Shown: one piece after another, positions 1 to 64,000 of the stretch
Numbering within the stretch: the stretch's first letter is position 1
Layout of the letters: each line of letters starts with the position of its first letter
NCBI GenBank assembly: GCA_022729575.1
Contig: DZAL01000005.1
Coordinates: 1 to 64,000, forward strand
From: Thiomargarita sp.
GTDB taxonomy: Bacteria; Pseudomonadota; Gammaproteobacteria; Beggiatoales; Beggiatoaceae
Length of the DNA: 64,000 nt
Direction of reading: 5' to 3'
The notes under the pieces: model-generated
What the model saw: only the letters and a program-made list of their open reading frames with translations
Told to the model about the DNA's origin: nothing
The model's database searches: none
Translations under genes and position numbers: made by a program

Positions 1-51
1 AGTCTACCACGAAAGTTTCCTTTTGTCATCTACAAAATTGCTTAAGTTGAT

Positions 52-131
52 AGATCTGGGGCAACAGGTTTATCGTTGCCCACCAAATTGAAATTTTAAA
101 GTGGGCAAAAAACTCTTGCCCACCCTACCTG
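52..131. repeat. R3 dispersed repeat
   Basis: Copy of the R3 family, with the hallmark words GGTTTATCGTTGCCCACC and CTTGCCCACCCTACCTGGC. The two ends are partly complementary, so a transcript could fold. It lies just past the end of the tail of the first SH3 gene. Nothing else is visible in bases 1-132. Confidence 0.8.
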
Positions 132-132
132 G

Positions 133-432
133 CTATCTCGCCTTATATTGTTCTCCAGTGAAAGAGAATCGTTGCGGTTTCTTCTTCTTGCCACCCGGCA
201 GAGAACCCTTGGTAACGGCGTTGATGTCAAAGTAATCTGGGTTACGGCCTGGAACAAATTCCAATTTGGTTTCGTAATCGTAACAATCCGCAGATTCACA
301 AACACCACCGTTATTTTCGCTGGTCTCTAACGAAAACACTTCCTTGAGTTTAGTTCCCACCGCAGTAACTAAGGAGGTGTTTTCTGTGGAAACTCCTTGG
401 CCAGTACCATTGCTTTTGAAGAAAACCCCATA
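133..432 (-). pseudogene. Detached C-terminal tail of the SH3 protein
   Basis: This open frame continues the upstream SH3 gene in the same phase directly after its TAA at 433-435. It runs about 100 codons to a stop at 133. The residues look like genuine protein: a cysteine pair (GGVCESADCYDYETKLEF), then NPDYFDI and RFSFTGEQYK. There is no convincing ribosome site at the TAA. The simplest reading is that the ancestral gene ran from 1242 to 133 and lost its last quarter to a nonsense codon. A separately translated small protein from a GTG near 360 is possible but less likely. Confidence 0.6.
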
Positions 433-1242
433 TTAGTCTGGGCCAATTTTAATTAACTGCGCTTCGGGTGGTTGACCCCAACTGCCTAACTCTCCAAGGT
501 CCGCCGTGGCACTTTCCACTTGCCAGGTCATCCCCTGTTTGACTAACACTGCACCTCGAAGGGTAGCCCCCGAGACATGACCGTCACCAGTGGATTTGGC
601 GTGGATGACCATCCGTTTGTTCTGTTGATTCTGCTTAAAGTCTTTTTGCAATAGCACGGTAAATCCTTCTTGTTGTGCAGTAGCCAGCCAGTCATTCGCT
701 GAGGATAAGGTCACCATGGGCATATCTGAAGTCTCGGAGTTTGAGTAGATACGGACAAAATCCTTACGGACGTATCCCATCTTACCATTGCTAATTTGAA
801 CTCTGACCCACTCTCCTTCTTCGCCTTCTTTATCCCACAAACGAAGCATCGCACCTTCACCGATTTTGCCAATTACCTTGGTATTTGCCCCCATCCCTTC
901 ACGAACATTCAAGGTTGTGTCATTGACCTTATTGATTTGCACTTTAACACATCTAATGTCTCCAATGGGATCGATGATGAACTCGTTACGAGTATAGCCG
1001 GTTTTGCCATCGTCGAGTGTAACTTTGTACCAGCCGGCTTGCGCCTCGCTATATGCCAGGGCCGAACCTTTACTGGCAGTAGCAATCACTTTGGCATCCA
1101 GACTCATGCCGGTACGGATATTCAATGGGGTCTGTTCGGTGTTGACAATACCACAGTTGAGGTTTCCCTCTGCTGGCACCGCAGTTAAACTGACAGTTCC
1201 TAATAGCAGTGAGGTCGATAAACCTTTGATAAGTTGCTTCAC
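433..1242 (-). CDS. Secreted protein with two bacterial SH3 domains
   Basis: The 269-residue protein begins with a signal peptide (residues 1 to about 24, hydrophobic LSTSLLLGTVSLTAV). Two SH3b-type repeats follow at about 29-90 and 98-165, each with the LNIR/LNVR...KVI...GWYKV or EWVRV...GKxGYxxxxF pattern typical of peptidoglycan-binding SH3 domains. Residues 170-269 have no family I recognise. A purine-rich ribosome site (AGGAGGAACC) precedes the ATG. The neighbour at 1457-1996 is a paralogue with a near-identical signal peptide and leader. The TAA at 433 appears premature because the frame stays open to 133. Role in the cell envelope is inferred from the domains only. Confidence 0.8.
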   Translation of the reverse strand: MKQLIKGLSTSLLLGTVSLTAVPAEGNLNCGIVNTEQTPLNIRTGMSLDAKVIATASKGSALAYSEAQAGWYKVTLDDGKTGYTRNEFIIDPIGDIRCVKVQINKVNDTTLNVREGMGANTKVIGKIGEGAMLRLWDKEGEEGEWVRVQISNGKMGYVRKDFVRIYSNSETSDMPMVTLSSANDWLATAQQEGFTVLLQKDFKQNQQNKRMVIHAKSTGDGHVSGATLRGAVLVKQGMTWQVESATADLGELGSWGQPPEAQLIKIGPD

Positions 1243-1296
1243 GTTTGGTTCCTCCTGTTAGTTTTGGTTCCCCTTGATAATAAGGAGAACACTCGT

Positions 1297-1345
1297 TGTT
1301 AAAATGCCCTGCTTCTATTCAAATAGAACGCAGGACCTCTCTATT
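1297..1345. repeat. Hairpin leader element, copy 1
   Basis: The segment contains a near-perfect hairpin, CCTGC-TTCTATT/AATAGAA-GCAGG, ahead of the SH3 gene. Almost the same 45 bases recur at 23371-23418, and a diverged version precedes the second SH3 gene near 2055-2092. It may be a terminator or a mobile fragment; no clear U-tract decides this. Confidence 0.5.
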
Positions 1346-1353
1346 TTAGCTTT

Positions 1354-1455
1354 GTAGAGTGCGTCCCCCGCCCCTTTCTCAATGCCGCACGTTTCACCAG
1401 TTCTGGGGAACTTGACCGGCGTTTGAGAATGGTGCGTGGGACGCACCCTACACTG
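1354..1455. repeat. R1 dispersed repeat truncating a gene
   Basis: Copy of R1, hallmark words TTTGAGAATGGTGCGTGGG and ACGCACCCTAC; the ends are inverted repeats. It begins immediately after the last paralogous codons (ETSDM) of the second SH3 gene and supplies the sequence in which that gene terminates. Confidence 0.85.
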
Positions 1456-1456
1456 T

Positions 1457-1996
1457 CTACATGTCTGAAGTCTCGTAGTTTGGGTAGATATGGATAAAGT
1501 CCTTATGAACGTATCCCATCTTACCATTGTTCAGTTGCACTCGAAGCCATTCTCCTTCTTCTCCTTCCTTGTCCAACAGGCGAAGTTTCGCACCTTTACG
1601 GACTTTGCCAATCACCTTGGTGTCTTTACCCATCCCTTCACGAACATTCAAGGTCGTGTCTTTGGTTTCCACAAGACCACAGCCAGCTTCAACATCAATA
1701 TGGTTTGTGACGAACTGTTTACTAGCATAGCCGGTTTTGCCATCGTCGAGGATGACTTTGTACCAACTGGTTTGCGCCTCGGAGTTGACATGATAGACTA
1801 CTTCAAATGCCAGGGCCGAACCTTTGCTGGCGGTAGCAATCACCTTGGCATCTTGACTCATGCTTGCACGAATACTCAACGGAGTCTTTTCTGTGGTGAC
1901 AATACCACAGTATGTGTCTTCCTCCGCTTGCACGGTGGTCAAACTGACGGTCACTAATAGCAGTGAAGTAGATAAACCTTTGATAAGCGATTTCAT
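1457..1996 (-). CDS. Truncated paralogue of the SH3 protein
   Basis: A 179-residue paralogue of the 433-1242 protein. It has the same signal peptide motif (KGLSTSLLLVTVSLT) and two SH3b repeats, with CGIVTTEKTPLSIR and DTTLNVREGMGKDTK marking their starts. Similarity continues to NYETSDM, where the longer paralogue has SETSDMPMV, and then stops at an R1 repeat. About 100 C-terminal residues are therefore missing. The product keeps both SH3 domains and could still be exported and bind the wall. The ATG at 1996 follows an AGGAG site. Tandem duplication followed by repeat insertion is the likely history. Confidence 0.75.
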   Translation of the reverse strand: MKSLIKGLSTSLLLVTVSLTTVQAEEDTYCGIVTTEKTPLSIRASMSQDAKVIATASKGSALAFEVVYHVNSEAQTSWYKVILDDGKTGYASKQFVTNHIDVEAGCGLVETKDTTLNVREGMGKDTKVIGKVRKGAKLRLLDKEGEEGEWLRVQLNNGKMGYVHKDFIHIYPNYETSDM

Positions 1997-2185
1997 TATT
2001 AGATACTCCTGTTAGTTTTGGTTCCCCTTGATAACAAGGAGAACACGCTTGGTTAAAATGCTCTGTTCTATAAAAATAGAATACAGAACTTTTTTCTTAT
2101 TAGTTCCCCTCCAAATTTGGCAGAGGAACTAATAAAGACGGTTAAATGGAATCAATTGCAGGTTCCAATACTCTTCGAGAAAAGG

Positions 2186-2437
2186 TTACTCATTTTTCTC
2201 TAAAATCACGAAATATCCATTGGCAGGAGACCATAGTAAGACGGTGATAATGAGGAAAAATAATCTCACGATGGTCGTGATTAGATTTCCAGAGGAATCA
2301 TCCATCACCTGCACGACATGCCAGCCTTGAGAGTTGAACTCTTGAAGTTTGTTCTCCAAAGCTCTTCTGGGGTTACTGGAGAGGAATCCGATTAGACCAC
2401 CAGATAAGGTAATTCTTTCAACTCGGTTTTGTTTCAT
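2186..2437 (-). CDS. Small DUF4177-like membrane protein
   Basis: An 83-residue protein. The first half resembles the DUF4177 pattern seen in many small bacterial proteins: a short strand, then LENKLQEFNSQGWHVVQV with the conserved N-x-x-G-W. The second half has one membrane segment (TTIVRLFFLIITVLLW) ending in YFVILEK. A GAGG ribosome site precedes the ATG. Function is unknown. It stands alone between the SH3 paralogues and an R3 repeat. Confidence 0.6.
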   Translation of the reverse strand: MKQNRVERITLSGGLIGFLSSNPRRALENKLQEFNSQGWHVVQVMDDSSGNLITTIVRLFFLIITVLLWSPANGYFVILEKNE

Positions 2438-2520
2438 GGTTTGTCCTCATAATGGGTTGATTGAAAAAAATTATCAGCCATGTGCTAAAATTTAAAAGTC
2501 ATGGTTGACGGTTTAAGTCT

Positions 2521-2605
2521 GTGTAGGGTGGACAACAGGTTTATCGTGGCCCACCCAATTGAATGTTTAAGGTGGGCAACAAACACTTGCCCACCCTACC
2601 TGGCT
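2521..2605. repeat. R3 dispersed repeat
   Basis: Copy of R3 (TAGGGTGGACAACAGG ... CTTGCCCACCCTACCTGGC) in the spacer after the zinc-ribbon-like gene. Confidence 0.8.
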
Positions 2606-2674
2606 GTGTAGAAGGTTGGTAATGAATAATAACAAGGTTGCCTAACTACATTGGTTACAATTTCTAATGACCAA

Positions 2675-2995
2675 TTAGAATGGTTCTTCTTCGTTATTTT
2701 CTTCCTCACTCTCAACATTAATACAACATGTTTCCTCGTCTGGCAGAAGTTTTATCCCCTGCGTATTCGGGTCATCTTCAACTTCAATCACACCTTGTGG
2801 ATATTCCCAACAACTGAACTCTATAGTCATGTTGTTTCCACAATTGTCGCAAAAACTTTCCCATGAAGCGGTATAATGAGATTCAGGTCCCATTTCCCGG
2901 TCAGGGTCAGCATCATCTACGAGTTCCCAATCTAGTTCAGCACAGGACATCTCATGTTCTTTTCTACACTTTTTACATTCAAATTTCATTGTCAT
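2675..2995 (-). CDS. Small protein with zinc-ribbon-like cysteines
   Basis: A 106-residue acidic protein. It has an N-terminal CxxC (CKKC, residues 7-10) and a central CxxC (CDNC, about 49-52), spaced as in a zinc ribbon. A third cysteine pair (CC) lies near residue 90, and the C-terminus is very acidic (VESEEENNEEEP). No signal peptide or membrane segment, so it is probably cytoplasmic. I do not recognise the family. The ribosome site is weak (AAAGGATT). Confidence 0.6.
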   Translation of the reverse strand: MTMKFECKKCRKEHEMSCAELDWELVDDADPDREMGPESHYTASWESFCDNCGNNMTIEFSCWEYPQGVIEVEDDPNTQGIKLLPDEETCCINVESEEENNEEEPF

Positions 2996-3131
2996 TATTA
3001 AATCCTTTAAGTAGTAATGTAGGTTGGACTGGATATAGTGAAGTCCAACCTCCCCAGGTTCTTATTAGTCCCCCTCCAAACCCAGCAGAGGAACTAACAA
3101 AGATGAAATATTGGCCAGTCCAGTCGGCTGG

Positions 3132-3512
3132 TCAACCCAAGGTATAATGCACCAAGGCTTTGTGAATCTCAAAAATACTTTTGTCGTTTTTAAACTCCTT
3201 GTGTACTGAGGGTGTGGGACTACCAGAGATATAAATATTTAACTCTGAGTCGAGGTCAAAATGACCAGCCGTCTCTACAGAAAAATGAGAGATGCTTTTA
3301 TAGGGAATTGAGTGATATTCAACTTTTTTCCCCGTGATACCTTGCTTATCTACCAAGATAAGTCTCTTATTGGTAAAGACAATTAAGTCTCTCACCAGTT
3401 TGAACGCTAATTCCACAGGCTCCTCTGTTCCTAGCAAAGGAACAATCTCTGCCTCAATTGTTTTAACATCCACCGTTGAAGCATGTCCTAACATGCCACT
3501 TATTAATCCCAT
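3132..3512 (-). CDS. Bacterial PH domain protein
   Basis: A 126-residue protein that fits the stand-alone bacterial pleckstrin-homology family (PF08000 type). It has an N-terminal leader, then strands ending in the diagnostic RDLIVFTNKRLILVD and YHSIPYKSISHFSVE, a polar stretch, and a C-terminal helix (IFEIHKALVHYTL). Length matches the family. Members form rings and are often linked to stress genes; the role here is unknown. The AAAGGAG site five to six bases before the ATG supports the start. It is a compact neighbour of the lipoprotein upstream. Confidence 0.8.
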   Translation of the reverse strand: MGLISGMLGHASTVDVKTIEAEIVPLLGTEEPVELAFKLVRDLIVFTNKRLILVDKQGITGKKVEYHSIPYKSISHFSVETAGHFDLDSELNIYISGSPTPSVHKEFKNDKSIFEIHKALVHYTLG

Positions 3513-3533
3513 TGGGGTCTCCTTTAAAATAAA

Positions 3534-4133
3534 TCAATCACTGGTGGCAATCTTTACAAATTGCTGTTTCTTCTCATTCCAATACACCATGGAAGAGGCC
3601 GATTCAAATCGGAAGTAGTCAATCGCATCGAATTTCAAATTCAATAACGGTGGTTCGCCAGGTTCACAATCCCAATAGCCCTTACCACAGGCGGTCTCGT
3701 ACTTGCCAGGTTCAATCAACTCAATCCCCATAGACTGGGGACTGAGGTCCATGTCGTTTTCCTCCACTTTGATGACTTGATGAGGTCCACCTGACTGGGC
3801 CAGAAAGACAAACAGTCCCCAACCGCGATTATCTTTCCGTAGCAACATCCACGCATCATCCGTTGTTTGGTCACCATTGAAGTCACCACGAACATGAAAA
3901 GGTTCTGGTAACTTGTCTCGGAATGTGACCCAGTCATCTTTGTAATCCGCTTGGGTGGGAAAACGCCAGCCCTTGGGAGGAGTGACTTTATTAGTCGAAG
4001 CCGCCTGCTGGGTCGAGGGAGTAGCCAGGGCTTTAACCAGTAAATTAGCCCCTTGACTGAGGTCTTGGCAAGCCGTTAAGGTTAAGGTGGTCACTGGAAT
4101 GACCAGTAAAGCAATTGATTTAGATAGTTTCAT
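3534..4133 (-). CDS. Lipoprotein with FG-GAP-like motif
   Basis: A 199-residue predicted lipoprotein: a hydrophobic leader, then a lipobox (LTACQ) near residue 22. A central DFNGDQTTDDAWMLL resembles FG-GAP/EF-like calcium loops. The rest is a beta-rich domain ending YWNEKKQQFVKIATSD. An AAAGGAG site precedes the ATG. The 3-prime end of this gene recurs in at least four other places in the window (near 14455, 15285, 26095 and 33850). Two of those copies share one internal deletion, so this appears to be the intact parent of a decayed family. Confidence 0.75.
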   Translation of the reverse strand: MKLSKSIALLVIPVTTLTLTACQDLSQGANLLVKALATPSTQQAASTNKVTPPKGWRFPTQADYKDDWVTFRDKLPEPFHVRGDFNGDQTTDDAWMLLRKDNRGWGLFVFLAQSGGPHQVIKVEENDMDLSPQSMGIELIEPGKYETACGKGYWDCEPGEPPLLNLKFDAIDYFRFESASSMVYWNEKKQQFVKIATSD

Positions 4134-4197
4134 GGTTAGTCTCCTTTAAAGTGATATGGAACGGAATACATTCCGTACTCCGCCCGAATCGTCGTGC

Positions 4198-5958
4198 TTA
4201 TCTGCCGTCCAATTTAATATAAACATCAGGTATCACGGCAGACATCTCTTCCTTGACTGATTCTGCTTGGTTTTTGGAAAAAGGTCCTCTCACTACGATA
4301 AACAATCCTTTTTTTAAATTTGGATAATTATCGCTTTCCTCAATGGAAGCATCATGGTATCCTGAATTTTCTAATAAATTTAGTCGTTGCTGGGCCTTTC
4401 CAGATTGATTGTTAGGATATGTGCCTAAAATCACTAACCATTTTTCTGTAGAAGCAGGTTGAACCGAATCCGATGCGTCACTCTTTGAATCATCCTCACT
4501 CTCTGAAGACATTGACAATCTGGTTTTAGAAGATTGGCCACCTTGAATCTCTGTGATTCGTTCTTCATAAACGGCTACGGCACAGTCTATATCGTCACCA
4601 CAGTTTGAGAAACGTTGGTTACGCACCTTTAACCATTGTCGTTGCGCTTGTTGCAACTGCTTGGCGTCGGCTTCTGGTAAGGCTTGACGTTGTTCCGAAA
4701 AAACCTCATGGAGTCGCCCATCCGCATCACTTAAACGCGGATTATCGCAAATGAACTTTTCTACCTTGGTACTGGCCTTGGCACAGTTAAAACCGGCAGG
4801 TTTCAAAGACGAGGCTGAATGAGTTGGGGCGGGAGAATCTGCTGAGTCATCTTCACTTACGGAAGACAACGACAATCTAGTTTTAGAAGATTGGCCACCT
4901 TGAATCTCTGTGATTCGTTCTTCATAAACGGCTACGGCACAGTCTATATCGTCACCACAGCTTGAAAAACGTTGGTTACGCACCTTTAACCATTGTCGTT
5001 GCGCTTGTTGTAACTGCTTGGCATCGGCTTCTGATAAGGCTTGGCGTTGTTGCGCGAAAACCTCATGGAGTCGTCCATCCGCATCACTCAAACGCGGGTC
5101 ACCACAAATGAGCTTTTCCACTTTGGTACTGGCTTTGGCACAATTAAAACCAGCAGGTCTTAAAGAAGCAGAACGTGTAGGCGCGGGAGAGTTTTCCGAA
5201 TCATCCTCACTCTCTGAAGACATTGACAATCTAGTTTTAGGAGACTCACTTCGGGCAACTTTGCCGTTATGTTCTGCCAACCAGTGTTTGGTTAACCGAT
5301 TCGCTTCATTGACCTCCTGTAAAGATAATTGTTGCCGTAAACTGGCTTGTTCTTGTTTAGCATTTTGATGACCTTGGTTCGCGGCCAGGGAAAACCATTG
5401 ATAGGCGAGAATGGGATTTCGGTCAACCCCTAAACCGGAACTGTACATCGTCCCCAGATTGAATTGTGCCTCCGCAAAACCTTGGTCAGCCGCTTTCATG
5501 TACCATTCCACGGCTTGTTCATTATCGATGTTGACACCAATACCACTTTCGTACATGAGACCTAATCCAAATTGTGCTTTGGCAAAACCTTGACTAGCCG
5601 ATTTAGTCATCCACGAAACGGCTTGTTCCTCATTTTTCGACACGCCCAACCCTTCATAAAAGATAATCGCCATCGCAAATTGTGCTTTGGCATCGCCTTG
5701 TTTGGCGGCTTTCAACACCAGTTTAGCTTGTTGGGCCGCATCTATTTGGTCGGGATTCGCTTGAATTTCAAGACCTTCCGTGTCTTTACCCGGTTCTTCT
5801 TGAAGCATGTCCAGAACGACTTCGGTCAAAACGCCTTTGCCGATTTCTACTAAAATGCCGATTAAGGGACCAACTGCTGGTGTTGGTGGGGAGGTAAGTG
5901 TCAAAATGGCTAACAGTATTCCCATTAGCCAGGTGTGTTTATAACGGGGTTTAGTCAT
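4198..5958 (-). CDS. Exported Sel1-repeat / double LprI / SPOR protein
   Basis: The start is set at the ATG at 5958: it follows AGGAGAAC, and its leader (MTKPRYKHTWLMGILL) matches the paralogous leader of the gene at 8181-9332. The longer frame would run into the upstream gene. The 586-residue product has a signal peptide, three Sel1-type repeats at about 88-200 (EGLGVSKNEEQAVSWMTKSA and two more), then two near-identical LprI/DUF1311-like domains with FNCAKASTKVEK, RLSDADGRLHE and QRQWLKVRNQR. It ends in a SPOR-like domain from about residue 505 (WLVILGTYPNN ... FIVVRGPFSK). LprI domains are known lysozyme-inhibitor-like folds and SPOR binds denuded peptidoglycan, so a cell-wall role is inferred. 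The two LprI copies are probably a recent internal duplication. Confidence 0.85.
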   Translation of the reverse strand: MTKPRYKHTWLMGILLAILTLTSPPTPAVGPLIGILVEIGKGVLTEVVLDMLQEEPGKDTEGLEIQANPDQIDAAQQAKLVLKAAKQGDAKAQFAMAIIFYEGLGVSKNEEQAVSWMTKSASQGFAKAQFGLGLMYESGIGVNIDNEQAVEWYMKAADQGFAEAQFNLGTMYSSGLGVDRNPILAYQWFSLAANQGHQNAKQEQASLRQQLSLQEVNEANRLTKHWLAEHNGKVARSESPKTRLSMSSESEDDSENSPAPTRSASLRPAGFNCAKASTKVEKLICGDPRLSDADGRLHEVFAQQRQALSEADAKQLQQAQRQWLKVRNQRFSSCGDDIDCAVAVYEERITEIQGGQSSKTRLSLSSVSEDDSADSPAPTHSASSLKPAGFNCAKASTKVEKFICDNPRLSDADGRLHEVFSEQRQALPEADAKQLQQAQRQWLKVRNQRFSNCGDDIDCAVAVYEERITEIQGGQSSKTRLSMSSESEDDSKSDASDSVQPASTEKWLVILGTYPNNQSGKAQQRLNLLENSGYHDASIEESDNYPNLKKGLFIVVRGPFSKNQAESVKEEMSAVIPDVYIKLDGR

Positions 5959-5984
5959 TATAGTTCTCCTTTGATAAGTAATGT

Positions 5985-6093
5985 AGGTTGGACTTAGTGA
6001 AGCGAAGTCCAACATTTTTGAATTTTGGTTTTGAATTTTGGTAATGATGGACTTGAGTGATTGGACTTCACGAAGCGATGTCCAACCTACGCG
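5985..6093. repeat. R2 dispersed repeat, rearranged
   Basis: R2-type words (TAGGTTGGACTTAGTGAAGC and GGACTTCACGAAGCGATGTC) flank a short AT-rich tandem (GAATTTTGGT twice) in the spacer between the PEGA and Sel1 genes. Confidence 0.6.
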
Positions 6094-6115
6094 GACTCCA
6101 TCATCATACTCTCCG

Positions 6116-7879
6116 CTACTTCTTTTCCTCCGCCGGTTTCGATTCCGTCCACCCAAACACATCCAACCGTTTGAGTAACCCCTTCTGTTGGTCGCCGCAA
6201 TTGGCACCTTGGTTACTGGCATCACAAGTCACTTTTTCCAAAATGGCCAACTCCTCTTTAACCACCTCGGCAGGCAAGGGTAGCAGTTCAGAGGCGGTTA
6301 GAAGTGCTTGACCTTTGTCGGACCAAATAAACTTGATGAACTCGTTTTGGACCGGCGGCAACAATTTATGTGGCGGTTTGTTCACATACAACCATAGCAG
6401 ACGTGCCAGTGGATATTGGCCCGCCATGGCATTTTTCAGGGTTGGTTTGACCAAATCAGACAGGTAGCCACTGCCTTTGTTTTCAATGGGAAGGGCCTTC
6501 ACATCTGGAATGGTTTCCTCCGTCAAACTCGCAAAACTGATGTTGTTCACGGCTTGACCCGCTGTCGTTATGGCCGCTTTAGCATCAGTCGTGGCGCTGA
6601 TCTTTTGATGCCACTCGCCGTTACACAACGCTTTCTCTTGGAAAAGTTCTGCTAGGGATGTTGCAGGCGGACGACCAAACGGTTGAATAGTCAATTTATC
6701 CCACGCCACCGCTTCTTCTCCCCCTCCGCCTAACCCTAGCCATTTACCTTTGTTTTTCAGCCAAGCCTCGGTCACCCCCAGGTCGCCCCAGAATACCATC
6801 TCTTTGGCCTCTCCACATTTTCTGTCGGTGGAAAAAATGGCATCCAATTTGGCTAGGGTTAAGCCCTTAATAGGATTATCGTGATGAACATAAACCGCCA
6901 CCGCTTCTAACCCCACCCGTAACCCGGTCGGTGCGTAACCGAATTTCTCGGTAAACGTTTGAACCTCCTCGGCAGTTAAGGGACGCGGTGAAAAAACCAA
7001 ATTACTGGTACCCTCCAGCAAGCCCGATAACGCAGTGGCAACTTCTGATTTAGGATAAGGTTGAGATTGTAGCTTAACCTGGGGATAAAGCGTTTTATAT
7101 TCGTTGTGCCAGGCGTCTATCAGGATGGCGAATGACTTAGGCATCTGACTGGACAAGAGACCCACAATATCTTGAATTGCCCATTCCTTATTGATGCCAG
7201 TCAACACTATCTGTTTAATCGCCACCTTGTCCTTATTCAAGGCTAAGTAAACAAACAAAGGTCTTTGGGGACCTTCTTGCCACAAGGCTTTGGCATCCTC
7301 TCGTAAAGCGGCAATATTGCTGAGGGTGGGTGGGTTCAAGGCTTGTGCCCAACTGTTGGATTCAAGGCGTACTGGAAAAGTACCACTGGCCAGGTCATAG
7401 TCCTCCTGTAGCAAATGGGCAGCCCCCGCTTGATAACGCGGGTCATGGCGTTGTACGGCTTGATTGAAGCCTTCTATCAATTGTTGCCAACGCTTTTCAA
7501 ACTCTTGAACCGTCTCAAACGCCTCCCGTTTGGGCGTTAACACTGAAGACAAGTCCATCTTGTCTTCCTTGAGTAGCGGTGGTTGTTTAAAATCCGGTGG
7601 GAGGTCGATTAAGAGAATTTTCTTGGCCACTACCGCCCCATCACCAATGACGATCTCAACATGTTGGCTTTGTTTGCCCGGTTTACTCACTTCCACCTGA
7701 TGTTTGCCATCCGGCAATTTAAGTACAATCGGGGAGGAGTTGGCTTTGAGGATGCCATCGACATAAATATCGGCATCGTTAGGGTCCGTCGTTAGGGCCA
7801 GCGCACCTTCGCCAGCTTGGGTGGTCCAAGAAAGGACGGTTAAAGTAACAGCAATGATAATTCGTGTTAAGTAATTCAT
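6116..7879 (-). CDS. PEGA domain fused to PstS-like binding domain
   Basis: A 587-residue exported protein. It has a signal peptide (1-22), then a PEGA domain at about 24-95 (LTTDPNDADIYVDGILK, PIVLKLPDGKHQVEV). A middle helical region of about 100-215 has no family I know (FETVQEFEKRWQQLIEGFNQ). The C-terminal 350 residues resemble periplasmic phosphate-binding proteins of the PstS type: LVFSPRPLTAEEV, then VAVYVHHDNPIKGLTLAKLD and IFSTDR, and FIKFIWSDKGQ near the end. No transporter genes adjoin it, so it may be a sensor or surface-binding protein. The ligand is unknown. Confidence 0.75.
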   Translation of the reverse strand: MNYLTRIIIAVTLTVLSWTTQAGEGALALTTDPNDADIYVDGILKANSSPIVLKLPDGKHQVEVSKPGKQSQHVEIVIGDGAVVAKKILLIDLPPDFKQPPLLKEDKMDLSSVLTPKREAFETVQEFEKRWQQLIEGFNQAVQRHDPRYQAGAAHLLQEDYDLASGTFPVRLESNSWAQALNPPTLSNIAALREDAKALWQEGPQRPLFVYLALNKDKVAIKQIVLTGINKEWAIQDIVGLLSSQMPKSFAILIDAWHNEYKTLYPQVKLQSQPYPKSEVATALSGLLEGTSNLVFSPRPLTAEEVQTFTEKFGYAPTGLRVGLEAVAVYVHHDNPIKGLTLAKLDAIFSTDRKCGEAKEMVFWGDLGVTEAWLKNKGKWLGLGGGGEEAVAWDKLTIQPFGRPPATSLAELFQEKALCNGEWHQKISATTDAKAAITTAGQAVNNISFASLTEETIPDVKALPIENKGSGYLSDLVKPTLKNAMAGQYPLARLLWLYVNKPPHKLLPPVQNEFIKFIWSDKGQALLTASELLPLPAEVVKEELAILEKVTCDASNQGANCGDQQKGLLKRLDVFGWTESKPAEEKK

Positions 7880-7905
7880 AGTGAAATTTTCCTTATCAAG
7901 TTTTG

Positions 7906-8000
7906 GGTAGTGATGACTTGTGGGGATGACCGAGGACTGGCAGTCCTTTGAGGACTGCCAGTCCTAATGCTGTGGTCACCTACATTTCATCACTACCAAG
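7906..8000. repeat. Nested palindromic element with R5 hairpin
   Basis: Outer arms GGTAGTGATGACTTG and TTTCATCACTACC enclose a perfect R5 hairpin (AGGACTGGCAGTCC/GGACTGCCAGTCCT, 7933-7965). It sits downstream of the coiled-coil gene. R5 hairpins recur at 48792 and 61503. Confidence 0.65.
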
Positions 8001-8045
8001 TTTTGGATTAGGGCACGCTTGACATACGGTGCCATCATTCAGACC

Positions 8046-8174
8046 TGGGTAGTGATGCACAAGGTAGTGGTTTAAACCTGCTAGGTCTCGAAGACCTAGC
8101 AGGTTTGAGGCCCGTTACCACTACCTTGTGCATCACCACCCAGACCTGACAGGTTTTCAAAACCTGTCAGGTCT
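8046..8174. repeat. Long inverted repeat with two R4-type hairpins
   Basis: Arms GTAGTGATGCACAAGGTAGT and CTACCTTGTGCATCAC flank a CCTGCTAGGTCT/AGACCTAGCAGG hairpin (8074-8106). A second hairpin, AGACCTGACAGG/CCTGTCAGGTCT (8142-8174), follows. The arms form a stem of about 20 bp. Nothing coding is visible in 7880-8180. Confidence 0.7.
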
Positions 8175-8180
8175 TGTACT

Positions 8181-9332
8181 TCAAGTCTTTGCAAACAATA
8201 CCGCCTGTTGAGGACTCGGACGGCTAAAAGCGTTTATAATCGATGGTAACACTCGTTTGACGAGACTGGCTATCGCAATTCCTTGTCCTACCAGCGGTAC
8301 TAAATCAGCTACATCATCAATCACATCACGTTCTCCAGAGTTGTTCATACGTTGGTTGAGTTGTTCCAATTGTTTAGACAGGGCTTGATTGTGAGAAGCA
8401 ATCGCGGCCTCTAAACGTTGAGAGTGGGCCTGTAATTCAGTTTTCACCGTTTTTTCCAGATGTTGCGTTTGCACTTGGATAGTTTCTACCACGGCCTGGT
8501 GCATTTCTTGAATACTCTTGATAGTTTCGGCCTGTTGTGCCTCCATCAATTTCTGATAAGCAGAACGTTCCTCGCGGTCTAGCATTTCAGTAAACACTTT
8601 GGTGTCTCTGAAAATATCCAAACTAAGCAGGCGATATTGACGGGAAGACAACAAAGTATTATTCTCCTTTTCAGCGACCCGGGCTTCGTTAAACACACGA
8701 CGCGCCAGGTACTCATGTTGGTCATGATTACCCTTCTCTTTTTCAATCGCCTGCTGTTCTGTTTGAAAAGCTAACTCAATGGCTTGGGGAACTTGTTTAG
8801 CCCCTGGAAAGGTGATGACGAAAGCATCAAATACCAAAGGGTCCTTGGCTTGTTTAGCATGTTCAAAAGCCAACTCCTGAAGTTTCAACAAAGCCTCAAT
8901 GGACTCGACCGCGTCTGGAAATTCTTCCATGAACTTTTGATATTTTTCCATATCGCCAGTGGTTTGTACCACTTTAAACAACGCATTGATGGCTTGCACT
9001 CTCAATGGCGAGTCGGGTTTGAGTTTAAGAAAATCCCGATAGGAGTCCTCCTGATTCAGGGTGTAGGCATGTTGCCAGGCCTTTAAATAGGCTTGGTTAT
9101 GTTTATCAAACTTGGCGTATTTGACGGCTAAATCGCGCCAGGCTTGGTAAGTATCTTGTTTTTGTGCTTGTTGGTAGGCTAAAGGATAAGCGGTCTCCCA
9201 TTCGCCCATGGCTTCCAAGCCGCTGATAATTTCGGCATCAGTGATGCCCCATACCAAGGGCTGAGTGGTGAAGGTCAAAATGGCTAACAGCATTCCCATT
9301 AGCCAGGTACGTTTATAACGAAGTTTCGTCAT
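8181..9332 (-). CDS. Exported alpha-helical coiled-coil protein
   Basis: The start at 9332 is chosen because the sequence around it (AGGAGAACTATAATG and the MTKLRYKRTWLMGM leader) matches that of the Sel1/SPOR gene. The 383-residue product has a signal peptide, then TPR-like helices (AYPLAYQQAQKQDTYQAWRD and following). A long coiled coil spans about 265-340, with heptads in QTQHLEKTVKTELQAHSQRL. A hydrophobic C-terminal segment (DLVPLVGQGIAIASLV) could be a membrane anchor. No named family. The shared leader with the 4198 gene suggests co-regulation or duplication of the 5-prime end. Confidence 0.65.
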   Translation of the reverse strand: MTKLRYKRTWLMGMLLAILTFTTQPLVWGITDAEIISGLEAMGEWETAYPLAYQQAQKQDTYQAWRDLAVKYAKFDKHNQAYLKAWQHAYTLNQEDSYRDFLKLKPDSPLRVQAINALFKVVQTTGDMEKYQKFMEEFPDAVESIEALLKLQELAFEHAKQAKDPLVFDAFVITFPGAKQVPQAIELAFQTEQQAIEKEKGNHDQHEYLARRVFNEARVAEKENNTLLSSRQYRLLSLDIFRDTKVFTEMLDREERSAYQKLMEAQQAETIKSIQEMHQAVVETIQVQTQHLEKTVKTELQAHSQRLEAAIASHNQALSKQLEQLNQRMNNSGERDVIDDVADLVPLVGQGIAIASLVKRVLPSIINAFSRPSPQQAVLFAKT

Positions 9333-9394
9333 TATAGTTCTCCTTTGATAAGTGGATGATTGAAAGTAAGGGACCAAGCGACGCCTTGGATTCC

Positions 9395-9731
9395 TGGGGA
9401 GACGCTAGGTTTTGTGGCAGAATTGGAAACCCGTTGACGTGGGATATAGCAACGGTTTTAAAGGCAATGCGAGTCGGGCCCGCTTGACTCAAGTGGGAGG
9501 TTAACTCGTTTTGGAAAGGAGTTGGTTCAGAAGGAGGTAAAAGTGTATTTTTTGGTTGATAGTTGTTTGTTGCTATGCTATACTGTTGTGTTGTGTTGTG
9601 TTGTGTTGTGTTGTGTTGTGTTGTGTTGTGTTGTGTGTGGGATTATTAATTTCAAAAATCCCTGTTTCGTTCGCTATAAAAATTATCACTGCAATGACTG
9701 CAACAATCAGAATAAATTTTGGCGTTGGCAT
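9395..9731 (-). pseudogene. 5-prime remnant of the 629-residue gene
   Basis: Reading from the ATG at 9731 gives MPTPKFILIVAVIAV, matching the first residues of the gene at 49977-51866 (MLTPKFTLIIAVIAI). Similarity continues through NETGIFE and, in another frame, SQAG, then fades near 9400. The frame is broken by a pentanucleotide expansion at 9586-9635. The rest of the gene is absent. Upstream bases 9745-9835 also match the region 5-prime of the intact gene. Confidence 0.75.
9586..9635. repeat. Pentanucleotide microsatellite (TTGTG)10
   Basis: Ten perfect tandem TTGTG units. The intact homologue near 51760 has only TTGTATTGTA here. On the coding (minus) strand the unit is CACAA. Ten units put the downstream sequence out of frame, giving a TAG a few codons later. 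Confidence 0.95.
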
Positions 9732-9897
9732 AATTATTAACCTGTGAATGAGTTCAGAAAGCCAGGACCGAGACTTTTAACACTCTACTAGGATTAAAAT
9801 GAGTAGTCAAGTGGAAGCGAAAATTTTTTATCGATGGTTAAATTGGAAATTCATAATATTCTAATATAATAAGTTAATTTCTTGCTCAAGTAGTTTT

Positions 9898-10003
9898 GTA
9901 GGATGCGTCCCACGCACCTTTCTCAACTCCGCCGCTTCACCAGTTCTGGGGAAACTTGACCCACGTTTGAGAAGGGGGCGTGGGATGCCCCCCTACCTGG
10001 CTA
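9898..10003. repeat. R1 dispersed repeat at 3-prime end of higA
   Basis: R1 copy (GGATGCGTCCCACGCACC ... CCCTACCTGGCTA) that abuts, and appears to supply the stop of, the HigA-like gene. Confidence 0.8.
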
Positions 10004-10315
10004 ACTAGCCATCAACCAAGTATAAGCTGGAATATTTTCCAAGGTTTTTGCCTCAGCTTGTTGGGCATAGTATAAATCCCAACGCATTTGCAGATTTAGC
10101 CAAAAATCCGCAGACCTCCCTAAAAATTTGGCCAGGCGTAATGCCAACTGAGGAGTCATTCTCGTCTGCCCGTGGATAAGAGCATTCATTTTCGGGTAGG
10201 GCACTTGAAGAGTTTTCGCCAAAGCCCGTTGACTCAACTGCATCGGAATTAAAAATTCTTCTAACAACATTTCGCCGGGGTGGGTAGGAGGCCGGTGAGT
10301 AGGTACGCGAATCAT
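10001..10315 (-). CDS. higA: HigA-family antitoxin (XRE helix-turn-helix)
   Basis: A 104-residue antitoxin and repressor of the HigA/VapI family. It opens with the family signature HPGEMLLEEFLIPM. A helix-turn-helix follows (LSQRALAKTLQVPYPKMNALIHGQTRM), then LALRLAKFLGRSADFW. It would neutralise the HigB toxin encoded immediately upstream and bind the shared promoter. An AGGAGAACC site precedes the ATG. Two paralogues lie at 18735 and 39008 without an intact toxin. The last residues (LMAS) come from the adjoining R1 repeat, so the C-terminus may be slightly altered. Confidence 0.9.
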   Translation of the reverse strand: MIRVPTHRPPTHPGEMLLEEFLIPMQLSQRALAKTLQVPYPKMNALIHGQTRMTPQLALRLAKFLGRSADFWLNLQMRWDLYYAQQAEAKTLENIPAYTWLMAS

Positions 10316-10350
10316 AAGAGGTTCTCCTGTTGGAATCCAATCACAGAGGT

Positions 10351-10644
10351 TTAATGATAGTCAGTAATTTCGACTTGTACTGGGCCGCTTTGGGTCCAGA
10401 TAAAACCGAGACGATATTGGTCATTGAGACGAATGCTATATTGTCCTTGCCGTGACCCGGTTAACGCTTCCAGCCGATTGCTTGGAGGGATTTTCAACTG
10501 TTCCAGTGAAATCACTGAGTCTAGTTGGTCAAGTTTTCGTGCCGCAATTTTCCACAATGAGGTTGGACAAAGGCGACGTGCAACTTTGGTATGGTTGCCG
10601 TTGAACAGGTCTTCGGTGCCGGTATTGTTGAAGGTTTGAATCAT
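10351..10644 (-). CDS. higB: HigB-family mRNA-cleaving toxin
   Basis: A 97-residue RelE-superfamily toxin of the HigB/plasmid-maintenance killer type. It has the family pattern KVARRLCPTSLWKIAARKLDQ, then IPPSNRLEALTGSRQGQ, YSIRLNDQYRLGFIW and a final VEITDYH. HigB enzymes cleave ribosome-bound mRNA. It lies 35 bases ahead of higA in the toxin-first order typical of hig operons, and both genes look intact. Confidence 0.9.
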   Translation of the reverse strand: MIQTFNNTGTEDLFNGNHTKVARRLCPTSLWKIAARKLDQLDSVISLEQLKIPPSNRLEALTGSRQGQYSIRLNDQYRLGFIWTQSGPVQVEITDYH

Positions 10645-10659
10645 AATTCAAATCGTGTA

Positions 10660-10750
10660 GAGTGGTCAATGATAAATTGCTTGGCCACTCTACTTAGCTG
10701 GGGAACTTGACCGACGTTTGAGAATGATGCGGGGGACGCTACACGGGCTG
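10660..10750. repeat. Chimeric R3/R1 repeat fragment
   Basis: The segment begins with R3-type TTGGCCACTCTACTTAGCTG and continues with R1-type GAACTTGACCGACGTTTGAG. It looks like two repeat families joined in the spacer before higB. Confidence 0.6.
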
Positions 10751-10751
10751 A

Positions 10752-10952
10752 CTATTCTATCGTCTCACTTTGAAAGACTTCATCAAAAAATTTATCCTTA
10801 TCCAACTGGGCTTGCCAGCGTCGGTGTCTTTCCACCGAATCAAGTCGTCCTTGAGTTTTTAAAGCTAAAAAACGAGTGGCTTCCAGCAAACCTAATTTTT
10901 CAATGAGGGCCGTTACTAATTGTTCTTCGGACATCAAGGTACTGGGGGTCAT
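10752..10952 (-). CDS. Probable antitoxin of a PIN toxin
   Basis: A 66-residue acidic and helical protein (MTPSTLMSEEQLVTALIEKL ... RRWQAQLDKDKFFDEVFQSE). The ATG at 10952 follows a strong AAAGGAGGA site, so the longer frame overlapping the toxin is rejected. It lies 50 bases after the PIN gene. No DNA-binding fold is evident. The antitoxin role is inferred from position and size. Confidence 0.6.
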   Translation of the reverse strand: MTPSTLMSEEQLVTALIEKLGLLEATRFLALKTQGRLDSVERHRRWQAQLDKDKFFDEVFQSETIE

Positions 10953-11002
10953 TGTAAATCCTCCTTTAGTAACCATTCCAAGGGATTCATGGTTGAGATA
11001 GA

Positions 11003-11401
11003 TCAGGGTGTGTTCTGGCATTTCTTCAAAAGTTTATCATCACAGGTTAGAAACACGTCGGCTAACTGTTCGGCAAAGGCGACATGAGCGGCATCGGCAC
11101 TGCCAAAGTTTAGCGCGTAAAGTTCTTCCGCACGTTGGCGAATTTTGGCCAACTCGTTTGGAGTTAATTGCGGTTTCTCACTTGGTGTTAACCAGGATTG
11201 CACTTTGGTACGTTCTTCTAGTGAAGTAATCGCACGGATTTCTTTGAAATGAACTGGTGAGACTACGGACCGATACCTACCATTCAACAGGTGTCGCATA
11301 ATCAAATAATAGGCATCAGTTTCTAATCGTACTCTCAGGGCCGTTTGGTCGTCAACAGGACGGCAATAAACACAGACATCTAAATACAACCGGTGTATCA
11401 T
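11003..11401 (-). CDS. PIN-domain toxin
   Basis: A 132-residue PIN-fold ribonuclease. Acidic residues sit at the expected places: LYLDVCVY near the N-terminus, HFKEIRAI, SADAAHVAFAE and LTCDDKLLKK. PIN toxins of bacterial modules cleave tRNA or rRNA. The usual final strand after DDKLLKK is missing: the frame ends at CQNTP, while another frame continues TLIYLNHESL, so a late frameshift is possible. The partner gene is 10752-10952. Confidence 0.75.
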   Translation of the reverse strand: MIHRLYLDVCVYCRPVDDQTALRVRLETDAYYLIMRHLLNGRYRSVVSPVHFKEIRAITSLEERTKVQSWLTPSEKPQLTPNELAKIRQRAEELYALNFGSADAAHVAFAEQLADVFLTCDDKLLKKCQNTP

Positions 11402-11519
11402 GTTTCTCTACCTTAAATTACGTGGGCTAAACTCTGCCACCTCTTAAACTAATCACCAGACCTACGCGGTTAGAAAACCTCCGTAGGTCTCAACGGAAAA
11501 CTCCTAGTGAACTGTTAAA

Positions 11520-11640
11520 CTCACTCCATAATCTCCACCGCAATCGGCTCCCCATTCACCACCAGCGTCCCATCTGATAAACGATAACCAAAATACACTT
11601 TGAGATAACCAGGGGCTATGAAGTGGCCTTGGTACATGGT
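11520..11640 (-). pseudogene. C-terminal fragment of a dispersed protein family
   Basis: The reading ends VNGEPIAVEIME and includes YFGYRLSDGT and MYQGHF. These match the longer fragment at 12575-12862 and short copies near 31490 and 32820. The 5-prime part is gone, cut by an R2 repeat. Confidence 0.6.
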
Positions 11641-11657
11641 CAATGGTAGTTCTGAGC

Positions 11658-11752
11658 CAGTGTAGGTTGGAGTGAGCGAAGCGAACACCAACATTGAGGC
11701 CAGAGGTTGTTAGACTTCGCTACGCTCAGTCCAACCCATGTGGGCTACGTGG
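11658..11752. repeat. R2 dispersed repeat
   Basis: R2 copy: GTAGGTTGGAGTGAGCGAAG and CTTCGCTACGCTCAGTCCAA are its inverted arms. A shortened R3 piece follows to 11807. Together with the fragment at 11520 these fill the 400-base gap. Confidence 0.8.
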
Positions 11753-11809
11753 GCTGAAATAGTCAAGTGGGGCGGGCCACGCGGTTTATCGTAACCCACC
11801 AAATCTTAA

Positions 11810-12214
11810 CTATCTGGCCTGCCAGTCTTCCAAAGATAACTTCGGGACTCGTGAAAATCCCTTGAGATTGTGAGTAACTAAGGTCACGTTATGCGCCCGT
11901 GCAATCGCGGCTATCAACAAGTCATTAGCACCTATTGGGGTCCCTTGTTTAGTCAGTAACGCACGGATTTCACCGTATTCTTCAATCACCGTATCATCAA
12001 ATGCTAAACTGGGCAATTGTGCAAAAAAATCCCGTAATACGGCCTGGTTAGCCGCCACTCGTTGGCTGTTACAAGCACCATACCATAATTCGGCTTTGAC
12101 CGGGGTACAAAGTAATAAACGTTCAAACCCTTTCTCTTGAATCTGGGCGACCACGGTGACCTGTTGTTTGAAAAAGGCAATACAAGTATTAGTATCTAAG
12201 AGATAATGTGTCAT
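11810..12214 (-). CDS. vapC: VapC-type PIN toxin
   Basis: A 134-residue VapC homologue, probably of the tRNA-cleaving type. The catalytic acids are in place: LLDTNTCIAFF (D7), VKAELWYGA (E42), PIGANDLLIAA (D98) and the late VTHN. The ATG at 12214 overlaps the antitoxin stop by four bases (ATGA), which fixes the start; the long upstream extension is antitoxin-frame shadow. It appears intact and co-translated with vapB. Confidence 0.92.
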   Translation of the reverse strand: MTHYLLDTNTCIAFFKQQVTVVAQIQEKGFERLLLCTPVKAELWYGACNSQRVAANQAVLRDFFAQLPSLAFDDTVIEEYGEIRALLTKQGTPIGANDLLIAAIARAHNVTLVTHNLKGFSRVPKLSLEDWQAR

Positions 12215-12444
12215 TCCCAACCTTCTCGTTCTTGTGAGTAGCCCAGGGGGTCTATCTCTGGAAACTCTGGCAATGCGCCGGCAAAGCGTTGAATAAACAA
12301 TTCCGTCGTCATTGCCGCGGTATTGACTGCTTCTCCTACTGGTAACACAATAATTTCCGCTTGTGGATACCTCAGAAACGCCGGTGGTAACGGAATGGTG
12401 AGAGAATGACCTTGTATAGGTTGAATCTGTCGTAATGCCATCAT
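12211..12444 (-). CDS. vapB: VapB-type antitoxin
   Basis: A 77-residue antitoxin. The N-terminal half looks like an AbrB/SpoVT-type swapped hairpin (SLTIPLPPAFLRYPQAEIIV). The C-terminal half, FIQRFAGALPEF with several acids, should wrap the toxin. AAAGGAG precedes the double ATG. Overlap with vapC implies translational coupling. Confidence 0.85.
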   Translation of the reverse strand: MMALRQIQPIQGHSLTIPLPPAFLRYPQAEIIVLPVGEAVNTAAMTTELFIQRFAGALPEFPEIDPLGYSQEREGWE

Positions 12445-12478
12445 GAATGTATTTTCTCCTTTGATTATACTGCATGGC

Positions 12479-12571
12479 CAAATAGGGGTAGGCCACAGGT
12501 TTATCGTTGCCCACCACCTTGAGAATTTGGGTCAATTAGGTAGGCAGATGAACACTTGCCCACTCTACCCT
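12479..12571. repeat. R3 dispersed repeat
   Basis: R3 copy upstream of vapB (GGTTTATCGTTGCCCACC and ACACTTGCCCACTCTACC). A near-identical version with the same internal ACCTTGAGAATTTGGGTCA recurs at 53807 and 58489. Confidence 0.8.
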
Positions 12572-12574
12572 TAC

Positions 12575-12862
12575 TCACTCCGTAACCTTCACTTCAATCG
12601 GTTCCCCATTCACCACTACCGTCCCGTCGGGCGACCGATAGCCAAAGTAAATTTTCAGAAAGCCCGCGGCGGGGAAGGGGCCTTGATACATTTTTATCTC
12701 AGCCACGTCTTCTAAGGCGGCTACTGATTGAAAGGCTACCAACGTCTTGACGTTCTCATCCCACAGTTGAATCCAGGAATGGCTATCCAGCATAAAATAC
12801 AACGGTGGACTGTCAGGGGCCGAGAGGGGTGTGTAAGCCGCATAGACGACAATTTCTGCGGG
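12575..12862 (-). pseudogene. C-terminal fragment of a dispersed protein family
   Basis: The open frame reads back from a stop at 12575 through VNGEPIEVKV, YFGYRSPDGTV, EIKMYQGPF and LDSHSWIQLWD. It continues upstream of its first ATG through PPLYFML and IVVYAAYTPLS to a stop near 12862. No start codon or ribosome site fits. It is the longest of four copies of one C-terminal domain in the window (also 11520, 31490 and 32820), probably shed from a large protein elsewhere in the genome. Confidence 0.65.
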
Positions 12863-12918
12863 CTAGATAAAGAAGACTCCATTATAGATTATCGGTGGCA
12901 ATTCTGAAACCATGACAA

Positions 12919-13023
12919 GTAGGCTACGTCCCCCGCCCCTTTCTCAACTCCGCCCGTTTCACCATTTCTGGGGAACTTGACCGGCGTTTGAGAATGGTGC
13001 GTGGGACGCACCCTACGCTGGCT
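12919..13023. repeat. R1 dispersed repeat
   Basis: R1 copy with ACTTGACCGGCGTTTGAG and CGTGGGACGCACCCTACGC. A partial R3 (AACACACTTGCGTACCCTAC) follows to the stop of the next gene. Confidence 0.85.
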
Positions 13024-13081
13024 ATGTTGATCCAAGAAATGGAGATTTTGGTAAGGGTGGATAAAAACACACTTGCGTACC

Positions 13082-13444
13082 CTACTTGGCTACTCGTTCT
13101 CTTATTTTCTGCCCATCTTTATAGGAGAACAGTGATGAAAACTCCGCTGGTTTAGATTCGCCAATCTGTACAGCTACTTTATAATCCGTTATGCCTGCTT
13201 CCTTGGCAGCACTTCGCACTGACCGTTCTACCTCCTCTACAGCCTGCTCTACAGCCGGTGTATGGGAGGTTACAGTTTCTTCAAACTTTCTCCACCAAGT
13301 AGTGTCAACATGTAGCTTTTCCCAAACCTTCTGGTTTTCCTTCTGGTTTTCCAAAGCTTCACCAAATGCCTTTCTCTTGTTCCGTTTCTCTGTCTCTGTT
13401 TCAGAAAACATCAAGTCAAAACTAATCATGGCTGTTAAGCCCAT
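13082..13444 (-). CDS. Small charged protein, unknown
   Basis: A 120-residue protein rich in Lys and Glu (MFSETETEKRNKRKAFGEAL). It is probably a helical bundle with a coiled-coil section near TPAVEQAVEEVERSVRSAAK. There is no signal peptide or cysteine. GAAGGAGGTA before the ATG is a strong ribosome site. No family recognised. Cytoplasmic location inferred. Confidence 0.55.
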   Translation of the reverse strand: MGLTAMISFDLMFSETETEKRNKRKAFGEALENQKENQKVWEKLHVDTTWWRKFEETVTSHTPAVEQAVEEVERSVRSAAKEAGITDYKVAVQIGESKPAEFSSLFSYKDGQKIRERVAK

Positions 13445-13633
13445 TTTTTATACCTCCTTCATTAGTGTTTAGTTCTCAACATACTCTGAGAACACCCTTA
13501 ACGCCCCGTTTCTACCAAAACTACAATAGAACCCAGAGCCTCTTTCTTATTAGTTCCTCGCCAAACCCAGCAGAGGAACTAACAAATCTTAGTCAAAAAT
13601 AGGCTACCTTCCATGGCCCTAGTCTCTCCTAAC

Positions 13634-13783
13634 TTACTGTAGTTTCTGGTGGTACGGGGCTATCAGCCACATTGCATCACTACCTAGTTTCTTACACTCC
13701 TCATCCGTAAAAACCGTTTCTGCAACGTCTACTGCTACAGTAGCAAGTGCCCCTACTGCGCATCCCACAGGACCTGTAATTCA
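13634..13783 (-). pseudogene. 3-prime part beyond in-frame TGA
   Basis: The frame of the upstream gene continues past its TGA (13781-13783) for 48 open codons. It has hydrophobic, glycine-rich residues (ITGPVGCAVGALATVAVDVA), then ECKKLGSDAMW, to a TAA at 13634. The hydrophobic run directly extends the membrane segment before the stop, so the TGA looks premature. Confidence 0.6.
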
Positions 13784-14374
13784 TGAAAATACTCCTCCGC
13801 CCGCTGCCATGCTTACAGCGCAAACAGCAATAACAATATTAACAATAGTATGCGCCGAATGTTTAGCACTACTAATGCTATAACAAGCCTCTTTCTTAGC
13901 CTCTTGCAGACTACTCAGTTTCAGGTCAGCATCTTGTTGAAAACTATCGGCGACAGAGATTTGACCCAACTCTACCAGCACTTGTTTTTTCAAGGTGGCG
14001 AGTTGCCCATAAATGGAAATCAAAGGAGTGGCGGCTGTTACTTTACGGTCTTCCAGTAACATCTCTGCCAGTGAATATGACTTCTCTAGGGATTGGTTAA
14101 GAGGGATTAACGAATTTTCATAGATTCTCTCTTGACGAGAAGTTTCCGTGAAATTAGAGGTTTCGGAAAGCGTGGTTATCACGCCTCTCATATCGCCCAT
14201 TAGGTCAATCAATTGACGTTTTTTAATATCGTCAAGGTCTCCTTTAATCTGGAGATTGTCCAAAGTAGCCAAAGATTGTTTAACCGCTTGAACAAACAGC
14301 GTGAGGTTGGCAAATGCCAACGGGGTAAGGGTTAGTAATATTAACCCTATTAGGTACAACCGACTGCGTTTCAT
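13781..14374 (-). CDS. Exported helical protein with C-terminal hydrophobic segment
   Basis: A 197-residue protein from the ATG at 14374 (GGAGAAAAC ribosome site); the longer frame is rejected. It has a signal peptide (LYLIGLILLTLTPLAFA) and a long helical region (VKQSLATLDNLQIKGDLDDI and later). The C-terminal hydrophobic segment IVNIVIAVCAVSMAAGGG is cut by TGA. The open continuation to 13634 suggests an original 246-codon gene with a two-segment hydrophobic hairpin. No family known. Confidence 0.6.
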   Translation of the reverse strand: MKRSRLYLIGLILLTLTPLAFANLTLFVQAVKQSLATLDNLQIKGDLDDIKKRQLIDLMGDMRGVITTLSETSNFTETSRQERIYENSLIPLNQSLEKSYSLAEMLLEDRKVTAATPLISIYGQLATLKKQVLVELGQISVADSFQQDADLKLSSLQEAKKEACYSISSAKHSAHTIVNIVIAVCAVSMAAGGGVFS

Positions 14375-14454
14375 AATGTTTTCTCCTTCAGTAATGTAGT
14401 AATAACGACGGTTTAAACGGAATCCATTCCGTATTCCCACTTCTCCTCCTGAAA

Positions 14455-14530
14455 TCAATCACTGGTAGCAATCCTCACAAACTGCTGTTTCTTCTCATTC
14501 CAATACACAATGGAAGAGCCTTTTTCAAAA
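14455..14530 (-). pseudogene. 3-prime fragment of the lipoprotein gene
   Basis: It matches the last 25 codons of the 3534-4133 lipoprotein (YWNEKKQQFV ... IATSD), then gives way abruptly to an R2 repeat. Confidence 0.75.
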
Positions 14531-14625
14531 GCCCGCGTAGGTTGGAGTGAGCATAGCGAACTCCAACATTTATGCCAGGGGGTGTTGGACTTCGCTACAC
14601 TCAGTCCAACCTACGCGGGCTAAAA
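14531..14625. repeat. R2 dispersed repeat
   Basis: R2 copy with inverted arms GCCCGCGTAGGTTGGAGTGA and CTCAGTCCAACCTACGCGGG, separated by about 50 bases. Confidence 0.85.
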
Positions 14626-14635
14626 CTATTCATCG

Positions 14636-14899
14636 TTATGAAATTAACCTATCATAATCCGCATGAGAACCTATCCAAAACCAAGTAATTGAATCCCCGT
14701 CTAACCATCCCAAGGCACGCCATCCTTTGGCCACACGTACTGAATAAACCGAATCTCTCACCTGGACCCGCTTGAAGTGTAAACTGGGATGATAAGGATT
14801 TTGTTTCCACAAACGGTAATTTTTGCGGGCTTGCCGTTGAATGGAGGATGGTAACTCAATAAAACAGGAAATAAAGTCCTCATTTAGGTAAGAATTCAT
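14636..14899 (-). CDS. RelE/ParE-like toxin
   Basis: An 87-residue protein with the RelE/ParE-superfamily layout: two N-terminal helices (SSIQRQARKNYRLWKQNPYH), then a sheet (RVQVRDSVYSVRVAKGWRAL) and WFWIGSHADYDRLIS. Such toxins inhibit translation or gyrase. It starts at ATG with a four-base overlap (ATGA) on the upstream antitoxin gene. It looks intact. Confidence 0.8.
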   Translation of the reverse strand: MNSYLNEDFISCFIELPSSIQRQARKNYRLWKQNPYHPSLHFKRVQVRDSVYSVRVAKGWRALGWLDGDSITWFWIGSHADYDRLIS

Positions 14900-15114
14900 A
14901 ACTCATCCATGCCCATTTTTCTCACACGACCCGCCTGATAGTCCTCTCTAGCCTTCTTGGCTAACTTAGCCAACTGGTTTTGAGACTCAGCAAAACGGTT
15001 ATCCCATTCCAATTCATCAAGGAGTTCTTCGAATATCAAACTGGCAATGGCATCTTGTTGAAGGGATGGCAATTGCGTGACTTTAACAATAGCTTGTTCA
15101 AGCAGTGGAGTCAT
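14896..15114 (-). CDS. Antitoxin of the RelE/ParE-like module
   Basis: A 72-residue helical acidic protein (IVKVTQLPSLQQDAIASLIF, then ELEWDNRFAESQ and DYQAGRVRKM). This pattern is common in antitoxins paired with ParE-like toxins. It is translated just before the toxin with an overlapping stop/start. No obvious DNA-binding fold. Confidence 0.75.
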   Translation of the reverse strand: MTPLLEQAIVKVTQLPSLQQDAIASLIFEELLDELEWDNRFAESQNQLAKLAKKAREDYQAGRVRKMGMDEL

Positions 15115-15284
15115 GGTTAAATTTCCTTGGTTACGGTTAATAAATAATGTAGTAATGTCATGTAAGTCGGACTGGGCGTAGCGAAGTCCAACAAACTACG
15201 GCTATGTTTAGAGTACAGAATCAATTCCGCCAATCCTAAAACCACGGAATCCCTTCCGTACTCCCACTTCTCCTCCTAAATCAA

Positions 15285-15480
15285 TCACTGGTAGCAATCT
15301 TCACAAACTGCTGTTTCTTCTCATTCCAATACACAATGTCAGAACCTTTTTCAAAAGCAAAGTATTCAATAGCATCGAATTTCAGTTTCAATGCCGGTGG
15401 TTCGCCAGGTCCACAGTCTGAGTAGCCCTTACCAGTAAGTTAGCCCCTTGACTCAGGTCTTTGGACTTGGTGCATGGATA
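15285..15480 (-). pseudogene. Internally deleted copy of the lipoprotein gene
   Basis: Bases 15287-15432 match the 3-prime part of the 3534-4133 gene. At TAGCCCTTACCA the match jumps about 350 bases to the signal-peptide region (GTAAGTTAGCCCCTTGACTC). The copy near 33850 has the same junction. A partial R2 piece (15160-15192) lies just before it. The remainder of 15115-15605 holds only short direct repeats of GGAATCAATTCCG type. Confidence 0.75.
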
Positions 15481-15605
15481 ATTGGCCTCAAGTGGAAAAT
15501 AGTGTAGCACTAAAAATCTAAAGTAGTCAACCAGAATTTGAAGTACGGAATTGATTTCGTTAGTAGCTAAAACGGAATCAATTACGGACTCCATCAGCAC
15601 CTCCT

Positions 15606-15800
15606 TTACGGGTCAGTTTTGCTGACCTCAGTCTCTTCACTCTTATCCAGCGGCCACGAGACGATTTGGTAACCTTGTTGACGATATTTTTCTTCCGAAC
15701 GTTTGAAATCGTCAAAAATCGCTTTCAAGTCGTAATTAAACTTGGCCGCATGGGCTTGGCGGATTTGATGGAGTTCCTCAATAATTGGATCATTCCACAT
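15606..15800 (-). CDS. Antitoxin-like partner of PIN toxin
   Basis: A 64-residue member of a family seen five times here. Each starts MW(N/K/I)DPI(V/I)EE and has FNYDLKA and a basic C-terminus. It overlaps the PIN gene by eleven bases. The shared order PIN then MWxDP protein at 36171, 47625 and 48902 supports a toxin-antitoxin pair, although no antitoxin fold is recognisable. Confidence 0.7.
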   Translation of the reverse strand: MWNDPIIEELHQIRQAHAAKFNYDLKAIFDDFKRSEEKYRQQGYQIVSWPLDKSEETEVSKTDP

Positions 15801-16400
15801 CGGTTAGTCCTCCTAAAAGTTCGTAAGGGGTACAAATTTTTGGCAATTCATACCCAAGTTGATGACTCACTTGTGCAATTCCCTTTTGTATCTCAGCGTT
15901 AGCGATATGCCGACAGTTCCAGGTCAACAAATAGTTTAATTCATAAACTGTCGCTACCGCAATATGAACCGCGTCTTGTTCCGCCTTGGGCGACAGCACT
16001 TTTTGAACCATGAAAGTATCGGCCAAGTTCAAAACTTCAGGCGTTAACAGCAATATAGAAATATTTTGTAGTGCCTGTATCCGTTTGGCGACGGCTTTAA
16101 TATCCCCTACTGCGGCCTCGTCTAAAACCACTGGCGAAAGGTATAACTCAAAACGATGACATTGCCGTTCCCACCAGTCCTGCGTAGTTTGTTGTGCGGC
16201 TACCGCAATCAAGTCACGACTCGGGCCGGCCGTTAAATATAGTAATATCCTTATCTAGTTGTCCCATAATGAGTTTGGCCAGTAGGGATAACACCCCTTC
16301 GAGGGGGGTTATCCCTCAGAGCTCAAGTACAACAGTGGATGAATATTACTATAACTGACAATACTGGTTTCAATATAAACTTTTTTTGGCATTATTTCTC
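15790..16400 (-). pseudogene. PIN toxin gene interrupted by a MITE
   Basis: Reading from the ATG at 16391 gives MPKKVYIETSIVSY, then the frame enters a 112-bp insertion (16240-16351). Past it the frame resumes as LTAGPSRDLIAVAAQ and runs to the C-terminal CTPYELLGG, with EQDAVHIAVATVYELN as the PIN centre. Joining the flanks at a single TA gives VSYLTAGPSRD, matching the intact paralogue at 47831 (ISYLTARPSRD). The gene was therefore functional before insertion. A TTG-initiated 140-residue remnant is unlikely to be active without its N-terminal strand and catalytic acid. Confidence 0.85.
16240..16351. mobile_element. 112-bp TA-flanked MITE, copy 1
   Basis: Terminal inverted repeats TAGTAATAT(C/T)C ... 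G(A/G)ATATTACTA flank an internal hairpin (GGGATAACACC/GGTTATCCC). TA dinucleotides at both ends look like a target duplication. The copy at 57534-57645 has the same length and ends. The TA target and short termini point to mobilisation by an IS630/Tc1-like transposase, none of which is in the window. Confidence 0.85.
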
Positions 16401-16429
16401 ACCTCTTAAAAATCTCATAATTGACTCTG

Positions 16430-16519
16430 GATTTGAACCTGCTACAATCAAATCTCTACTGGGTCGGGCCGGGAGATAGCTAATGAAACTGGTTTCTAAA
16501 TAGACTGAGGCGTTGGTCA
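16430..16519 (-). pseudogene. 5-prime fragment of a PIN toxin gene
   Basis: From the ATG at about 16519 the frame reads TNASVYLETSFISYLPARPS, then RDLIVAG, after which similarity to the 47831 PIN gene ends. The upstream 100 bases also match the leader of that gene family. Bases 16520-16660 hold only this leader and an R3 piece. Confidence 0.75.
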
Positions 16520-16667
16520 TGGCGTAGTTTAACTCCGGTTTGGGTGGTTAGTTATCTTTAAAGTTTAGTGACTGGGACTTAACTTTGTCAAGAGAGGGTA
16601 GAATGGGCAAGTGTTTATTTGCCCACCAATCCGCCCCGAAAAGCCCGCATAGTAAGCGGAGCCCGCG

Positions 16668-16804
16668 TAGGTTGGAGTGAGCGTTAGCGAACTCCAACCT
16701 TAGTCCACCCAAGCTCCTCAGTGAAAACCTCTCGAAATGTTGGAGTTCGTTAGCGCTTCGGAAGGTTGGAGTTCGCTAGCGCTCACTCCAACCTACGTGG
16801 GCTA
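16668..16804. repeat. R2 dispersed repeat, expanded
   Basis: An R2 copy with an extra arm: GTTGGAGTTCG occurs twice before the final CTCACTCCAACCTACGTGGG. Confidence 0.75.
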
Positions 16805-17659
16805 TAGTAATGACAATTGCCCACAACCATTGCTATACCCTGGTTCTTCCGCGCCCTGGTGAAACCGATTAGCTACCGGCATAACTTCATAACCTCCTGT
16901 TTTTATACGTTCTACTCGGTTCAAAATAGTACGGTGATAATCCGGGTTGATTTCAAAAGCGACATAGTGACGTTGATTCAATAAACACGCTGCTACCGTG
17001 GTACCTGAACCTGCAAATGGGTCTAACACTACTCCTTGTTTTGGACAACTGGCTTTAACCATTCGTTCGACTATCGCTAACGGTTTTTGCGTGGGATGAT
17101 TTTCTCTCTCCGGGTGTTGACGATGCAACCGCGAAACGGTCCACACATCTTTAGGGTTATATCCTACTTCCAGCCATTTTTTGCCCACGAAAATTGACCT
17201 AGTTCGGGCCTTTTTCGTGGCTTCATCATAAGGAATGCGTACCGCATCTAGGTCAAAATAATATTCTTTCGTCTTTGCAAAAAAGCCTATAGTATCGTGA
17301 ACGGAACTATATTTACGTGTGCTACCGCCCATACTGGGAACTCTCCGATCCCAGATAATTTCATTGATCATCGACATCTGAGATTTCAGAAACACAAAGA
17401 TTTCAGGACTGTACCGCCAGGTCGTAAAGAGATATAAACTCCCCGTGACTTTTATTTTAGGTAACACTAAAGACAGCCAGGTTTCGGTCCAGTTGAGAAA
17501 CTCGGTGGGACTCTGTTTATCAGAATCATTGCCATAATCTTTGCCTAAACCATAGGGTGGGTCGGCCACCACTAGGTCAATACTTTGATCGGGAATCAAA
17601 TTCATCCCGGCCAAGGCATCCATCTGTAAAACTTGGTCAAGCCATGGTAATTGGTTCAT
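16802..17659 (-). CDS. DNA methyltransferase, beta-class (N4/N6)
   Basis: A 285-residue amino-methyltransferase with circularly permuted order typical of the beta class. The catalytic DPPY (33-36) comes first and the SAM-binding DPFAGSGTT (213-221) is near the C-terminus. HPTQKP (188-193) and FEINPDY are further family marks. It would methylate adenine N6 or cytosine N4; target sequence unknown. It overlaps the small gene upstream by four bases. No clear endonuclease adjoins, so it may be an orphan or a remnant of a restriction-modification locus. Confidence 0.9.
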   Translation of the reverse strand: MNQLPWLDQVLQMDALAGMNLIPDQSIDLVVADPPYGLGKDYGNDSDKQSPTEFLNWTETWLSLVLPKIKVTGSLYLFTTWRYSPEIFVFLKSQMSMINEIIWDRRVPSMGGSTRKYSSVHDTIGFFAKTKEYYFDLDAVRIPYDEATKKARTRSIFVGKKWLEVGYNPKDVWTVSRLHRQHPERENHPTQKPLAIVERMVKASCPKQGVVLDPFAGSGTTVAACLLNQRHYVAFEINPDYHRTILNRVERIKTGGYEVMPVANRFHQGAEEPGYSNGCGQLSLL

Positions 17660-17838
17660 TCTAGCACGATACTCTTGGAATGGTCACGTAATAATTGAAG
17701 AAATTCTGGTCTAGTTCTCAAAATGGGTTCGTGATGATAAAACGCCTGAATTTTATCATTTCTGGGGTTGTATAAACCGGCAAGAACTGAGGTGAGAAAA
17801 CGTGAACGTAATCTTTCACGAAGCCATTGCCATTTCAT
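17656..17838 (-). CDS. Small basic protein coupled to methyltransferase
   Basis: A 60-residue protein (MKWQWLRERLRSRFLTSVLA ... EFLQLLRDHSKSIVLE) overlapping the methyltransferase start by four bases. A 13-codon frame (MSIKQEEVELIKQ) in turn overlaps its own start. It could be a small regulator or the last piece of a lost restriction gene. No family recognised. Confidence 0.45.
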   Translation of the reverse strand: MKWQWLRERLRSRFLTSVLAGLYNPRNDKIQAFYHHEPILRTRPEFLQLLRDHSKSIVLE

Positions 17839-18078
17839 TGTTTTATCAATTCAACTTCTTCTTGTTTGATAGACATAGAGATTTTTCCTAATTTCAAAGG
17901 GAAGTAATCTATGCTTAGAAACATGGTGGTGATTTAGATATTAGTCATGGTTTAACTAAATCATTTACTTGAAGCGCGAGTTGATGGGCATTAAGTAGCA
18001 AGTAGTGTAAACCAAAAATTTAAAATGGTCAAGATAATTTGGAGTCCAAAACCGGTTTTGGACTCCGCCTTATGTTAA

Positions 18079-18183
18079 GTTCTGAAGCATGAATTCGGCG
18101 GTATTTTCCCTCACCCCCGGCCCCTCTCCCAGAGGGAGAGGGGCGAAAGAAAATAGGAGAAAATTTCTGCTTCAGTACTTAAG
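18079..18183. repeat. 105-bp imperfect palindrome, copy 1
   Basis: Ends TTCTGAAGCATGAATT and AATTTCTGCTTCAGTACTT are inverted. The centre CCCTCTCCCAGAGGGAGAGGG is a perfect hairpin. The same element, inverted, is at 29441-29545. It may be a non-autonomous mobile element. Confidence 0.75.
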
Positions 18184-18189
18184 TCATTG

Positions 18190-18300
18190 TTTCTGATTCA
18201 GGTATTGGTGAATTTGAGGTTGGCAAGGGCTTGCCATACCGTGGTGGTCGTGAAACCAATGGGCGATTTGGTAATTGCTGTCGTGCTACCTCCCTTTCAG
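18190..18300 (-). pseudogene. Remnant of a MWxDP antitoxin gene
   Basis: The diverged sequence matches the 3-prime half of the antitoxin genes at 36171 and 47625 (GAGGTTGGCAAGGGCTTGCC ... GGGCGATTTGGTAATTGCTG). It would encode the NRPVVSRPPRY ... PLP region, now degenerate. The remaining parts of 17839-18734 show no gene. Confidence 0.6.
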
Positions 18301-18445
18301 CTAATCCGCTACCGCAAAATAAATACATCCTACCCGTTCATAATTGGGGTTCATGGCAAACCAGAGCCGTTCTAAAAAACCATGAAATCCTAACACGGTA
18401 GGCCCAGTCCGGTAGTTCCTACCAACTAATGGAGGTATTATAAAG

Positions 18446-18545
18446 ACAGGGATAACACCCTTCGAGGGGGGTTATCCCTTCTTGACAAGTTGAGGAAACT
18501 TTGACCGTTTCTAGGTTTCCTAAACCTTCGAGGTTTAGGAAACCT
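18446..18545. repeat. Two adjacent hairpins
   Basis: GGGATAACACCC/GGGGTTATCCC (about 18447-18478) is the same stem as in the MITE. AGGTTTCCTAAACC/GGTTTAGGAAACCT follows (about 18512-18545). No coding context. Confidence 0.65.
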
Positions 18546-18734
18546 TAACCTTGGATTTTGATAACCCTTGATTTTTAACACCTCCATTGGTTTGGAGGAA
18601 CTACCTATTCTCTCACTCTTCATTCCCCATTCTCAAATTTCAAATTGATAAAGACCGTTGACTTTGGTGTGTCTGAGAATTTCAGAGTGTTGTGTAATTC
18701 CACCATGCTTTCATGCGCACCCATTAACACACCT

Positions 18735-18986
18735 TCATTGAGGGCGACCCCAACGCATTTGCAGATTCCGCCAGAAATCTGCTGACCTTCCCAAGAATTT
18801 GGCCAAGCGTAAGGCCAATGGCGGAATCATTCTCGTTTGACCGTTGATGAGCGCATTCATTTTGGAGTAAGACACCTGAAGAGTTTTAGCCAAAGCCCGT
18901 TGACTCAATGGCATGGGGATGAGAAATTCTTCTAACAACATTTCGCCGGGGTGGGTGGGTGGCCGATGAGTAGGTACGCGAATCAT
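18735..18986 (-). CDS. HigA-like antitoxin, truncated and orphan
   Basis: An 83-residue HigA paralogue from the ATG at 18986 (AGGAGAACC site). It keeps HPGEMLLEEFLIPM and the helix-turn-helix LSQRALAKTLQVSYSKM, but ends at MRWGRPQ where the intact copy continues DLYYAQQAEAK. No higB is present; the next gene upstream is an unrelated PIN toxin. It may still repress or cross-neutralise other hig loci. Confidence 0.75.
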   Translation of the reverse strand: MIRVPTHRPPTHPGEMLLEEFLIPMPLSQRALAKTLQVSYSKMNALINGQTRMIPPLALRLAKFLGRSADFWRNLQMRWGRPQ

Positions 18987-19045
18987 AGAGGTTCTCCTGT
19001 TGGAATTCAATCGTACCGTTTGCCATCATTTTGAGGGCGTTCCAG

Positions 19046-19447
19046 TTAGTGAAATACTTCACCCTCAAACGGATTTATCACCTGCAACCCAAAAATACCT
19101 TTAAAGTCGCTAACATTTGCGGTCATCAGAGGTAATCCCAGATACCAAGCGGTTGCCGCAATGACTGCCTCGGGCAATTTAAGACGTTGGGTAGCCCGTA
19201 GTCTGATACATAAGTTAGCAATGGCTTCGTTGAGAGGGATTTCGGTAAAATAGCTTAATAACTCTTTAGTTTGGTCACGAGAGTGCGGTGTGTGTCCCTG
19301 CCAGCCCAAGATTTCAATCCGGGTAATGATAGAAACATAACTGCCTTGCACCATCGCGGACACCAATTGGCGTTTGGCCACTGCGTCTAAACTATCTCCA
19401 AGATGGTAAATGAGAATATTTGAATCAAAGACGTAACTTTGTGACAT
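19046..19447 (-). CDS. PIN-domain toxin (VapC-like)
   Basis: A 133-residue PIN toxin: FDSNILIYHLG, ITRIEILGW, LPEAVIAATAWYLG and MTANVSDFKGIFGL. At the third acidic position it has Glu (LPEAVIAATA) where most relatives have Asp. It is preceded by its antitoxin with a six-base gap. It appears intact. Confidence 0.85.
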   Translation of the reverse strand: MSQSYVFDSNILIYHLGDSLDAVAKRQLVSAMVQGSYVSIITRIEILGWQGHTPHSRDQTKELLSYFTEIPLNEAIANLCIRLRATQRLKLPEAVIAATAWYLGLPLMTANVSDFKGIFGLQVINPFEGEVFH

Positions 19448-19452
19448 TCACT

Positions 19453-19692
19453 TTACCCTCGGTCCCATTCAGTGCGCATCTGTCGTAATTGTCGGTCAAT
19501 GTCGGCACGTTCTAATTTGCCTAATGCGCCAACCGTGCGTTGTAACATCGTTTCCACGGCCTGGGGAGTAAATTGGTTCGGTTCTTTAAAGTGAGTCACT
19601 ACCTTCACGGGCATGTCGTCTAATAGTGGAGGTGTGTCAGTTAACCAAATCAATTGCCCTTGTTTGTAAATCGCTTCGTAACTTTTTAACAT
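19453..19692 (-). CDS. Antitoxin of the PIN module
   Basis: A 79-residue protein. The N-terminal strands (EAIYKQGQLIWLTDTPPLLD) resemble the small beta-barrel antitoxins linked to PIN genes. The C-terminus is charged (ERADIDRQLRQMRTEWDRG). It lies directly ahead of the toxin. Confidence 0.75.
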   Translation of the reverse strand: MLKSYEAIYKQGQLIWLTDTPPLLDDMPVKVVTHFKEPNQFTPQAVETMLQRTVGALGKLERADIDRQLRQMRTEWDRG

Positions 19693-19754
19693 AAAGAAAG
19701 TCCCTTGGGAGAAAAAAAGAGTTTATAGATTATCAGCAGAAATTTCAAAGCTAA

Positions 19755-19856
19755 GTAGGGTGCATCCCACGCACCTTTCTCAACTCCGCCCACTTTACCT
19801 GTTCTGAGGAACTTAACCAGCGTTTAAGAATGGTGCGTAGGACGCACCCTACCACT
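19755..19856. repeat. R1 dispersed repeat
   Basis: R1 copy (GGTGCATCCCACGCACC ... GGTGCGTAGGACGCACCCTA) abutting the stop of the TerD-like remnant. A near-identical junction exists at 38394-38497. Confidence 0.85.
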
Positions 19857-20290
19857 CTACAAATGCCGTTCCTGATACCTCACCAACGCCAGCAACTGGT
19901 CCACCGTTTTCAACCCCTTTAAGGTCCCTGCTAAACTGGTATTGACGAGTTTCGTTCCCCGCAGGCCACCATTGTCCAGACCGGCTAGATAACAGACGTT
20001 ACCCTTTTCACCCGTATCAATACTCATCGCAATTTGCTGGCCTGCCGCGTTGCTGATGGTTAAACGCACGTCGCCGTCTTTAAACCTGGCACTTTGGCCA
20101 GTTTGTACCATCCCGTAATCCCAGCAAAATAGCCAGACCGCTTTCATCTCGTCTAATTGGCTAATCTGCAAATTTCTTCCTTCTCACCGCCGTCCTCACC
20201 GACTCCTTCATCCTTATTGAGGCACCAGTAAGGAAAGTTTTCTAATTGTCCTAATTGGGCAAAATAAACTAGACCCCGTTGACCGGTTTT
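19857..20290 (-). pseudogene. Frameshifted, 5-prime-truncated TerD-like gene
   Basis: Bases 19857-20171 encode the C-terminal half of the TerD-like protein at 41498 (WLFCWDYGMVQTGQ, GNVCYLAGLDN, ALVRYQERH). Upstream the match continues in another frame (GQRGLVYFAQLGQLENFPYW, CLNKDEGVGEDGGE) after loss of one T in a TTTT run near 20175. The first 40 codons are missing. Confidence 0.8.
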
Positions 20291-20344
20291 GGTTTCATAA
20301 GATGACCTCACTATTAACTCGCACCAACGTGGGAGTACAGCAGA

Positions 20345-20750
20345 CTAGATAAACTCTTCTTCCACCGCCCCCACAAAATAGAATCCATCTTGTTGACAAG
20401 CCTCTTCTAAACGTTGCGGCTGTAACACTTCTAAACGCCAAAAAGGTTGATGAAGTTGTAATTGGTTACGATTACCCACATACGGTTCTTTGGTGCGGCG
20501 GGCCCGGAAATAGAAAAAATTTTCCCGTTGGTGAACGAGTCACAAAAATCTGACGTTCCTTCTTTTGCAATGTCAAAGTCACGAGTTTCTCCTGACTAAT
20601 CGCTTCCAATAAATATGAATCCTGCAATTTCCCAGCCTGTTCTTCGATAAAAAAACCGCCTGGAAAATCGCAATCCTCTTCTTCGTCAGGAAAGACCCAA
20701 CCCGGTTTGGCTTTGGCACTGCGACAGAGATAGAGAACTTTATTGGTCAT
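20345..20750 (-). pseudogene. Unknown gene with homopolymer frameshift
   Basis: The ATG at 20750 begins a frame reading KVLYLCRSAKAKPGWVFPDE, then GGFFIEEQAGKLQDSYLLEA. It breaks at AAAATTTTTT near 20518. Dropping one T restores FYFRARRTKEPYVGNRNQLQ, EACQQDGFYFVGAVEEEFI, stop at 20345, for about 134 residues. No family recognised. It sits between an upstream gene remnant and the TerD-like remnant, so it may have belonged to a TerD-type operon. Confidence 0.6.
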
Positions 20751-20875
20751 ACGGACCTCCTGATAACAGCGTGGCTATTGAGTAATCGTTCGACCATGTT
20801 GGATTCCCATTTGAATTGTTCTTCACCTTTGCCCATGCGGTCATGATCGACAGTCAATTGAGAAGATAGCATACA
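20747..20875 (-). pseudogene. 3-prime remnant of an unknown gene
   Basis: The open frame LTVDHDRMGKGEEQFKWESN, MVERLLNSHAVIRRSV ends in TGA overlapping the next ATG, as in a coupled operon. Its 5-prime side is lost at a repeat boundary near 20878. Confidence 0.5.
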
Positions 20876-20895
20876 TAGGACGAACCCCACGCGGG

Positions 20896-21306
20896 CTAAA
20901 TTGATTTTAGCCAATTTTCTACCTTCAAATTAGGAACGCGGGAAAATTCTCGTTCATTGGCAGTGACTACAATTAAATTAAGCGTTAGGACATGAGCCGC
21001 GATAAGTAAATCATTTGGCCCGATGGGTGTGCCAACTTGTTCCAAATGAATACGGATTTTCGCATAGTAGATTTCACAGGGTGTTTCCAATGGTAATATC
21101 TCCATGGCCCCTAAGATTTTTTCCAAGGAGTCTGCCAATCGTTTGGAACCGCTTTTTTCCACACCAAAACGTAGTTCACAAGCTACGATAATGCTGGTAC
21201 ATATCTGTTCTTCTCCAACCTCAGCAATTCGTTTTGCGACGACACCAGACGGATATTTAACCAAATCAGAAAGGATGTTAGTATCCAATAAATATTGATG
21301 GTTCAT
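20896..21306 (-). CDS. vapC: VapC-type PIN toxin
   Basis: A 136-residue VapC. It has LLDTNILSDLVK (D near 8), IIVACELRFGVEKSG, PIGPNDLLIAAHVLTL and VTANEREFSRVPNL, a full set of acids as in tRNA-cleaving VapC. Its ATG overlaps the antitoxin stop by four bases. Intact. Confidence 0.92.
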   Translation of the reverse strand: MNHQYLLDTNILSDLVKYPSGVVAKRIAEVGEEQICTSIIVACELRFGVEKSGSKRLADSLEKILGAMEILPLETPCEIYYAKIRIHLEQVGTPIGPNDLLIAAHVLTLNLIVVTANEREFSRVPNLKVENWLKSI

Positions 21307-21527
21307 AATCTGAAGTCATCCAGCGGCAGTAAATTCTCATCGACTTCGGGAAATTCTTCATCAATCTCTTCAAGGGTGGCTAACACACTCAATAAAGACG
21401 GTTTTTGGCTACCTAACTGTATCGTGTTTAGTGAGGGTAGAAATTGGCGCAGGAAGTTATAAACCAGTTCTAAGTATTGTTCATCTAAGAGGTCTATTTC
21501 TCGTTTAAGTTGCATTCTAGCTATCAT
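21303..21527 (-). CDS. Antitoxin upstream of vapC
   Basis: A 74-residue protein from the ATG at 21527 (GGAGAA site). The longer frame only reads into an R1 repeat and is rejected. LLDEQYLELVYNFLRQFL is an amphipathic helix typical of toxin-linked DUF2281-like antitoxins. The acidic tail (EEIDEEFPEVDENLLPLDDF) fits toxin binding. Confidence 0.8.
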   Translation of the reverse strand: MIARMQLKREIDLLDEQYLELVYNFLRQFLPSLNTIQLGSQKPSLLSVLATLEEIDEEFPEVDENLLPLDDFRL

Positions 21528-21575
21528 GGTGAGTTCTCCAGGGTGATTGGGGATGAAGTAAGTATAACAGAATAA

Positions 21576-21683
21576 GTAGGGTGCGTCCCACGCACCTTTC
21601 TCCACTCCGCCCGCTTCACTATTTCTGGGAAACTTGACCGGCGTTTGAAAATGGTGCGTGGGACGCACCCTACGCTGGCTGGT
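21576..21683. repeat. R1 dispersed repeat
   Basis: R1 copy (TAGGGTGCGTCCCACGCACC; GGTGCGTGGGACGCACCCTA) between two vapC loci. Confidence 0.9.
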
Positions 21684-22089
21684 TATGCTACCCAATTTTC
21701 AATCACCAACTCCGGAATCCGTTCAAAATGTTTAACATTATTGGTGACTAACACCAATTGATTAGTTAACGCAATCGCCGCAATCATCAAATCCGCGTCT
21801 AGCAAAATTTTACCTTGTCGTTTCAAATCGGCCTTCAGTTGTCCAAATCGATTCGCCGCCGCCTCGTCAAACGGCAGAATTTTGAGCATGTTATCAGACG
21901 TTGAATATTAGCCAGATTGCGTTCCAGATGACTTGAGTTATACGCACCAAAATATAATTCCGCTGGCGTGATAATCGAGTAACTCAAGGTTTCCAAACCC
22001 ATTGTCATGGCCTTGGCTTCGACGTTTTTATCCCCTTTCAACCAGTAAATGAGGGTGTCTGTGTCTAGTAAAAACTCTGGTTTCATCAT
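21683..22089 (-). pseudogene. vapC with single-base frameshift
   Basis: The first frame reads EFLLDTDTLIYWLKGDKNVE and ITPAELYFGAYNSSHLERN, then loses phase near 21890. The second frame continues MLKILPFDEAAANRFGQLKA, LLDADLMIAAIALTNQ and VTNNVKHFERIPEL. One missing base (ATAACATG for an ancestral ATnAACATG) explains the break. The acids are all present across both frames, so inactivation is recent or is a sequencing error. Confidence 0.8.
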
Positions 22090-22313
22090 AATTCAGGAAG
22101 ATGTCGTCCAGAGGTTCTAGTCAAATAAATTTCTTCAATAATCTCGTTGGCCTCACGAACATCTTGCCAAATACCACATAAACCGGAAGTCGGTGGCGAG
22201 ACTTGAAGAGGGAAGAGAATTATTTTCACTTGGAGACCCTCTGGAAGTTGTACTGGGTCATCTAAGCAAATGGTATTATTTTTAACATGACCTTGAAGAA
22301 TTTGTTGGTACAT
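22086..22313 (-). CDS. Antitoxin of the frameshifted vapC
   Basis: A 75-residue protein. It has a small-barrel start (ILQGHVKNNTICLDDPVQLP, EGLQVKIILF) and a C-terminal tail (IWQDVREANEIIEEIYLTRT). It overlaps vapC by four bases. The antitoxin is intact although the toxin is broken. Confidence 0.75.
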   Translation of the reverse strand: MYQQILQGHVKNNTICLDDPVQLPEGLQVKIILFPLQVSPPTSGLCGIWQDVREANEIIEEIYLTRTSGRHLPEL

Positions 22314-22418
22314 AGCTTAATTCCTATCGTTTTTAAAACCAGTGAACCGAGGTGTAGGGTTAGTCCTAACCGGTCCATTCATTATCTTGTTCAGGTTACT
22401 CAGTCAATCACTGTGCTA

Positions 22419-22508
22419 GTCTGCGTAAGGTGGGCAACAGGCTTATCGTTGCCCACCAAATTGAATTTTTAAGATGGGCAAAAAACACTTGCCCACCCTA
22501 CCTGGCTG
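22419..22508. repeat. R3 dispersed repeat
   Basis: R3 copy (AAGGTGGGCAACAGGC; ACACTTGCCCACCCTACCTG) between the retropepsin pair and the TA locus. Confidence 0.85.
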
Positions 22509-22532
22509 GCTACCCCAACTGAACCAGGCACC

Positions 22533-22874
22533 TTAGCTAAATGTCAAGGTCATTTTCTTCAAATCAATGACCGCACCAGTACGATAAAGAAAGTCCATGC
22601 CTAATACCCCATTAATCCCAAAACCGTAATCAACTTCACCAATTTTAATTTCAAAGTCAAGCAAACTGCGTTCACCCACCGAGAATCGGTCCACCTGACG
22701 CGCAAATACAAATTCAGTTCCACCAACGCCACGGATGGTGTAAAGATTGTCGTGAGGTGCGGGCCACAGGTTCATTTCTGCCACCCTATCCGCGGCCAGA
22801 AGGGTAGTGGCGGAACCAGTATCGACTAAGAGGTCAGCCACTTCCAGAGTGGTACCTTGATATGTCAGAGTCAC
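22533..22874 (-). CDS. Retropepsin-like aspartic protease
   Basis: A 113-residue clan AA aspartic protease. The catalytic motif LLVDTGSATTLLA (Asp18) is followed by the flap region YTIRGVGGTEFVF and the late hydrophobic-Gly pair GINGVLGMDFL. Like other single-domain retropepsins it should work as a dimer. Its start overlaps the preceding small gene by four bases. Substrate unknown. Confidence 0.88.
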   Translation of the reverse strand: MTLTYQGTTLEVADLLVDTGSATTLLAADRVAEMNLWPAPHDNLYTIRGVGGTEFVFARQVDRFSVGERSLLDFEIKIGEVDYGFGINGVLGMDFLYRTGAVIDLKKMTLTFS

Positions 22875-23176
22875 TGGGGTGAATAATAAATTATCTCGCC
22901 GAGTTTAACTGCATCGTGACCCCCTCGAATGCCATACCACGGAATCTCACGAATATTCAGTTCCTCACGACTGGTATGTACGAAATAAAATTCCCTGGCA
23001 GGATACTGGTGATGTAAACGCTGATAAGTTTGTCTAGCTTCGTTGCCACTATGACAAGTTTCGATAACGGCTAACCGGTCGGCTTGACGTAGATGGGTGG
23101 ACCTCGTATGAGCTTCGAGAGCTTCTACCACTAGCCATTGATGTGGATAAGTTTGACGAATTTCCAACCAAGTCAT
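22871..23176 (-). CDS. Small protein paired with retropepsin
   Basis: A 101-residue protein (MTWLEIRQTYPHQWLVVEAL, EARQTYQRLHHQYPAREFYF, then GGHDAVKLGEI). It is co-translated with the protease (ATGA overlap). I recall similar protein pairs in cyanobacteria and sulfur bacteria, which suggests a two-gene unit: possibly the protease substrate, a regulator or an antitoxin. That is inference. Confidence 0.65.
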   Translation of the reverse strand: MTWLEIRQTYPHQWLVVEALEAHTRSTHLRQADRLAVIETCHSGNEARQTYQRLHHQYPAREFYFVHTSREELNIREIPWYGIRGGHDAVKLGEIIYYSPQ

Positions 23177-23218
23177 AGTTGATTTCTCCTCTTGATAAAT
23201 GAATTGATTTGCGTATCA

Positions 23219-23371
23219 TGTAGGGTGCGTCCCACGCACCTTTCTCAATTTTATGTAGTGGAAATTCTAAAGCTAGTCGTTCTGGGAAATTTGACCAGCG
23301 TTTGAGAATGGTGCGTGGGACGCACCCTACGCTGGCTTCGCTACGCTCAGTCCAACCTACGCGGGCTCTGG
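23219..23371. repeat. R1 repeat joined to R2 half-repeat
   Basis: An R1 copy (23219-23336) runs straight into the second arm of R2 (CTTCGCTACGCTCAGTCCAA, to 23371), showing that the families recombine with each other. Confidence 0.8.
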
Positions 23372-23418
23372 GTTAAAATGTCCTGCTTCTATTCAAATAG
23401 AACGCAGGACCTCTCTTT
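23371..23418. repeat. Hairpin leader element, copy 2
   Basis: GGTTAAAATGTCCTGCTTCT ... GAACGCAGGACCTCTCTTTA is nearly identical to the hairpin upstream of the SH3 gene at 1297. Confidence 0.7.
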
Positions 23419-23427
23419 ATTAGCTTC

Positions 23428-23532
23428 ATAGGGTACATCCCCCGCACCTTTCTCAACTCCGCCCGCTTCGCCATTTCTGGGGAACTTGACCAGCGTTTGA
23501 GAAGGGTGCGTGGGACGCACCCTACGCTGGCT
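23428..23532. repeat. R1 dispersed repeat
   Basis: R1 copy abutting the 3-prime end of the TonB-dependent receptor gene (TTTGAGAAGGGTGCGTGGG). Confidence 0.85.
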
Positions 23533-25690
23533 AAAATTTGAAACCCGCGTTCATTAGAAATGCTCTCCCTTCCCCAATCGTCCCTTTAGTCGCCCAAGAA
23601 TTATTGGTAAAAGTCGGATAACGAATTTCCTCGTCCAACAAGTTAGTCGCTCGAATACTCCAGAACGTACCCTTGGCAAATAAGTCCTCCACTCGAAAGT
23701 TAGCACCCAACGTAAAGTAACCATCCACTTCGTCACCAATGCGTTTCCCTGTCTGAGGACTGATTAAACTGTCCATCCCATCCACATAATTGCCCGTGAG
23801 TGCCAATATCATATCAGGCCTGAGGCGATAACTAGCTTTCATCTATCCCAACCACTGCGGCGAATAAGCGGCAGCAGTACTGAATTTCTTATCCTTAGTG
23901 TGTTGATAAGACCCGCTGACTTCAATCTCCCAGGCGTTAGTCGGATGCCATTGCAACGTCGTCTCGATACCGTTGGTTTCCAGTGACCCAGAATTGTTCT
24001 GAATGGATACAAACTTTTCCTGAATCAGTTTGGTATCTCGAACAATCAGTTTCTCCAAGGCGTTGTGAAAAACACTGGCCTGTAGCCCCCAAGTGGTTGA
24101 CGGCGTAAACGTGTGAACCAGTTCAAAGGTTCTGATTCTTTCAGGTTCTAAACTGTCAGTTGGATATATTTTGAAGTTGGAACTACTTATGGAATTTTGT
24201 TCAAAGGCGGGCCAATTGATGGCCTCACCATACAAAAATTTGAAACTCTGTTGTTTATTCCGACGGTAAATCAGGGCTAAACGTGGCACCGCTTCGATAT
24301 GGCCTTTATCATAATGACGGTAAAGTTCGTAAAAGTTAGAACCACTGCCGATAGTCTGAAGAATATTATAGTTATTCAGCGAGTCCAGCCGGACACCAGC
24401 GATCACATCGAGTTGGTCAGACCACTTATAATTAGCTTGGCTAAATAGACCCACGTTGACAATATCGTTCTCTACCGTAGCTGTCAGATGGTCTATGCCG
24501 ACCTTGGGTATATTGATTCGTCTGGACAGACTTGGAAAAGTATGATAACTCAAGCCGGAGACTATTTTTAAGCGTGGCGAAGGCGTATAAACGGTATTGA
24601 GTTCCGCCTCATAATAGTCGGCCTGGTTATCTTCGGTCGCTATCGTACCAACCAGACTAGCTACTCCGTCAGCATTGCTGGAGTGTTGATAGGAAAGATA
24701 AGAGAAGTGAGCTTGCATGGTAAGACGGTCCGACCATTCGTGGTCATAATTGACCGTCAGCGTGGTGACTTTCGATAAATTCGACACGCCTTTCACCGGC
24801 GAGGGGAGTAGAAATAAAGAGTCTTGTGAGTCGTCGACGTAGCTGATAATGGTCGAAAGGTCCTTATACTTGCCAAGGAAACTGAAGTAGTTTTCCTCAC
24901 TGCTCATTTGATTAGCCGTAGTCGTCTCTTCAGGGACACCAATATCGTTCAAAAAATTGGGGGGGACCATTTTACTATAGGGCGCATCAATGCCCTTGGT
25001 CTGGTAACGAGAGGCGTTCAGAGTGTAGTGAAAATCGTCATCGTCACTTTGCCCTGCCAGTTTGGCTACTACTTTGTTCGTCTCTAGTGAACCTCCCGCA
25101 ACCGAGACCAAACTAGTCGTCTTCTCCGAATGACTGGAATCCGTGATAATGTTAATCGCACCAAAAAAAGCCCCATCACCATAAATCACCGATATGGGAC
25201 CTCTAATAATTTCAATACGTTCAATGGCTTCCACGGGCACTGCGATAGTCGTCAAAGGATAATTACTGCGCGATGGATAGACTTGGCGGACTCCATCTAC
25301 TAATACGACAATTTGTTTATTTGTCCAACCACTCCAAAAGCCACGTATGCCAAAGGCCGTACCTTCAGGGTAACATTGGTTGATACCATAGAGACCTGGC
25401 ACATTCTCCAAAATTTCTATCAGGGTACGATAGCCGTATTTTTCGATGTCCCGGCGGGTAATGACGACCACACTGGCGGGCACCTCGGACACTGTCTCCG
25501 TAGTTTTGTTGGCGGTGATGACTTTCACCTGGAGTAGTTCTTCCAGGGACATTTCCAACAGGTCTGACATTTCTACTTCCTTGCCAAAGGCGTTGTGGAT
25601 GGGTAGGAATAGCGTCAGCCATAGAAATAAGCCTAAGACAACCAAAGTGAAACTTTGGAGGTGGCGTAAACTTTGCTTAATAGAGATCAT
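23531..25690 (-). pseudogene. TonB-dependent receptor with in-frame TAG
   Basis: An outer-membrane receptor gene of about 719 codons, interrupted by TAG at 23843-23845. The first 615 residues hold a signal peptide, a short TonB-box-like region and a complete plug (VPASVVVITRRDIEKYGYRT, LIEILENVPGLYG, GIRGFWSG, VLVDGVRQ, ERIEIIRGP, GAINIIT), then barrel strands. Beyond TAG, and directly in frame, the last barrel strands follow (ASYRLRPDMILALTGNYVDG ... RATNLLDEEIRYPTF) and end in the C-terminal aromatic (FLMNAGFKF) needed for insertion. Without readthrough the product lacks its terminal strands. The ligand cannot be told. The neighbouring genes give no transport context. Confidence 0.85.
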
Positions 25691-25770
25691 AAAATATATT
25701 CTTGTAAATAAAATTGTTGTCGTGGTTCAACCGCCAGCGGTGGTTCGGTAATTAGGGTCATAATAGTCAA

Positions 25771-26014
25771 GGTAGGGTGGGCAACGCGCCTTACCGTGGC
25801 CCACCAAATGGCCTGAATGGTGGATAAATAAAAAGACATTTGCCTACTCCTACCTAACCGTTCACATCATAATTCAGGTTAAAACGAAGAGTCAAGTAGA
25901 AAGTGAAAAAAATTTTTCCATAGCCTAATAGGGTGGACCAGGTGCCTTACCGTTGCTCACCAAATAGCCTGAACACGGTGTGGAAATAAAAAGACATTTG
26001 CCCACCCTATCTAA
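25771..26014. repeat. Two R3 repeats around an upstream-region copy
   Basis: R3 copies at 25771-25857 and 25927-26014 flank a 60-base segment (AGTCAAGTAGAAAGTGAAAA) that also precedes the 629-residue gene family. An almost identical R3-spacer-R3 block recurs at 34750-34990. Confidence 0.8.
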
Positions 26015-26089
26015 CTGGAAGGTGGCGGGGTTACGAAATGGATTCTGTCAACTATCAAAACGGAATAAATCCCGTACTCCAACTTCTCG

Positions 26090-26185
26090 TCCTAAATCAA
26101 TCACTGATAGCAATCTTCACAAATTGCTGTTTCTTCTCATTCCAATATACAATGGAAGAGGCCGATTCAAAAACAAAGATGCCAA
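26090..26185 (-). pseudogene. 3-prime fragment of the lipoprotein gene
   Basis: It matches the last 28 codons of the 3534-4133 gene (CAAATTGCTGTTTCTTCTCA). An R2 half-repeat then takes over. Confidence 0.75.
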
Positions 26186-26302
26186 TGGTTGTTGGACTTC
26201 GCTACGCTCAGTCCAACCTACGCAGGCTCTACCTAGCTGGAGAACTTGACCCGCGTTTGAGAATGGTGCGTGGAACGCACCCTACGCTACGCGGGCTAGT
26301 CC
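26186..26302. repeat. R2 and R1 half-repeats
   Basis: An R2 second arm (GGACTTCGCTACGCTCAGTC) is joined to an R1 second half (TTTGAGAATGGTGCGTGGAA). The same composite recurs at 32500-32611 and 32940-33060. Confidence 0.8.
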
Positions 26303-26435
26303 GATGTACTACCCTATCCACTCCACCCCCACCTACCCCCTCCCCCACCTGTTGCCAGCGGGGGTTAGGGGGTGGTCGGGTGGCGCGACTCACGCCCCCT
26401 GCGCTCACTAACAAACAATTAAGAATTAAAAGCTA

Positions 26436-27357
26436 AGTAGGGTGGGCAACGCGCCTTACCGTTGCCCACCAAATGGCTTGACAGGTGGGCAAACAAAAAG
26501 ACGTTTGATGGTGATAGAGACAGACATCCTCTCATTAGAGATTAGGTCTCCCCCCCACCCCAAACCGTGCGGGAAACTTTCGCTTCACACGGCTTTCAAA
26601 GATTTTGGTCGGGGCTTGCTGACCCAATGACCACCAGCCGTTTTAAAAAAGAACGGCTGGCCTTAACTCACGGTCTTGGTAGATGAGTAACCCGTTTTAG
26701 TAGCGATAAGCTAATCCTCAAGTTGATTCTCCTACGATGACATGTAGGCTCTCAATCTACTACCTTGAAGCTGGTTAAAAATCCAAAGAACTCTCATGAA
26801 TTAAGAAACCTCCTAGCGTACTTTTGTTCCATTCTACCATGGGATTCGTGTGTTTCTATCAACCACGATAAATTAATCATTCCATGACTTACATATTATT
26901 ACGCCTCTGTAAGGTGATTAAGAATTAGCTAACACCTAGTTCCACTCGGAACACTTAATCACCTCATCCCTAGTTTCAGTTGTTAAGAATTTATTGACCA
27001 TTTTAGGTTGTCTCTCTACCCCAGATACCTTTAGAGTGTTACAATGATGGTGGGACGTCATGGTATAGGTATCTTTGACCCTGTGTGTTTTTTGAGGCTT
27101 CAACCAAGACTTGGCTTTCGCTAACCATAACGGTCTCTCCAAGCGGTGGTGACTTTAAACAGAGCCTCCTAATTTCACCCTTCCGCAGTTTTCCTCTCGC
27201 TATACACCCGAATGACTTGTTAGAGTCTCCGAGGTCTGAGAGTAAGGAACTCATAAACTACCCAGATTACTGCTTAATTCTGGTTTTCACTCAATGAGTG
27301 GGGAATCTCACCCCATTTCTTCACGCCTAACTAGGCACACCCCACCCTACACTGGCT
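26436..27357. repeat. R3 repeat split by the group II intron
   Basis: The left part, 26436-26507, ends AAAAAGACGTTTG. The right part, 27341-27357, is CCCACCCTACACTGGCT. Together they form a normal R3 copy like that at 34750. Confidence 0.85.
26508..27340 (-). ncRNA. ORF-less group II intron, 833 nt
   Basis: The minus strand starts GTGTGCCTAGTTAGGC at 27340, fitting the group II 5-prime consensus GTGYG. It ends ...ATCACCAT at 26508, fitting AY. Domain V is clear at 26562-26595: AAGCCGTGTGAAGC, loop GAAA, GTTTCCCGCACGGTTT. That is 34 nt with the AGC triad, GNRA loop and two-base bulge. A GC-rich hairpin follows in the position of domain VI. Removing the intron rejoins an R3 repeat exactly (GGTGGG/CAAACG). 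A CCCACC at 27049-27054 is complementary to the six 5-prime exon bases GGTGGG and is the likely EBS1. No reverse transcriptase is encoded, so mobility would need a protein in trans. Confidence 0.9.
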
Positions 27358-27533
27358 GTTTCAGTAAATTGTTCACTGCGATGAAATTCCGCAAAAAACT
27401 GAAGTGTTTCAGGACTTTCTCCTGAGAAATTAGATAATGCTATTTCGTCTGTACCAGCAAACTGAGTGTCTTTGGTATTCTGGGATGGACGTATTAATAA
27501 CTTTGGGGTAGTGGCAGTTTGTACGGTTAACAT
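27351..27533 (-). pseudogene. 3-prime-truncated YafN-like antitoxin gene
   Basis: From the ATG at 27533 (AGAGGTACACC site) the product reads MLTVQTATTPKLLIRPSQNT ... RSEQFTETA, as in the intact copies at 30723 and 53707. It then runs into the R3 repeat, losing the last VLKHF residues. No toxin gene follows. Confidence 0.8.
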
Positions 27534-27630
27534 GGTGTACCTCTGAATTTTCAAATGTCTGGTGGTTTCAATCTTAAATTCATTTTAAATCTAATTGGCT
27601 TAAAATAGCAAAATTATCGAGGGTGAGTTA

Positions 27631-27815
27631 AGTAGGATGAGCAACAGGTTTATCGTGGTCCACCAAATTGAAATTTTAAGGTGGGCAAAACACACTTGCC
27701 CACCCTACCTGGCTATTTATGGTAGAGTGGGCAACCTGCCTTCTCGTTGCCCACCAAATTCGTTCTTGGAGGAGGTGAAGGGTGGGCAAATAAAAGGACG
27801 TTTGCCTACCCTACC
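27631..27815. repeat. Two tandem R3 repeats
   Basis: R3 copies at 27631-27713 and 27720-27815, of two sub-types (CAACAGGTTTATCG and CAACCTGCCTTCTCG). Confidence 0.8.
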
Positions 27816-27897
27816 AGGTTGATGGGTGGTCAATTGCGTATCCACCCCATCCCCCGGCGGCCCATCATTAATCGTGACCTTGGCCATGACCCAACGG

Positions 27898-28116
27898 TTA
27901 TGGATTTAATGAGGAAGACTCTATTCTTTGCAATTTTGATTGCCCATCTCCAAGCGGCACCAGTTTCAAACCGTAACTTCGCAAAGTGTTTTCGGCTTCC
28001 TGATGTAGGTAAGTCAGTTCTTCTGCTACAGACATCCCTTCACAGTCTAAACGTAATTTTTCATGCCATTCCCAAACTTCTGATAAAGACGCATCTATCA
28101 AGGAATTATCGATCAT
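27898..28116 (-). CDS. Antitoxin-like partner of PIN toxin
   Basis: A 72-residue helical protein (WEWHEKLRLDCEGMSVAEEL, TYLHQEAENTLRSYGLKLVP) overlapping the PIN stop by four bases. The toxin-first order is shared with other PIN cassettes here. The antitoxin role is inferred from context. Confidence 0.65.
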   Translation of the reverse strand: MIDNSLIDASLSEVWEWHEKLRLDCEGMSVAEELTYLHQEAENTLRSYGLKLVPLGDGQSKLQRIESSSLNP

Positions 28117-28586
28117 AAATTAATCACCTCCATTGGAGTTATCATGTGTAATGGCTTCGTATAGCCATTTTGTAAATTGACGGTTTGGACTTTTTGCTGA
28201 CGATTCAGATTGGCAAGGTGCCGCAAATTCCAACTGACAATCACCTCCAATTCATAAACGGTAACCATCGCAATGTGTCGTGCATCGTAAAGAGATTTAG
28301 CTGGCAGGACTTGATGTGCTAAATAAGAATTGACTAACTCGTCAGCCGCTGGGTTCATTATCAGCATGGTGGGTTGATAAATGTCTATGAGTTGAAGCAA
28401 TTGATTTCTTTTATCGAGTGCGGCACGGTTGATTTCGTCAATCACTACGTCAGAAGCATAAATTCTAAACGGGCTGGTTGGTAATGAGTGAAAAAATTGG
28501 CGAGTGATGGCCGGTTTTTCGGGCGCCTCCTCGGCATAATAGAAATTCCAAACCGAAGTTTCTAGGTAAAGTTTCAGTTTTTTCAT
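28113..28586 (-). CDS. PIN-domain toxin
   Basis: A 157-residue PIN protein from the ATG at 28586; the N-terminal extension lies in an R1 repeat and is rejected. It has KLYLETSVWNFYYAEEAP, VVIDEINRAALDKR, LYDARHIAMVTVYELE and WNLRHLANL. The first acidic position is Glu in YLETS, as in all members of this subfamily here. It ends TPMEVINL. Intact. A paralogue remnant lies at 59160-59498. Confidence 0.8.
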   Translation of the reverse strand: MKKLKLYLETSVWNFYYAEEAPEKPAITRQFFHSLPTSPFRIYASDVVIDEINRAALDKRNQLLQLIDIYQPTMLIMNPAADELVNSYLAHQVLPAKSLYDARHIAMVTVYELEVIVSWNLRHLANLNRQQKVQTVNLQNGYTKPLHMITPMEVINL

Positions 28587-28710
28587 AGTAAAGTGACAGT
28601 GGTCGTGACAACTATCAAGTATAACACCACAATTTGAGAAATGCAACGGAGGGTAACTGGCAAAATAATGGGGACTATTTGGCGGAGGTAGGGTCGGTAA
28701 CACGCATAAC

Positions 28711-28818
28711 AAGTAGGATGCGTCCCACGCACCTTTTTCAATTCTGCCCGTTTCACCAATTCTGGAGAATTTGACCGGCGGTTGAGAATGGTGCGTGGGA
28801 CGCACCCTACGCTGGCTA
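28711..28818. repeat. R1 repeat truncating a DUF3368 toxin gene
   Basis: R1 copy (GGATGCGTCCCACGCACC ... GGGACGCACCCTACGCTGG). The toxin frame upstream changes from TLLTDDLA to repeat-encoded residues exactly at its edge. Confidence 0.85.
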
Positions 28819-29110
28819 AATCATCAGTCAACAAGGTTGAAACTTTTAACCAGGAACAGAGGTAGAAACATTCAGTTTCGCCTGTATGTAAGTTGGTCAA
28901 AGAATGTCGTTGGCAAAATTGAGTCACTTCGGCCTGAAGTAAGATATGTGTTTGAAGATTGCCCAATCTTGACAGGTCGTCAGCAGACACACGTTGTTTA
29001 ACCACGGTTTCTAGCCACACCGCCTTGGGTAAGTGCAACGTTTCAAAAATAGTCAGCAGGCTTAATCCATCAATCTCAGCTAGATGAATTAACGGACCTG
29101 CATCAGTCAC
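28819..29110 (-). pseudogene. DUF3368-type PIN toxin truncated by R1
   Basis: Begins at GTG (29110) with TDAGPLIHLAEIDGLSLLTI and LPKAVWLETVVKQRV, then HTGETECFYLCSWLKVSTLL-TDDLA, all typical of DUF3368 PIN proteins. The frame then leaves the family at the R1 edge, losing about 45 residues that include the last catalytic region. The same gene at 58700 is cut much earlier by another R1 copy. Confidence 0.8.
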
Positions 29111-29130
29111 TACGGTTAGTTTTCCAAGGC

Positions 29131-29364
29131 TCAGGTCAAATCTTCCTGCATGGCTTCTTGTTGACGTTCAGCTAATTCCACCCAATCCATTCCAACCAGT
29201 TCAATGGTTTCTTGGCGTGACAGCGTTTGGTGAAGGTAGCGACTCAGTATATGTTCTCGCCAGAGGGCACGAACACCTGCTTGAAACGCGAGGGTCATCA
29301 CTTCAGCTTCGGGCCGGTGAGTTTCACGGACGAGTTTTTCTAAGTAAGAGACGGTGCTTTCCAT
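29131..29364 (-). CDS. Antitoxin of the DUF3368 toxin
   Basis: A 77-residue protein (YLEKLVRETHRPEAEVMTLA, LSRQETIELVGMDWVELAER), like UPF0175-type antitoxins with a short helix-turn-helix near the C-terminus. The paralogue at 58745 continues four residues further (KWALEN): TGG there is TGA here. The toxin start follows within 25 bases. Confidence 0.7.
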   Translation of the reverse strand: MESTVSYLEKLVRETHRPEAEVMTLAFQAGVRALWREHILSRYLHQTLSRQETIELVGMDWVELAERQQEAMQEDLT

Positions 29365-29440
29365 AAAAGTAGTTCGGTTTAATCAGTAGATAAGAAATAT
29401 TCAGGTATGCGGTTTTTTAAAGTCGGCGTAGAGTACATCC

Positions 29441-29545
29441 TGAGTACTGAAGCAGAAATTTTCTCGTATTTTCTTTCGCCCCTCTCCCTCTGGGAGAGGG
29501 GTCGGGGGTGAGGGAAAATACCGCAGAATTTCTGCTTCAGTACTT
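29441..29545. repeat. 105-bp imperfect palindrome, copy 2
   Basis: Ends GTACTGAAGCAGAAATT and AATTTCTGCTTCAGTACTT, centre CCTCTCCCTCTGGGAGAGGGG. It is the inverted counterpart of 18079-18183. A partial R3 (29634-29672) and an R1 copy (29867-29968) fill the rest of the gap 29365-30024; otherwise the gap is AT-rich and empty. Confidence 0.8.
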
Positions 29546-29866
29546 ATATACTATAGTTGCTTAAATTTTAAACCTATTTCAAATCCAATAGGTTAGTGAA
29601 TGTTAGCAAAGTTTTTGAAGGTGAGTCAAGTGGAGTGGGCCATGCAGTTTATTGTGGCCCACCCAATTCCACCTCTCACATAGTCCAATCTTTTTTCCCA
29701 AATACCCAAGTATAGGCCAATTTCAACATTCTAACTATCTTAGTTGGATTTAACGGGCTGGTCCAAAGCATTAGTTTACTTCATGCGATTAAAACGCAAT
29801 ACCCTCTTGACTACCACCACAATAGGAAATAACCATAAGTGATAAATAGTTGGGATTAATAGCTTT

Positions 29867-29968
29867 GTAGGGTGCGTCCCACGCACCTTTCTCAACTCTG
29901 CCCGTTTCACCAATTCTGGAGAATTTGACTGGCGCCTGATAATAGTGCCTGGGACGCTACGCAGGCTA
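29867..29968. repeat. R1 dispersed repeat
   Basis: R1 copy with a diverged right half (CGCCTGATAATAGTGCCTGG). Confidence 0.8.
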
Positions 29969-30024
29969 AAGGATTCTTATCTGAGAACAATTTCTTAAAT
30001 GTTCATTCATCGTTATTAAAGTCA

Positions 30025-30468
30025 TCAGATAATAACCTGGCCCGTTTCCAAAAATTTTGCGGCAACTGAGGCGAAACTTTCCATAATTTGTCGATGTGCC
30101 GGTGTTGGCAGGTTAGCAATTTCGTGGGCCCTCGGTTCAGGTAAGATAAAAATTCACAAATAGTCATCTCGCCCATTCTCCACATAAACCAAAACTCTAT
30201 CACTCGTTTTCCTACCTCGTCGTTGCCATTGTTTATTCCAGACCTCAAGTTGTCCTGGGATACTTAAAGGCGGAAGATGAACGTGTCTCAAACGATATGA
30301 TTTGCCATCTATTTTAGGCATCATATAGGCACCATCTTTACCAAATAGATAACTTCCATCTTCATCTCGATTCTTTTTCCAGTGTTGGAAACTTTCCAGA
30401 AGAATTTTCTCGTCCAAATTATCTGCTTGTAGGGTTGCTCTTAAGGCTTTGGTTATGTTAACGGTCAT
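30025..30468 (-). pseudogene. YafO-like toxin with in-frame TGA
   Basis: Same length (148 codons) and sequence as the intact toxin at 53012-53455. TGA at 30154-30156 replaces Leu in NYLLIFILPEP: here the frame reads DDYL, stop, IFILPEP. After the stop the frame is open to EPRAHEIA, RQIMESFASVAAKF and its natural end at 30025. The truncated 104-residue product lacks the C-terminal helix and is probably inactive. Confidence 0.85.
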
Positions 30469-30504
30469 TGACGAGGATAAAAAAAGAAGTGAGAAACACG
30501 CCGA

Positions 30505-30723
30505 TTATTTATGTTGGGTCATTCCCGCAAAGTGTTTCAGCACCGCTGTTTCAGTAAATTGTTCACTGCGATGAAGTTCCGCAAAAAACTGAAGTGTTTC
30601 AGGACTTTCTCCTGAGAAATTAGATAATGCGATTTCGTCTGCACAAGCAAGCTGAGTGTCTTTGATATTCTGGGATGGACGTATTAATAACTTTGGGGTA
30701 GTGGCAGTTTGCACGGTTAACAT
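30505..30723 (-). CDS. YafN-like antitoxin
   Basis: A 72-residue protein from the ATG at 30723 (AGAGGTACACC site). It reads MLTVQTATTPKLLIRPSQNI ... FFAELHRSEQFTETAVLKHF, with a very short C-terminus. It sits ahead of the YafO-like gene as in yafNO-type operons. Function inferred from the partner. Confidence 0.65.
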   Translation of the reverse strand: MLTVQTATTPKLLIRPSQNIKDTQLACADEIALSNFSGESPETLQFFAELHRSEQFTETAVLKHFAGMTQHK

Positions 30724-30821
30724 GGTGTACCTCTGAATTTTCAAATGTCTGGTGGTTTCAATCTTAAATCCATTTTAAATCTAATTGGCTTAAATTAGCA
30801 AAATTATCGAGGGTGAGTCAA

Positions 30822-30903
30822 GTAGGATGAGCAACAGGTTTATCGTGGCCCAGCAGATTGAAATGTTCAGGTAGGCAAAAACACACTTACCCACCCTACT
30901 TGA
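30822..30903. repeat. R3 dispersed repeat
   Basis: R3 copy (GAGCAACAGGTTTATCGTGG; ACACACTTACCCACCCTACT). Its right edge touches the stop of the next antitoxin gene. Confidence 0.8.
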
Positions 30904-31134
30904 CTAGATGACACCTCTCGAGTTCCCAGGGGGAGTTTCCAACGTGAAGGGCTGTATTATGGGTGGTACGAAACCTTCTGGAACAGCATAATTGAAGGAT
31001 AAGCCGGATTGTTTTTGAATCGCCAGGGCCCGGTGATGAATATATTCCAGATATTGCTTTATATCCTCTCCACCCTCACAGGCCAGTTCTTGTTGAACGC
31101 GATACTTTTCGGCCAACAACAAATCAAATATCAT
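30904..31134 (-). CDS. Antitoxin-like partner of a deleted PIN gene
   Basis: A 76-residue protein (LLLAEKYRVQQELACEGGED, IKQYLEYIHHRALAIQKQSG) resembling the 27898 antitoxin in helical layout. It overlaps the PIN stop by four bases. The C-terminus (GNSRGVI) may be altered by the repeat edge. Confidence 0.6.
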   Translation of the reverse strand: MIFDLLLAEKYRVQQELACEGGEDIKQYLEYIHHRALAIQKQSGLSFNYAVPEGFVPPIIQPFTLETPPGNSRGVI

Positions 31135-31364
31135 GAGTTTCTCTCCTTAAACAATTGTAACGGGGTGACGATTTCAGGAACGAATAACCCCAACCGGGAA
31201 TTGTTGAGTCCGAGTAGAGTTTCTTCCGAAACGTACACTTCAAACTGTTGTCGTTCTTCTTCCCACCATTGCTTTGTAATCTGAACCAACGTTTTTAGTT
31301 CCTCACGCTCGTCAAACCGATAACTGGGGATGGTGGTGTCAAGATAGACGGTGGGTAGTTTCAT
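31131..31364 (-). pseudogene. PIN toxin with large internal deletion
   Basis: Begins KLPTVYLDTTIPSYRFDERE and ends SRLGLFVPEIVTPLQLFKER, the expected two ends of a PIN protein. Only 77 residues remain of about 140. The central helices and two catalytic acids are missing. The 5-prime part is duplicated at 32610. Confidence 0.75.
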
Positions 31365-31559
31365 CTTCTTAGTTTCTCTAGTTCGCAGGATTGGAGTTGA
31401 AATGGCCATGGCTAACCCAGTGGTCAAACCTGACAGGTCTAATAGACCTGTCAGGTTTAAGTGAGGGGGAGTACCGTTAAACTCACTCCATAATCTCCAC
31501 CTCAATCGGCTCCCCATTGACCACCACCGTCCCGTCTGGGGAACGATAGCCAAAGCCCG
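31271..31559. repeat. 289-bp segmental duplication, copy 1
   Basis: Nearly identical to 32610-32898. It carries the PIN 5-prime end, an R4 hairpin (31426-31458) and a VNGEPIEVEIME fragment (31490-31555). Both copies end at an R2 repeat. Confidence 0.9.
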
Positions 31560-31646
31560 CGTAGGTTGGAGTGAGCGAAGCGAACTCCAACATTGAGGCC
31601 AGGGGTTATTGGACGCAGCATAGCTCGGTCCAACCTATGCGGGCTA
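31557..31646. repeat. R2 dispersed repeat
   Basis: R2 copy (GCGTAGGTTGGAGTGAGC; CAGCATAGCTCGGTCCAACC). Confidence 0.8.
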
Positions 31647-31679
31647 TCTCAGCCGGGACGTAACAAAAATTATCACACC

Positions 31680-32095
31680 TCATTTCAACAACCGAATAAA
31701 ACCAGCTTGTTCAAAGTGATGGTCAGTAGTCAAGGATTCGGTCAAACTATGGTGACGCATCACTACAAAACTTGCACAATCCACCAGACTCCAATTTTTA
31801 TCTGCGCGTTTGGTCAGTAATTGCCAGGCTTGGTCATCCAGAGTCGCATCTATATACACAATTTTCACTAACATGGAAGTTTTCAAACCTTCAACAAATT
31901 GGATAATTCGCGGTCTGGGGAAACGCAGAGGACTGGTTAACAGTGCCACCACTTCCGTAATGACATAGTTGGTGGTGACGATTTTCTTTTTACGTTGTCG
32001 AGTTTGATAGTAAATTTTGGCAGCCAGGGAATGATAAGGTAATTTCGGATCAACTAACTCCACCAGCCTGAAGTGTCTATGAAAAGGTCGGCCAT
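31680..32095 (-). pseudogene. PIN toxin with early frameshift
   Basis: The ATG at 32095 gives MADLFIDTSGW, then phase is lost at GGCTGGTGG. One extra G restores VELVDPKLPYHSLAAKIY and the rest (TTNYVITEVVALL, NWSLVDCASFVVMRHH, LTTDHHFEQAGF). The protein is a PIN of the ypjC/VapC46-like type with D in IDTS, E in ITEV and D in LVDC. Without correction the N-terminal strand is lost. Confidence 0.75.
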
Positions 32096-32347
32096 TTAGT
32101 TCAGTTCTCTCTTCACGGGCAAATTTTTCATCTGCGCTAACCCAAGATACTTATCATGTTCCTCGGCCCAATCGGAAACGGTCCCCGGAAAGGCGCCAAT
32201 AAATTCTTCCAAGGGATCCGGTTGGGCGAGTATATTCATCAAACATTCCACCGCCACCGCTTCCGTCGTTTGTTCGGTATGGGTGGCCATTTTATGGAGA
32301 GATTGATAGAGGTGGTCAGGTACTTCTAATTGTAGTAAATGAGTCAT
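32096..32347 (-). CDS. Antitoxin of the frameshifted PIN toxin
   Basis: An 83-residue protein from the ATG at 32347. A ribbon-helix-helix-like start (LLQLEVPDHLYQSLHKMATH) is followed by TTEAVAVECLMNILAQ and an acidic tail. It ends one base before the toxin ATG. Confidence 0.75.
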   Translation of the reverse strand: MTHLLQLEVPDHLYQSLHKMATHTEQTTEAVAVECLMNILAQPDPLEEFIGAFPGTVSDWAEEHDKYLGLAQMKNLPVKRELN

Positions 32348-32457
32348 ATTATTTTGCCTTGTCATAACCGGTAGAAATTTGAAAAGGTAGTCTATCACAA
32401 CGAATGGTAGAAGACCATGAATCAACCAAGGTCTATCCAATCATTACACTCTTCTGA

Positions 32458-32611
32458 GCCCGCGTAGGTTGGAGTGAGCGAAGCGAACTCCAACATTGAT
32501 GCCAATGGTTGTTGGACTTCGCTACGCTCAGTCCAACCTACGCAGGCTCTACCTAGCTGGAGAACTTGACCCGCGTTTGAGAATGGTGCGTGGGACGCAC
32601 CCTACGCTGGC
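32458..32611. repeat. R2 repeat joined to R1 half
   Basis: R2 (32458-32547) runs into the R1 second half (TTTGAGAATGGTGCGTGGG, to 32611). The same composite recurs at 32908-33060. Confidence 0.85.
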
Positions 32612-32898
32612 TTTGTAATCTGAACCAACGTTTTTAGTTCCTCACGCTCGTCAAACCGATAACTGGGGATGGTGGTGTCAAGATAGACGGTGGGTAGTTT
32701 CATCTTCTTAGTTTCTCTAGTTCGCAGGATTGGAGTTGAAATGGCCATGGCTAACCCAGTGGTCAAACCTGACAGGTCTAATAGACCTGTCAGGTTTAAG
32801 TGAGAGGGAGTACCGTTAAACTCACTCCATAATCTCCACCTCAATCGCCTCCCCATTGACCACCACCGTCCCGTCTGGGGAACGATAGCCAAAGCCCG
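32610..32898. repeat. 289-bp segmental duplication, copy 2
   Basis: Second copy of 31271-31559, holding a 5-prime PIN fragment (KLPTVYLDTTIPSYRFDERE), an R4 hairpin (32765-32797) and a C-terminal family fragment. The PIN piece ends at the repeat junction (LVQITKPA). Confidence 0.9.
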
Positions 32899-32907
32899 TG
32901 TAGCCCG

Positions 32908-33060
32908 TCGTGTAGGTTGGAGTGAGCGAAGCGAACTCCAACATTGATGCCAATGGTTGTTGGACTTCGCTACGCTCAGTCCAACCTACGCAGGCTCTAC
33001 CTAGCTGGAGAACTTGACCCGCGTTTGAGAATGGTGCGTGGGACGCACCCTACGCGAGCT
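32908..33060. repeat. R2 repeat joined to R1 half
   Basis: Duplicate of the composite at 32458-32611, suggesting that the 450-base block 32458-32907 is a tandem repeat unit. Confidence 0.85.
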
Positions 33061-33081
33061 ACGCAGGGATATAAGAACAGG

Positions 33082-33615
33082 TCACTCATTTCCAAAATGA
33101 CTCAGCGTATTCATTAATCTTATAGTAGTTTCACGAAGTTCTTTTCCTTCGCGCTCACTTCTTGTCTTAGCAAACTCTAAGCGTTGGTTGTAAACGTTCA
33201 GTGCCCGTTGTATATCAGTACTATACTGCTGACAGTTTGGATGACCAAGAATATTCTCTGCTTGTGTTCTTGATTCAAACCCTGCCATATAAACAGAACC
33301 ATAGTGTGAAAAGACACTAACGCTGTCACTTGCCTGGTCGATGGCCTTTATTATATCTCGCACAGTTTCTGTCGAGAACGGACATGCTGGTGGTTGAGGC
33401 ATTTCCACTGGTTGCGCTGAACTTACCTTATCAGTTGGGACAACGCTAGTGTTATTTGTATTCACTGGTACTGCACGTTGATTGGTAGCCCCTTTCTGTG
33501 CCGTTGTTTCCTTTGTCATTGTGCTGGCATCTGGCGTATCAAAGTAGCTATGCCACCAGTAGATGGCCACAAATAGCATAATCATGGTGAGGACAAAACC
33601 ACGTAACAACTTCAT
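33082..33615 (-). CDS. Membrane-anchored protein, unknown
   Basis: A 177-residue protein from the ATG at 33615 (GGAGGTATTT site). One N-terminal membrane segment (GFVLTMIMLFVAIYWW) is followed by a Thr/Pro/Val-rich linker. An extracytoplasmic helical domain with two cysteines (PPACPFSTETVRDIIKAIDQ; HPNCQQYSTDIQRALNVYNQ) comes last, probably disulphide-linked. No family recognised. Confidence 0.6.
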   Translation of the reverse strand: MKLLRGFVLTMIMLFVAIYWWHSYFDTPDASTMTKETTAQKGATNQRAVPVNTNNTSVVPTDKVSSAQPVEMPQPPACPFSTETVRDIIKAIDQASDSVSVFSHYGSVYMAGFESRTQAENILGHPNCQQYSTDIQRALNVYNQRLEFAKTRSEREGKELRETTIRLMNTLSHFGNE

Positions 33616-33844
33616 AAATACCTCCGAATTAGAATGATACCACGTTATCAATAGTTCGACAAAAGCAAAGCAATAGGCTAATTAAAGTTACGGGCTAACT
33701 TCAAATAAATACCTATCTACTATATTTTGCCATGATACATGTATAAGGCTAGTACACTTACCTAATGCTGTCAAGCCCTTTTTTTAGCACGTCGCAGGTA
33801 AGGTGCATAAAAGATTCAGCAATGGCAAAAGCTAACGTAACCAT

Positions 33845-33945
33845 CGTATTTCAACTTCAATACCGGTGGTTCGCCAGGTCCACCGCCCGAGTGGCCCTTA
33901 CCAGTAAGTTAGCCTCTTGACTCAGGTCCTTGCAACTCCTGTCAT
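33845..33945 (-). pseudogene. Deleted lipoprotein gene remnant
   Basis: Shares with 15285-15480 the junction CCCTTACCAGTAAGTTAGCC, which joins the C-terminal and signal-peptide parts of the 3534 lipoprotein gene. The stretch 33616-33844 is AT-rich with no gene visible. Confidence 0.7.
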
Positions 33946-33952
33946 TGACCGT

Positions 33953-34432
33953 TTAATCACGGAAAATGTCATCAAAAATCTTCCGCTTAACTCTAAAATT
34001 CACTTGAAGCAACTGTTGATACAATGTCTCTTTATTGACCAACGCTAGGTTAGCCATCGTTTTTAAAATAGCCAAGGTACCTTTGACAGTTAAACCCAAA
34101 TGTAATGCTTCCCTTCGGGCGGCTGCATCATCTAGGATAAGGTAATCAGTTTGTAATTCTATTCCTAACACCATCGCTTCGGCTTCTCCTTTGCCTAGAC
34201 GTTGGTTTAAGTAGTTGGCCAAACCCCTCAAACTGATACCTTTGACTTGTAATAAACGAGAGTCTATTAGCTGAGTTATTTCAAAACTAGCTTGGTCTGA
34301 CTTAGCTTGAATTTCAGTTGCCACCGCTTCAGGAAGATACAAATGAGAGTCTTGAGACTGCACAAAGTTCTTTAAGCATCCCAGGCGTGATAGGAAAATC
34401 AGGGGAGACGTATTGAAAACGATAGTCTGCAT
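33953..34432 (-). CDS. DUF3368-type PIN toxin
   Basis: A 159-residue protein from the ATG at 34432, two bases after the antitoxin stop. Family marks: FNTSPLIFLSRLG (Asn replaces the first Asp, as is common in DUF3368), LPEAVATEI, GKGEAEAMVLG and YLILDDAAARREALHLGL. It ends in an arginine/lysine-rich tail. Intact. A likely toxin of a UPF0175/DUF3368 pair. Confidence 0.85.
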   Translation of the reverse strand: MQTIVFNTSPLIFLSRLGCLKNFVQSQDSHLYLPEAVATEIQAKSDQASFEITQLIDSRLLQVKGISLRGLANYLNQRLGKGEAEAMVLGIELQTDYLILDDAAARREALHLGLTVKGTLAILKTMANLALVNKETLYQQLLQVNFRVKRKIFDDIFRD

Positions 34433-34434
34433 AG

Positions 34435-34677
34435 CTACCAATGTCTCTCCAATTCAATATCTTCTTCTGCTAAATAAGAAAACTCGATGCCCATTAAGTC
34501 TAGCAGACTAAGCAAGAAGTCAGGGTCCAGTTCCATCATTTCAGCAGCTTTGTGCAAACTGATTAATCTAGCGACCAAGGCGCCGAGGATAAATAAAAAT
34601 TGTTCTTTTCGTTCAATCTCCTTGAAGACTTGGAGTTGAGCCGCCACTTGTTGAAAGGCAGCGGTATGTGTCATCAT
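34435..34677 (-). CDS. UPF0175-like antitoxin
   Basis: An 80-residue protein. It has helical repeats and a degenerate helix-turn-helix (VARLISLHKAAEMMELDPDF, LLSLLDLMGIEFSYL) in the UPF0175 arrangement, with an acidic end. AGGAGAACACC precedes the ATG. Confidence 0.75.
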   Translation of the reverse strand: MMTHTAAFQQVAAQLQVFKEIERKEQFLFILGALVARLISLHKAAEMMELDPDFLLSLLDLMGIEFSYLAEEDIELERHW

Positions 34678-34749
34678 AGGTGTTCTCCTCTAGTTAGGTG
34701 GTAGTTTGTTGGACAAAGCATAGTAAAGTCCAACAAACCAATTACAGCC

Positions 34750-34990
34750 AGGTAGGGTGGACCAGGCAGCTTACCGTTGCCCACCAAATGGCTTGAACGG
34801 TGGGCAAACCAAAAGACGTTTGCTACCCCTACCTAACCGTTCACATCATAATTTAGGTTAAAATGAAGAGTCAAGTAGAAAGTGAAAAAAATTTTCCATA
34901 GCCTAATAGGGTGGACCAGGCACCTTACCGTTGCTCACCAAATAGCCTGAACACGGTGTGGAAATAAAAAGACATTTGCCCACTCTACCT
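34750..34990. repeat. R3-spacer-R3 block
   Basis: Almost the same block as 25771-26014: two R3 copies around AAGAGTCAAGTAGAAAGTGA. With the R2 copy below it fills the gap 34678-35169. Confidence 0.85.
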
Positions 34991-35012
34991 AACTCTCCCA
35001 ATCTTCCCATAA

Positions 35013-35107
35013 AAGCCCGCGTAGGTTGGAGTGAGCTATGCTGCGTCCAACAACCTCTGGCCTCAATGTTGGAGTTCGCTATGTTCACTCCAACCTACGC
35101 GGGCTAC
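35013..35107. repeat. R2 dispersed repeat
   Basis: R2 copy in inverted order (GCCCGCGTAGGTTGGAGTGA; CTCCAACCTACGCGGGC), followed by an R1 half to 35160. Confidence 0.8.
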
Positions 35108-35169
35108 GTGCGGTCTTGACCGGCGTTTGAGAACGATGCGTAAGACGTACCTACGCTGACTATAAGGTG

Positions 35170-35682
35170 TCAACTGGAACGAGGCGCAAAAATAATCATC
35201 AGTTGCCTTTCACTTAAAGTTAGATTCTCAACTTTGGCCATTAATTCAATGAGTCCTCTAACTTGCGATGCGGAAATAATCTGTCGTGTCCATAACAGAC
35301 GAAGCCAAATTTCCAAGCTGATAGCTTGAATCCCATTCGCCTGACAATAGCGTATTGCCCGTCTATCGTTACTCAAAAATAAATATTGGCGAACTTGACA
35401 AAGTATAATGCCCTCTCGTTCGCCCGCATGTAATGTGGCAGGCAAAGTAGCCACCCAGACACGTTCCATTTCGGTTAACTCTAACACTTGAAAAGAATTG
35501 GTCGGCACCGCCTGAAAAACCCGTTCAATATGCTTCTTCCCGTAAACTAATCCTGGTCTCAATTCTTGTTCAACCGCGGGTGGTAGGTAGAAAGTCTCTC
35601 CTTGAAAAAGTTTGGGCAACTCGGCTAAAGCCTCAGCAGCAGCTAGGAAACTAAGTATGTTAGTATCCGTCACGAGGGCCAT
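35170..35682 (-). CDS. PIN-domain toxin of UPF0175 module
   Basis: A 170-residue PIN protein with VTDTNILSFLAAAEALAELP, LPPAVEQELRPGL, LHAGEREGIILCQ and LFLSNDRRAIRYCQANGIQA. It has four acidic positions and a C-terminal helical tail. It overlaps the antitoxin gene by 23 bases, implying coupling. Intact. Confidence 0.85.
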   Translation of the reverse strand: MALVTDTNILSFLAAAEALAELPKLFQGETFYLPPAVEQELRPGLVYGKKHIERVFQAVPTNSFQVLELTEMERVWVATLPATLHAGEREGIILCQVRQYLFLSNDRRAIRYCQANGIQAISLEIWLRLLWTRQIISASQVRGLIELMAKVENLTLSERQLMIIFAPRSS

Positions 35683-36004
35683 AACGTTTCTCCATCACCT
35701 GCAACATAGTTTCTATTTCTGGTGCAGCAAATTCATGCCCACCATTGGTGGGTACTCCTCGCGCCGATAATTCTTCCATTATCTCCCATCGCGTAACCCC
35801 CGCTAACTCTGCGGCACGTCCCAAACTACACTTATCCTCCAGGTATAATTCGATGGCTTCTTCTATGATTTTTGAGGTAGCACAAGGGGGTAAAATATCC
35901 TCGCGAAGCAGGCCACTGAGTTGTTCTTTCAACCACTGCTGGTCCGTTCGCGGCCACCCCTTGATTAAGTCGAAAATGCCTTGCGGCGTAATTGTTGGCA
36001 TCAT
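35660..36004 (-). CDS. UPF0175-family antitoxin
   Basis: A 114-residue protein whose middle is a good UPF0175 match: EEAIELYLEDKCSLGRAAEL, AGVTRWEIMEELSARGVPT. The N-terminal 55 residues (IFDLIKGWPRTDQQWLKEQL) are longer than usual. It presumably binds its promoter and the PIN toxin. Confidence 0.85.
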   Translation of the reverse strand: MMPTITPQGIFDLIKGWPRTDQQWLKEQLSGLLREDILPPCATSKIIEEAIELYLEDKCSLGRAAELAGVTRWEIMEELSARGVPTNGGHEFAAPEIETMLQVMEKRYGPRDGY

Positions 36005-36065
36005 GATTCATTTTTATCACCATTGAGGTTTTTTCAGATTGAAAACTAAAATCAGCCCGTGTAGC

Positions 36066-36150
36066 CCGTGTAGGTTGGCATGAGCGAAGCGAACTCCAGT
36101 ATTGAGGCCAGGGGTAGTTGGACGCAACATAGCTCGGTCCAACCTACACC
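36066..36150. repeat. R2 dispersed repeat
   Basis: R2 copy (GTGTAGGTTGGCATGAGCGA; CATAGCTCGGTCCAACCTAC). Confidence 0.8.
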
Positions 36151-36170
36151 AGTTCCACATCGGCTCCGGG

Positions 36171-36377
36171 TTAAGTCTCTTTTACTAATTCTGGTATTGG
36201 AGAGTTTGACGTTGGCAACGGATTACGATACCGGGGTGGTCGAGAGACCACGGGGCGATTTTGTAATTGTTGTTGTTCCTGATAATATTTACCCAAAGCA
36301 TAGACATCATTGTTAAATTGGGCCGCCAGTTTGGCACTGTGTATACGAATTTCTTCGACAATCGGGTCAATCCACAT
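36171..36377 (-). CDS. MWxDP-family antitoxin partner
   Basis: A 68-residue protein from the ATG at 36377: MWIDPIVEEIRIHSAKLAAQ, then FNNDVYALGKYYQEQQQLQN and RPVVSRPPRYRNPLP. It follows a PIN gene two bases after its stop, as at 47625. The conserved basic-proline tail may insert into the toxin. Inferred antitoxin. Confidence 0.7.
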   Translation of the reverse strand: MWIDPIVEEIRIHSAKLAAQFNNDVYALGKYYQEQQQLQNRPVVSRPPRYRNPLPTSNSPIPELVKET

Positions 36378-36379
36378 AA

Positions 36380-36854
36380 TTAATCTCCTAAAAGTTCTTC
36401 TGGTGTACATAAGACGGGGGACAAGTAACCCTGTGCGACCGCCAGTTGTTGAATTTCCTCACGACGTTGTGCATTGGCTAGATGCTTACAATTCCAAGTT
36501 AACAAATAGTTCATCCCATGAATACAGGCACAGGAAACATGATAAGCATCTCGTAGTTCAGTTTCTGGAATTGCCTTCTCGTTGATTAACCTAGCGGCAA
36601 ACTGAATGACTTCATTAGTTACCGTCAACGTGTTCAATCCTTCCAGCACGGCTAATCTCTTCGCGGCCGCTTGTGGGTCACCTAATTTAGCTTCATCAAC
36701 TACCACAGGAGAGATAAATAGTTCAAACTCGTGACGACGGTTTCCCCACCATTCGGTCGTAATCATTTGATGTCCTGCCACAATCAAGTCTCTACTGGGT
36801 CTGGCCGTCAGATAACTTGAAACTGGTTTCTAAATAGACCGAGGGTTTGGTCAT
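36380..36854 (-). pseudogene. PIN toxin with two-base deletion
   Basis: The ATG at 36854 gives TKPSVYLETSF, then two bases are missing relative to the intact paralogue (TTCAAGTTAT for TTTATTAGTTAT). The frame recovers as SYLTARPSRDLIVAGHQ through VVVDEAKLGDP and LRDAYHVSCACIHGMNYLLT to CTPEELLGD. The length, 475 bases, is two short of a multiple of three. Otherwise complete. Confidence 0.8.
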
Positions 36855-36957
36855 AGCGTAGTTTAACTCCTTTTTGGGTGGTTAGTCATCTTTACAGTTT
36901 AGCGATTGGGACCTAACTTTGTCAAGATGTGTCAGCAGGTTTCAACTGTTTGTCATC

Positions 36958-36990
36958 AAACCTGACAGGTCTTCGAGACCTGTCAGGTTT
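36958..36990. repeat. R4 hairpin
   Basis: Perfect AAACCTGACAGGTC/GACCTGTCAGGTTT stem in the linker shared by the PIN cassettes. Confidence 0.85.
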
Positions 36991-37014
36991 AGCATCACCA
37001 CTACCTAGTCCATT

Positions 37015-37390
37015 TTACTCCATCCCACTGGCATTCATCAACCACCACGCCGATACATTTTTTTGCCAAGCCGTTTGGTCTGGTGGTCTGAATCCTGTAA
37101 CGACCATAGATTCCGCCTCCTCTCCTAACTGTTCTAACTTCGCCCCCGTTGCTTGATTAGCACTGTTGGCAAAAAACTGATTGACTAACTGGAGAGAGTC
37201 TTTCAGATGACTTCGTTGAAAACGAATGACCACGGTGGCATCGCGACGTATAAACAATCGTGGTTCTAATCCCACGGCTTTGAAACTTTGTCGATTCAAA
37301 ACGGGATTCGCTTTTTTAAACAAAAATTGCGTGACCGGGGTGATGTTAAAGTTTTGTGGTTCAACGATGTGTGCTTTAGCCAATTATTGC
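37015..37390 (-). pseudogene. 3-prime remnant of the 629-residue gene
   Basis: It encodes the last 122 residues of the 49977-51866 protein almost unchanged (KAHIVEPQNFNITPVTQFLF ... SAWWLMNASGME). It is cut off upstream near 37390 and joined to R1-type bases. Confidence 0.85.
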
Positions 37391-37449
37391 AATTTGGTAA
37401 ATAAGTCGCACTCTACGCTGGCTGGTTAACCAGTTACCACCAGTTCTTT

Positions 37450-37935
37450 TCAGTAGCCAGAAATTGGAGATAAGGGGTTCTCGGTGACTAATCCTTCTTG
37501 CTGTGCCGCTTGTAGCAATTCAAGGTCTGCCGTCACCAAGACTAACGGTAACAAATTATGTTGCAACAACAAACGATTGGCCCACCAAGTACAGGCTAAA
37601 TGCACGGCATCATAACCACGCAAACGTCGACGAGAGGTTAATTCTATCGCTTCCTCTATACGCCCTGGTTCTATCGGAATCAACAAATATTGTTGTGTAC
37701 AATCCGCCAGTAAATTAACGCGGGCTTGTTGATATTCGCGTTCCGTAATAAAATGGCCACGTCATTTACTAGCAAAAGCCGCGGCAACTTCCACGCGACT
37801 CAAGTCAGCAGTGATAATCACACGAGTGGGGTTAGCACCTCGTTGTTGTACCCACACCGAACCATTTTCCAGAAAGTAGCGTTTGACTAGCGCACTGCTA
37901 TCAAAATAGTCAACCGATATTAAGGTTGGTTCCAT
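37450..37935 (-). pseudogene. PIN toxin with in-frame TGA
   Basis: From the ATG at 37935 the frame reads ISVDYFDSSALVKRYFLENG, RVEVAAAFASK, then TGA (37762-37764), then RGHFITEREYQQARVNLLAD and RLRGYDAVHLACTWWANRLL, VTADLELLQAAQQEGL. The stop falls where relatives have Arg, so a CGA-to-TGA change is likely. It overlaps the antitoxin stop by 16 bases. Confidence 0.8.
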
Positions 37936-38252
37936 AAACGGCTGTTCCTCTCCTCAATAATTAGGTCACTGGCCGCTGGACCACCTGCCAATAATGGTTG
38001 CCGCTGTTTCACTTCAAGGGTGGCTAAGTAGCGGGCGATACTCTCTAAATCAGGTCCGCGCACCCCTGCCTGGTGCAAAACTTCCATAGCGGCGTTTGAA
38101 TCAGAATATTTGTCCTCTGTCGGTGCAGGGACTAAGTGAGTCTGGGTTTCAAATAACCGCAATCCCAGTTCGAAAATCTGGGGAAGTTCCTGTTGATAGA
38201 AACGTAAAGTTTGGACTAGAGAGGAGGGTAGTTGAATTTGGATAGTTTCCAT
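37920..38252 (-). CDS. Antitoxin of the PIN module
   Basis: A 110-residue protein from the ATG at 38252 (AGGAGAATC site). The N-terminal METIQIQLPSSLVQTLRFYQ is a ribbon-helix-helix-like start. The rest is helical (ELGLRLFETQTH, ESIARYLATLEVKQRQPLLA). Intact beside a broken toxin. Confidence 0.7.
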   Translation of the reverse strand: METIQIQLPSSLVQTLRFYQQELPQIFELGLRLFETQTHLVPAPTEDKYSDSNAAMEVLHQAGVRGPDLESIARYLATLEVKQRQPLLAGGPAASDLIIEERNSRLWNQP

Positions 38253-38393
38253 AAAGATTCTCCTGATAGTTTTGGTGAACGTTGAAAGTGGCAAAGGTTT
38301 TGGTTACCTTCATTGATTAAAACGAAGTCACTTAGATAGTTTAGCACCACGCTACTCAACGGTCAAGTGTTTCAGATTAATGAATGGAATTAG

Positions 38394-38497
38394 GTAGGGT
38401 ACATCCCCCGCCCCTTTCTCAATTCCACCCGCTTCGCCATTTCTGGAGAAGCTGACCGGCGTTTGAGAATGGTGCGTAGGACGCACCCTACCACTCT
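38394..38497. repeat. R1 dispersed repeat
   Basis: R1 copy (GGTACATCCCCCGCCCC; GGTGCGTAGGACGCACCCTA) abutting a TerD-like remnant, as at 19755. Confidence 0.85.
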
Positions 38498-38805
38498 ACG
38501 AATGCCGTTCCTGATACCTCACCAACGCCAGCAACTGGTCAACCGTTTTCAAGCCCTTTAAGATCCCTGCTAAATAGGTATTGACGAGTTTCGTTCCCCA
38601 GGCACCACTATTGTCCAGACAAGCTAGATAACAGACGTTACCCTTTTCACCCGTATCAATGCTCATCGCAATTTGCTGGCCCGCCGCGTTGCTGAGGGTT
38701 AAACGCACATCGCGGTCTTTAAATCGGGCACTTTGGCCAGTTTGTACCTTCCCGTAATCCCAGCAAAATAGCCAGACGGCTTTCATCTCGTTTAACTCGA
38801 CTCCC
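38496..38805 (-). pseudogene. 5-prime-truncated TerD-like gene
   Basis: C-terminal half of the 41498 TerD-like protein (EMKAVWLFCWDYGKVQTGQS, NVCYLACLDNS, ALVRYQERHS). The match ends at 38805, where a palindromic GC-rich element (about 38815-38945, CCTCTCCCAGCGGGGGG ... CCCGCTGGGAGGG) begins. Confidence 0.8.
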
Positions 38806-39007
38806 AAGTTTTTTGGTTTTCCTCTCCCAGCGGGGGGACTGAGGGGGGAGAATGATAGGCAACTCTTTGATTCGTAAAATTTCTCCCCCCTCCCGCTGGG
38901 AGGGAGGGAGAACTCCGCCACTTAGTGGTCCGGCTGAGGTAATCTTTTCAATGAGTTACCAAAAACTTGAGAGTCGAGTTTAATTGGCTAAACTTTCGTC
39001 CAAATCT

Positions 39008-39322
39008 TCAGATTTGGACCTTCAAAGTATAAGAGGGAATACTCTCCAAGGTTTTCGCCTCGGCTTGTTGGGCATAGTATAAATCCCAACGCCTTTGCAG
39101 AGTCAGCCAGAAATTCGCTGACATTTCCAAGAATTTGGCCAAGCGTAAGGCCAATTGAGGAGTCATTCGCGTTTGACCGTTGATAAGGGCATTCATTTTG
39201 GGGTAAGGCACCTGAAGAGTTTTAGCTAAAGCCCGTTGACTCAATTGCATGGGGATGAGAAATTCTTCTAACAACATTTCGCCGGGATGGGTGGGTGGCC
39301 GGTGAGTAGGTACGCGAATCAT
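39008..39322 (-). CDS. HigA-like antitoxin, orphan
   Basis: A 104-residue HigA paralogue from the ATG at 39322, near full length (HPGEMLLEEFLIPM, LSQRALAKTLQVPYPKM, LYYAQQAEAKTLESIPSYT). The higB upstream is reduced to its last codons (PVEITDYH, about 39357-39385). The protein end (LKVQI) falls in a GTCCAAATC/GATTTGGAC hairpin. Confidence 0.8.
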   Translation of the reverse strand: MIRVPTHRPPTHPGEMLLEEFLIPMQLSQRALAKTLQVPYPKMNALINGQTRMTPQLALRLAKFLEMSANFWLTLQRRWDLYYAQQAEAKTLESIPSYTLKVQI

Positions 39323-39670
39323 AGAGGTTCTCCTGTTGGAATCCAATTACAAAAGTTTAATGGTAGTCGGTTATTTCCACTGGTGCGGGCTGACCACGCT
39401 TTCGTCCAAATCGTAAGAATTTGGATATTGCCAAAGTCTATGAAACGCACCTTACTCTCGCTGCAATCTCTTACAGGCGGTTACTTTATAATACCAGCAA
39501 ACTCACAAGAAATAGTTTCTCCTCAAAACAACGGCTTTTGCGTCATCGGCATTGTCCTACCACTGGGCACGATTTCAAGATAATTGATCATAGTGAACCT
39601 AAAATGTGGATGACAACTCTTGCCCAGACCGTTGCCATCCCCTTGAGGAATGGCATCTGTGAGTTTCCCC

Positions 39671-41275
39671 CTATACCAGAACTACCAGATACTTATACCA
39701 ACCAAGTTGTTTAAGTTGTGCTACTCGTTGCTGATGACTTTTTCTAAAAGCCTCTGCCAATGACAAACTTGATTTAGGAGTTAACCTTGTTCTGCTACCG
39801 ACACCGCCATTGACTCGACGACTGATTTTATAAATTCTCGCTTCGGGAACCGCTTCTTGAACTTTATCAAAATATTCGGGCAACTTATGAGTGTAACTGA
39901 ATAGCATGGCGGACGCGGCTTTCTCAAAATTCCAGTGATTAACTCCCAGTATATCTATCAGTACAGCAAAATCTGCTGGCCGAATCTTAGTTTGTTTCCC
40001 GTTAATTGGCAAATGCGTTTCATACCCACAAACATTTTGATAAATGGCGGTGGTGGCAATATCATATAAAGGCGCCATTCTCAGTTGTTTCTCTTCGGTC
40101 AGCACCGATAGATTTTTAGTATGCAGGTCCTCATGAACAATCAGCATGGAGTAAAAATAATATTGCAGTAACCGCAACCGTTCTGTAGGCTCCGGCAACC
40201 AATTTTTCATTCTCCGAAAGAGTTTTTCCGAAGTGGTTTGATACTTCGATTCACTATCCTGACCCATCAACGTAGCAAATTCGGCATGGGCAAATTTGTG
40301 TCCTTGATACCTATCGAAACGTTTAACCACATAGTGATATTCTTTATCGGCGGGCCTCTTCACGATTCCATTATAGGGCACTGCCAAACCCAATTCATTT
40401 TTAGCAAAAGTCATAAACAGATGTTCATTAATCGCCAAATGAGGGAAATAATAATCGCTCTGGTAGTCAGCTTTTTGAGGATGATAGGGTTTGATAAAAT
40501 AATAGGCAACGTCTTGGTCTTGAGGAGTACAAAGGTTTTGCTGATTCCAATCGACTACGACTGATAACTTATGTTGAAAACCAGATAATCCAGAAGGCGT
40601 AAACCGGGACGCTACAGTTTCTAAGGTTGACATTGTAGGGAACAGTAAACTCTCCTCAATTGACAACGAGAGAGGCAAAATATTTGGAAAAACATGTTGA
40701 CCAAGAATCTCCTCTTTGACTTTGGTATAGCGGACAGTTGGAACCTGGTTAATGGGGGAGGCATTAAGAGGTATTCTGGATAGTTGCAAATCACCGTAGG
40801 GGTGTTGTAACCAGGGCAATAAATCAAAGTCATTAGCTGAACCGGCGAGGATTTCCAGTAATTTTCTATCTTGGCCCTCGGGCAACAGTTGTTCAAATGT
40901 AGGGAACAGTTTGACACTTTGAAAAGGCTTTTCAGTCAAGTCGAGGTCTGGTGAAATCGGCATCGTGTCAGTTTGCACCAGATAATGGTTATCGTAAGCA
41001 AACTCAAGTTGTCCCGCTTCAAAATTAAGATAACCGACTAATTGATGTTTCTTATAAACGAACAAAAAATTATTGAAATACAACTTTGGATTCATCAATC
41101 GATAAGAACCCGAATCTGGCCCAAATTGGGCCACTCTGCCAGTTTGTTGTAACTGACGAAAATATTTTTGCACGGTCGCAGAACTGATTTGTAAATCTTC
41201 AGCTATCCGTTGGACTGTAATCTCTCGTGGTTGTTCCAAACAGCATTTGAGAATATTTTTAAGAGTTTGGTTCAT
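39671..41275 (-). CDS. HipA-like kinase with N-terminal winged helix
   Basis: A 534-residue protein. Residues 1-62 form a winged helix-turn-helix (LEQPREITVQRIAEDLQISS, ATVQKYFRQLQQTGRVAQFG). The rest follows HipA: SGFQHKL (231-237), FIKPYHP, VKRFDR (317-322), catalytic HEDLHTKN (381-388, for HGDxHxKN) and APLYDIATT (401-409) as the metal-binding segment. HipA kinases phosphorylate glutamyl-tRNA synthetase or related targets. No hipB lies next to it, so the fused DNA-binding domain may replace the antitoxin as autoregulator. The Gly-to-Glu change in the catalytic loop is unusual. Confidence 0.85.
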   Translation of the reverse strand: MNQTLKNILKCCLEQPREITVQRIAEDLQISSATVQKYFRQLQQTGRVAQFGPDSGSYRLMNPKLYFNNFLFVYKKHQLVGYLNFEAGQLEFAYDNHYLVQTDTMPISPDLDLTEKPFQSVKLFPTFEQLLPEGQDRKLLEILAGSANDFDLLPWLQHPYGDLQLSRIPLNASPINQVPTVRYTKVKEEILGQHVFPNILPLSLSIEESLLFPTMSTLETVASRFTPSGLSGFQHKLSVVVDWNQQNLCTPQDQDVAYYFIKPYHPQKADYQSDYYFPHLAINEHLFMTFAKNELGLAVPYNGIVKRPADKEYHYVVKRFDRYQGHKFAHAEFATLMGQDSESKYQTTSEKLFRRMKNWLPEPTERLRLLQYYFYSMLIVHEDLHTKNLSVLTEEKQLRMAPLYDIATTAIYQNVCGYETHLPINGKQTKIRPADFAVLIDILGVNHWNFEKAASAMLFSYTHKLPEYFDKVQEAVPEARIYKISRRVNGGVGSRTRLTPKSSLSLAEAFRKSHQQRVAQLKQLGWYKYLVVLV

Positions 41276-41402
41276 AATTAGTTATTCATTCCTCTTCCTA
41301 TTTCGAGCACTCTTCCTGTTTCAATTTGCATTCATCAAGCATTACGCCGACACCCTCCTTTACCAAGCAGTCTGGTTCTTGCCAGCGGTCTGAATTTCTC
41401 TG

Positions 41403-41500
41403 AGTAGGGTGCGTCCCACGCACCTTTCTCAACTCCGCCCGTTTCACCAATTCTGGGGAAGTTGATTGGCGTTTGAGAAGGGTGCGTGGGACGCACCCTA
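41403..41500. repeat. R1 dispersed repeat
   Basis: R1 copy directly after the TerD-like gene stop. All three TerD-like copies end at R1. Confidence 0.85.
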
Positions 41501-42046
41501 CGAATGCCGTTCCTGATACCTCACCAACGCCAGCAACTGGTCCACCGTTTTCAAGCCCTTCAAAGTCCCTGCCAAACTGATATTAATGAGTTTCGTTCCC
41601 CCCGGGCCACTATTGTCCAGACAAGCTAGATAACAGACGTTACCCGTTTCACCCGTATCAATACTCATCGCAATTTGCTGGCCTGCTGCGTTACTAAGGG
41701 TTAAACGCACATCGCTGTCTTTAAACCGGGCACTTTGGCCAGTTTGTACTTTCCCATAATCCCAGCAAAATAGCCAGACCGCTTTCATCTCGTCGAACTG
41801 GCTAATCTGCAAAATTTCTTCATTCTCACCGCCTTCCTCACCGATTCCTTCATCTTTATTGAGGCACAAGTAAGGGAAGTTATCTAAGTGGCCTAAGTCG
41901 GCAAAATAGACTAGGCCCCGTTGACCGGTTTTGGTCTGATAAGCGGCAGCTAAATCAAAGTCAACGGCGGTGGTCCATTTCATAGAAATGGTGAGTTGTT
42001 TAGCGTCTATGAAGGTATCTTGACCTTTTTGTTTGAGTTGTTCCAT
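41498..42046 (-). CDS. TerD-like protein
   Basis: A 182-residue protein with the TerD fold signature: TTAVDFDLAAAYQTKTGQ, GLVYFADLG, KDEGIGEEGGENEEI, AVWLFCWDYGKV and VRLTLSNAAGQQIAMSI. TerD-family domains bind calcium and occur in tellurite-resistance and phage-conflict operons. It closes a four-gene set with the GTPase upstream (82-base gap). Two broken copies exist at 19857 and 38496. Intact. Confidence 0.8.
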   Translation of the reverse strand: MEQLKQKGQDTFIDAKQLTISMKWTTAVDFDLAAAYQTKTGQRGLVYFADLGHLDNFPYLCLNKDEGIGEEGGENEEILQISQFDEMKAVWLFCWDYGKVQTGQSARFKDSDVRLTLSNAAGQQIAMSIDTGETGNVCYLACLDNSGPGGTKLINISLAGTLKGLKTVDQLLALVRYQERHS

Positions 42047-42127
42047 TTTAAATGACCTCGTTATTCGTTACTGGAGTCCAAATCTTCAGATTTGGATCCC
42101 AGCGTTTAGAGAATTGAGAGTTGTTTC

Positions 42128-43055
42128 TCAAGGGCACTTGGCGATGGTCTTGACTTCGCCCACAAACTTCAGGACTGCTTCGGTCATCTTTTTAACATCA
42201 GCATCATCTACTTTGTCTTCCTTTTTGTCTTCCTTCATTTCATAGTCGATGCCTGCTTGAATGACTTCTTGTTCTTTAGTCAACAGACACAGCTTCTCTA
42301 ACACCGTGGCCTCTAACTTAGACTCTATCACCTTGAGTTCCTTGGCTACATCGACCACCTTTGACAAGGACTTGACCCGTAGCACATCATTCTTGCTAAA
42401 AAAGGGTAGAGTCTTCCATTCTGGTTCTTGCAGGGGTAGAGTCGTTGTTTTTTTTTGCTTCTTCTGCTACTCGACAGGCCAGTCTCAAGTAGGGACGCTT
42501 GCCACTCTCAAAACTACATGGAGTATCCAGCGCATTGGAACTGTTGGCCACGAAAGCGTCAAACAGTTTTCTTAGGGTGTCTCGTTTAGCCACGATGTCA
42601 CTCAAACCACTGACACCCGCAAAGTCGGTAAAACCCTTTTCCAACCAACAACGGTCTGAAGAAGACTCACGACAGTCTGAAGAAGACACAAACATGAGTG
42701 ACACCGAGAGATTTCCTTTTTGTTTGGTACTCCGTAAATCAGCTACAGCCTGCTTTATATCATCCTTGGGCTGTAGTACACGCAATTCACTACACTCTGC
42801 AGTTAAAGGTGGCGAAGGTTTGTCAGTAGAGAGACTCGGTTCTGGACAATCCTCCTCCGTCTCCGTTTTGTTGGGACCCAGACCGGGAACTTCCATTCCC
42901 TTTAAGTTTAAGAGAGTCAAAAACTTCGCATAGTGATTAGGTGGTAGTTCTTTTTTAAACGGCCACCAGTCCATTTGCGACGACAATTGCGCCACTAAAA
43001 TAATTGCTACGATACTCATGGAAAACCCCCATATTACTTTGTGTTTTTTAGACAT
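42128..43055 (-). CDS. Membrane-anchored protein with A9 frameshift
   Basis: The first frame (43055 to 42396) gives an N-terminal membrane segment (VIWGFSMSIVAIILVAQL), a Pro-rich linker and CWLEKGFTDFAGVSGLSDIV. It then slips at a run of nine A (about 42448-42456) and ends shortly after. With eight A the frame runs on: LPLQEPEWKTLPFFSKNDVL, RVKSLSKVVDVAKELKVIES, to the stop at 42128. The second frame has no convincing start. Either one gene of about 309 residues carries a frameshift, or the A9 tract permits slippage. Family unknown. It overlaps the preceding gene by 22 bases. Confidence 0.65.
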
Positions 43056-44155
43056 GATGTCTCCTTGTTAAGTTGTTGAATGAAATCTAGGAGAAGTTTT
43101 ACCACTTCCTCTGCTTTATTCTTTTTAAAAACAGCAGAAAAATTTGTTCTCTTATTCTCAAATTGTTGGCACCAATCTGAGGGTACTGAAATTTTTTGGA
43201 CATCAACGATGAAATCGTTCACTTTCTCGAACTGGTTTAACTTTTTCAGCATCTCACATACAAGTGACATTTCACCTGTGGTTATGGGTGACCTAGCAAT
43301 GTCAGATTTGCACCACTCTACACCTGAAATTTTTTGTCGGAGGTTGGTGAACATTTCTTGCAGATGTTTTCCTTCTGCCCCTTCTGTGTCACTTGACGGT
43401 CTTGATGTTGGTAAGCTCTTTTTGCTTGGATTAGGAGACTCCCCCTTACCCGAATTTATTGGGGTGATAGTCCTTGGCGGTTGTTCATTGTCATTTTGAC
43501 AGATTACATGAGTTTGCGAACACTGAGAATAACAACAAAGTTCTAGGATAGAGTCTCTCGAACTTCCGATTGCCATCTGAGTGTCTGGTGTGGTTGTCTG
43601 ACAATCAGAACTCTTCGAACCCAGCCCGCTACCTATCCAAATACCCAGTCCCAACACCAGCAAAATCCCAATAACCCCTCCAGCCAACTTTAATTGACTG
43701 GGATGCCACTTCCGGGCGGGCGGTTTCTTAACTGGCGGTATAGCCTTTTTGACTCTTAGCAAGTCGCTAATAGCTTTTTCCCATTCCACCAATTCCGCAC
43801 GTTCTACCAAAAGCGATTGCCCCGCCCGTTCCCAATCAATCTTCTCTGTCACTAGCACCGCCAACTCAGCCAACCGTTGTTCCAGTTGCGCCATAATTTG
43901 TTGACGTTGAGTGCCAGAGAGTTTGTTAACCTCAATTCCCGTTAACACCAAAATTTCATCGCCCGTGCGCCCGGAGACCGATTGTGCAGTTTTCACACTG
44001 ACAGCCAGATAGTCTTCTCCTTGCAGGTTACGACGGGCCGCTGCCACCACTTTAGCAACCTCACTCTCTGAGAGGTCGCCCGTGGAGGAGACGATAAAAC
44101 GATGGTTCCACTTGTCTGCGCGTGGAGTTTCGGCAACTAATTGGATTCTACTCAT
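43034..44155 (-). CDS. Single-pass membrane protein of GTPase operon
   Basis: A 373-residue protein. A cytoplasmic N-terminal domain of about 150 residues (MSRIQLVAETPRADKWNHRF, LSESEVAKVVAAARRN, GDEILVLTGIEV) is followed by one membrane segment (LAGGVIGILLVLGLGIWIGS, about 156-175). A Cys-rich Ser/Pro linker and an external helical domain with several cysteines come last (GVEWCKSDIARSPITTGEMS). It starts one base after the GTPase gene ends. No family recognised. Its topology suggests it links the GTPase to the periplasm. Confidence 0.65.
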   Translation of the reverse strand: MSRIQLVAETPRADKWNHRFIVSSTGDLSESEVAKVVAAARRNLQGEDYLAVSVKTAQSVSGRTGDEILVLTGIEVNKLSGTQRQQIMAQLEQRLAELAVLVTEKIDWERAGQSLLVERAELVEWEKAISDLLRVKKAIPPVKKPPARKWHPSQLKLAGGVIGILLVLGLGIWIGSGLGSKSSDCQTTTPDTQMAIGSSRDSILELCCYSQCSQTHVICQNDNEQPPRTITPINSGKGESPNPSKKSLPTSRPSSDTEGAEGKHLQEMFTNLRQKISGVEWCKSDIARSPITTGEMSLVCEMLKKLNQFEKVNDFIVDVQKISVPSDWCQQFENKRTNFSAVFKKNKAEEVVKLLLDFIQQLNKETSCLKNTK

Positions 44156-46654
44156 TTATCTGACCTCATGCCATTCAGGTAACTCTGGTGGACTGGGATA
44201 GCCGTCAAGCCCTAGATAGACTGTACCTGCTTTTTTAGCATTGTCACTCTTTAGAAGAGGCACAGAGTATCCAGAGATCAATTCAGAAACCCCTTTGGTT
44301 ACAGAAGCCTCGTAAACGTCATTGGAAAACCAGCCAACATCAACGATAATAAAACTAATAAGTACCTTATCAGAAGGTTTTGCGGACCGAGAATCACTGG
44401 ACAGCTTTCCCGTGTGCGAGTTGCGATCAGCCCTAATTTTTTCATCCTTAAAGACTAAATCATCATTCCAACCAGCGTAAACACGAACTTCAGAACCATT
44501 TATATCCCAGTCAATGTTAAATACCAATTGGATGTTAACCGTAGCATTTGGGTCTATCTCACCCAAATACTTCTTGTAAGCCGCCACTTGACTTTCCATG
44601 GTTTTCAGTGGCGCATATTGCAAATACTTATCAAAATGTTCCACATCGAGGTATTTTTTGGCCGCCTCATACAAGTCTTGGTCTTGTCTGCCAAGGATTT
44701 GCTGTTGCAACTCCGCCATTTTGGCTTGACCTTCGCCAGATTGTAAATCGGGCGGAAACTGCGCATAACTCTTGAGGAGTTGATTGGCTTCATCCAAACG
44801 GTTATCTTTCAAATTTTGCGTCACTTTCTCCGCGATTCCCTGAACCACCGTTGTTCTGAAGGTCTCCTTTAACGGAGTCACCTGGTCATCCGCTGGACGA
44901 TTATTCAGCGATTGGGCCGCTTCCAAGAAATTCCCAGACTGCATATTGTTCTGGTAACCTGTAACAAACTGTTGCCAATCCCGTTGCTTGGCCACTTGTA
45001 CCACTTGGGTTGACAATTGCTGTTCCAAAGCAATTCTTTGGCTACGCAATTCCTCCGTTTCAGCATGAAAATGCTTAGGTAACTTGCGTAATTCAGTTAG
45101 AAGTTGGTTGAGTTTCTCAGGGTCTTGCATGTTCTCTTGCACACGACTAGCCACCTCATGGAAAGCCGCTTCATTTTCCTGTTGCTTCTGCTGAAAATCG
45201 CCACGTAACTTGAGGTCCCGTGCCTCTAAAGCGTGCGGTCCATAAGGATAGTATTGCAAGTATTCCGTAGCGGGGGCAATAGCAGTCTGTAAGCTGATGG
45301 CCTGTGCTTTAGTGATTATTTCCCACAAGACCTTTTCGCGACGAAGTTGTAATTCGGTCAACATCTGTTGAGACTGGTCCCGACTTAAAAAGGTTCGATA
45401 CGACACCACATGCCGAAAATAAGGGGCTTTGACATAACTAAGTAACCAGTCCTCGGCGCGTTTCAGTGATTCATCGTTTGCCTGTGGATTGGTTGAGGTC
45501 ACCGAGTGCTGGCGATATTGAATAAAATCCATAGTCGCTTCCACTCCCAACCACATCACCCCGATGAAAACACCAGTCCCAATCCAACGGAAAGTTTCCG
45601 TCCGTTGACATTGCCATAGGACCGCTTTAACCTGCTTAGTTTCCTCGGAACCGACAGGGAAGCGGTTTAATAATTCTGCACCCTCTTGTTTACAGCGTCT
45701 CAAATTCTTCAGGGCGAGGTTCTGATAGCGTTGCAAATCAATGGCATCGCGCCGTTGGGCTATCCAAATAAACGCATCTTCTAATCCAAAAGACTGTAGA
45801 GGCACTGTTTGCAGAGGACGTTCCACCACCTCGCCATTCTCCAGTCGCAAAAATTGACTGGGGCCTAACGCACTGACCGGAAATTCCTTAAAATTGCCCT
45901 CGGTCACGGAAGAATGCAACACATCACGGAGTCCCCGATGCGGGGGCGAAGGACTAGAATTGAGAAAATCTTCCAACTTGTGGTGTTCGTCAGCAGGACT
46001 GTGGAAATCTATCTGACTGTATCTATCCCACTTATTGACCAGCAACGCCACGGGCACATCCAAGGCCGCGCCTTCTTGTTTTTCGCCGCGTAACAAGGTG
46101 AAGGACTGACGTAAATCATACAAGTCCTTATGCGCTTGTCTATCCCGAGTCTTTTGCGACCCTTGGTGATGACCTAACATATCCCGATAAGGTGCTTCTG
46201 CAAGCACTAAAATGCCATCCATTTCCGCAAAGCGGTGCCGCAGATTTTGGGCAATTTCAGAACTACTGAGGGTTGGATTAATCAATTCACCTGAATAGTC
46301 CACCAATTCAATCCAGAAGGACTGATGAGTGGCGATGGTGAAATCATAATCAAACATGAAATGTTCCTCGCCCGTTGGATTCGGAGGCGGAACATCTCCT
46401 TGAGACAGATTCCGAGTGGCTTGTTCCATCCACTCTTTATTGCGCTGTAAAGTTACCGCATGTTCATCGGGCTGGTTTTTCTTACCTTTGGTAACGGGCA
46501 CCTCAATGGGCCGCCAAGTACAGGTATGTCCCAATGGATGCGAGTGACGCGGCATAGCCAAGGCGGCCAGCACACAAGTTTTACCAGAGGCCGACAGTCC
46601 ATAGACCGCTAGACGATAGACCTTTTTAGGTTTTTTGGATTTGTTATGGTTCAT
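44156..46654 (-). CDS. Membrane-anchored P-loop GTPase
   Basis: An 832-residue protein. The GTPase domain has Walker A GLSASGKT (19-26), a switch-II-like ELVDYSGE (116-123), the guanine-specificity motif NKWD (207-210) and FPVSALG (258-264) as G5. One membrane segment lies at 356-375 (RWIGTGVFIGVMWLGVEATM). A long helical region follows (about 400-680, with EQQLSTQVVQVAKQRDWQQF). The end is a beta-rich domain (VNIQLVFNIDWDINGSEVRV). It resembles TRAFAC-class GTPases reported in bacterial conflict systems (double-GTPase types), by memory only. It heads the operon with two membrane proteins and TerD. Confidence 0.8.
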   Translation of the reverse strand: MNHNKSKKPKKVYRLAVYGLSASGKTCVLAALAMPRHSHPLGHTCTWRPIEVPVTKGKKNQPDEHAVTLQRNKEWMEQATRNLSQGDVPPPNPTGEEHFMFDYDFTIATHQSFWIELVDYSGELINPTLSSSEIAQNLRHRFAEMDGILVLAEAPYRDMLGHHQGSQKTRDRQAHKDLYDLRQSFTLLRGEKQEGAALDVPVALLVNKWDRYSQIDFHSPADEHHKLEDFLNSSPSPPHRGLRDVLHSSVTEGNFKEFPVSALGPSQFLRLENGEVVERPLQTVPLQSFGLEDAFIWIAQRRDAIDLQRYQNLALKNLRRCKQEGAELLNRFPVGSEETKQVKAVLWQCQRTETFRWIGTGVFIGVMWLGVEATMDFIQYRQHSVTSTNPQANDESLKRAEDWLLSYVKAPYFRHVVSYRTFLSRDQSQQMLTELQLRREKVLWEIITKAQAISLQTAIAPATEYLQYYPYGPHALEARDLKLRGDFQQKQQENEAAFHEVASRVQENMQDPEKLNQLLTELRKLPKHFHAETEELRSQRIALEQQLSTQVVQVAKQRDWQQFVTGYQNNMQSGNFLEAAQSLNNRPADDQVTPLKETFRTTVVQGIAEKVTQNLKDNRLDEANQLLKSYAQFPPDLQSGEGQAKMAELQQQILGRQDQDLYEAAKKYLDVEHFDKYLQYAPLKTMESQVAAYKKYLGEIDPNATVNIQLVFNIDWDINGSEVRVYAGWNDDLVFKDEKIRADRNSHTGKLSSDSRSAKPSDKVLISFIIVDVGWFSNDVYEASVTKGVSELISGYSVPLLKSDNAKKAGTVYLGLDGYPSPPELPEWHEVR

Positions 46655-46676
46655 TGTTTTTCCGTTATGTTGTTAG

Positions 46677-46773
46677 TTTGGGAAGGTGGGCAACGTGGTT
46701 TCTCGTTGGTCCACCAAGTCCCACTGCTTACAAGATAAATGGTGGGCAACAAAAAGAGGTTGTCCACTCTACA
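46677..46773. repeat. R3 dispersed repeat
   Basis: R3 copy (GGAAGGTGGGCAACGTGG; GAGGTTGTCCACTCTACAC) in front of the GTPase gene. Confidence 0.8.
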
Positions 46774-46787
46774 CTTACTACTAAATA

Positions 46788-47141
46788 CTATTCCAGTTTT
46801 CGCCACACGCCCTGAACTACATCCCTCATTACCACTAATAAACCAGTCCACTCATCAACCGTAAACTGAGTCATACCGTGCATGACCTTTTGATGAATTT
46901 GATGCCGATTAGGTCGTTTCAAACGTACAATCAGAATCCCGTAATGTGACTCTTCACGGTGGTGAGTAAAGCCCTTATCCGTGGTAATTAGCAATCGTTT
47001 CTCACGTTGTGCAATTTGCCAAAGCGTTTCATCTTCCGAACCTTCTATTGCCGTACCACGAATATCTAGCACCTCATGTCCTAACTGACGCAATGCCTTA
47101 ACGGTCATCAAAGGAATATTTTCGTCCACTAAAATTTTCAT
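46788..47141 (-). CDS. DUF5615 PIN-like toxin
   Basis: A 117-residue PIN-like protein of the DUF5615 type: KILVDENIPLMTVKALRQLG, DETLWQIAQREKRLLITTDK and GILIVRLKRPN are near-consensus. The acids (D6, E7, D near 60) are in place. It overlaps the DUF433 antitoxin stop by four bases. Intact. Confidence 0.9.
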   Translation of the reverse strand: MKILVDENIPLMTVKALRQLGHEVLDIRGTAIEGSEDETLWQIAQREKRLLITTDKGFTHHREESHYGILIVRLKRPNRHQIHQKVMHGMTQFTVDEWTGLLVVMRDVVQGVWRKLE

Positions 47142-47374
47142 GCGGGAACACTCATCGGTTCAAGAAACACGATTTGTTCTTCAGCCAGGGAAGCCGCATA
47201 GTCAAGTGCTGCCAAAATATCAGCACGTTCTAAGGACGGATATTCTTCCAATAAGTCTTCCAGACGGTCACCATTGGCCAGCATTCTGACGATTTGATGA
47301 ACCGGCAGGCGAGTGCCTTTAATGCAAGCCTGGCCATGACATACCTTGGGATTAATAGAAATACGTGAGTGCAT
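47138..47374 (-). CDS. DUF433 antitoxin
   Basis: A 78-residue DUF433 protein from the ATG at 47374 (AGGAGAAATTC site): RISINPKVCHGQACIKGTRL, PVHQIVRMLANG, SLERADILAALDYA. DUF433/DUF5615 pairs are a known toxin-antitoxin arrangement. Confidence 0.9.
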   Translation of the reverse strand: MHSRISINPKVCHGQACIKGTRLPVHQIVRMLANGDRLEDLLEEYPSLERADILAALDYAASLAEEQIVFLEPMSVPA

Positions 47375-47474
47375 AAATGAATTTCTCCTAAAAGTAATTT
47401 TCTGGTGATGGAGTATCGAATTGATTCCGTACCTCCGCCTGGTTGGTAGTGAAGCAAGTCGGTTATGATTTCTC

Positions 47475-47590
47475 AAACCTGACAGGTCGTAAAGCACCTG
47501 TCAGGTTTAGCCCCCACTACCGCCTAGTCCATGTTACTCCATCCCACTCGCATTCATCAACCACCATGTCGATACATTTTTTTCTGGTGG
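47475..47590. repeat. R4 hairpin plus 3-prime tip of the 629-residue gene
   Basis: An R4-type hairpin (47475-47508) is followed by the linker and about 20 codons from the end of the 49977 gene (CTCCATCCCACTCGCATTCA). It then switches to an R3 half (to 47620). Confidence 0.75.
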
Positions 47591-47624
47591 GCAACGAAAA
47601 ACCTGTTGCACACTTTACATAGAC

Positions 47625-47828
47625 TCATTCTCCTCCCAATTCTGGCATTGGAGAATTTAACGTTGGCAACGGCTTACGATACCGGGGTGGTCGAGAGATC
47701 ACGGGGCGATTTTGTAATTGCTGTCGTGCCTTGCAATATTCCCCCAACGCCCGCACATCATAGTTGAATTGAGTAGCCAGTTCTTGGCGAATCGCATACA
47801 GTTCTTCCAAAATAGGGTCTTTCCACAT
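47625..47828 (-). CDS. MWxDP-family antitoxin partner
   Basis: A 67-residue protein: MWKDPILEELYAIRQELATQ, FNYDVRALGEYCKARQQLQN, RPVISRPPRYRKPLPTL. It starts two bases after the PIN stop. This is the best-preserved cassette of the family. Confidence 0.75.
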   Translation of the reverse strand: MWKDPILEELYAIRQELATQFNYDVRALGEYCKARQQLQNRPVISRPPRYRKPLPTLNSPMPELGGE

Positions 47829-47830
47829 AA

Positions 47831-48310
47831 TTATTCACCTCCGAGTAATTCTTCTGGGGTACAGATAATTGGAGAAACATAATTGTGGTCAGTACAGACC
47901 CTCTCTATGTCTCCACGTTTTTTGGCATGTGCCAAATGTTTACAGTTCCAAGTAAATAAGTAGTTGATACCATTCACACCCGCAATAGCAACATGTAAGG
48001 CATCTGAAAAGGCTTCCTTTGGAATAGCCGCCGTATGGATTAATCGATTTGCCAAATGATATGCCTCTGCGGATATATCAAGCGACACCATTTCTGATAA
48101 AACGGCTATTCTTCGTGCGGCTGCCAGTGAGTCGCCGCGGCCAACTTCTTCAAGGACAATCGGAGAAATGAATAGTTCAAATTCGTGACGACGGTTCTCC
48201 CACCATTCCGCTGTAATGGCTTGATGTCCTGCCACAATCAAATCTCGACTGGGTCTGGCGGTCAAATAACTAATAAAACTGGTTTCCAAATAAATCGAGG
48301 GTTTGGTCAT
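47831..48310 (-). CDS. PIN-domain toxin (YLETS subfamily)
   Basis: A 159-residue PIN protein from the ATG at 48310 and the only intact member of the subfamily: PSIYLETSFISYLTARPSRD, ISPIVLEEVGRGDS, AFSDALHVAIAGVNGINYLF, TWNCKHLAHAKKR, ICTPEELLGGE. The first acid is Glu. The upstream extension of the frame lies in the leader shared by all copies and has no ribosome site. Confidence 0.85.
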   Translation of the reverse strand: MTKPSIYLETSFISYLTARPSRDLIVAGHQAITAEWWENRRHEFELFISPIVLEEVGRGDSLAAARRIAVLSEMVSLDISAEAYHLANRLIHTAAIPKEAFSDALHVAIAGVNGINYLFTWNCKHLAHAKKRGDIERVCTDHNYVSPIICTPEELLGGE

Positions 48311-48530
48311 AGTGTCATTTAACTCCTGTTTGGGTGGTTGGTCATCTTTACAGTTTAGCAATTGGGACTTAACTTTGTCAAGCTGTGTCAACAGGTTTCA
48401 ACTGTTCATCATCAAACCTGACAGGTCTTGAAGACCTGTCAGGTTTAGCCCCCACTACCTAGTCCATGTTACTCCATCCCACTGGCATTCAGCAACCACC
48501 ATGCCGATACATTTTTTTCTGGTGGGCAAC
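48311..48530. repeat. PIN leader, R4 hairpin and 629-gene tip
   Basis: The leader (CTGTTTGGGTGGTTGGTCAT) is followed by an R4 hairpin (48414-48446) and the last codons of the 49977 gene, then an R3 half (to 48556). The whole block is repeated at 49820-50010. Confidence 0.85.
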
Positions 48531-48559
48531 GAGAAACCTATTGCCCTCCCTATATAGAC

Positions 48560-48763
48560 TCATTCTCCTCCCAATTCTGGCACTGAAGAATTTAACGTTG
48601 GCAACGGCTTACGATACCGGGGTGGTCGAGAGACCACGGGGCGATTTTGTAATCGCTGTTGTTCACGATAGTATTCCCACAAAGCTCGTAAATCGTAATT
48701 AAACTGGGCTGCCAGCTTATCACTGGCTTGACGAATTTCTTCGACAATCGGGTCATTCCACAT
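48560..48763 (-). CDS. MWxDP antitoxin, orphan
   Basis: A 67-residue protein (MWNDPIVEEIRQASDKLAAQ, FNYDLRALWEYYREQQRLQN) with an AGGAGGTTAAC site. That site is what remains of the PIN gene end (ELLGG, stop, about 48766-48781); the rest of the toxin is missing, replaced by an R5 hairpin. Confidence 0.75.
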   Translation of the reverse strand: MWNDPIVEEIRQASDKLAAQFNYDLRALWEYYREQQRLQNRPVVSRPPRYRKPLPTLNSSVPELGGE

Positions 48764-48791
48764 AGTTAACCTCCTAAAAGTTCAGTTTCTT

Positions 48792-48824
48792 AGGACTGGC
48801 AGTTCTTTAAGGACTGCTAGTCCT
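48792..48824. repeat. R5 hairpin
   Basis: AGGACTGGCAGTTCT/AGGACTGCTAGTCCT, slightly diverged from the copies at 7933 and 61503. It stands at the breakpoint of the lost PIN gene. Confidence 0.8.
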
Positions 48825-48901
48825 AACGTCCCCCGTCCATTCAGTCAAGGTAAGGGGTGCAAATGTTTCTTGGCCCCCCGACCTCTCACTCAATTCTTCT
48901 G

Positions 48902-49105
48902 TCAAGACACCACGACAAACTCCTGGTCCGCGACTTCTAAAGTGGGTGGCAGATACGGTTTAGGTGGCAACGACACCAATTTACGTCCATGCCGTTGTTC
49001 TTTTTCTCTCAAATCACGACATATTGCTGCCAGGTCATAATTAAACTTAGCCGCATACTCTTCTCGGAACTTTCTCAATTCTGCTATGATGGGGTCATCT
49101 ATCAT
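48902..49105 (-). CDS. Antitoxin partner of PIN toxin, diverged
   Basis: A 67-residue protein: MIDDPIIAELRKFREEYAAK, FNYDLAAICRDLREKEQRHG, then LVSLPPKPY. It is related to the MWxDP family and starts two bases after the PIN stop (in the corrected frame). Confidence 0.7.
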   Translation of the reverse strand: MIDDPIIAELRKFREEYAAKFNYDLAAICRDLREKEQRHGRKLVSLPPKPYLPPTLEVADQEFVVVS

Positions 49106-49107
49106 AA

Positions 49108-49588
49108 TTATTTTTCTCCTCGTAAAAGTACTTCAGGGGTACAGATAGTTGGCATGTTATAGCCATTCGCTTCGATAATTCGGCGTAGCGATTTTTGTAT
49201 GACAGGATTGACCATTATGTTTCAGATTCCAGGTCATTAAGTAATCCATGCCATGCACTGTTGCGATTGCTATATGAAGCGCATCCGTGATAGCTTTGGT
49301 CGGCAAGGCATGTTTTTGAATGAAGGTTTGGCCCAGCGTTTCGGCCACTTCATTGAGTGGTAACACGGTGAATGGACTAATCAAATCCAGGCGTTTTCTA
49401 GCCTCCTTGGCGTCACCTTCTTGAACTTCATCCCAAACCAATTCTGACACATAAAGTTCATAACTGCCAGACTCCGTCATCCACCATTCTTGGGTTATTT
49501 GTTGATGGGCCGCAATGATTAAGTCTCGACTTAGATGTGCCGTTAGGTAGCTGATAATGCTGGTGTCCAGGTAAATAAGTGGTTTCAT
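49108..49588 (-). pseudogene. PIN toxin with late frameshift
   Basis: From the ATG at 49588: KPLIYLDTSIISYLTAHLSR, VWDEVQEGDAKE, AITDALHIAIATVHGMDYLM, TWNLKH. Then one extra A (CATAATGG, about 49213) shifts the frame. The correct continuation VNPVIQKSLRRIIEANGYNM, PTICTPEVLLRGEK ends at 49108. The aberrant product differs only in the last 20 residues, so it could retain activity. Confidence 0.75.
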
Positions 49589-49685
49589 TTTTGAACTTTT
49601 CTGAGTCAATTAAAGTTAGCTGAGTATATCACAATGATAGTTAAGGTAGGGTGATTTGCACACCGACCTCTAATTCAATTCTTCA

Positions 49686-49731
49686 AAGTGGTGGGCAACG
49701 ATAAACCTGTTGTCCACCCTACATAGACTTG
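49686..49731. repeat. R3 half-repeat
   Basis: GTGGTGGGCAACGATAAACC and TGTTGTCCACCCTACATAG, at the point where the PIN fragment below is cut. Confidence 0.65.
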
Positions 49732-49818
49732 ATGTCCTGCCACAATCAAATCTCGACTGGGTCTGGCGGTCAAATAACTAATAAAACTGGTTTCCAAATA
49801 AATCGAGGGTTTGGTCAT
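49732..49818 (-). pseudogene. 5-prime PIN fragment
   Basis: The first 29 codons of the 47831 toxin (PSIYLETSFISYLTARPSRD, LIVAGHQ), identical at nearly every base, end at the R3 half. The leader upstream to 49955, including an R4 hairpin (49922-49954), is also identical, so this is a recent duplication. Confidence 0.85.
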
Positions 49819-49976
49819 AGTGTCATTTAACTCCTGTTTGGGTGGTTGGTCATCTTTACAGTTTAGCAATTGGGACTTAACTTTGTCAAGCTGTGTCAAC
49901 AGGTTTCAACTGTTCATCATCAAACCTGACAGGTCTTGAAGACCTGTCAGGTTTAGCCCCCACTACCTAGTCCATG

Positions 49977-51866
49977 TTACTCCATCCCACTCGCATTCAT
50001 CAACCACCACGCCGATATATTTTTTTGCCAGGCGGTCTGGTCTGGTGGTTTGAATCCTGTAACGACTATAGATTCCGCCTCTTCTCCCAACTGTTCCAAC
50101 TTCGCGCCCGTGGCTTGATTAGCACTGTTGGCAAAAAACTGACTGACTAACTGGAGAGAGTCTTTCAGATGACTTTGCTGAAAACGAATGACCACGGTGG
50201 CATCACGACGCATAAATAATCGTGGTTCTAATCCCACGGCTTTGAAACTTTGTCGATTCAAAATGGGACTGGCTTTTTTAAACAAAAATTGCGTGACCGG
50301 GGTGATGTTAAAGTTTTGTGGTTCAACGATGTGTGCTTTAGCAAATTGTTGCAATTTGGTAAATAAGTCGTGTTTGACCCAGGAGTTAAGCGATTGTTCC
50401 GAGGCTTTTTCGACCACCTTCTCTCCTAGTTGTTTCTCCATTAACTGTCGGGCCGTCTTTTTTACCGCCGCTTTGGCCGCTGATTTAGCGACAGTTTTGG
50501 CACTACTGGTCAAGGCAGTGGCAGCACCAAAGGTGAAAATCGTCACCGCTAAATCTCCCATATCAGCCGTCGCAAAGGCTAAATCTCCTCCTGTCACTCG
50601 ACGACCCTGGGCGAATTTGCCAATGACACTGAGTGTGTCATAGCCAGGCACGTTGCTGAGAAGACCGCCAGACTTAGGATTTAATTCGTCGTTTAAGGCT
50701 GAATCACTGAGAGAATCGTAATATTCCAACTCACTCGGATAATTAGCCCCTGCGTTGGCTAATCCTTCATAGAGTTTTGGGGTTAAGTCGGCTGGTAAGC
50801 GGAAGAATAACTGTTGAAACAAGGGTTCACGTCCCCATTCCAATAAGGCTACTAGCGTGTTGTCATCGTCATTTAACACGGCTTCAATGAAAGCTGGATG
50901 CAAGGATTTTGGATAAGCCTCGTTCCCAAATAGCACATCCGCCGGTGAATAACCTAAGCCACTTTTTACGCCCCATTGGTTTAGCAATGCTTCGCCCTGG
51001 GGTAACGCTAATAAATCCCACAAGTGTGAGTCATTGACATAAAATTCAAACGGTTGCTGACCGTGATTGACTACGCGCATGAATTTGGGCCATAATTCTT
51101 GACGAAAGGTGTAGCGAAACGATTCCTTCTCAATCATTTGACCACGAAGGTTGGCCCCTTGTTCAAATAAGAAATTGAGGAGGGAACTTAATTGTTCCTC
51201 AGATTGACCCAGAGTGTCATTTAACACTTCGGCTAACCAACGTTCATATTCTGCGGCGCCGGGATTATTGTGTGGAAATAGAAACAAGGCTTGACTGCCA
51301 ATGAGGCCGCGTCGGGCGAGTCGGCAAATCAAGTGTTTATTCGTGTCAAGGGCTTGGGCCAGGGCAATGGCTTCGTCGCGGGCCGCATGTTGCACAAACA
51401 GGCCCGTGATAACGTTGTAACAGTCGTCATTAGTAAGAGATTTGGTCAACTGGGCAGGAGTGTCTGCCAAAACCAGAAGAGCGGCAGTTTCAGGATGTTT
51501 TTCAATCCAGGGCATCCATTGCGGATGTTTTCCTAAATTTTGTAACAAATAGCGTTGCTTTTCTAGGAGTTGTGGAGAGTTTTGTTGCAGAATTTGAAAC
51601 CAGTCGGCATTGAGTACAACAACGGTTTCAGCGGCAGTAGGAGTCCAGCCCGCTTGACTCAAGTGGGAGGTTAACTCGTTTTGGAGAGGAATAGATTCAG
51701 AAGGAGGTAAAAGTGTATTTTTTGGTTGATAGTCGTTTGTTTCTATGCTATACTGTTGTATTGTATTTTCTGCGGGATTATTACCCTCAAATATTCCCGT
51801 TTCGTTAGCGACAAAAATGACTATGGCAATAACTGCAATAATTAGAGTGAATTTTGGAGTTAGCAT
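49977..51866 (-). CDS. 629-residue exported protein, unknown
   Basis: The protein has one N-terminal membrane segment (FTLIIAVIAIVIFVA), a polar linker and a large extracytoplasmic region. That region is helical in the first two-thirds (LLEKQRYLLQNLGKHPQWMP, RDEAIALAQALDTNKHLICR). A hydrophobic Ala-rich stretch follows near 445-475 (MGDLAVTIFTFGAATALTSS, AKTVAKSAAKAAVKKTARQL). It resembles polymorphic-toxin carrier proteins with a conserved final domain (ATVVIRFQQSHLKDSLQL). No family recognised. Pieces of this gene occur at 9395, 37015, 47520, 48470 and 56370, so it is the source of a scattered fragment family. Confidence 0.65.
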   Translation of the reverse strand: MLTPKFTLIIAVIAIVIFVANETGIFEGNNPAENTIQQYSIETNDYQPKNTLLPPSESIPLQNELTSHLSQAGWTPTAAETVVVLNADWFQILQQNSPQLLEKQRYLLQNLGKHPQWMPWIEKHPETAALLVLADTPAQLTKSLTNDDCYNVITGLFVQHAARDEAIALAQALDTNKHLICRLARRGLIGSQALFLFPHNNPGAAEYERWLAEVLNDTLGQSEEQLSSLLNFLFEQGANLRGQMIEKESFRYTFRQELWPKFMRVVNHGQQPFEFYVNDSHLWDLLALPQGEALLNQWGVKSGLGYSPADVLFGNEAYPKSLHPAFIEAVLNDDDNTLVALLEWGREPLFQQLFFRLPADLTPKLYEGLANAGANYPSELEYYDSLSDSALNDELNPKSGGLLSNVPGYDTLSVIGKFAQGRRVTGGDLAFATADMGDLAVTIFTFGAATALTSSAKTVAKSAAKAAVKKTARQLMEKQLGEKVVEKASEQSLNSWVKHDLFTKLQQFAKAHIVEPQNFNITPVTQFLFKKASPILNRQSFKAVGLEPRLFMRRDATVVIRFQQSHLKDSLQLVSQFFANSANQATGAKLEQLGEEAESIVVTGFKPPDQTAWQKNISAWWLMNASGME

Positions 51867-52038
51867 AATTTTTATGGATAAGTTTAGATGCCAAAATTAA
51901 TACTTCGGACATGATATTAGGGTGAAAATGAATAGTCAAGTGGTGGGTGAAAAAAATTTGGGTCGAGGTTTAATGGGGTGAGTCATAAGATTTTGAGATA
52001 ATCTGAGTATAACGGCTTTAACAACGAGGTCACTCATT

Positions 52039-52875
52039 ATGAAATATGTTGCTTCCTTGTGCTACGGGGTGATTTTTAAAAAGGCTTTTGGTGATGTCGA
52101 AATTTTCACCCAATTTGTGAAAGATTTCACCGGGATTCAATTAGACATTGACCAAGTGGAAACCGAGAAATCCTTTGACCCACCGATTGGCAATGTCAAC
52201 TCTCGATTTGATTTGTATGCGGAGGATAAGAAAAATCGGGTGATAGTCGATATTCAACATCAGAATTTGGCCGACCATTATCACCGTTTTATGCACTATC
52301 ATTGTGCCGCGATTTTGGAGCAGGTCAGTAGTACCAAAGATTATGGTCCCGCTTTACGAGTGTTCACGATGGTGGTGCTAACTTCTGGCAATTCGCATGA
52401 GTCAGCCGTCGCCACCATCAATTTTGACCCGATTGATTTGGTGACCCAGAAGCCCTTGGGAGAAATTGAACACCGAGTGCTGTATTTAACCCCCAAACAT
52501 TGGAGTGCCGACCTGCCGGCCGCCTATCAAGAATGGTTACGGGCCATTCAGGATAGTTTAGATGAACAAGTGGAGGAGTCGGAATATCACCAGCCACAGG
52601 TGTTAAAAGTCTTTGACTTGATTCAACGAGACGGCCTGACACCCACCGACCGCGCTCGGATGAAAGATGAATATGCCTTAGAGGAATTGACACGAAAGGA
52701 GTATAAGGAGGCCCTGGCACTGGGAGAAGCACAAGGAATCGTTAAGGGAATTGCACAGGGCGAAAGAAACATGCAGTTATCGCTGGCTAAAAATTTGTTG
52801 CAACTGGGACAATTAGAGATAGCCACGATTGCACAACTCACAGGGTTAACAGTGGCGGACATCCAGTCGTTGTAA
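52039..52875 (+). CDS. PD-(D/E)XK nuclease-family transposase-like protein
   Basis: A 278-residue protein, the only plus-strand gene. It belongs to the Rpn/PDDEXK family often annotated as a transposase: NSRFDLYAEDKKNRVIVDIQ holds the D...D-x-Q form of the catalytic motif, then HYHRFMHYHCAAI and EHRVLYLTPKHW. The helical tail (AQGIVKGIAQGERNMQLSLA) is typical. A GAGG site precedes the ATG. Such genes promote recombination or act as nucleases. No terminal repeats were seen around it. Confidence 0.85.
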   Translation: MKYVASLCYGVIFKKAFGDVEIFTQFVKDFTGIQLDIDQVETEKSFDPPIGNVNSRFDLYAEDKKNRVIVDIQHQNLADHYHRFMHYHCAAILEQVSSTKDYGPALRVFTMVVLTSGNSHESAVATINFDPIDLVTQKPLGEIEHRVLYLTPKHWSADLPAAYQEWLRAIQDSLDEQVEESEYHQPQVLKVFDLIQRDGLTPTDRARMKDEYALEELTRKEYKEALALGEAQGIVKGIAQGERNMQLSLAKNLLQLGQLEIATIAQLTGLTVADIQSL

Positions 52876-52888
52876 ACACCTGGCATAA

Positions 52889-52993
52889 GTAGGGTGCGTC
52901 CCACGCACCATTCTCAACGAGGCCCGCTTCGCTATTTTTGAGGAACTTGACCAGCGTTTGAGAATGGTGCGTAGGACGCATCCTACCTGGCTG
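52889..52993. repeat. R1 dispersed repeat
   Basis: R1 copy between the two convergent genes (TAGGGTGCGTCCCACGCACC; GGTGCGTAGGACGCATCCTA). Confidence 0.85.
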
Positions 52994-53011
52994 GTATAAG
53001 CGAATTTATAA

Positions 53012-53455
53012 TTACGCAATCACCTGGCCCGTTTCTAAAAACTTGGTTGCAACCGAGGCAAAACTTTCCATGATTTGCCGATGAGCCGGCGTTTGCATTT
53101 TGGCAATTTCATGAGCCATAGGTTCAGGTAAGATAAAGATTAATAAGTAGTTACCTTGCTCATCCTCCACATAAACTAAAACTCTATCACTCGTTTTCCG
53201 GCCTCGTCGTTGCCATTGCTTATTCCAGACCTCAAGTTGTTCTAGGGTACTTAAAGGTGGGAGATGGACGTGTCTCAAGCGATATGATTTGCCGTCTATT
53301 TTAGGTATTGTATAGGCACTATCTTTACCAAACAGATAACTTCCATATTCATCTCGGCTTTCTTTCCACTGCTGGAAACTTTCCAAGAGAATCTGCTCGT
53401 CCAAGTTATCTGCTTGTAGAGCCGCCTTTAAGGCTTTGGTTATGTTAACGGTCAT
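53012..53455 (-). CDS. YafO-like toxin
   Basis: A 147-residue protein resembling E. coli YafO, a ribosome-dependent mRNA interferase. It has SYLFGKDSAYTIPKIDGKSY, RLRHVHLPP, SDRVLVYVEDEQGNYLLIFI and LPEPMAHEIAKMQTPAHRQI. It is longer than YafO by about 15 residues at the C-terminus. The operon order antitoxin-toxin matches yafNO. Intact, unlike its copy at 30025. Confidence 0.8.
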   Translation of the reverse strand: MTVNITKALKAALQADNLDEQILLESFQQWKESRDEYGSYLFGKDSAYTIPKIDGKSYRLRHVHLPPLSTLEQLEVWNKQWQRRGRKTSDRVLVYVEDEQGNYLLIFILPEPMAHEIAKMQTPAHRQIMESFASVATKFLETGQVIA

Positions 53456-53488
53456 TGCGGAGAAAAACAGAAGTGAGAGACACGCCGA

Positions 53489-53707
53489 TTATTTATCTTG
53501 GGTTATTCCCGTAAAGTGTTTAAGCACCGTGGCTTCGGTAAATTGTTCACTACGGTGAAGTTCCGCAAAAAACTGGAGTATTTCAGGACTTTCTCCGGAA
53601 AGATTAGATAATGCCATTTCATCCACGTAAGTAAGATGATGGTCTGTAATATTCTGGGACGGACGTGTTAATAACTTTGGGGTAGTGGCAGTTGGCACGA
53701 TTAACAT
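53489..53707 (-). CDS. YafN-like antitoxin
   Basis: A 72-residue protein from the ATG at 53707 (AGAGGTACACC site): VPTATTPKLLTRPSQNIT, LSGESPEILQFFAELHRSEQ. It is homologous to the 30505 and 27351 genes, 33 bases ahead of the toxin. The fold is unclear; the role comes from context. Confidence 0.65.
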   Translation of the reverse strand: MLIVPTATTPKLLTRPSQNITDHHLTYVDEMALSNLSGESPEILQFFAELHRSEQFTEATVLKHFTGITQDK

Positions 53708-53806
53708 GGTGTACCTCTGAATTTTCAAATATTTGGTGGTTTCAATCTTCAATCTATTTTAAATCCAATTTGCCTATGTTAGCAAAGTTCTCGATGGTGA
53801 GTCAAG

Positions 53807-53893
53807 TAGAGTGGGCAATAGGTTTATCGTTGCCCACCACCTTGAGAATTTGGATCAGTTAGGTGGGTAGATAAACACTTGCACACCCTACAC
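53807..53893. repeat. R3 dispersed repeat
   Basis: R3 copy of the sub-type with ACCTTGAGAATTTGGATCA, close to the end of the HEPN gene. Confidence 0.8.
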
Positions 53894-53896
53894 TTA

Positions 53897-54994
53897 CTAT
53901 TTTCCTGAAGAGGAATGTTGGTTTTTCAGTGGCTTTTTAGGAATGAGAAAAAACGTTTGATTCTCTTTCGCCTTGAATGATATTCGCATAGCAATATCTC
54001 TGGATATGTCACTGGCAGTTATTTCTGGATGACTGACTTCATTTTCTTGAATCTCCTCAATTTCTCCTGCTAGATAAGGAAGAAATTCATTAGCCGTTTG
54101 GGCAACCAGCAAGTCTCCTACTTTAACTTGGATATTCTTGATTGAGATACCAACAACCTTAAGCTGTGGATAAACTTTAATGGGCTTTCCCAGTTCAATA
54201 CCGCCTTGATACTTCACTACATAGCCTAATTCTTCACTATAAACCACTTCGTACAAAGCCTTACCATATTCTTCAAACCAAGAGAGATAATTTAATAACT
54301 CGTCTCTCGAAAGGAGGTCAGAAGATACGCCACCATGTGCCACTTGGTTTCTGCGGGTCACTAACTCATTAAGAATAGACCAGGCGGCTCCTACTTTTAA
54401 GGGAAGCTGTTCATTTTGCAAACATTTGACGAAATCAGGACATTCTAACATTCTGTTTGGAATCTTCTCTACTCCAACGCGATTGAATAATTTTTCAACT
54501 TCGTTATGCCGAAGATTAGCTAAGTGATAACTGTATGCCTCCTTATTAACCTGATAATTGCGTGTCACAGTAATACAAGAATGGAGATTGGTGATGATTT
54601 GTGCTTCGGTAACAATATCTTGATACTTTGGCATCTTCTCAAGATTTTTAAGCAGTTCAATTGACAACTCTATATGGTTTTTAGTGATAGACTTTGGCAA
54701 TTCATCATAGTTAGGAACTATCTTATTGAGATCGCTTATATAAAATTCGATTAAGGTCTCAACAAATTGTTCAAAACAACCATACAGGGAGACAATCACA
54801 CTGTTGTATTCAAAGCGACTTTTGTTGAGGCGATGTTGTAAGGTATGTTGTTGGTATTTCAACAAAGGTTCACAACCGGCAAGTTCTGCGGTCCCCACTT
54901 CTAAGAGTTTCGAGGCCAGCTTAATTCCTTCCAGGTAATACCGCAACTCAGCCAGCCGTTCTTGAAAAGTTTCTAAACACGACTTTATCATCAT
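53897..54994 (-). CDS. MAE_28990-like HEPN nuclease
   Basis: A 365-residue protein. The HEPN RNase motif R-x4-H is seen as RRNQVAHGG (R215, H220), with a long helical N-terminal half (SRFEYNSVIVSLYGCFEQFV) as in the MAE_28990/MAE_18760 HEPN families. A C-terminal beta-rich part (VVGISIKNIQVKVGDLLVAQ) is likely a sensor or partner-binding domain. It overlaps the DUF262 gene by four bases, so the two are co-translated. HEPN proteins of this kind are predicted RNA cleavers in anti-phage loci. Confidence 0.85.
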   Translation of the reverse strand: MMIKSCLETFQERLAELRYYLEGIKLASKLLEVGTAELAGCEPLLKYQQHTLQHRLNKSRFEYNSVIVSLYGCFEQFVETLIEFYISDLNKIVPNYDELPKSITKNHIELSIELLKNLEKMPKYQDIVTEAQIITNLHSCITVTRNYQVNKEAYSYHLANLRHNEVEKLFNRVGVEKIPNRMLECPDFVKCLQNEQLPLKVGAAWSILNELVTRRNQVAHGGVSSDLLSRDELLNYLSWFEEYGKALYEVVYSEELGYVVKYQGGIELGKPIKVYPQLKVVGISIKNIQVKVGDLLVAQTANEFLPYLAGEIEEIQENEVSHPEITASDISRDIAMRISFKAKENQTFFLIPKKPLKNQHSSSGK

Positions 54995-56211
54995 TGTTTA
55001 CTACCTATAATGTCGGTTACCAACTTCTCAAAAAGTGCGTTCATAGCCTGCATATCTTCCGCAGTACGACGTTTTTTCCACTGCAATATTTCCTGATTCT
55101 CCGCATCCTTATAAAGTTTTTCAAGACCGGCTTTAAATTGTCGCCGGTGTTGACGAATCTCCTTGGCTTTCCCCAGGTGTTGACTAAACACATACATCAG
55201 CGGGTCATACACCGCCTTGGCAGGGTGGTGGTGCCACACCCACTTGCCATTCTTAGTCTGGCGTCGTGGATGAAATGCCTTCTCTCCAAAAGTCTGATAG
55301 ACCAATTCTATCGTTTGCTTAAACAACCCCTCGAATTGCTTCAATACTTCTGGCGGCAAGCGATTACCATGATTGAGAAAATCATCCAGATAGTCTTTTA
55401 AAGAGTTCCAAGGATGATTTAGTCTTTGTCGGTAAGCAAAAAAACGCAATACCAACTCCACGTCTTCCATTCTCTGATAAAGCTTGTTTTTCTGCAACCG
55501 CGGCCTTTTCTTTGGTGGATGCTTAGTTTCATCCTCTGTAGGTTCTGGAATGTGCCACAGGCGACATAAATAGCGGTTACGAGACAATTGATGACACAGT
55601 TGGTTTAATGGACCGTTATAAAGGGCATGACGGCTTTCCTGAGGAGTTAACTCCACACCACCACTATTAATTCTTTTAAAAACTAAACGCTTTAGTTTTT
55701 TGGCTTCTGCTTCATTTTTACTGGTTTCGTACAGCAAAATGATAGATGACAGATAACGCCGGTCAATACCGTATTTTATTTGTTCGGGAAGTTCAGAATA
55801 TTGGCAACCATTGAGTTCCGGCCACTCTTGCAAACCTTCCAATTTTAGCTGATTGGTGTAAAAATCGTAAATAGCCGTCAAGCGTTGCAGACCATCCATC
55901 ACTTCATAGTGTGCATAACTGTCTTCATAAAGAAAGATGGGTGGAATGGGCACATTCATAATAAACGACTCAATCAACTGTGATTTCTTCTTATTATACC
56001 ACCGGTGCCGTCTCTGAAATTCAGGATTCAAATTATACTGGCCACTTTTAATCATTCCTTCAATCGACGGCAGCGGATAGCGGGCTTGTTCAGTCACGAT
56101 TCTGACTTCACCTTTGCGATATTTACGGTTGATCTCATCGTCAGATGATAATCTTGGGTCTTTCTCATGATTATCATGAAACTTAATTTTTTCGTTGGGA
56201 AACAATTTCAT
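54991..56211 (-). CDS. DUF262 (ParB/Srx-like) protein
   Basis: A 406-residue DUF262 protein, the family that includes GmrS of GmrSD and SspE. It has LNPEFQRRHRWYNKKKSQLI (61-80), VPIPPIFLYED, the nucleotide-sensing motif YEVMDGLQRLTA (DGLQR, 106-110) and LVFKRINSGGVELTPQESRH. No DUF1524/HNH domain follows, so cleavage is probably left to the HEPN partner. The ribosome site is weak (AAAAGGATAAT). DUF262 domains bind or hydrolyse nucleotides and sense modified DNA in characterised systems. Confidence 0.88.
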   Translation of the reverse strand: MKLFPNEKIKFHDNHEKDPRLSSDDEINRKYRKGEVRIVTEQARYPLPSIEGMIKSGQYNLNPEFQRRHRWYNKKKSQLIESFIMNVPIPPIFLYEDSYAHYEVMDGLQRLTAIYDFYTNQLKLEGLQEWPELNGCQYSELPEQIKYGIDRRYLSSIILLYETSKNEAEAKKLKRLVFKRINSGGVELTPQESRHALYNGPLNQLCHQLSRNRYLCRLWHIPEPTEDETKHPPKKRPRLQKNKLYQRMEDVELVLRFFAYRQRLNHPWNSLKDYLDDFLNHGNRLPPEVLKQFEGLFKQTIELVYQTFGEKAFHPRRQTKNGKWVWHHHPAKAVYDPLMYVFSQHLGKAKEIRQHRRQFKAGLEKLYKDAENQEILQWKKRRTAEDMQAMNALFEKLVTDIIGSKQ

Positions 56212-56369
56212 ATATTATCCTTTTGAACATCAATATAAGTGAGTGAATATTAGGCGTAACGCAAGACACACCATGGAACATTTGCATTACAGTCATGTAG
56301 TCGTGTAGGTTGGACTGAACGTAGCGAACTTCAACCTACACCAGTTCTGTTCCGCCTTACTCCAAACCC

Positions 56370-56540
56370 AGCGGATATTTTCCCAAGTTTTGTAGTAAAT
56401 AACGTTGCTTTTCTGCTACAAAAATGACAACATTGTTAACTGGTTAATAAGTTCAGAAGGCCAGGACGGACACTTTTAATTATTATATTAGGGTTAAAAT
56501 GAGTAGTCAAGTAGAAAGTGAAAAATTTTTTATAGCCTCT
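56370..56540 (-). pseudogene. Deleted remnant of the 629-residue gene
   Basis: Matches two short parts of the 49977 gene (TTGTAGTAAATAACGTTGCT; ACAAAAATGAC) joined by deletion. The upstream region common to all copies follows (GAGTAGTCAAGTAGAAAGTG). An R2 half (56296-56345) precedes it. Nothing else lies in 56212-56612. Confidence 0.7.
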
Positions 56541-56615
56541 CAATTCCGCCCGCTTCGCCAGTTCTGTGGAACTTGACCAGCGTTTGAGAAAGGTGGATGC
56601 CCCCTACGCTAGCTA
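56536..56615. repeat. R1 partial repeat
   Basis: The right part of R1 (CTCAATTCCGCCCGCTTCGC; GCGTTTGAGAAAGGTGGATG) abutting the next gene. Confidence 0.7.
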
Positions 56616-56999
56616 AAGGATTCTTATCTGAGAACAATTTCTCAAAGGTTCATCCATCGTTATTAAAGTCATCTCATATTCCCAGGCCGTGGCCGCAATA
56701 AAACGGTCGGCCGGGTCTTGATGAGGTAACTCAATGACACGGTTTTTCAAAGCAATCAGATGAGACAGTGGCACTTCTTGTACAGGACTTCGTTGTAGTG
56801 CTTCGGTTATCCATTCGGAGGCCGAAGGGTTCAGTTGAATCTTTCGCTTCTCGGACAAAATCAACGTCTCCCATATCGTTATCGGTGATATAAAGAGTTC
56901 ATGGTGAAGATTTTGGAAAACTTCAAGGATTCGCCGTGGAAGTTTCTGGGGTTCTAATAAACTCCATAGCCAAATATGAGTATCTAGCAGATATTTCAT
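56613..56999 (-). CDS. PIN-domain toxin (VapC-like)
   Basis: A 128-residue PIN toxin from the ATG at 56999: YLLDTHIWLWSLLEPQKLP, SPITIWETLILSEKRK, DPADRFIAATAWEY and LITMDEPLRN. It has all four acidic sites of the PhoH-linked/Phd-type VapC subgroup. Four-base overlap with the antitoxin. Intact, though its last residues abut an R1 repeat. Confidence 0.9.
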   Translation of the reverse strand: MKYLLDTHIWLWSLLEPQKLPRRILEVFQNLHHELFISPITIWETLILSEKRKIQLNPSASEWITEALQRSPVQEVPLSHLIALKNRVIELPHQDPADRFIAATAWEYEMTLITMDEPLRNCSQIRIL

Positions 57000-57238
57000 T
57001 TGGTCAACACCTCCCATCTCAGGTCATCTTCTTCGAGTGGCGAAACAATGTCACCCAGAATTGTTCCGGTCTTAGACATACATCCTAACCACTCAGGACG
57101 TTCTAAGGAGGAGAGAGGGGTCATTTTGACGGTCCATTGACCAGGCTGGTTTATCAAAATAGATTGATTAGAGTGGCTTAACGATTCCAGAATGGTAGCA
57201 CAGTTGGTTTGAAATTCCGAAAAGGGGATGATTTGCAT
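56996..57238 (-). CDS. Phd/YefM-type antitoxin
   Basis: An 80-residue protein with the Phd/YefM N-terminal fold (IPFSEFQTNCATILESLSHS, NQSILINQPGQWTVKMTPLS) and an acidic C-terminal tail (GDIVSPLEEDDLRWEVL). AGGAGACCTC precedes the ATG. Confidence 0.85.
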   Translation of the reverse strand: MQIIPFSEFQTNCATILESLSHSNQSILINQPGQWTVKMTPLSSLERPEWLGCMSKTGTILGDIVSPLEEDDLRWEVLTK

Positions 57239-57324
57239 TAGAGGTCTCCTAAAGGTTTTAGTAAATTTCAGAAGAGGTTTGGAAATAGTTAATAATTGGT
57301 AGAACGGTTTAAGTCAGTCGGTGT

Positions 57325-57530
57325 CGGGTGGACAACCGGTTTATCGTTGCCCCTACCCCCACTAAATAGTCTAGCACCACGCTACTCAGCGGTCAAGTGT
57401 TTCAGATTAATGAATGGAATTAGGTAGGCTGCGTCCCCCGCACCTTTCTCAATTCCGCCCGCTTCACCAAGTTTGGGGAATTTAACCGGCGTTTGAGAAA
57501 GGTGCGTGGGACGCACCCTATGCCCGCTAT
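57325..57530. repeat. R3 half and R1 repeat
   Basis: An R3 left half (57325-57358) and an R1 copy (57423-57530). Between them, TCTAGCACCACGCTACTCAG and TGTTTCAGATTAATGAATGG repeat bases 38340-38390. Confidence 0.8.
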
Positions 57531-57533
57531 CTA

Positions 57534-57645
57534 TAGTAATATCCTTATCCAGTTGTCCCATAATGAGTTTGGCCAGCCAGCAGGGATAACACCCCTCGAA
57601 GGGGTGTTATCCCTCGAAAAGTACAACAGTAGGTGAGTATTACTA
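57534..57645. mobile_element. 112-bp TA-flanked MITE, copy 2
   Basis: Same length, termini (TAGTAATATCC ... GTATTACTA) and internal GGGATAACACC/GGTGTTATCCC hairpin as 16240-16351, with flanking TA on both sides. It sits at the very 3-prime end of a vapC gene. Confidence 0.85.
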
Positions 57646-58091
57646 TAACACTCCAATTCTCAGTACATAACCTCGTATTAAGTCGTTGCAAATCGGCAAA
57701 CCACCGGTCGGCACTGACGAGGACCGCCGGCGTGGCGATAGCATTAGCGGCCAGCATCAAGTCAATGGTATGTTTTTTGAGATTTTCGGATTTCATACCA
57801 CGTACCGTTTGCAAATGGTTCTTCAACTCTCCAAATATTTCGGCCCCCCGTTTCAGATAGGGGCAAGAGTGCAAGGTCTTGACGTATAGCGGTAATTTGT
57901 TCACGGATTCGCGGTTTCAGAGTCGTCGGGGCCTTGGCGAAACGATATTCAAACTCGTATACCGTTAAGATGGAAACATATACCTCGTCCGTGTCTGACA
58001 ATGGTTCTAAGCGGGATACGATAGCATGAGATGCCACGGTGGCATCCTCGTATAAATCTGAGACCGTGTTTGAATCTAATAGATACTTCAT
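57646..58091 (-). pseudogene. vapC with G-tract frameshift and MITE
   Basis: From the ATG at 58091: KYLLDSNTVSDLYEDATVAS, ILTVYEFEYRFAKAP, LALLPLSETG. The frame then slips at a run of six G (about 57846-57851). Five G would restore AEIFGELKNHLQTVRGMKSE, TIDLMLAANAIATPAVLVSA and RLNTRLCTENW, the normal VapC C-terminus. The MITE follows TENWSV. The shifted product loses the D-x-x-L-A-A region and is inactive. Confidence 0.85.
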
Positions 58092-58093
58092 GT

Positions 58094-58354
58094 TTACTCT
58101 GGTCCGAACTGAAAATTTTCCCGAAATTCCTGACCGTCCTGTTTAGCTTGCCCGGCGTATTCGCCTAGCGAGATAGGATGGTCGCGGAGACGACACGCTA
58201 GTTTGCGCCAACGGGAGAGAGGTACTGGCGTGGCGACTGGTTTTTGCCGCTGTATGGCAGTAGCAATGGCTTCCCGCGCAAAGGTTTCTGGGTCAGGGGA
58301 TTGTTGTAACAATTGCCCAATTAAGTCATCTGGAAGTGTCAAAGTGATTTGCAT
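58094..58354 (-). CDS. Antitoxin of the frameshifted vapC
   Basis: An 86-residue protein. A ribbon-helix-helix-like start (QITLTLPDDLIGQLLQQSPD, PETFAREAIATAIQ) is followed by a C-terminal tail (WRKLACRLRDHPISLGEYAG) that should bind the toxin. It ends two bases before the toxin ATG. Confidence 0.8.
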   Translation of the reverse strand: MQITLTLPDDLIGQLLQQSPDPETFAREAIATAIQRQKPVATPVPLSRWRKLACRLRDHPISLGEYAGQAKQDGQEFRENFQFGPE

Positions 58355-58488
58355 AGTTCCTCCCTGGTGAATTGGATTATGCCGGCGGCCTTGCCGCGGG
58401 CAAGGAGAATTTTAGGTATTTTGAATAAAGTGCATTAGCGAGAATGTTGTAATCTACTCTTTGGAAAGTGTCAAGTCAAGTAGTCAAG

Positions 58489-58573
58489 TGGGGTGGACAA
58501 CAGGTTTATCGTTGCCCACCATCTTGAGAATTTGGGTCAGCAGATAAACATTTGCCCACTCTACACTTACTAA
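58489..58573. repeat. R3 dispersed repeat
   Basis: R3 copy of the ACCATCTTGAGAATTTGGGT sub-type. Confidence 0.8.
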
Positions 58574-58595
58574 ATGAGTGTTAGGGTGTTATTCG

Positions 58596-58690
58596 TAGGG
58601 TGCGTCCCACACACATTTCTCAATTCCGCCCACTTCGCCAGTTCTGGAGAAGTTGACCGGCGTTTGAGAATGGTGCGTAGGACGGCCCCC
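58596..58690. repeat. R1 repeat cutting a DUF3368 toxin gene
   Basis: R1 copy. Its right edge (GGTGCGTAGGACGGCCCCC) meets the toxin frame after DAGPLIHLAEIDGL, leaving about 16 codons. Confidence 0.8.
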
Positions 58691-58742
58691 TTAATCCATC
58701 AATCTCAGCTAGATGAATCAACGGGCCTGCATCAATCACGGC
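58691..58742 (-). pseudogene. DUF3368 toxin stub
   Basis: GTG start, then IDAGPLIHLAEIDGL, which matches the 28819-29110 toxin; the rest was lost at the R1 repeat. Confidence 0.75.
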
Positions 58743-58744
58743 GA

Positions 58745-58993
58745 TTAGTTTTCCAAGGCCCATTTTAAATCTTCCTGCATGGCTTCTTGTTGACGTTCAG
58801 CTAATTCTACCCAATCCATGCCAACCAGTTCAATGGTTTCTTGGCGTGACAGCGTTTGGTGAAGGTAGCGACTCAGTATATGTTCGCGCCAGAGGGTACG
58901 AATGCCGGTTTGAAATGCGAGGGTCATTACTTCGGCTTCGGGCCGGTGAGTTTCGCGGACGAGTGTTTCTAAGTAAGAGATGGTGCTTTCCAT
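58745..58993 (-). CDS. Orphan antitoxin of DUF3368 toxin
   Basis: An 82-residue protein, nearly identical to the 29131 antitoxin (YLETLVRETHRPEAEVMTLA, LSRQETIELVGMDWVELAER), with the longer end KWALEN. Its toxin is a stub, so it is an orphan or decoy. Confidence 0.75.
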   Translation of the reverse strand: MESTISYLETLVRETHRPEAEVMTLAFQTGIRTLWREHILSRYLHQTLSRQETIELVGMDWVELAERQQEAMQEDLKWALEN

Positions 58994-59104
58994 AACGATG
59001 ATTCAGTTTAATGAATAGAGTGACGATATTTTGGAAGATTATGAATCATAATTTAAATCGTGTAGGGTAAACCACGATAAATTGCGTGGTCCACTCTACC
59101 TGGC

Positions 59105-59158
59105 TAAGGAACTTGACCAGCGTTTGAAAATGGTGCGTAGGACGCACCCTACGCGGGC
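59105..59158. repeat. R1 partial repeat cutting a PIN gene
   Basis: R1 right half (ACTTGACCAGCGTTTGAAAA; GGACGCACCCTACGCGGG) ends where the PIN frame below begins. Confidence 0.75.
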
Positions 59159-59498
59159 TTCCAATTCATAGACGGTTGCCACCGCCGCGTGTGTAGCATC
59201 GGCTTCGGCGGTAGCAGGAAGTACACCTTGTGCCAGATATTGGTTAACCAACTGTAGTGCCGCTGCATTAATTTCTAGTTTTTAGGTTGGCATTCAGAAA
59301 TCAGACCCAAGAGCAATTCTCTTTTTTCTGAGAAGCTCTAGCTATTTCTTTAAACACCATATCTGAGACAAAGATGTCATAGACACTTTGCCTAACTTGT
59401 TCAAAAAATTGCCAAGTAGCAACCTGTTTATCCGCCGCATCGTCGGCAAAATAAAAGTTCCAAACGGAGGTTTCTAAATAGAGTTTGAGTGTGTTCAT
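59159..59498 (-). pseudogene. PIN toxin with two frameshifts, 3-prime truncated
   Basis: From the ATG at 59498: LKLYLETSVWNFYFADDAAD, VSDMVFKEIARAS. The frame then breaks at AAAAAA near 59318 and again at AAAAA near 59280. Corrected, it reads KRELLLGLISECQP, LEINAAALQLVNQYLAQGVL and ADATHAAVATVYELE, then the R1 repeat. It is a paralogue of 28113-28586. Confidence 0.8.
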
Positions 59499-60213
59499 GG
59501 TTGGTTAGAGTGGTGGTGACTGATAATATAAGTATAGCACCACGACTTGGCAAATACAACGACCCACAACGGGCAAGACGTTTGGCATTATTCCAGCCGT
59601 TGATTTCGTTAAGCTGTTGTATTCATTCTTGGGTAGCAAAGTCAAGTGGGCGAGGGCGAAAACCCGGAAACCAGACCTGATAATTTTTCAAAACCTGTCA
59701 GGCCTCTCTACTGAGAGGGCAAATAACCAACAGGCGTTCACACCCCCGATACTGACCTTCTCTATTATTTTAACCGAAAATGGAGAGTTTTACCAGTCAG
59801 CCGCAGTTTACAGATGCCACTTCTCGAAGGGATGGCATCTGTGGTCGAGGGTGCCATTTCCAGAGAATGAGAAACTACCGAGGACTATATCTAGGAGAGA
59901 GAGAAATAGGGGACTAGACCTGACAGGTCTGGAAGACCTGTCAGGTCTGTTGAGAGGGCGGGCAATCAAAAGGTGTTGCACATCCTACACCATACCTTAT
60001 TTACTATTTTAACAGAAAATAGAAAATATTACCAAGTGAAAACCCGTCATTGGCATCCGCATGGGTCAATTTTTAGGATTGAGTCATATAAGGAATGATG
60101 GGGAGTTTGGGGGAGAGGGTGGGGAGATTAGACCTGACAGGTCTTTAAGACCTGTCAGGTCTGTTGAGGGGAGAAGCCTAAGAATGTACACAGACTTAAA
60201 GAGCCTGACTTGT
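59499..60213. other. Non-coding spacer with R4-type hairpins
   Basis: No gene seen. It holds AGACCTGACAGGTCT/AGACCTGTCAGGTCT hairpins at 59916-59948 and 60130-60162 and a half-site near 59690. A short GATGGCATCTGTGG motif near 59830 also occurs at 39650. The two hairpins lie in similar flanks (GGGGA before, GTTGAG after). Confidence 0.6.
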
Positions 60214-61428
60214 TCAAGGTCCAAACCAAAACCAAAAATGAAAACCGAGAAAAACTATTGCTGTTCCAATGGCTACCTGAACCCACCTTTCAACCTCTTC
60301 CTCAAATTTCTTTAGTTGTGCGTCTTTTACAGTAAAGTTGCTAAAATCTTTCGTTCCTACCATACCAAAATCTTTGAGGTGTGTCATTTCAAGTATCCAT
60401 TGGATAGGCCGTTTAACAAGGATGGAGGTCACCCATGCCCAAACCATATACAACACCGCTACAAAACTCATGGTAAGATTGGGACCAATCACGATTGCCC
60501 AATAGGAGAGTTGTTTGTCTTCTGGGAGTTTATATTCTATGGCATGAACCAATGCCACAATAAAGAATGAGGCAAGTATGGTCCAGGTTACTACCAATAG
60601 GGATTTAGCATATCTGAGTACCAACCTTCTTAAACTAGAGGCGTGTCTAGCCAGCATAACCTCCGTAAATGCAACTTCTTCCACCAAGTTACGGTCATAA
60701 GCACCACCAAAGCCAAATATGGCGCTGAAACGTTTCTTTTCTTGTAGTGAATTTTCTTGTTCTGGTTCGGCAGATGAAGAAATAACGCCTTTTTTTCCTA
60801 GAGACTGCATTGTTCTCGTCTCAGGAATAATTTCCGTTGAATATTTTTTTATTACGGTATCGTAATATTCTATTGCTTCTTCATCAAATGGCAGTACAAA
60901 TCGACGCAAACCGGGGCCATGACCATCATCTGAATACTGAATTTTTAAAACTTCATCCTTGAATGAGGGTGCTTCATCGGGAGGAAATACGCTGGCTGGT
61001 ACTACAAAGCGCGGAGTAGGACTGTTATATCCTGGAAAATTTCCAGCAAAATAAAAGTCAACCAGGTCTTTAAGAAGCAGATATAAAGAACGCAATGGTA
61101 CAGCGAGGGATATTACAAAGGGAACTACTAAAAACACGTAGTAGGCACTCGCCATGGTGAAGGTGGTTTTAGTTGCCAGGATAATCATAATATTCTGGAC
61201 CACATCTTTAAACAACAGTGGGAAGAGAATCAATAACCCGGCACCATTTAAAAATATTCCAGCTACTCGGTGCATGGTAGATAACCGAACTTCCGCACGT
61301 TGTAAATAAACCCTCATGGCGTTGCGTTCATCAGGGGTGGGTACTTTAGGCTGGTCAGTCGTTGGTATCTCAGACGGGTCTGAGTTTGATACGCCGGGAT
61401 TGCGCGTTTTTGGTGTTTTTTCAGGCAT
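60214..61428 (-). CDS. Multi-pass membrane protein, unknown
   Basis: A 404-residue protein with five predicted membrane segments: two in the first third (IFLNGAGLLILFPLLF; YYVFLVVPFVISLAVPL), two central (LLVVTWTILASFFIVALVHA; LTMSFVAVLYMVWAWVTSIL) and one C-terminal (VAIGTAIVFLGFHFWFWF). A charged RVYLQRAEVRLSTMHRVAG precedes the first. The loop between segments 2 and 3 (about 150 residues) is probably cytoplasmic. No family recognised. It follows the large gene below with a 170-base gap containing an R5 hairpin. Confidence 0.6.
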   Translation of the reverse strand: MPEKTPKTRNPGVSNSDPSEIPTTDQPKVPTPDERNAMRVYLQRAEVRLSTMHRVAGIFLNGAGLLILFPLLFKDVVQNIMIILATKTTFTMASAYYVFLVVPFVISLAVPLRSLYLLLKDLVDFYFAGNFPGYNSPTPRFVVPASVFPPDEAPSFKDEVLKIQYSDDGHGPGLRRFVLPFDEEAIEYYDTVIKKYSTEIIPETRTMQSLGKKGVISSSAEPEQENSLQEKKRFSAIFGFGGAYDRNLVEEVAFTEVMLARHASSLRRLVLRYAKSLLVVTWTILASFFIVALVHAIEYKLPEDKQLSYWAIVIGPNLTMSFVAVLYMVWAWVTSILVKRPIQWILEMTHLKDFGMVGTKDFSNFTVKDAQLKKFEEEVERWVQVAIGTAIVFLGFHFWFWFGP

Positions 61429-61502
61429 ACAATATCTCCTATGTTTTTGAAAAAAAAGTCAATGTTGAAATTTTGGAGGGTAGTAAATCGGAGGGACGGG
61501 CA

Positions 61503-61535
61503 AGGACTGGCAGTCCTCGAAGGACTGCCAGTCCT
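61503..61535. repeat. R5 hairpin
   Basis: Perfect AGGACTGGCAGTCCT/AGGACTGCCAGTCCT stem between the two last genes. TTTCATCAC nearby recalls the arms at 7906. Confidence 0.85.
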
Positions 61536-61600
61536 GATACTTTCATCACTCACATTTTAGGGCTACCATCACCTAAATCCTCTCCGAAGAGAACCTCTCA

Positions 61601-64000
61601 TTAGGGTCCTGTTGATGAGGACAAATCAGGGGCCAACGGCGGGGGCGAACTGGGACACTCCACCTTGAAATTCCACTCTGTACCACTATCACCTGCACAA
61701 GCGGGTGACACGATGACTTTAATTTGAGTAGAATTCCCTTCGTAACTCAACACTTTTGACTGCCAACCATTGGTGCCAACACATTCGCTGTCAAAGAGTA
61801 CCTTTCCTTCATACTCTACCGCTATACGGTCTTTTGCGGAGTAGGTCTCGTAATCAAACTGTAAAGTACCCGCCGATTTTGCCAACTCAATAATATGAGT
61901 TTCTGCTTCTATATCACCTGATTCTACTACTGTGTTGCATTCCTTTATCGTTCCTTCAGGAGTTAAGTAAAACTCCACCGGTGGTTGATTAAGGGCATCT
62001 ATGGTGACAGTTTTTGACACACACGCATAGCTGTTTTTGCAAACAGTAACAGTATATTGACCATCTGGTGGACGTTGCTGTGGTGAAATTTCAACCACTC
62101 CTTCAAGGTTAGTTTGTCCAGAAGCGAAAGATTCCCCCTCCGGACTATTTCCTTTGACGACAGTGACCCCAACTTTCTCCACCCCTTTACCGTTGACGCT
62201 GTCATACACTTTGACCAAGGCCAAATTGAGTTCATCCAAATTAAAAGCCATAAATGGTTGAACATTTTTATTTTCGCCATTAGCACTGACAACCTTACCA
62301 GTAAGATAGCGATCATATTCATCAAACACAGTTTTGATGTTATTCCCGACTTCTCTTTGCCACGCTTCCATGATGGCATCATACACATAAACTCGGGTTG
62401 TGTGAGGCATCCAATATAAGGGAGAACTTACCAGGGCATATTCTTCATCCCCCAAGCGTTTCTCATAAGGACCTCTCCAATAAGTTCGTCCATCAATGGT
62501 CGTTTTGGTCATCACATAAAACGGCATATCTTTAAGACCACGATAACGTTTGGTAGTCATCTCTGGACTCAAAGGCATTTTGGTACAAGGCGGATCCTCA
62601 AAAAATTTTGCAGTGTCCCAATAAGTATTGGATGCTTGAGGACAAGGTCGGTAAAGACGAAGTTTAAGCATTCTGCCATCTACTCTGGACCGTGCTTTGA
62701 GAGAACTGTTTAGATTTGCAGTCGCCACCCCCACTTGTAATAAAGGTTCAAGGTAGTTCGGCAACACGTACATGTTGAACGTGTTGTCATACTCATCACA
62801 CTTATCTGGTGCGGAACAAACCTTAAACACAGTGGTATCACGGTACACGCCAGGTGTTTTATGGGTCAGGAGTCCCTTCCCATATATTTTGGTGAAATCA
62901 AGATAATTCAGATTACCGTCCTTATCAAGATAGTAGTTATCCGCCCTCTGGTTCTGTTTTAAAAAGAGATACAGTATGGGGTTAGCAGAATCCACACCTC
63001 CTATTTGGTAAGTGTTGTACGTATTGCCGAACCATTTGTTACTAAGCACCTCTTTCCAGTAGTTGCAGTAGTTAATGTCCTCAAACCAGTTAACATAACC
63101 GCTGTTAGTGCAGTCTTTGCCAAGAAACGCATTGTCCACAGAACGATTTGTGGGTGGCATTTCCAGAGTGGGTAGTGTCGTCTCGGGTAAAGACCCATAT
63201 CGATAACTGTGCCAATCTACACTGGAATGCCCAAGGCTAATAATCCCGTTGAGAGGTTCTTTATCCTCTGGCTTAACCACGGCGTGATTTTCTACACTGG
63301 CAGTGAAGCCACTTATCACTAAAAAATTGTTAGAAGATTTGGCGTCATTACCAGTGGGGTATAATACTTGGTTATCCGTGTATTTAGGTAATCCAGGTAG
63401 CCCATAGGTACCTAAGATATAGTTGCCAAACTCGCCGGACACAGAAAGATAACGCACTGCCTCAAGCTTTGGAACATAATGACTAAATTGCATCTGTCCT
63501 TGGGTATCAAGCCGTTTCATCTTCACGATGACTATATTGGGCTTGGTTATCCAATCCCATACCATTGCACCACCTTGATTCGCAGCAGAAATCATCTGAA
63601 CCACTTTAGCAGGCGTCAGTGAGGCCAAGGCATCTCCAATCACGGAAGGCAAACTTGCGTTAACCTCTTCTACACCAGCTCTCCATAACTCTAAAAGCAT
63701 GAGATGGACAATTTGAGAAGCGTTGACAAGTACCCCATCAGGACTTATACCACCCAAACTTTGGTATAAGTTCTTTACATTGTGAATCAAATTGGCCAGG
63801 GAAGTGATGGAACCAAGAAGATTTTGATAGTATTGTAGCAGGGAACCAGCATCAATCTTGGCTTTCAACATTGCTACTTTGACACAACCTACAATGTCTT
63901 TATCTCTTGCTGTACTAGGAGTACGCGAAATCTTAGGCAAATAATGGCGTAAAATGGCTTCCGCTATGTCGCTTTCCTTAAGTTCGTCGCCACCATTACA
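61601..64000 (-). CDS. Large surface protein, 5-prime end outside window
   Basis: The frame is open to the window edge (20 codons upstream of the first TTG), so the gene is partial at its start: 799 codons are seen. The N-terminal part is helical (LLGSITSLANLIHNVKNLYQ). The centre is Tyr/Asn-rich and unrecognised (YVNWFEDINYCNYW). Residues from about 590 look like a carboxypeptidase-regulatory/Ig-like repeat (KVGVTVVKGNSPEG, TNLEGVVEISPQQ). The last 90 form a beta-sandwich (TLQFDYETYSAKDRIAVEYE, GKVLFDSECVG) found at the end of many bacterial surface proteins. Adhesin or secreted enzyme cannot be decided. Confidence 0.65.
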   Translation of the reverse strand, partial: CNGGDELKESDIAEAILRHYLPKISRTPSTARDKDIVGCVKVAMLKAKIDAGSLLQYYQNLLGSITSLANLIHNVKNLYQSLGGISPDGVLVNASQIVHLMLLELWRAGVEEVNASLPSVIGDALASLTPAKVVQMISAANQGGAMVWDWITKPNIVIVKMKRLDTQGQMQFSHYVPKLEAVRYLSVSGEFGNYILGTYGLPGLPKYTDNQVLYPTGNDAKSSNNFLVISGFTASVENHAVVKPEDKEPLNGIISLGHSSVDWHSYRYGSLPETTLPTLEMPPTNRSVDNAFLGKDCTNSGYVNWFEDINYCNYWKEVLSNKWFGNTYNTYQIGGVDSANPILYLFLKQNQRADNYYLDKDGNLNYLDFTKIYGKGLLTHKTPGVYRDTTVFKVCSAPDKCDEYDNTFNMYVLPNYLEPLLQVGVATANLNSSLKARSRVDGRMLKLRLYRPCPQASNTYWDTAKFFEDPPCTKMPLSPEMTTKRYRGLKDMPFYVMTKTTIDGRTYWRGPYEKRLGDEEYALVSSPLYWMPHTTRVYVYDAIMEAWQREVGNNIKTVFDEYDRYLTGKVVSANGENKNVQPFMAFNLDELNLALVKVYDSVNGKGVEKVGVTVVKGNSPEGESFASGQTNLEGVVEISPQQRPPDGQYTVTVCKNSYACVSKTVTIDALNQPPVEFYLTPEGTIKECNTVVESGDIEAETHIIELAKSAGTLQFDYETYSAKDRIAVEYEGKVLFDSECVGTNGWQSKVLSYEGNSTQIKVIVSPACAGDSGTEWNFKVECPSSPPPLAPDLSSSTGP

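Follow-up and report, generated by a model that had tools for sequence, protein, structure and literature searches.

A divergent relative of DO-GTPases at the centre of a candidate envelope-spanning system with exchangeable outer domains

The stretch of DNA analysed here, 64,000 nucleotides of a Thiomargarita sp. contig (the window), carries a group of minus-strand genes for a membrane GTPase, two further membrane proteins and a TerD-like protein, which raises the question of whether these genes form a system of their own and what such a system may do. The sequence-only reading had described four co-directional, overlapping or tightly spaced genes, and all four ORFs are indeed present (Table 1): the GTPase and TM2 genes abut, the TAA stop of the first running straight into the ATG of the second, TM2 and TM3 share 22 nt, and a gap of 81 nt precedes Ter. 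The operon as first drawn was incomplete, since a fifth gene upstream, c2, had been missed, with about 3 kb of toxin-antitoxin genes lying between it and the GTPase. No such block separates c2 from the GTPase in L032, L033, L035 and L049. Two of the toxin-antitoxin units are preceded by copies of the 3' end of c2 (about 45 bp and a palindrome), and two segments of 299 bp are 99% identical; this looks like a tandem duplication at the end of c2, by which the block was placed inside the operon. Toxin-antitoxin genes are abundant across the window, remnants of c2 and Ter are found elsewhere in it, and the locus has been rearranged repeatedly. Scans for promoters and terminators performed no better than on shuffled sequences. 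At the far end of the window lies a very large ORF of at least 1809 aa, whose sole match is a weak one to a bacterial Ig-domain.

Table 1. Features of the window and of related loci (locations relative to the membrane are predicted)
Feature	Position	Strand	Description
GTPase	44156-46654	-	832 aa, ORF with GTPase motifs; cytosolic P-loop G domain 1-355; weak TM ~357-378; extracytoplasmic helical stalk ~380-720; C-terminal beta-rich domain ~721-832
TM2	43034-44155	-	373 aa; conserved cytosolic N domain 1-150; TM 157-175; variable outer part 176-373
TM3	42128-43055	-	Frameshifted gene, ORFs 42396-43055 (219 aa) and 42128-42385; TM 7-25, then outer domain
Ter	41498-42046	-	182 aa, TerD-superfamily protein
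c2	49977-51866	-	629 aa; directly before GTPase in most relatives; N-terminal membrane anchor/signal; large conserved body, probably periplasmic; conserved C-terminal tail
c2 tail	49980-50033		AWQKNISAWWLMN
Toxin-antitoxin-like block	46788-49967	-	DUF5615/PIN-like, DUF433, two PIN-like ORFs; between c2 and GTPase
c2 3'-end copies	47473-47638, 48412-48573, 49689-50026		
299-bp duplicates	48220-48518, 49728-50026		
Second c2 remnant	37018-37416	-	C-terminal 133 aa, 91% identical
Second Ter remnant	38499-38798	-	C-terminal 100 aa, 89% identical
Third Ter remnant	19863-20311	-	Interrupted
c2 N-terminus remnant	9394-9731	-	63-77% identical
Very large ORF	61601-64000 and beyond (L130:1602-7031)		Runs past window end
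Subtype A loci			Window, L032, L033, L034, L035, L047, L049, L050
Subtype A, parts at contig ends			L007, L010, L125, L128
Subtype B loci			L053-L062; no adjacent c2 in L054, L056, L058
Possible intermediate	L129:753-5999		Genome G015, same family
Plasmid relative	L148:7956-11382		Haliovirga abyssi plasmid pHIC

The nature of the GTPase is the first point to be settled. Its motifs are where they would be expected (GLSASGKT at residue 19, DYSGE at 119 and NKWD at 207), and the P-loop, D119, G122 and KWD are invariant across 24 homologues, nearly all of which also have the Walker B glutamate; the P-loop GTPase proposed from these motifs is thus borne out. A membrane anchor is likewise predicted: the hydrophobic segment is rather weak in the window protein (hydropathy 1.37), but the corresponding region exceeds the cut-off of 1.6 in 20 of the 24 aligned proteins. 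The pieces past the G domain, namely the membrane segment, the helical stalk and the beta-rich end, have no Pfam name, and additional stalk repeats occur in the GTPases of L034 and of subtype B (described below). As read from the sequences, then, a constant G domain of cytosolic type is joined through a predicted membrane segment to a stalk of variable repeats. Searches of phage and viral collections gave no relative of the GTPase, a plasmid collection gave one distant match, and sequence searches of the PDB returned chance matches only. One locus from the contig scan was rejected as a relative, its match being limited to a helical stretch of 66 residues.

The two membrane partners had been described as single-pass, cysteine-rich proteins. 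Each has one clear transmembrane helix preceded by positive charge, and cysteines abound in both outer parts (9 in the 197 aa of TM2, and 8 in TM3 when read across both its ORFs); the TM3 originally reported, on the other hand, is a fragment of a frameshifted gene. In L034 (genome G001, of the same genus as the window) TM3 is intact, a single ORF of 303 aa covering both window ORFs, and compared with it the window gene is split by a frame-breaking change of length near an A-run, which may be a mutation or an assembly error. The N domain of TM2 carries the motifs TPRA..NH and Q..SGR.G. In c2, the tail at the extreme end is strongly conserved in subtypes A and B, and homologues of c2 are also found away from any GTPase, in varied housekeeping contexts (L118-L124). 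The idea that c2 may be a pre-toxin TG protein of the polymorphic-toxin kind was rejected, since PF14449 does not match it even at E=10. TM2, TM3 and c2 match no Pfam family and GAP1 is not detectable, in keeping with the earlier suggestion that the combination is undescribed.

The TerD fold ascribed to the last gene was recovered by a longer route. Pfam TerD (PF02342) does not match Ter directly, yet its profile aligns co-linearly with the C-halves of TerD proteins (probability 95%, E 2e-8), and one TerD-half protein of this profile chain passes PF02342 (26.5 against 25.3 bits). By way of this chain, Ter is placed within the TerD superfamily. Acidic positions D29, D31, D65 and E77 are conserved in it, and a structure prediction run together with two window fragments gave a pLDDT of 33, which, like the 48 of TM2 alone, is too low for folds to be compared. 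The family also occurs widely in the absence of the GTPase (33 of 191 genomes), and its members adjoin TerB or a P-type cation ATPase. In three genera (L095, L098 and L102) a stand-alone Ter homologue adjoins such an ATPase, probably of the calcium type. The neighbourhood of stand-alone Ter and P-type cation ATPase suggests a link to calcium for this TerD branch.

The distribution of the genes indicates which of them belong together. The GTPase is present in 21 of the 43 genomes and 9 of the 25 genera of the window's bacterial family, most relatives being fragmented assemblies with mechanically called ORFs; outside the family, a sample of 398 genomes of the phylum gave one match, a lone GTPase of 348 aa beside housekeeping genes (L101). 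Of 21 TM2 genes longer than 80 aa, 20 lie downstream of a GTPase, the exception being L127; in L032, L007 and L125 other ORFs intervene between the two. The genes c2, GTPase and TM2 follow one another on the same strand in seven genera of the window's family, and each of the 14 family genomes that encode TM2 encodes c2 and the GTPase as well. The expected co-occurrence of the gene families is therefore strong, but it does not extend to distant genomes as had been predicted, being confined to this one family, where distances between relatives rest on family and genus labels. Subtype A has the order c2, GTPase, TM2, TM3, Ter, with 0-2 copies of TM3 per locus; some of its loci are without a separate TM3 or, at contig ends, without c2 or Ter. 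Subtype B consists of c2, a longer GTPase (~900-1080 aa) and a longer TM2 (~550-790 aa), with no Ter, while in subtype C the GTPase, which keeps its outer stalk, stands without c2, TM2 or Ter nearby. The core is therefore c2-GTPase-TM2, to which Ter and TM3 are subtype A additions. In a tree of the G domain, subtype B forms one clade and subtype C another (91/98), nested next to A; the deepest branches are insecure. This fits a loss of partners by subtype C, though the rooting is uncertain. Whether the GTPase occurs apart from its partners, which would speak against a joint system, thus receives a mixed answer: the subtype C clade stands alone and Ter is common without the GTPase, but nearly every TM2 gene follows a GTPase. 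The setting in a defence island was not upheld, as ten neighbouring proteins gave no convincing match in PADLOC; the PADLOC HMMs likewise gave no match for seven window proteins.

Variability is the most telling feature of the system. While the predicted cytosolic domain of TM2 is conserved, its extracytoplasmic parts in nearly all subtype A loci show no relation to one another, the break falling at the membrane helix. Between L049 and L050 (genus g17), TM2 is 77-100% identical, with pS of 0-0.13, up to the helix and unrelated beyond it; the GTPase (89%) and Ter (94%) of these loci are alike. Among eight subtype A outer parts compared, a match within the set exists for one only (L050, G017), namely to TM3 domains, which form a related pool; the other seven have none. 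Between G000 and G001 (genus g1), the ends of the locus are similar (c2 94%, Ter 92%, hipA 93%; dS 0.15-0.26), and identity within it falls from 85% in the G domain to 61% in the stalk and 50% in the beta-rich end, and from 69% in the inner domain of TM2 to 22% in its outer part. Silent divergence rises with this drop, which points to recombination with a divergent copy as the probable source of the segment. Recombination thus accounts for the pattern of variation, which is in itself no proof of selection. The exchange of outer domains is not universal, since subtype B in genus g17 lacks it (92-94%).

The five genes may thus be read as an envelope-spanning GTPase switch, built round a divergent DO-GTPase and equipped with exchangeable outer sensor domains, that probably serves in conflict or envelope stress, an account to which we give about even credence. 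Hydropathy and charge would place the G domain, residues 1-150 of TM2 and Ter on the cytosolic side, and the stalk, the outer parts of TM2 and TM3, and c2 beyond the inner membrane. The outer parts of TM2 and TM3 and the GTPase stalk would sense a cue from outside the cell or from the periplasm, which the inner domain of TM2 would relay to the G domain, in a job analogous to that of GAP1. The GTPase switch would next act on c2 at the membrane and change its state; in subtype A it would do the same to the TerD protein, of a putative calcium-binding type, with a calcium- or stress-linked output. The outcome would be an envelope-stress or self-limiting defensive response. Confinement to one bacterial family speaks against a switch of this kind, and the lack of a match in the defence database and the stand-alone GTPases of subtype C speak against a settled role in defence.

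The main rival is a physiological regulator of the envelope, in which the GTPase would link conditions in the periplasm with metabolism or protein quality control in the cytosol, and differences among outer domains would come from drift within lineages or from adaptation to cell envelopes of different kinds. Stand-alone GTPases often lie next to coaD-tig-clpP-clpX in divergent orientation (genera g12, g17 and g20); this conserved housekeeping location favours such a regulator, as do the P-type cation ATPase or TerB beside Ter homologues and the silence of PADLOC. The patchy presence of the GTPase within its family, the exchange of whole domains at the membrane helix within genera, the several copies in some genomes and the broken remnants around the window locus are harder to reconcile with it, and we regard it as possible rather than probable. 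A somewhat more doubtful proposal is a hypervariable recognition system, in which constant cytosolic machinery would be combined with recombined outer sensor domains for the sensing of phages or rivals or for kin recognition, with c2 as membrane effector. Equally unlikely in our view is that the system proper consists of c2, GTPase and TM2 only, Ter and TM3 having been picked up as passengers from other parts of the genome. The wide occurrence of Ter without the GTPase and its lack in subtype B are in line with capture; Ter nevertheless lies downstream in every subtype A locus whose contig continues far enough, across four genera, and in G017 TM2 and a TM3 domain form one protein. Regarding Ter as a passenger can be compatible with the envelope-spanning switch, and the weights given to these rivals are not mutually exclusive in every part.

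The kinship of the GTPase bears on a last alternative. DO-GTPases are part of conflict systems predicted from gene context (Kaur, Burroughs, Iyer and Aravind 2020, PMC7159879), and no experimental study of them besides this prediction paper was found in the literature. DO-GTPase1 is the Pfam family most often matched by the GTPase (13 of 24 members), always below the cut-off: the window protein reaches 16.4 bits (E=0.0056) against PF19975, the gathering score for PF19975/PF19993 being 27, and the best homologue reaches 26.6. Profile alignments to DO-GTPases gave probabilities of 75-96%, those to canonical ones of the same bacterial family 75-91%, and the DO-GTPase features, namely P-loop, conserved Walker B glutamate and NKxD, are all present. 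These profiles and motifs place the GTPase among the divergent relatives of DO-GTPases, in support of the suspected likeness to predicted conflict systems. Quite improbable is full membership of the described DO-GTPase/GAP1 systems, in which TM2 would be a GAP1 that has diverged to an extreme degree and whose outer domains replace FNIII repeats. The kinship and the order of GTPase then partner, as in the prediction paper, point that way, and so does a low-confidence single-sequence model of TM2 (pLDDT 48) with the order beta-beta-alpha-beta-beta-alpha, where Q..SGR.G falls between strands 3 and 4 and recalls the GQDYSGRYGN of GAP1-N2. On the other side, hhalign gave TM2 as GAP1-N a probability of 0.4%, with 1 of 40 shuffles as good, the Pfam matches listed for 17 TM2 proteins include no GAP1 (GAP1-N, -M or -C) and those listed for TM2, TM3 and c2 no FNIII-repeat or GASH partner, and a canonical HSP70/GAP1-N2 locus lies elsewhere in the same genome (L143, contig C279). 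In L145, of the same genus, DO-GTPase2 and GAP1 were verified.

Set beside known systems, the locus shares with the DO-GTPase/GAP1 systems a membrane-linked GTPase of TRAFAC type with a glutamate after Walker B (DYSGE), a conserved core with variable partners, and a partner gene directly downstream. It differs in its single GTPase, which misses the Pfam cut-off, in having no detectable GAP1, FNIII or GASH, in the fused outer stalk and beta domain, and in the new partners TM2, TM3 and c2. The features tested for membership in the GAP1 systems failed, and the system is therefore filed outside them. L129 may be an intermediate between the system and canonical DO-GTPases: it codes in the same order for a distant c2 homologue (hhalign 94%), a DO-GTPase with TM, stalk and beta domain, and a TM partner, but its GTPase clears the DO-GTPase1 and DO-GTPase2 cut-offs (48.9 and 49.2 bits against 27), the N-terminus of its partner weakly resembles GAP1-N2 (14.5 bits), and it has no Ter or TM3. 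The two-gene plasmid locus L148 likewise codes for a GTPase that has a TM and a stalk (E=9e-4, 20.7% identity, query 6-408), and the gene immediately after it for a protein laid out like TM2 with a single TM; L148, however, comes from another phylum, has no c2 or Ter, and its partner is not alignable with significance. Ter resembles the TerD (PF02342) and TerB (PF05099) systems in its superfamily and in the neighbours of its relatives, yet in the window it stands at the end of a GTPase operon, and it belongs to a branch missed by Pfam TerD. Three families without a Pfam match (TM2, TM3 and c2) and the possible intermediate L129 are thus newly supplied. In its working the system would resemble the GTPase-centric conflict systems (PMC7159879). 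A GTPase related to the DO-GTPases here continues across the predicted membrane segment into an outer stalk of its own and has partners with exchangeable outer parts, so that domain swaps would give direct access to the sensing side.
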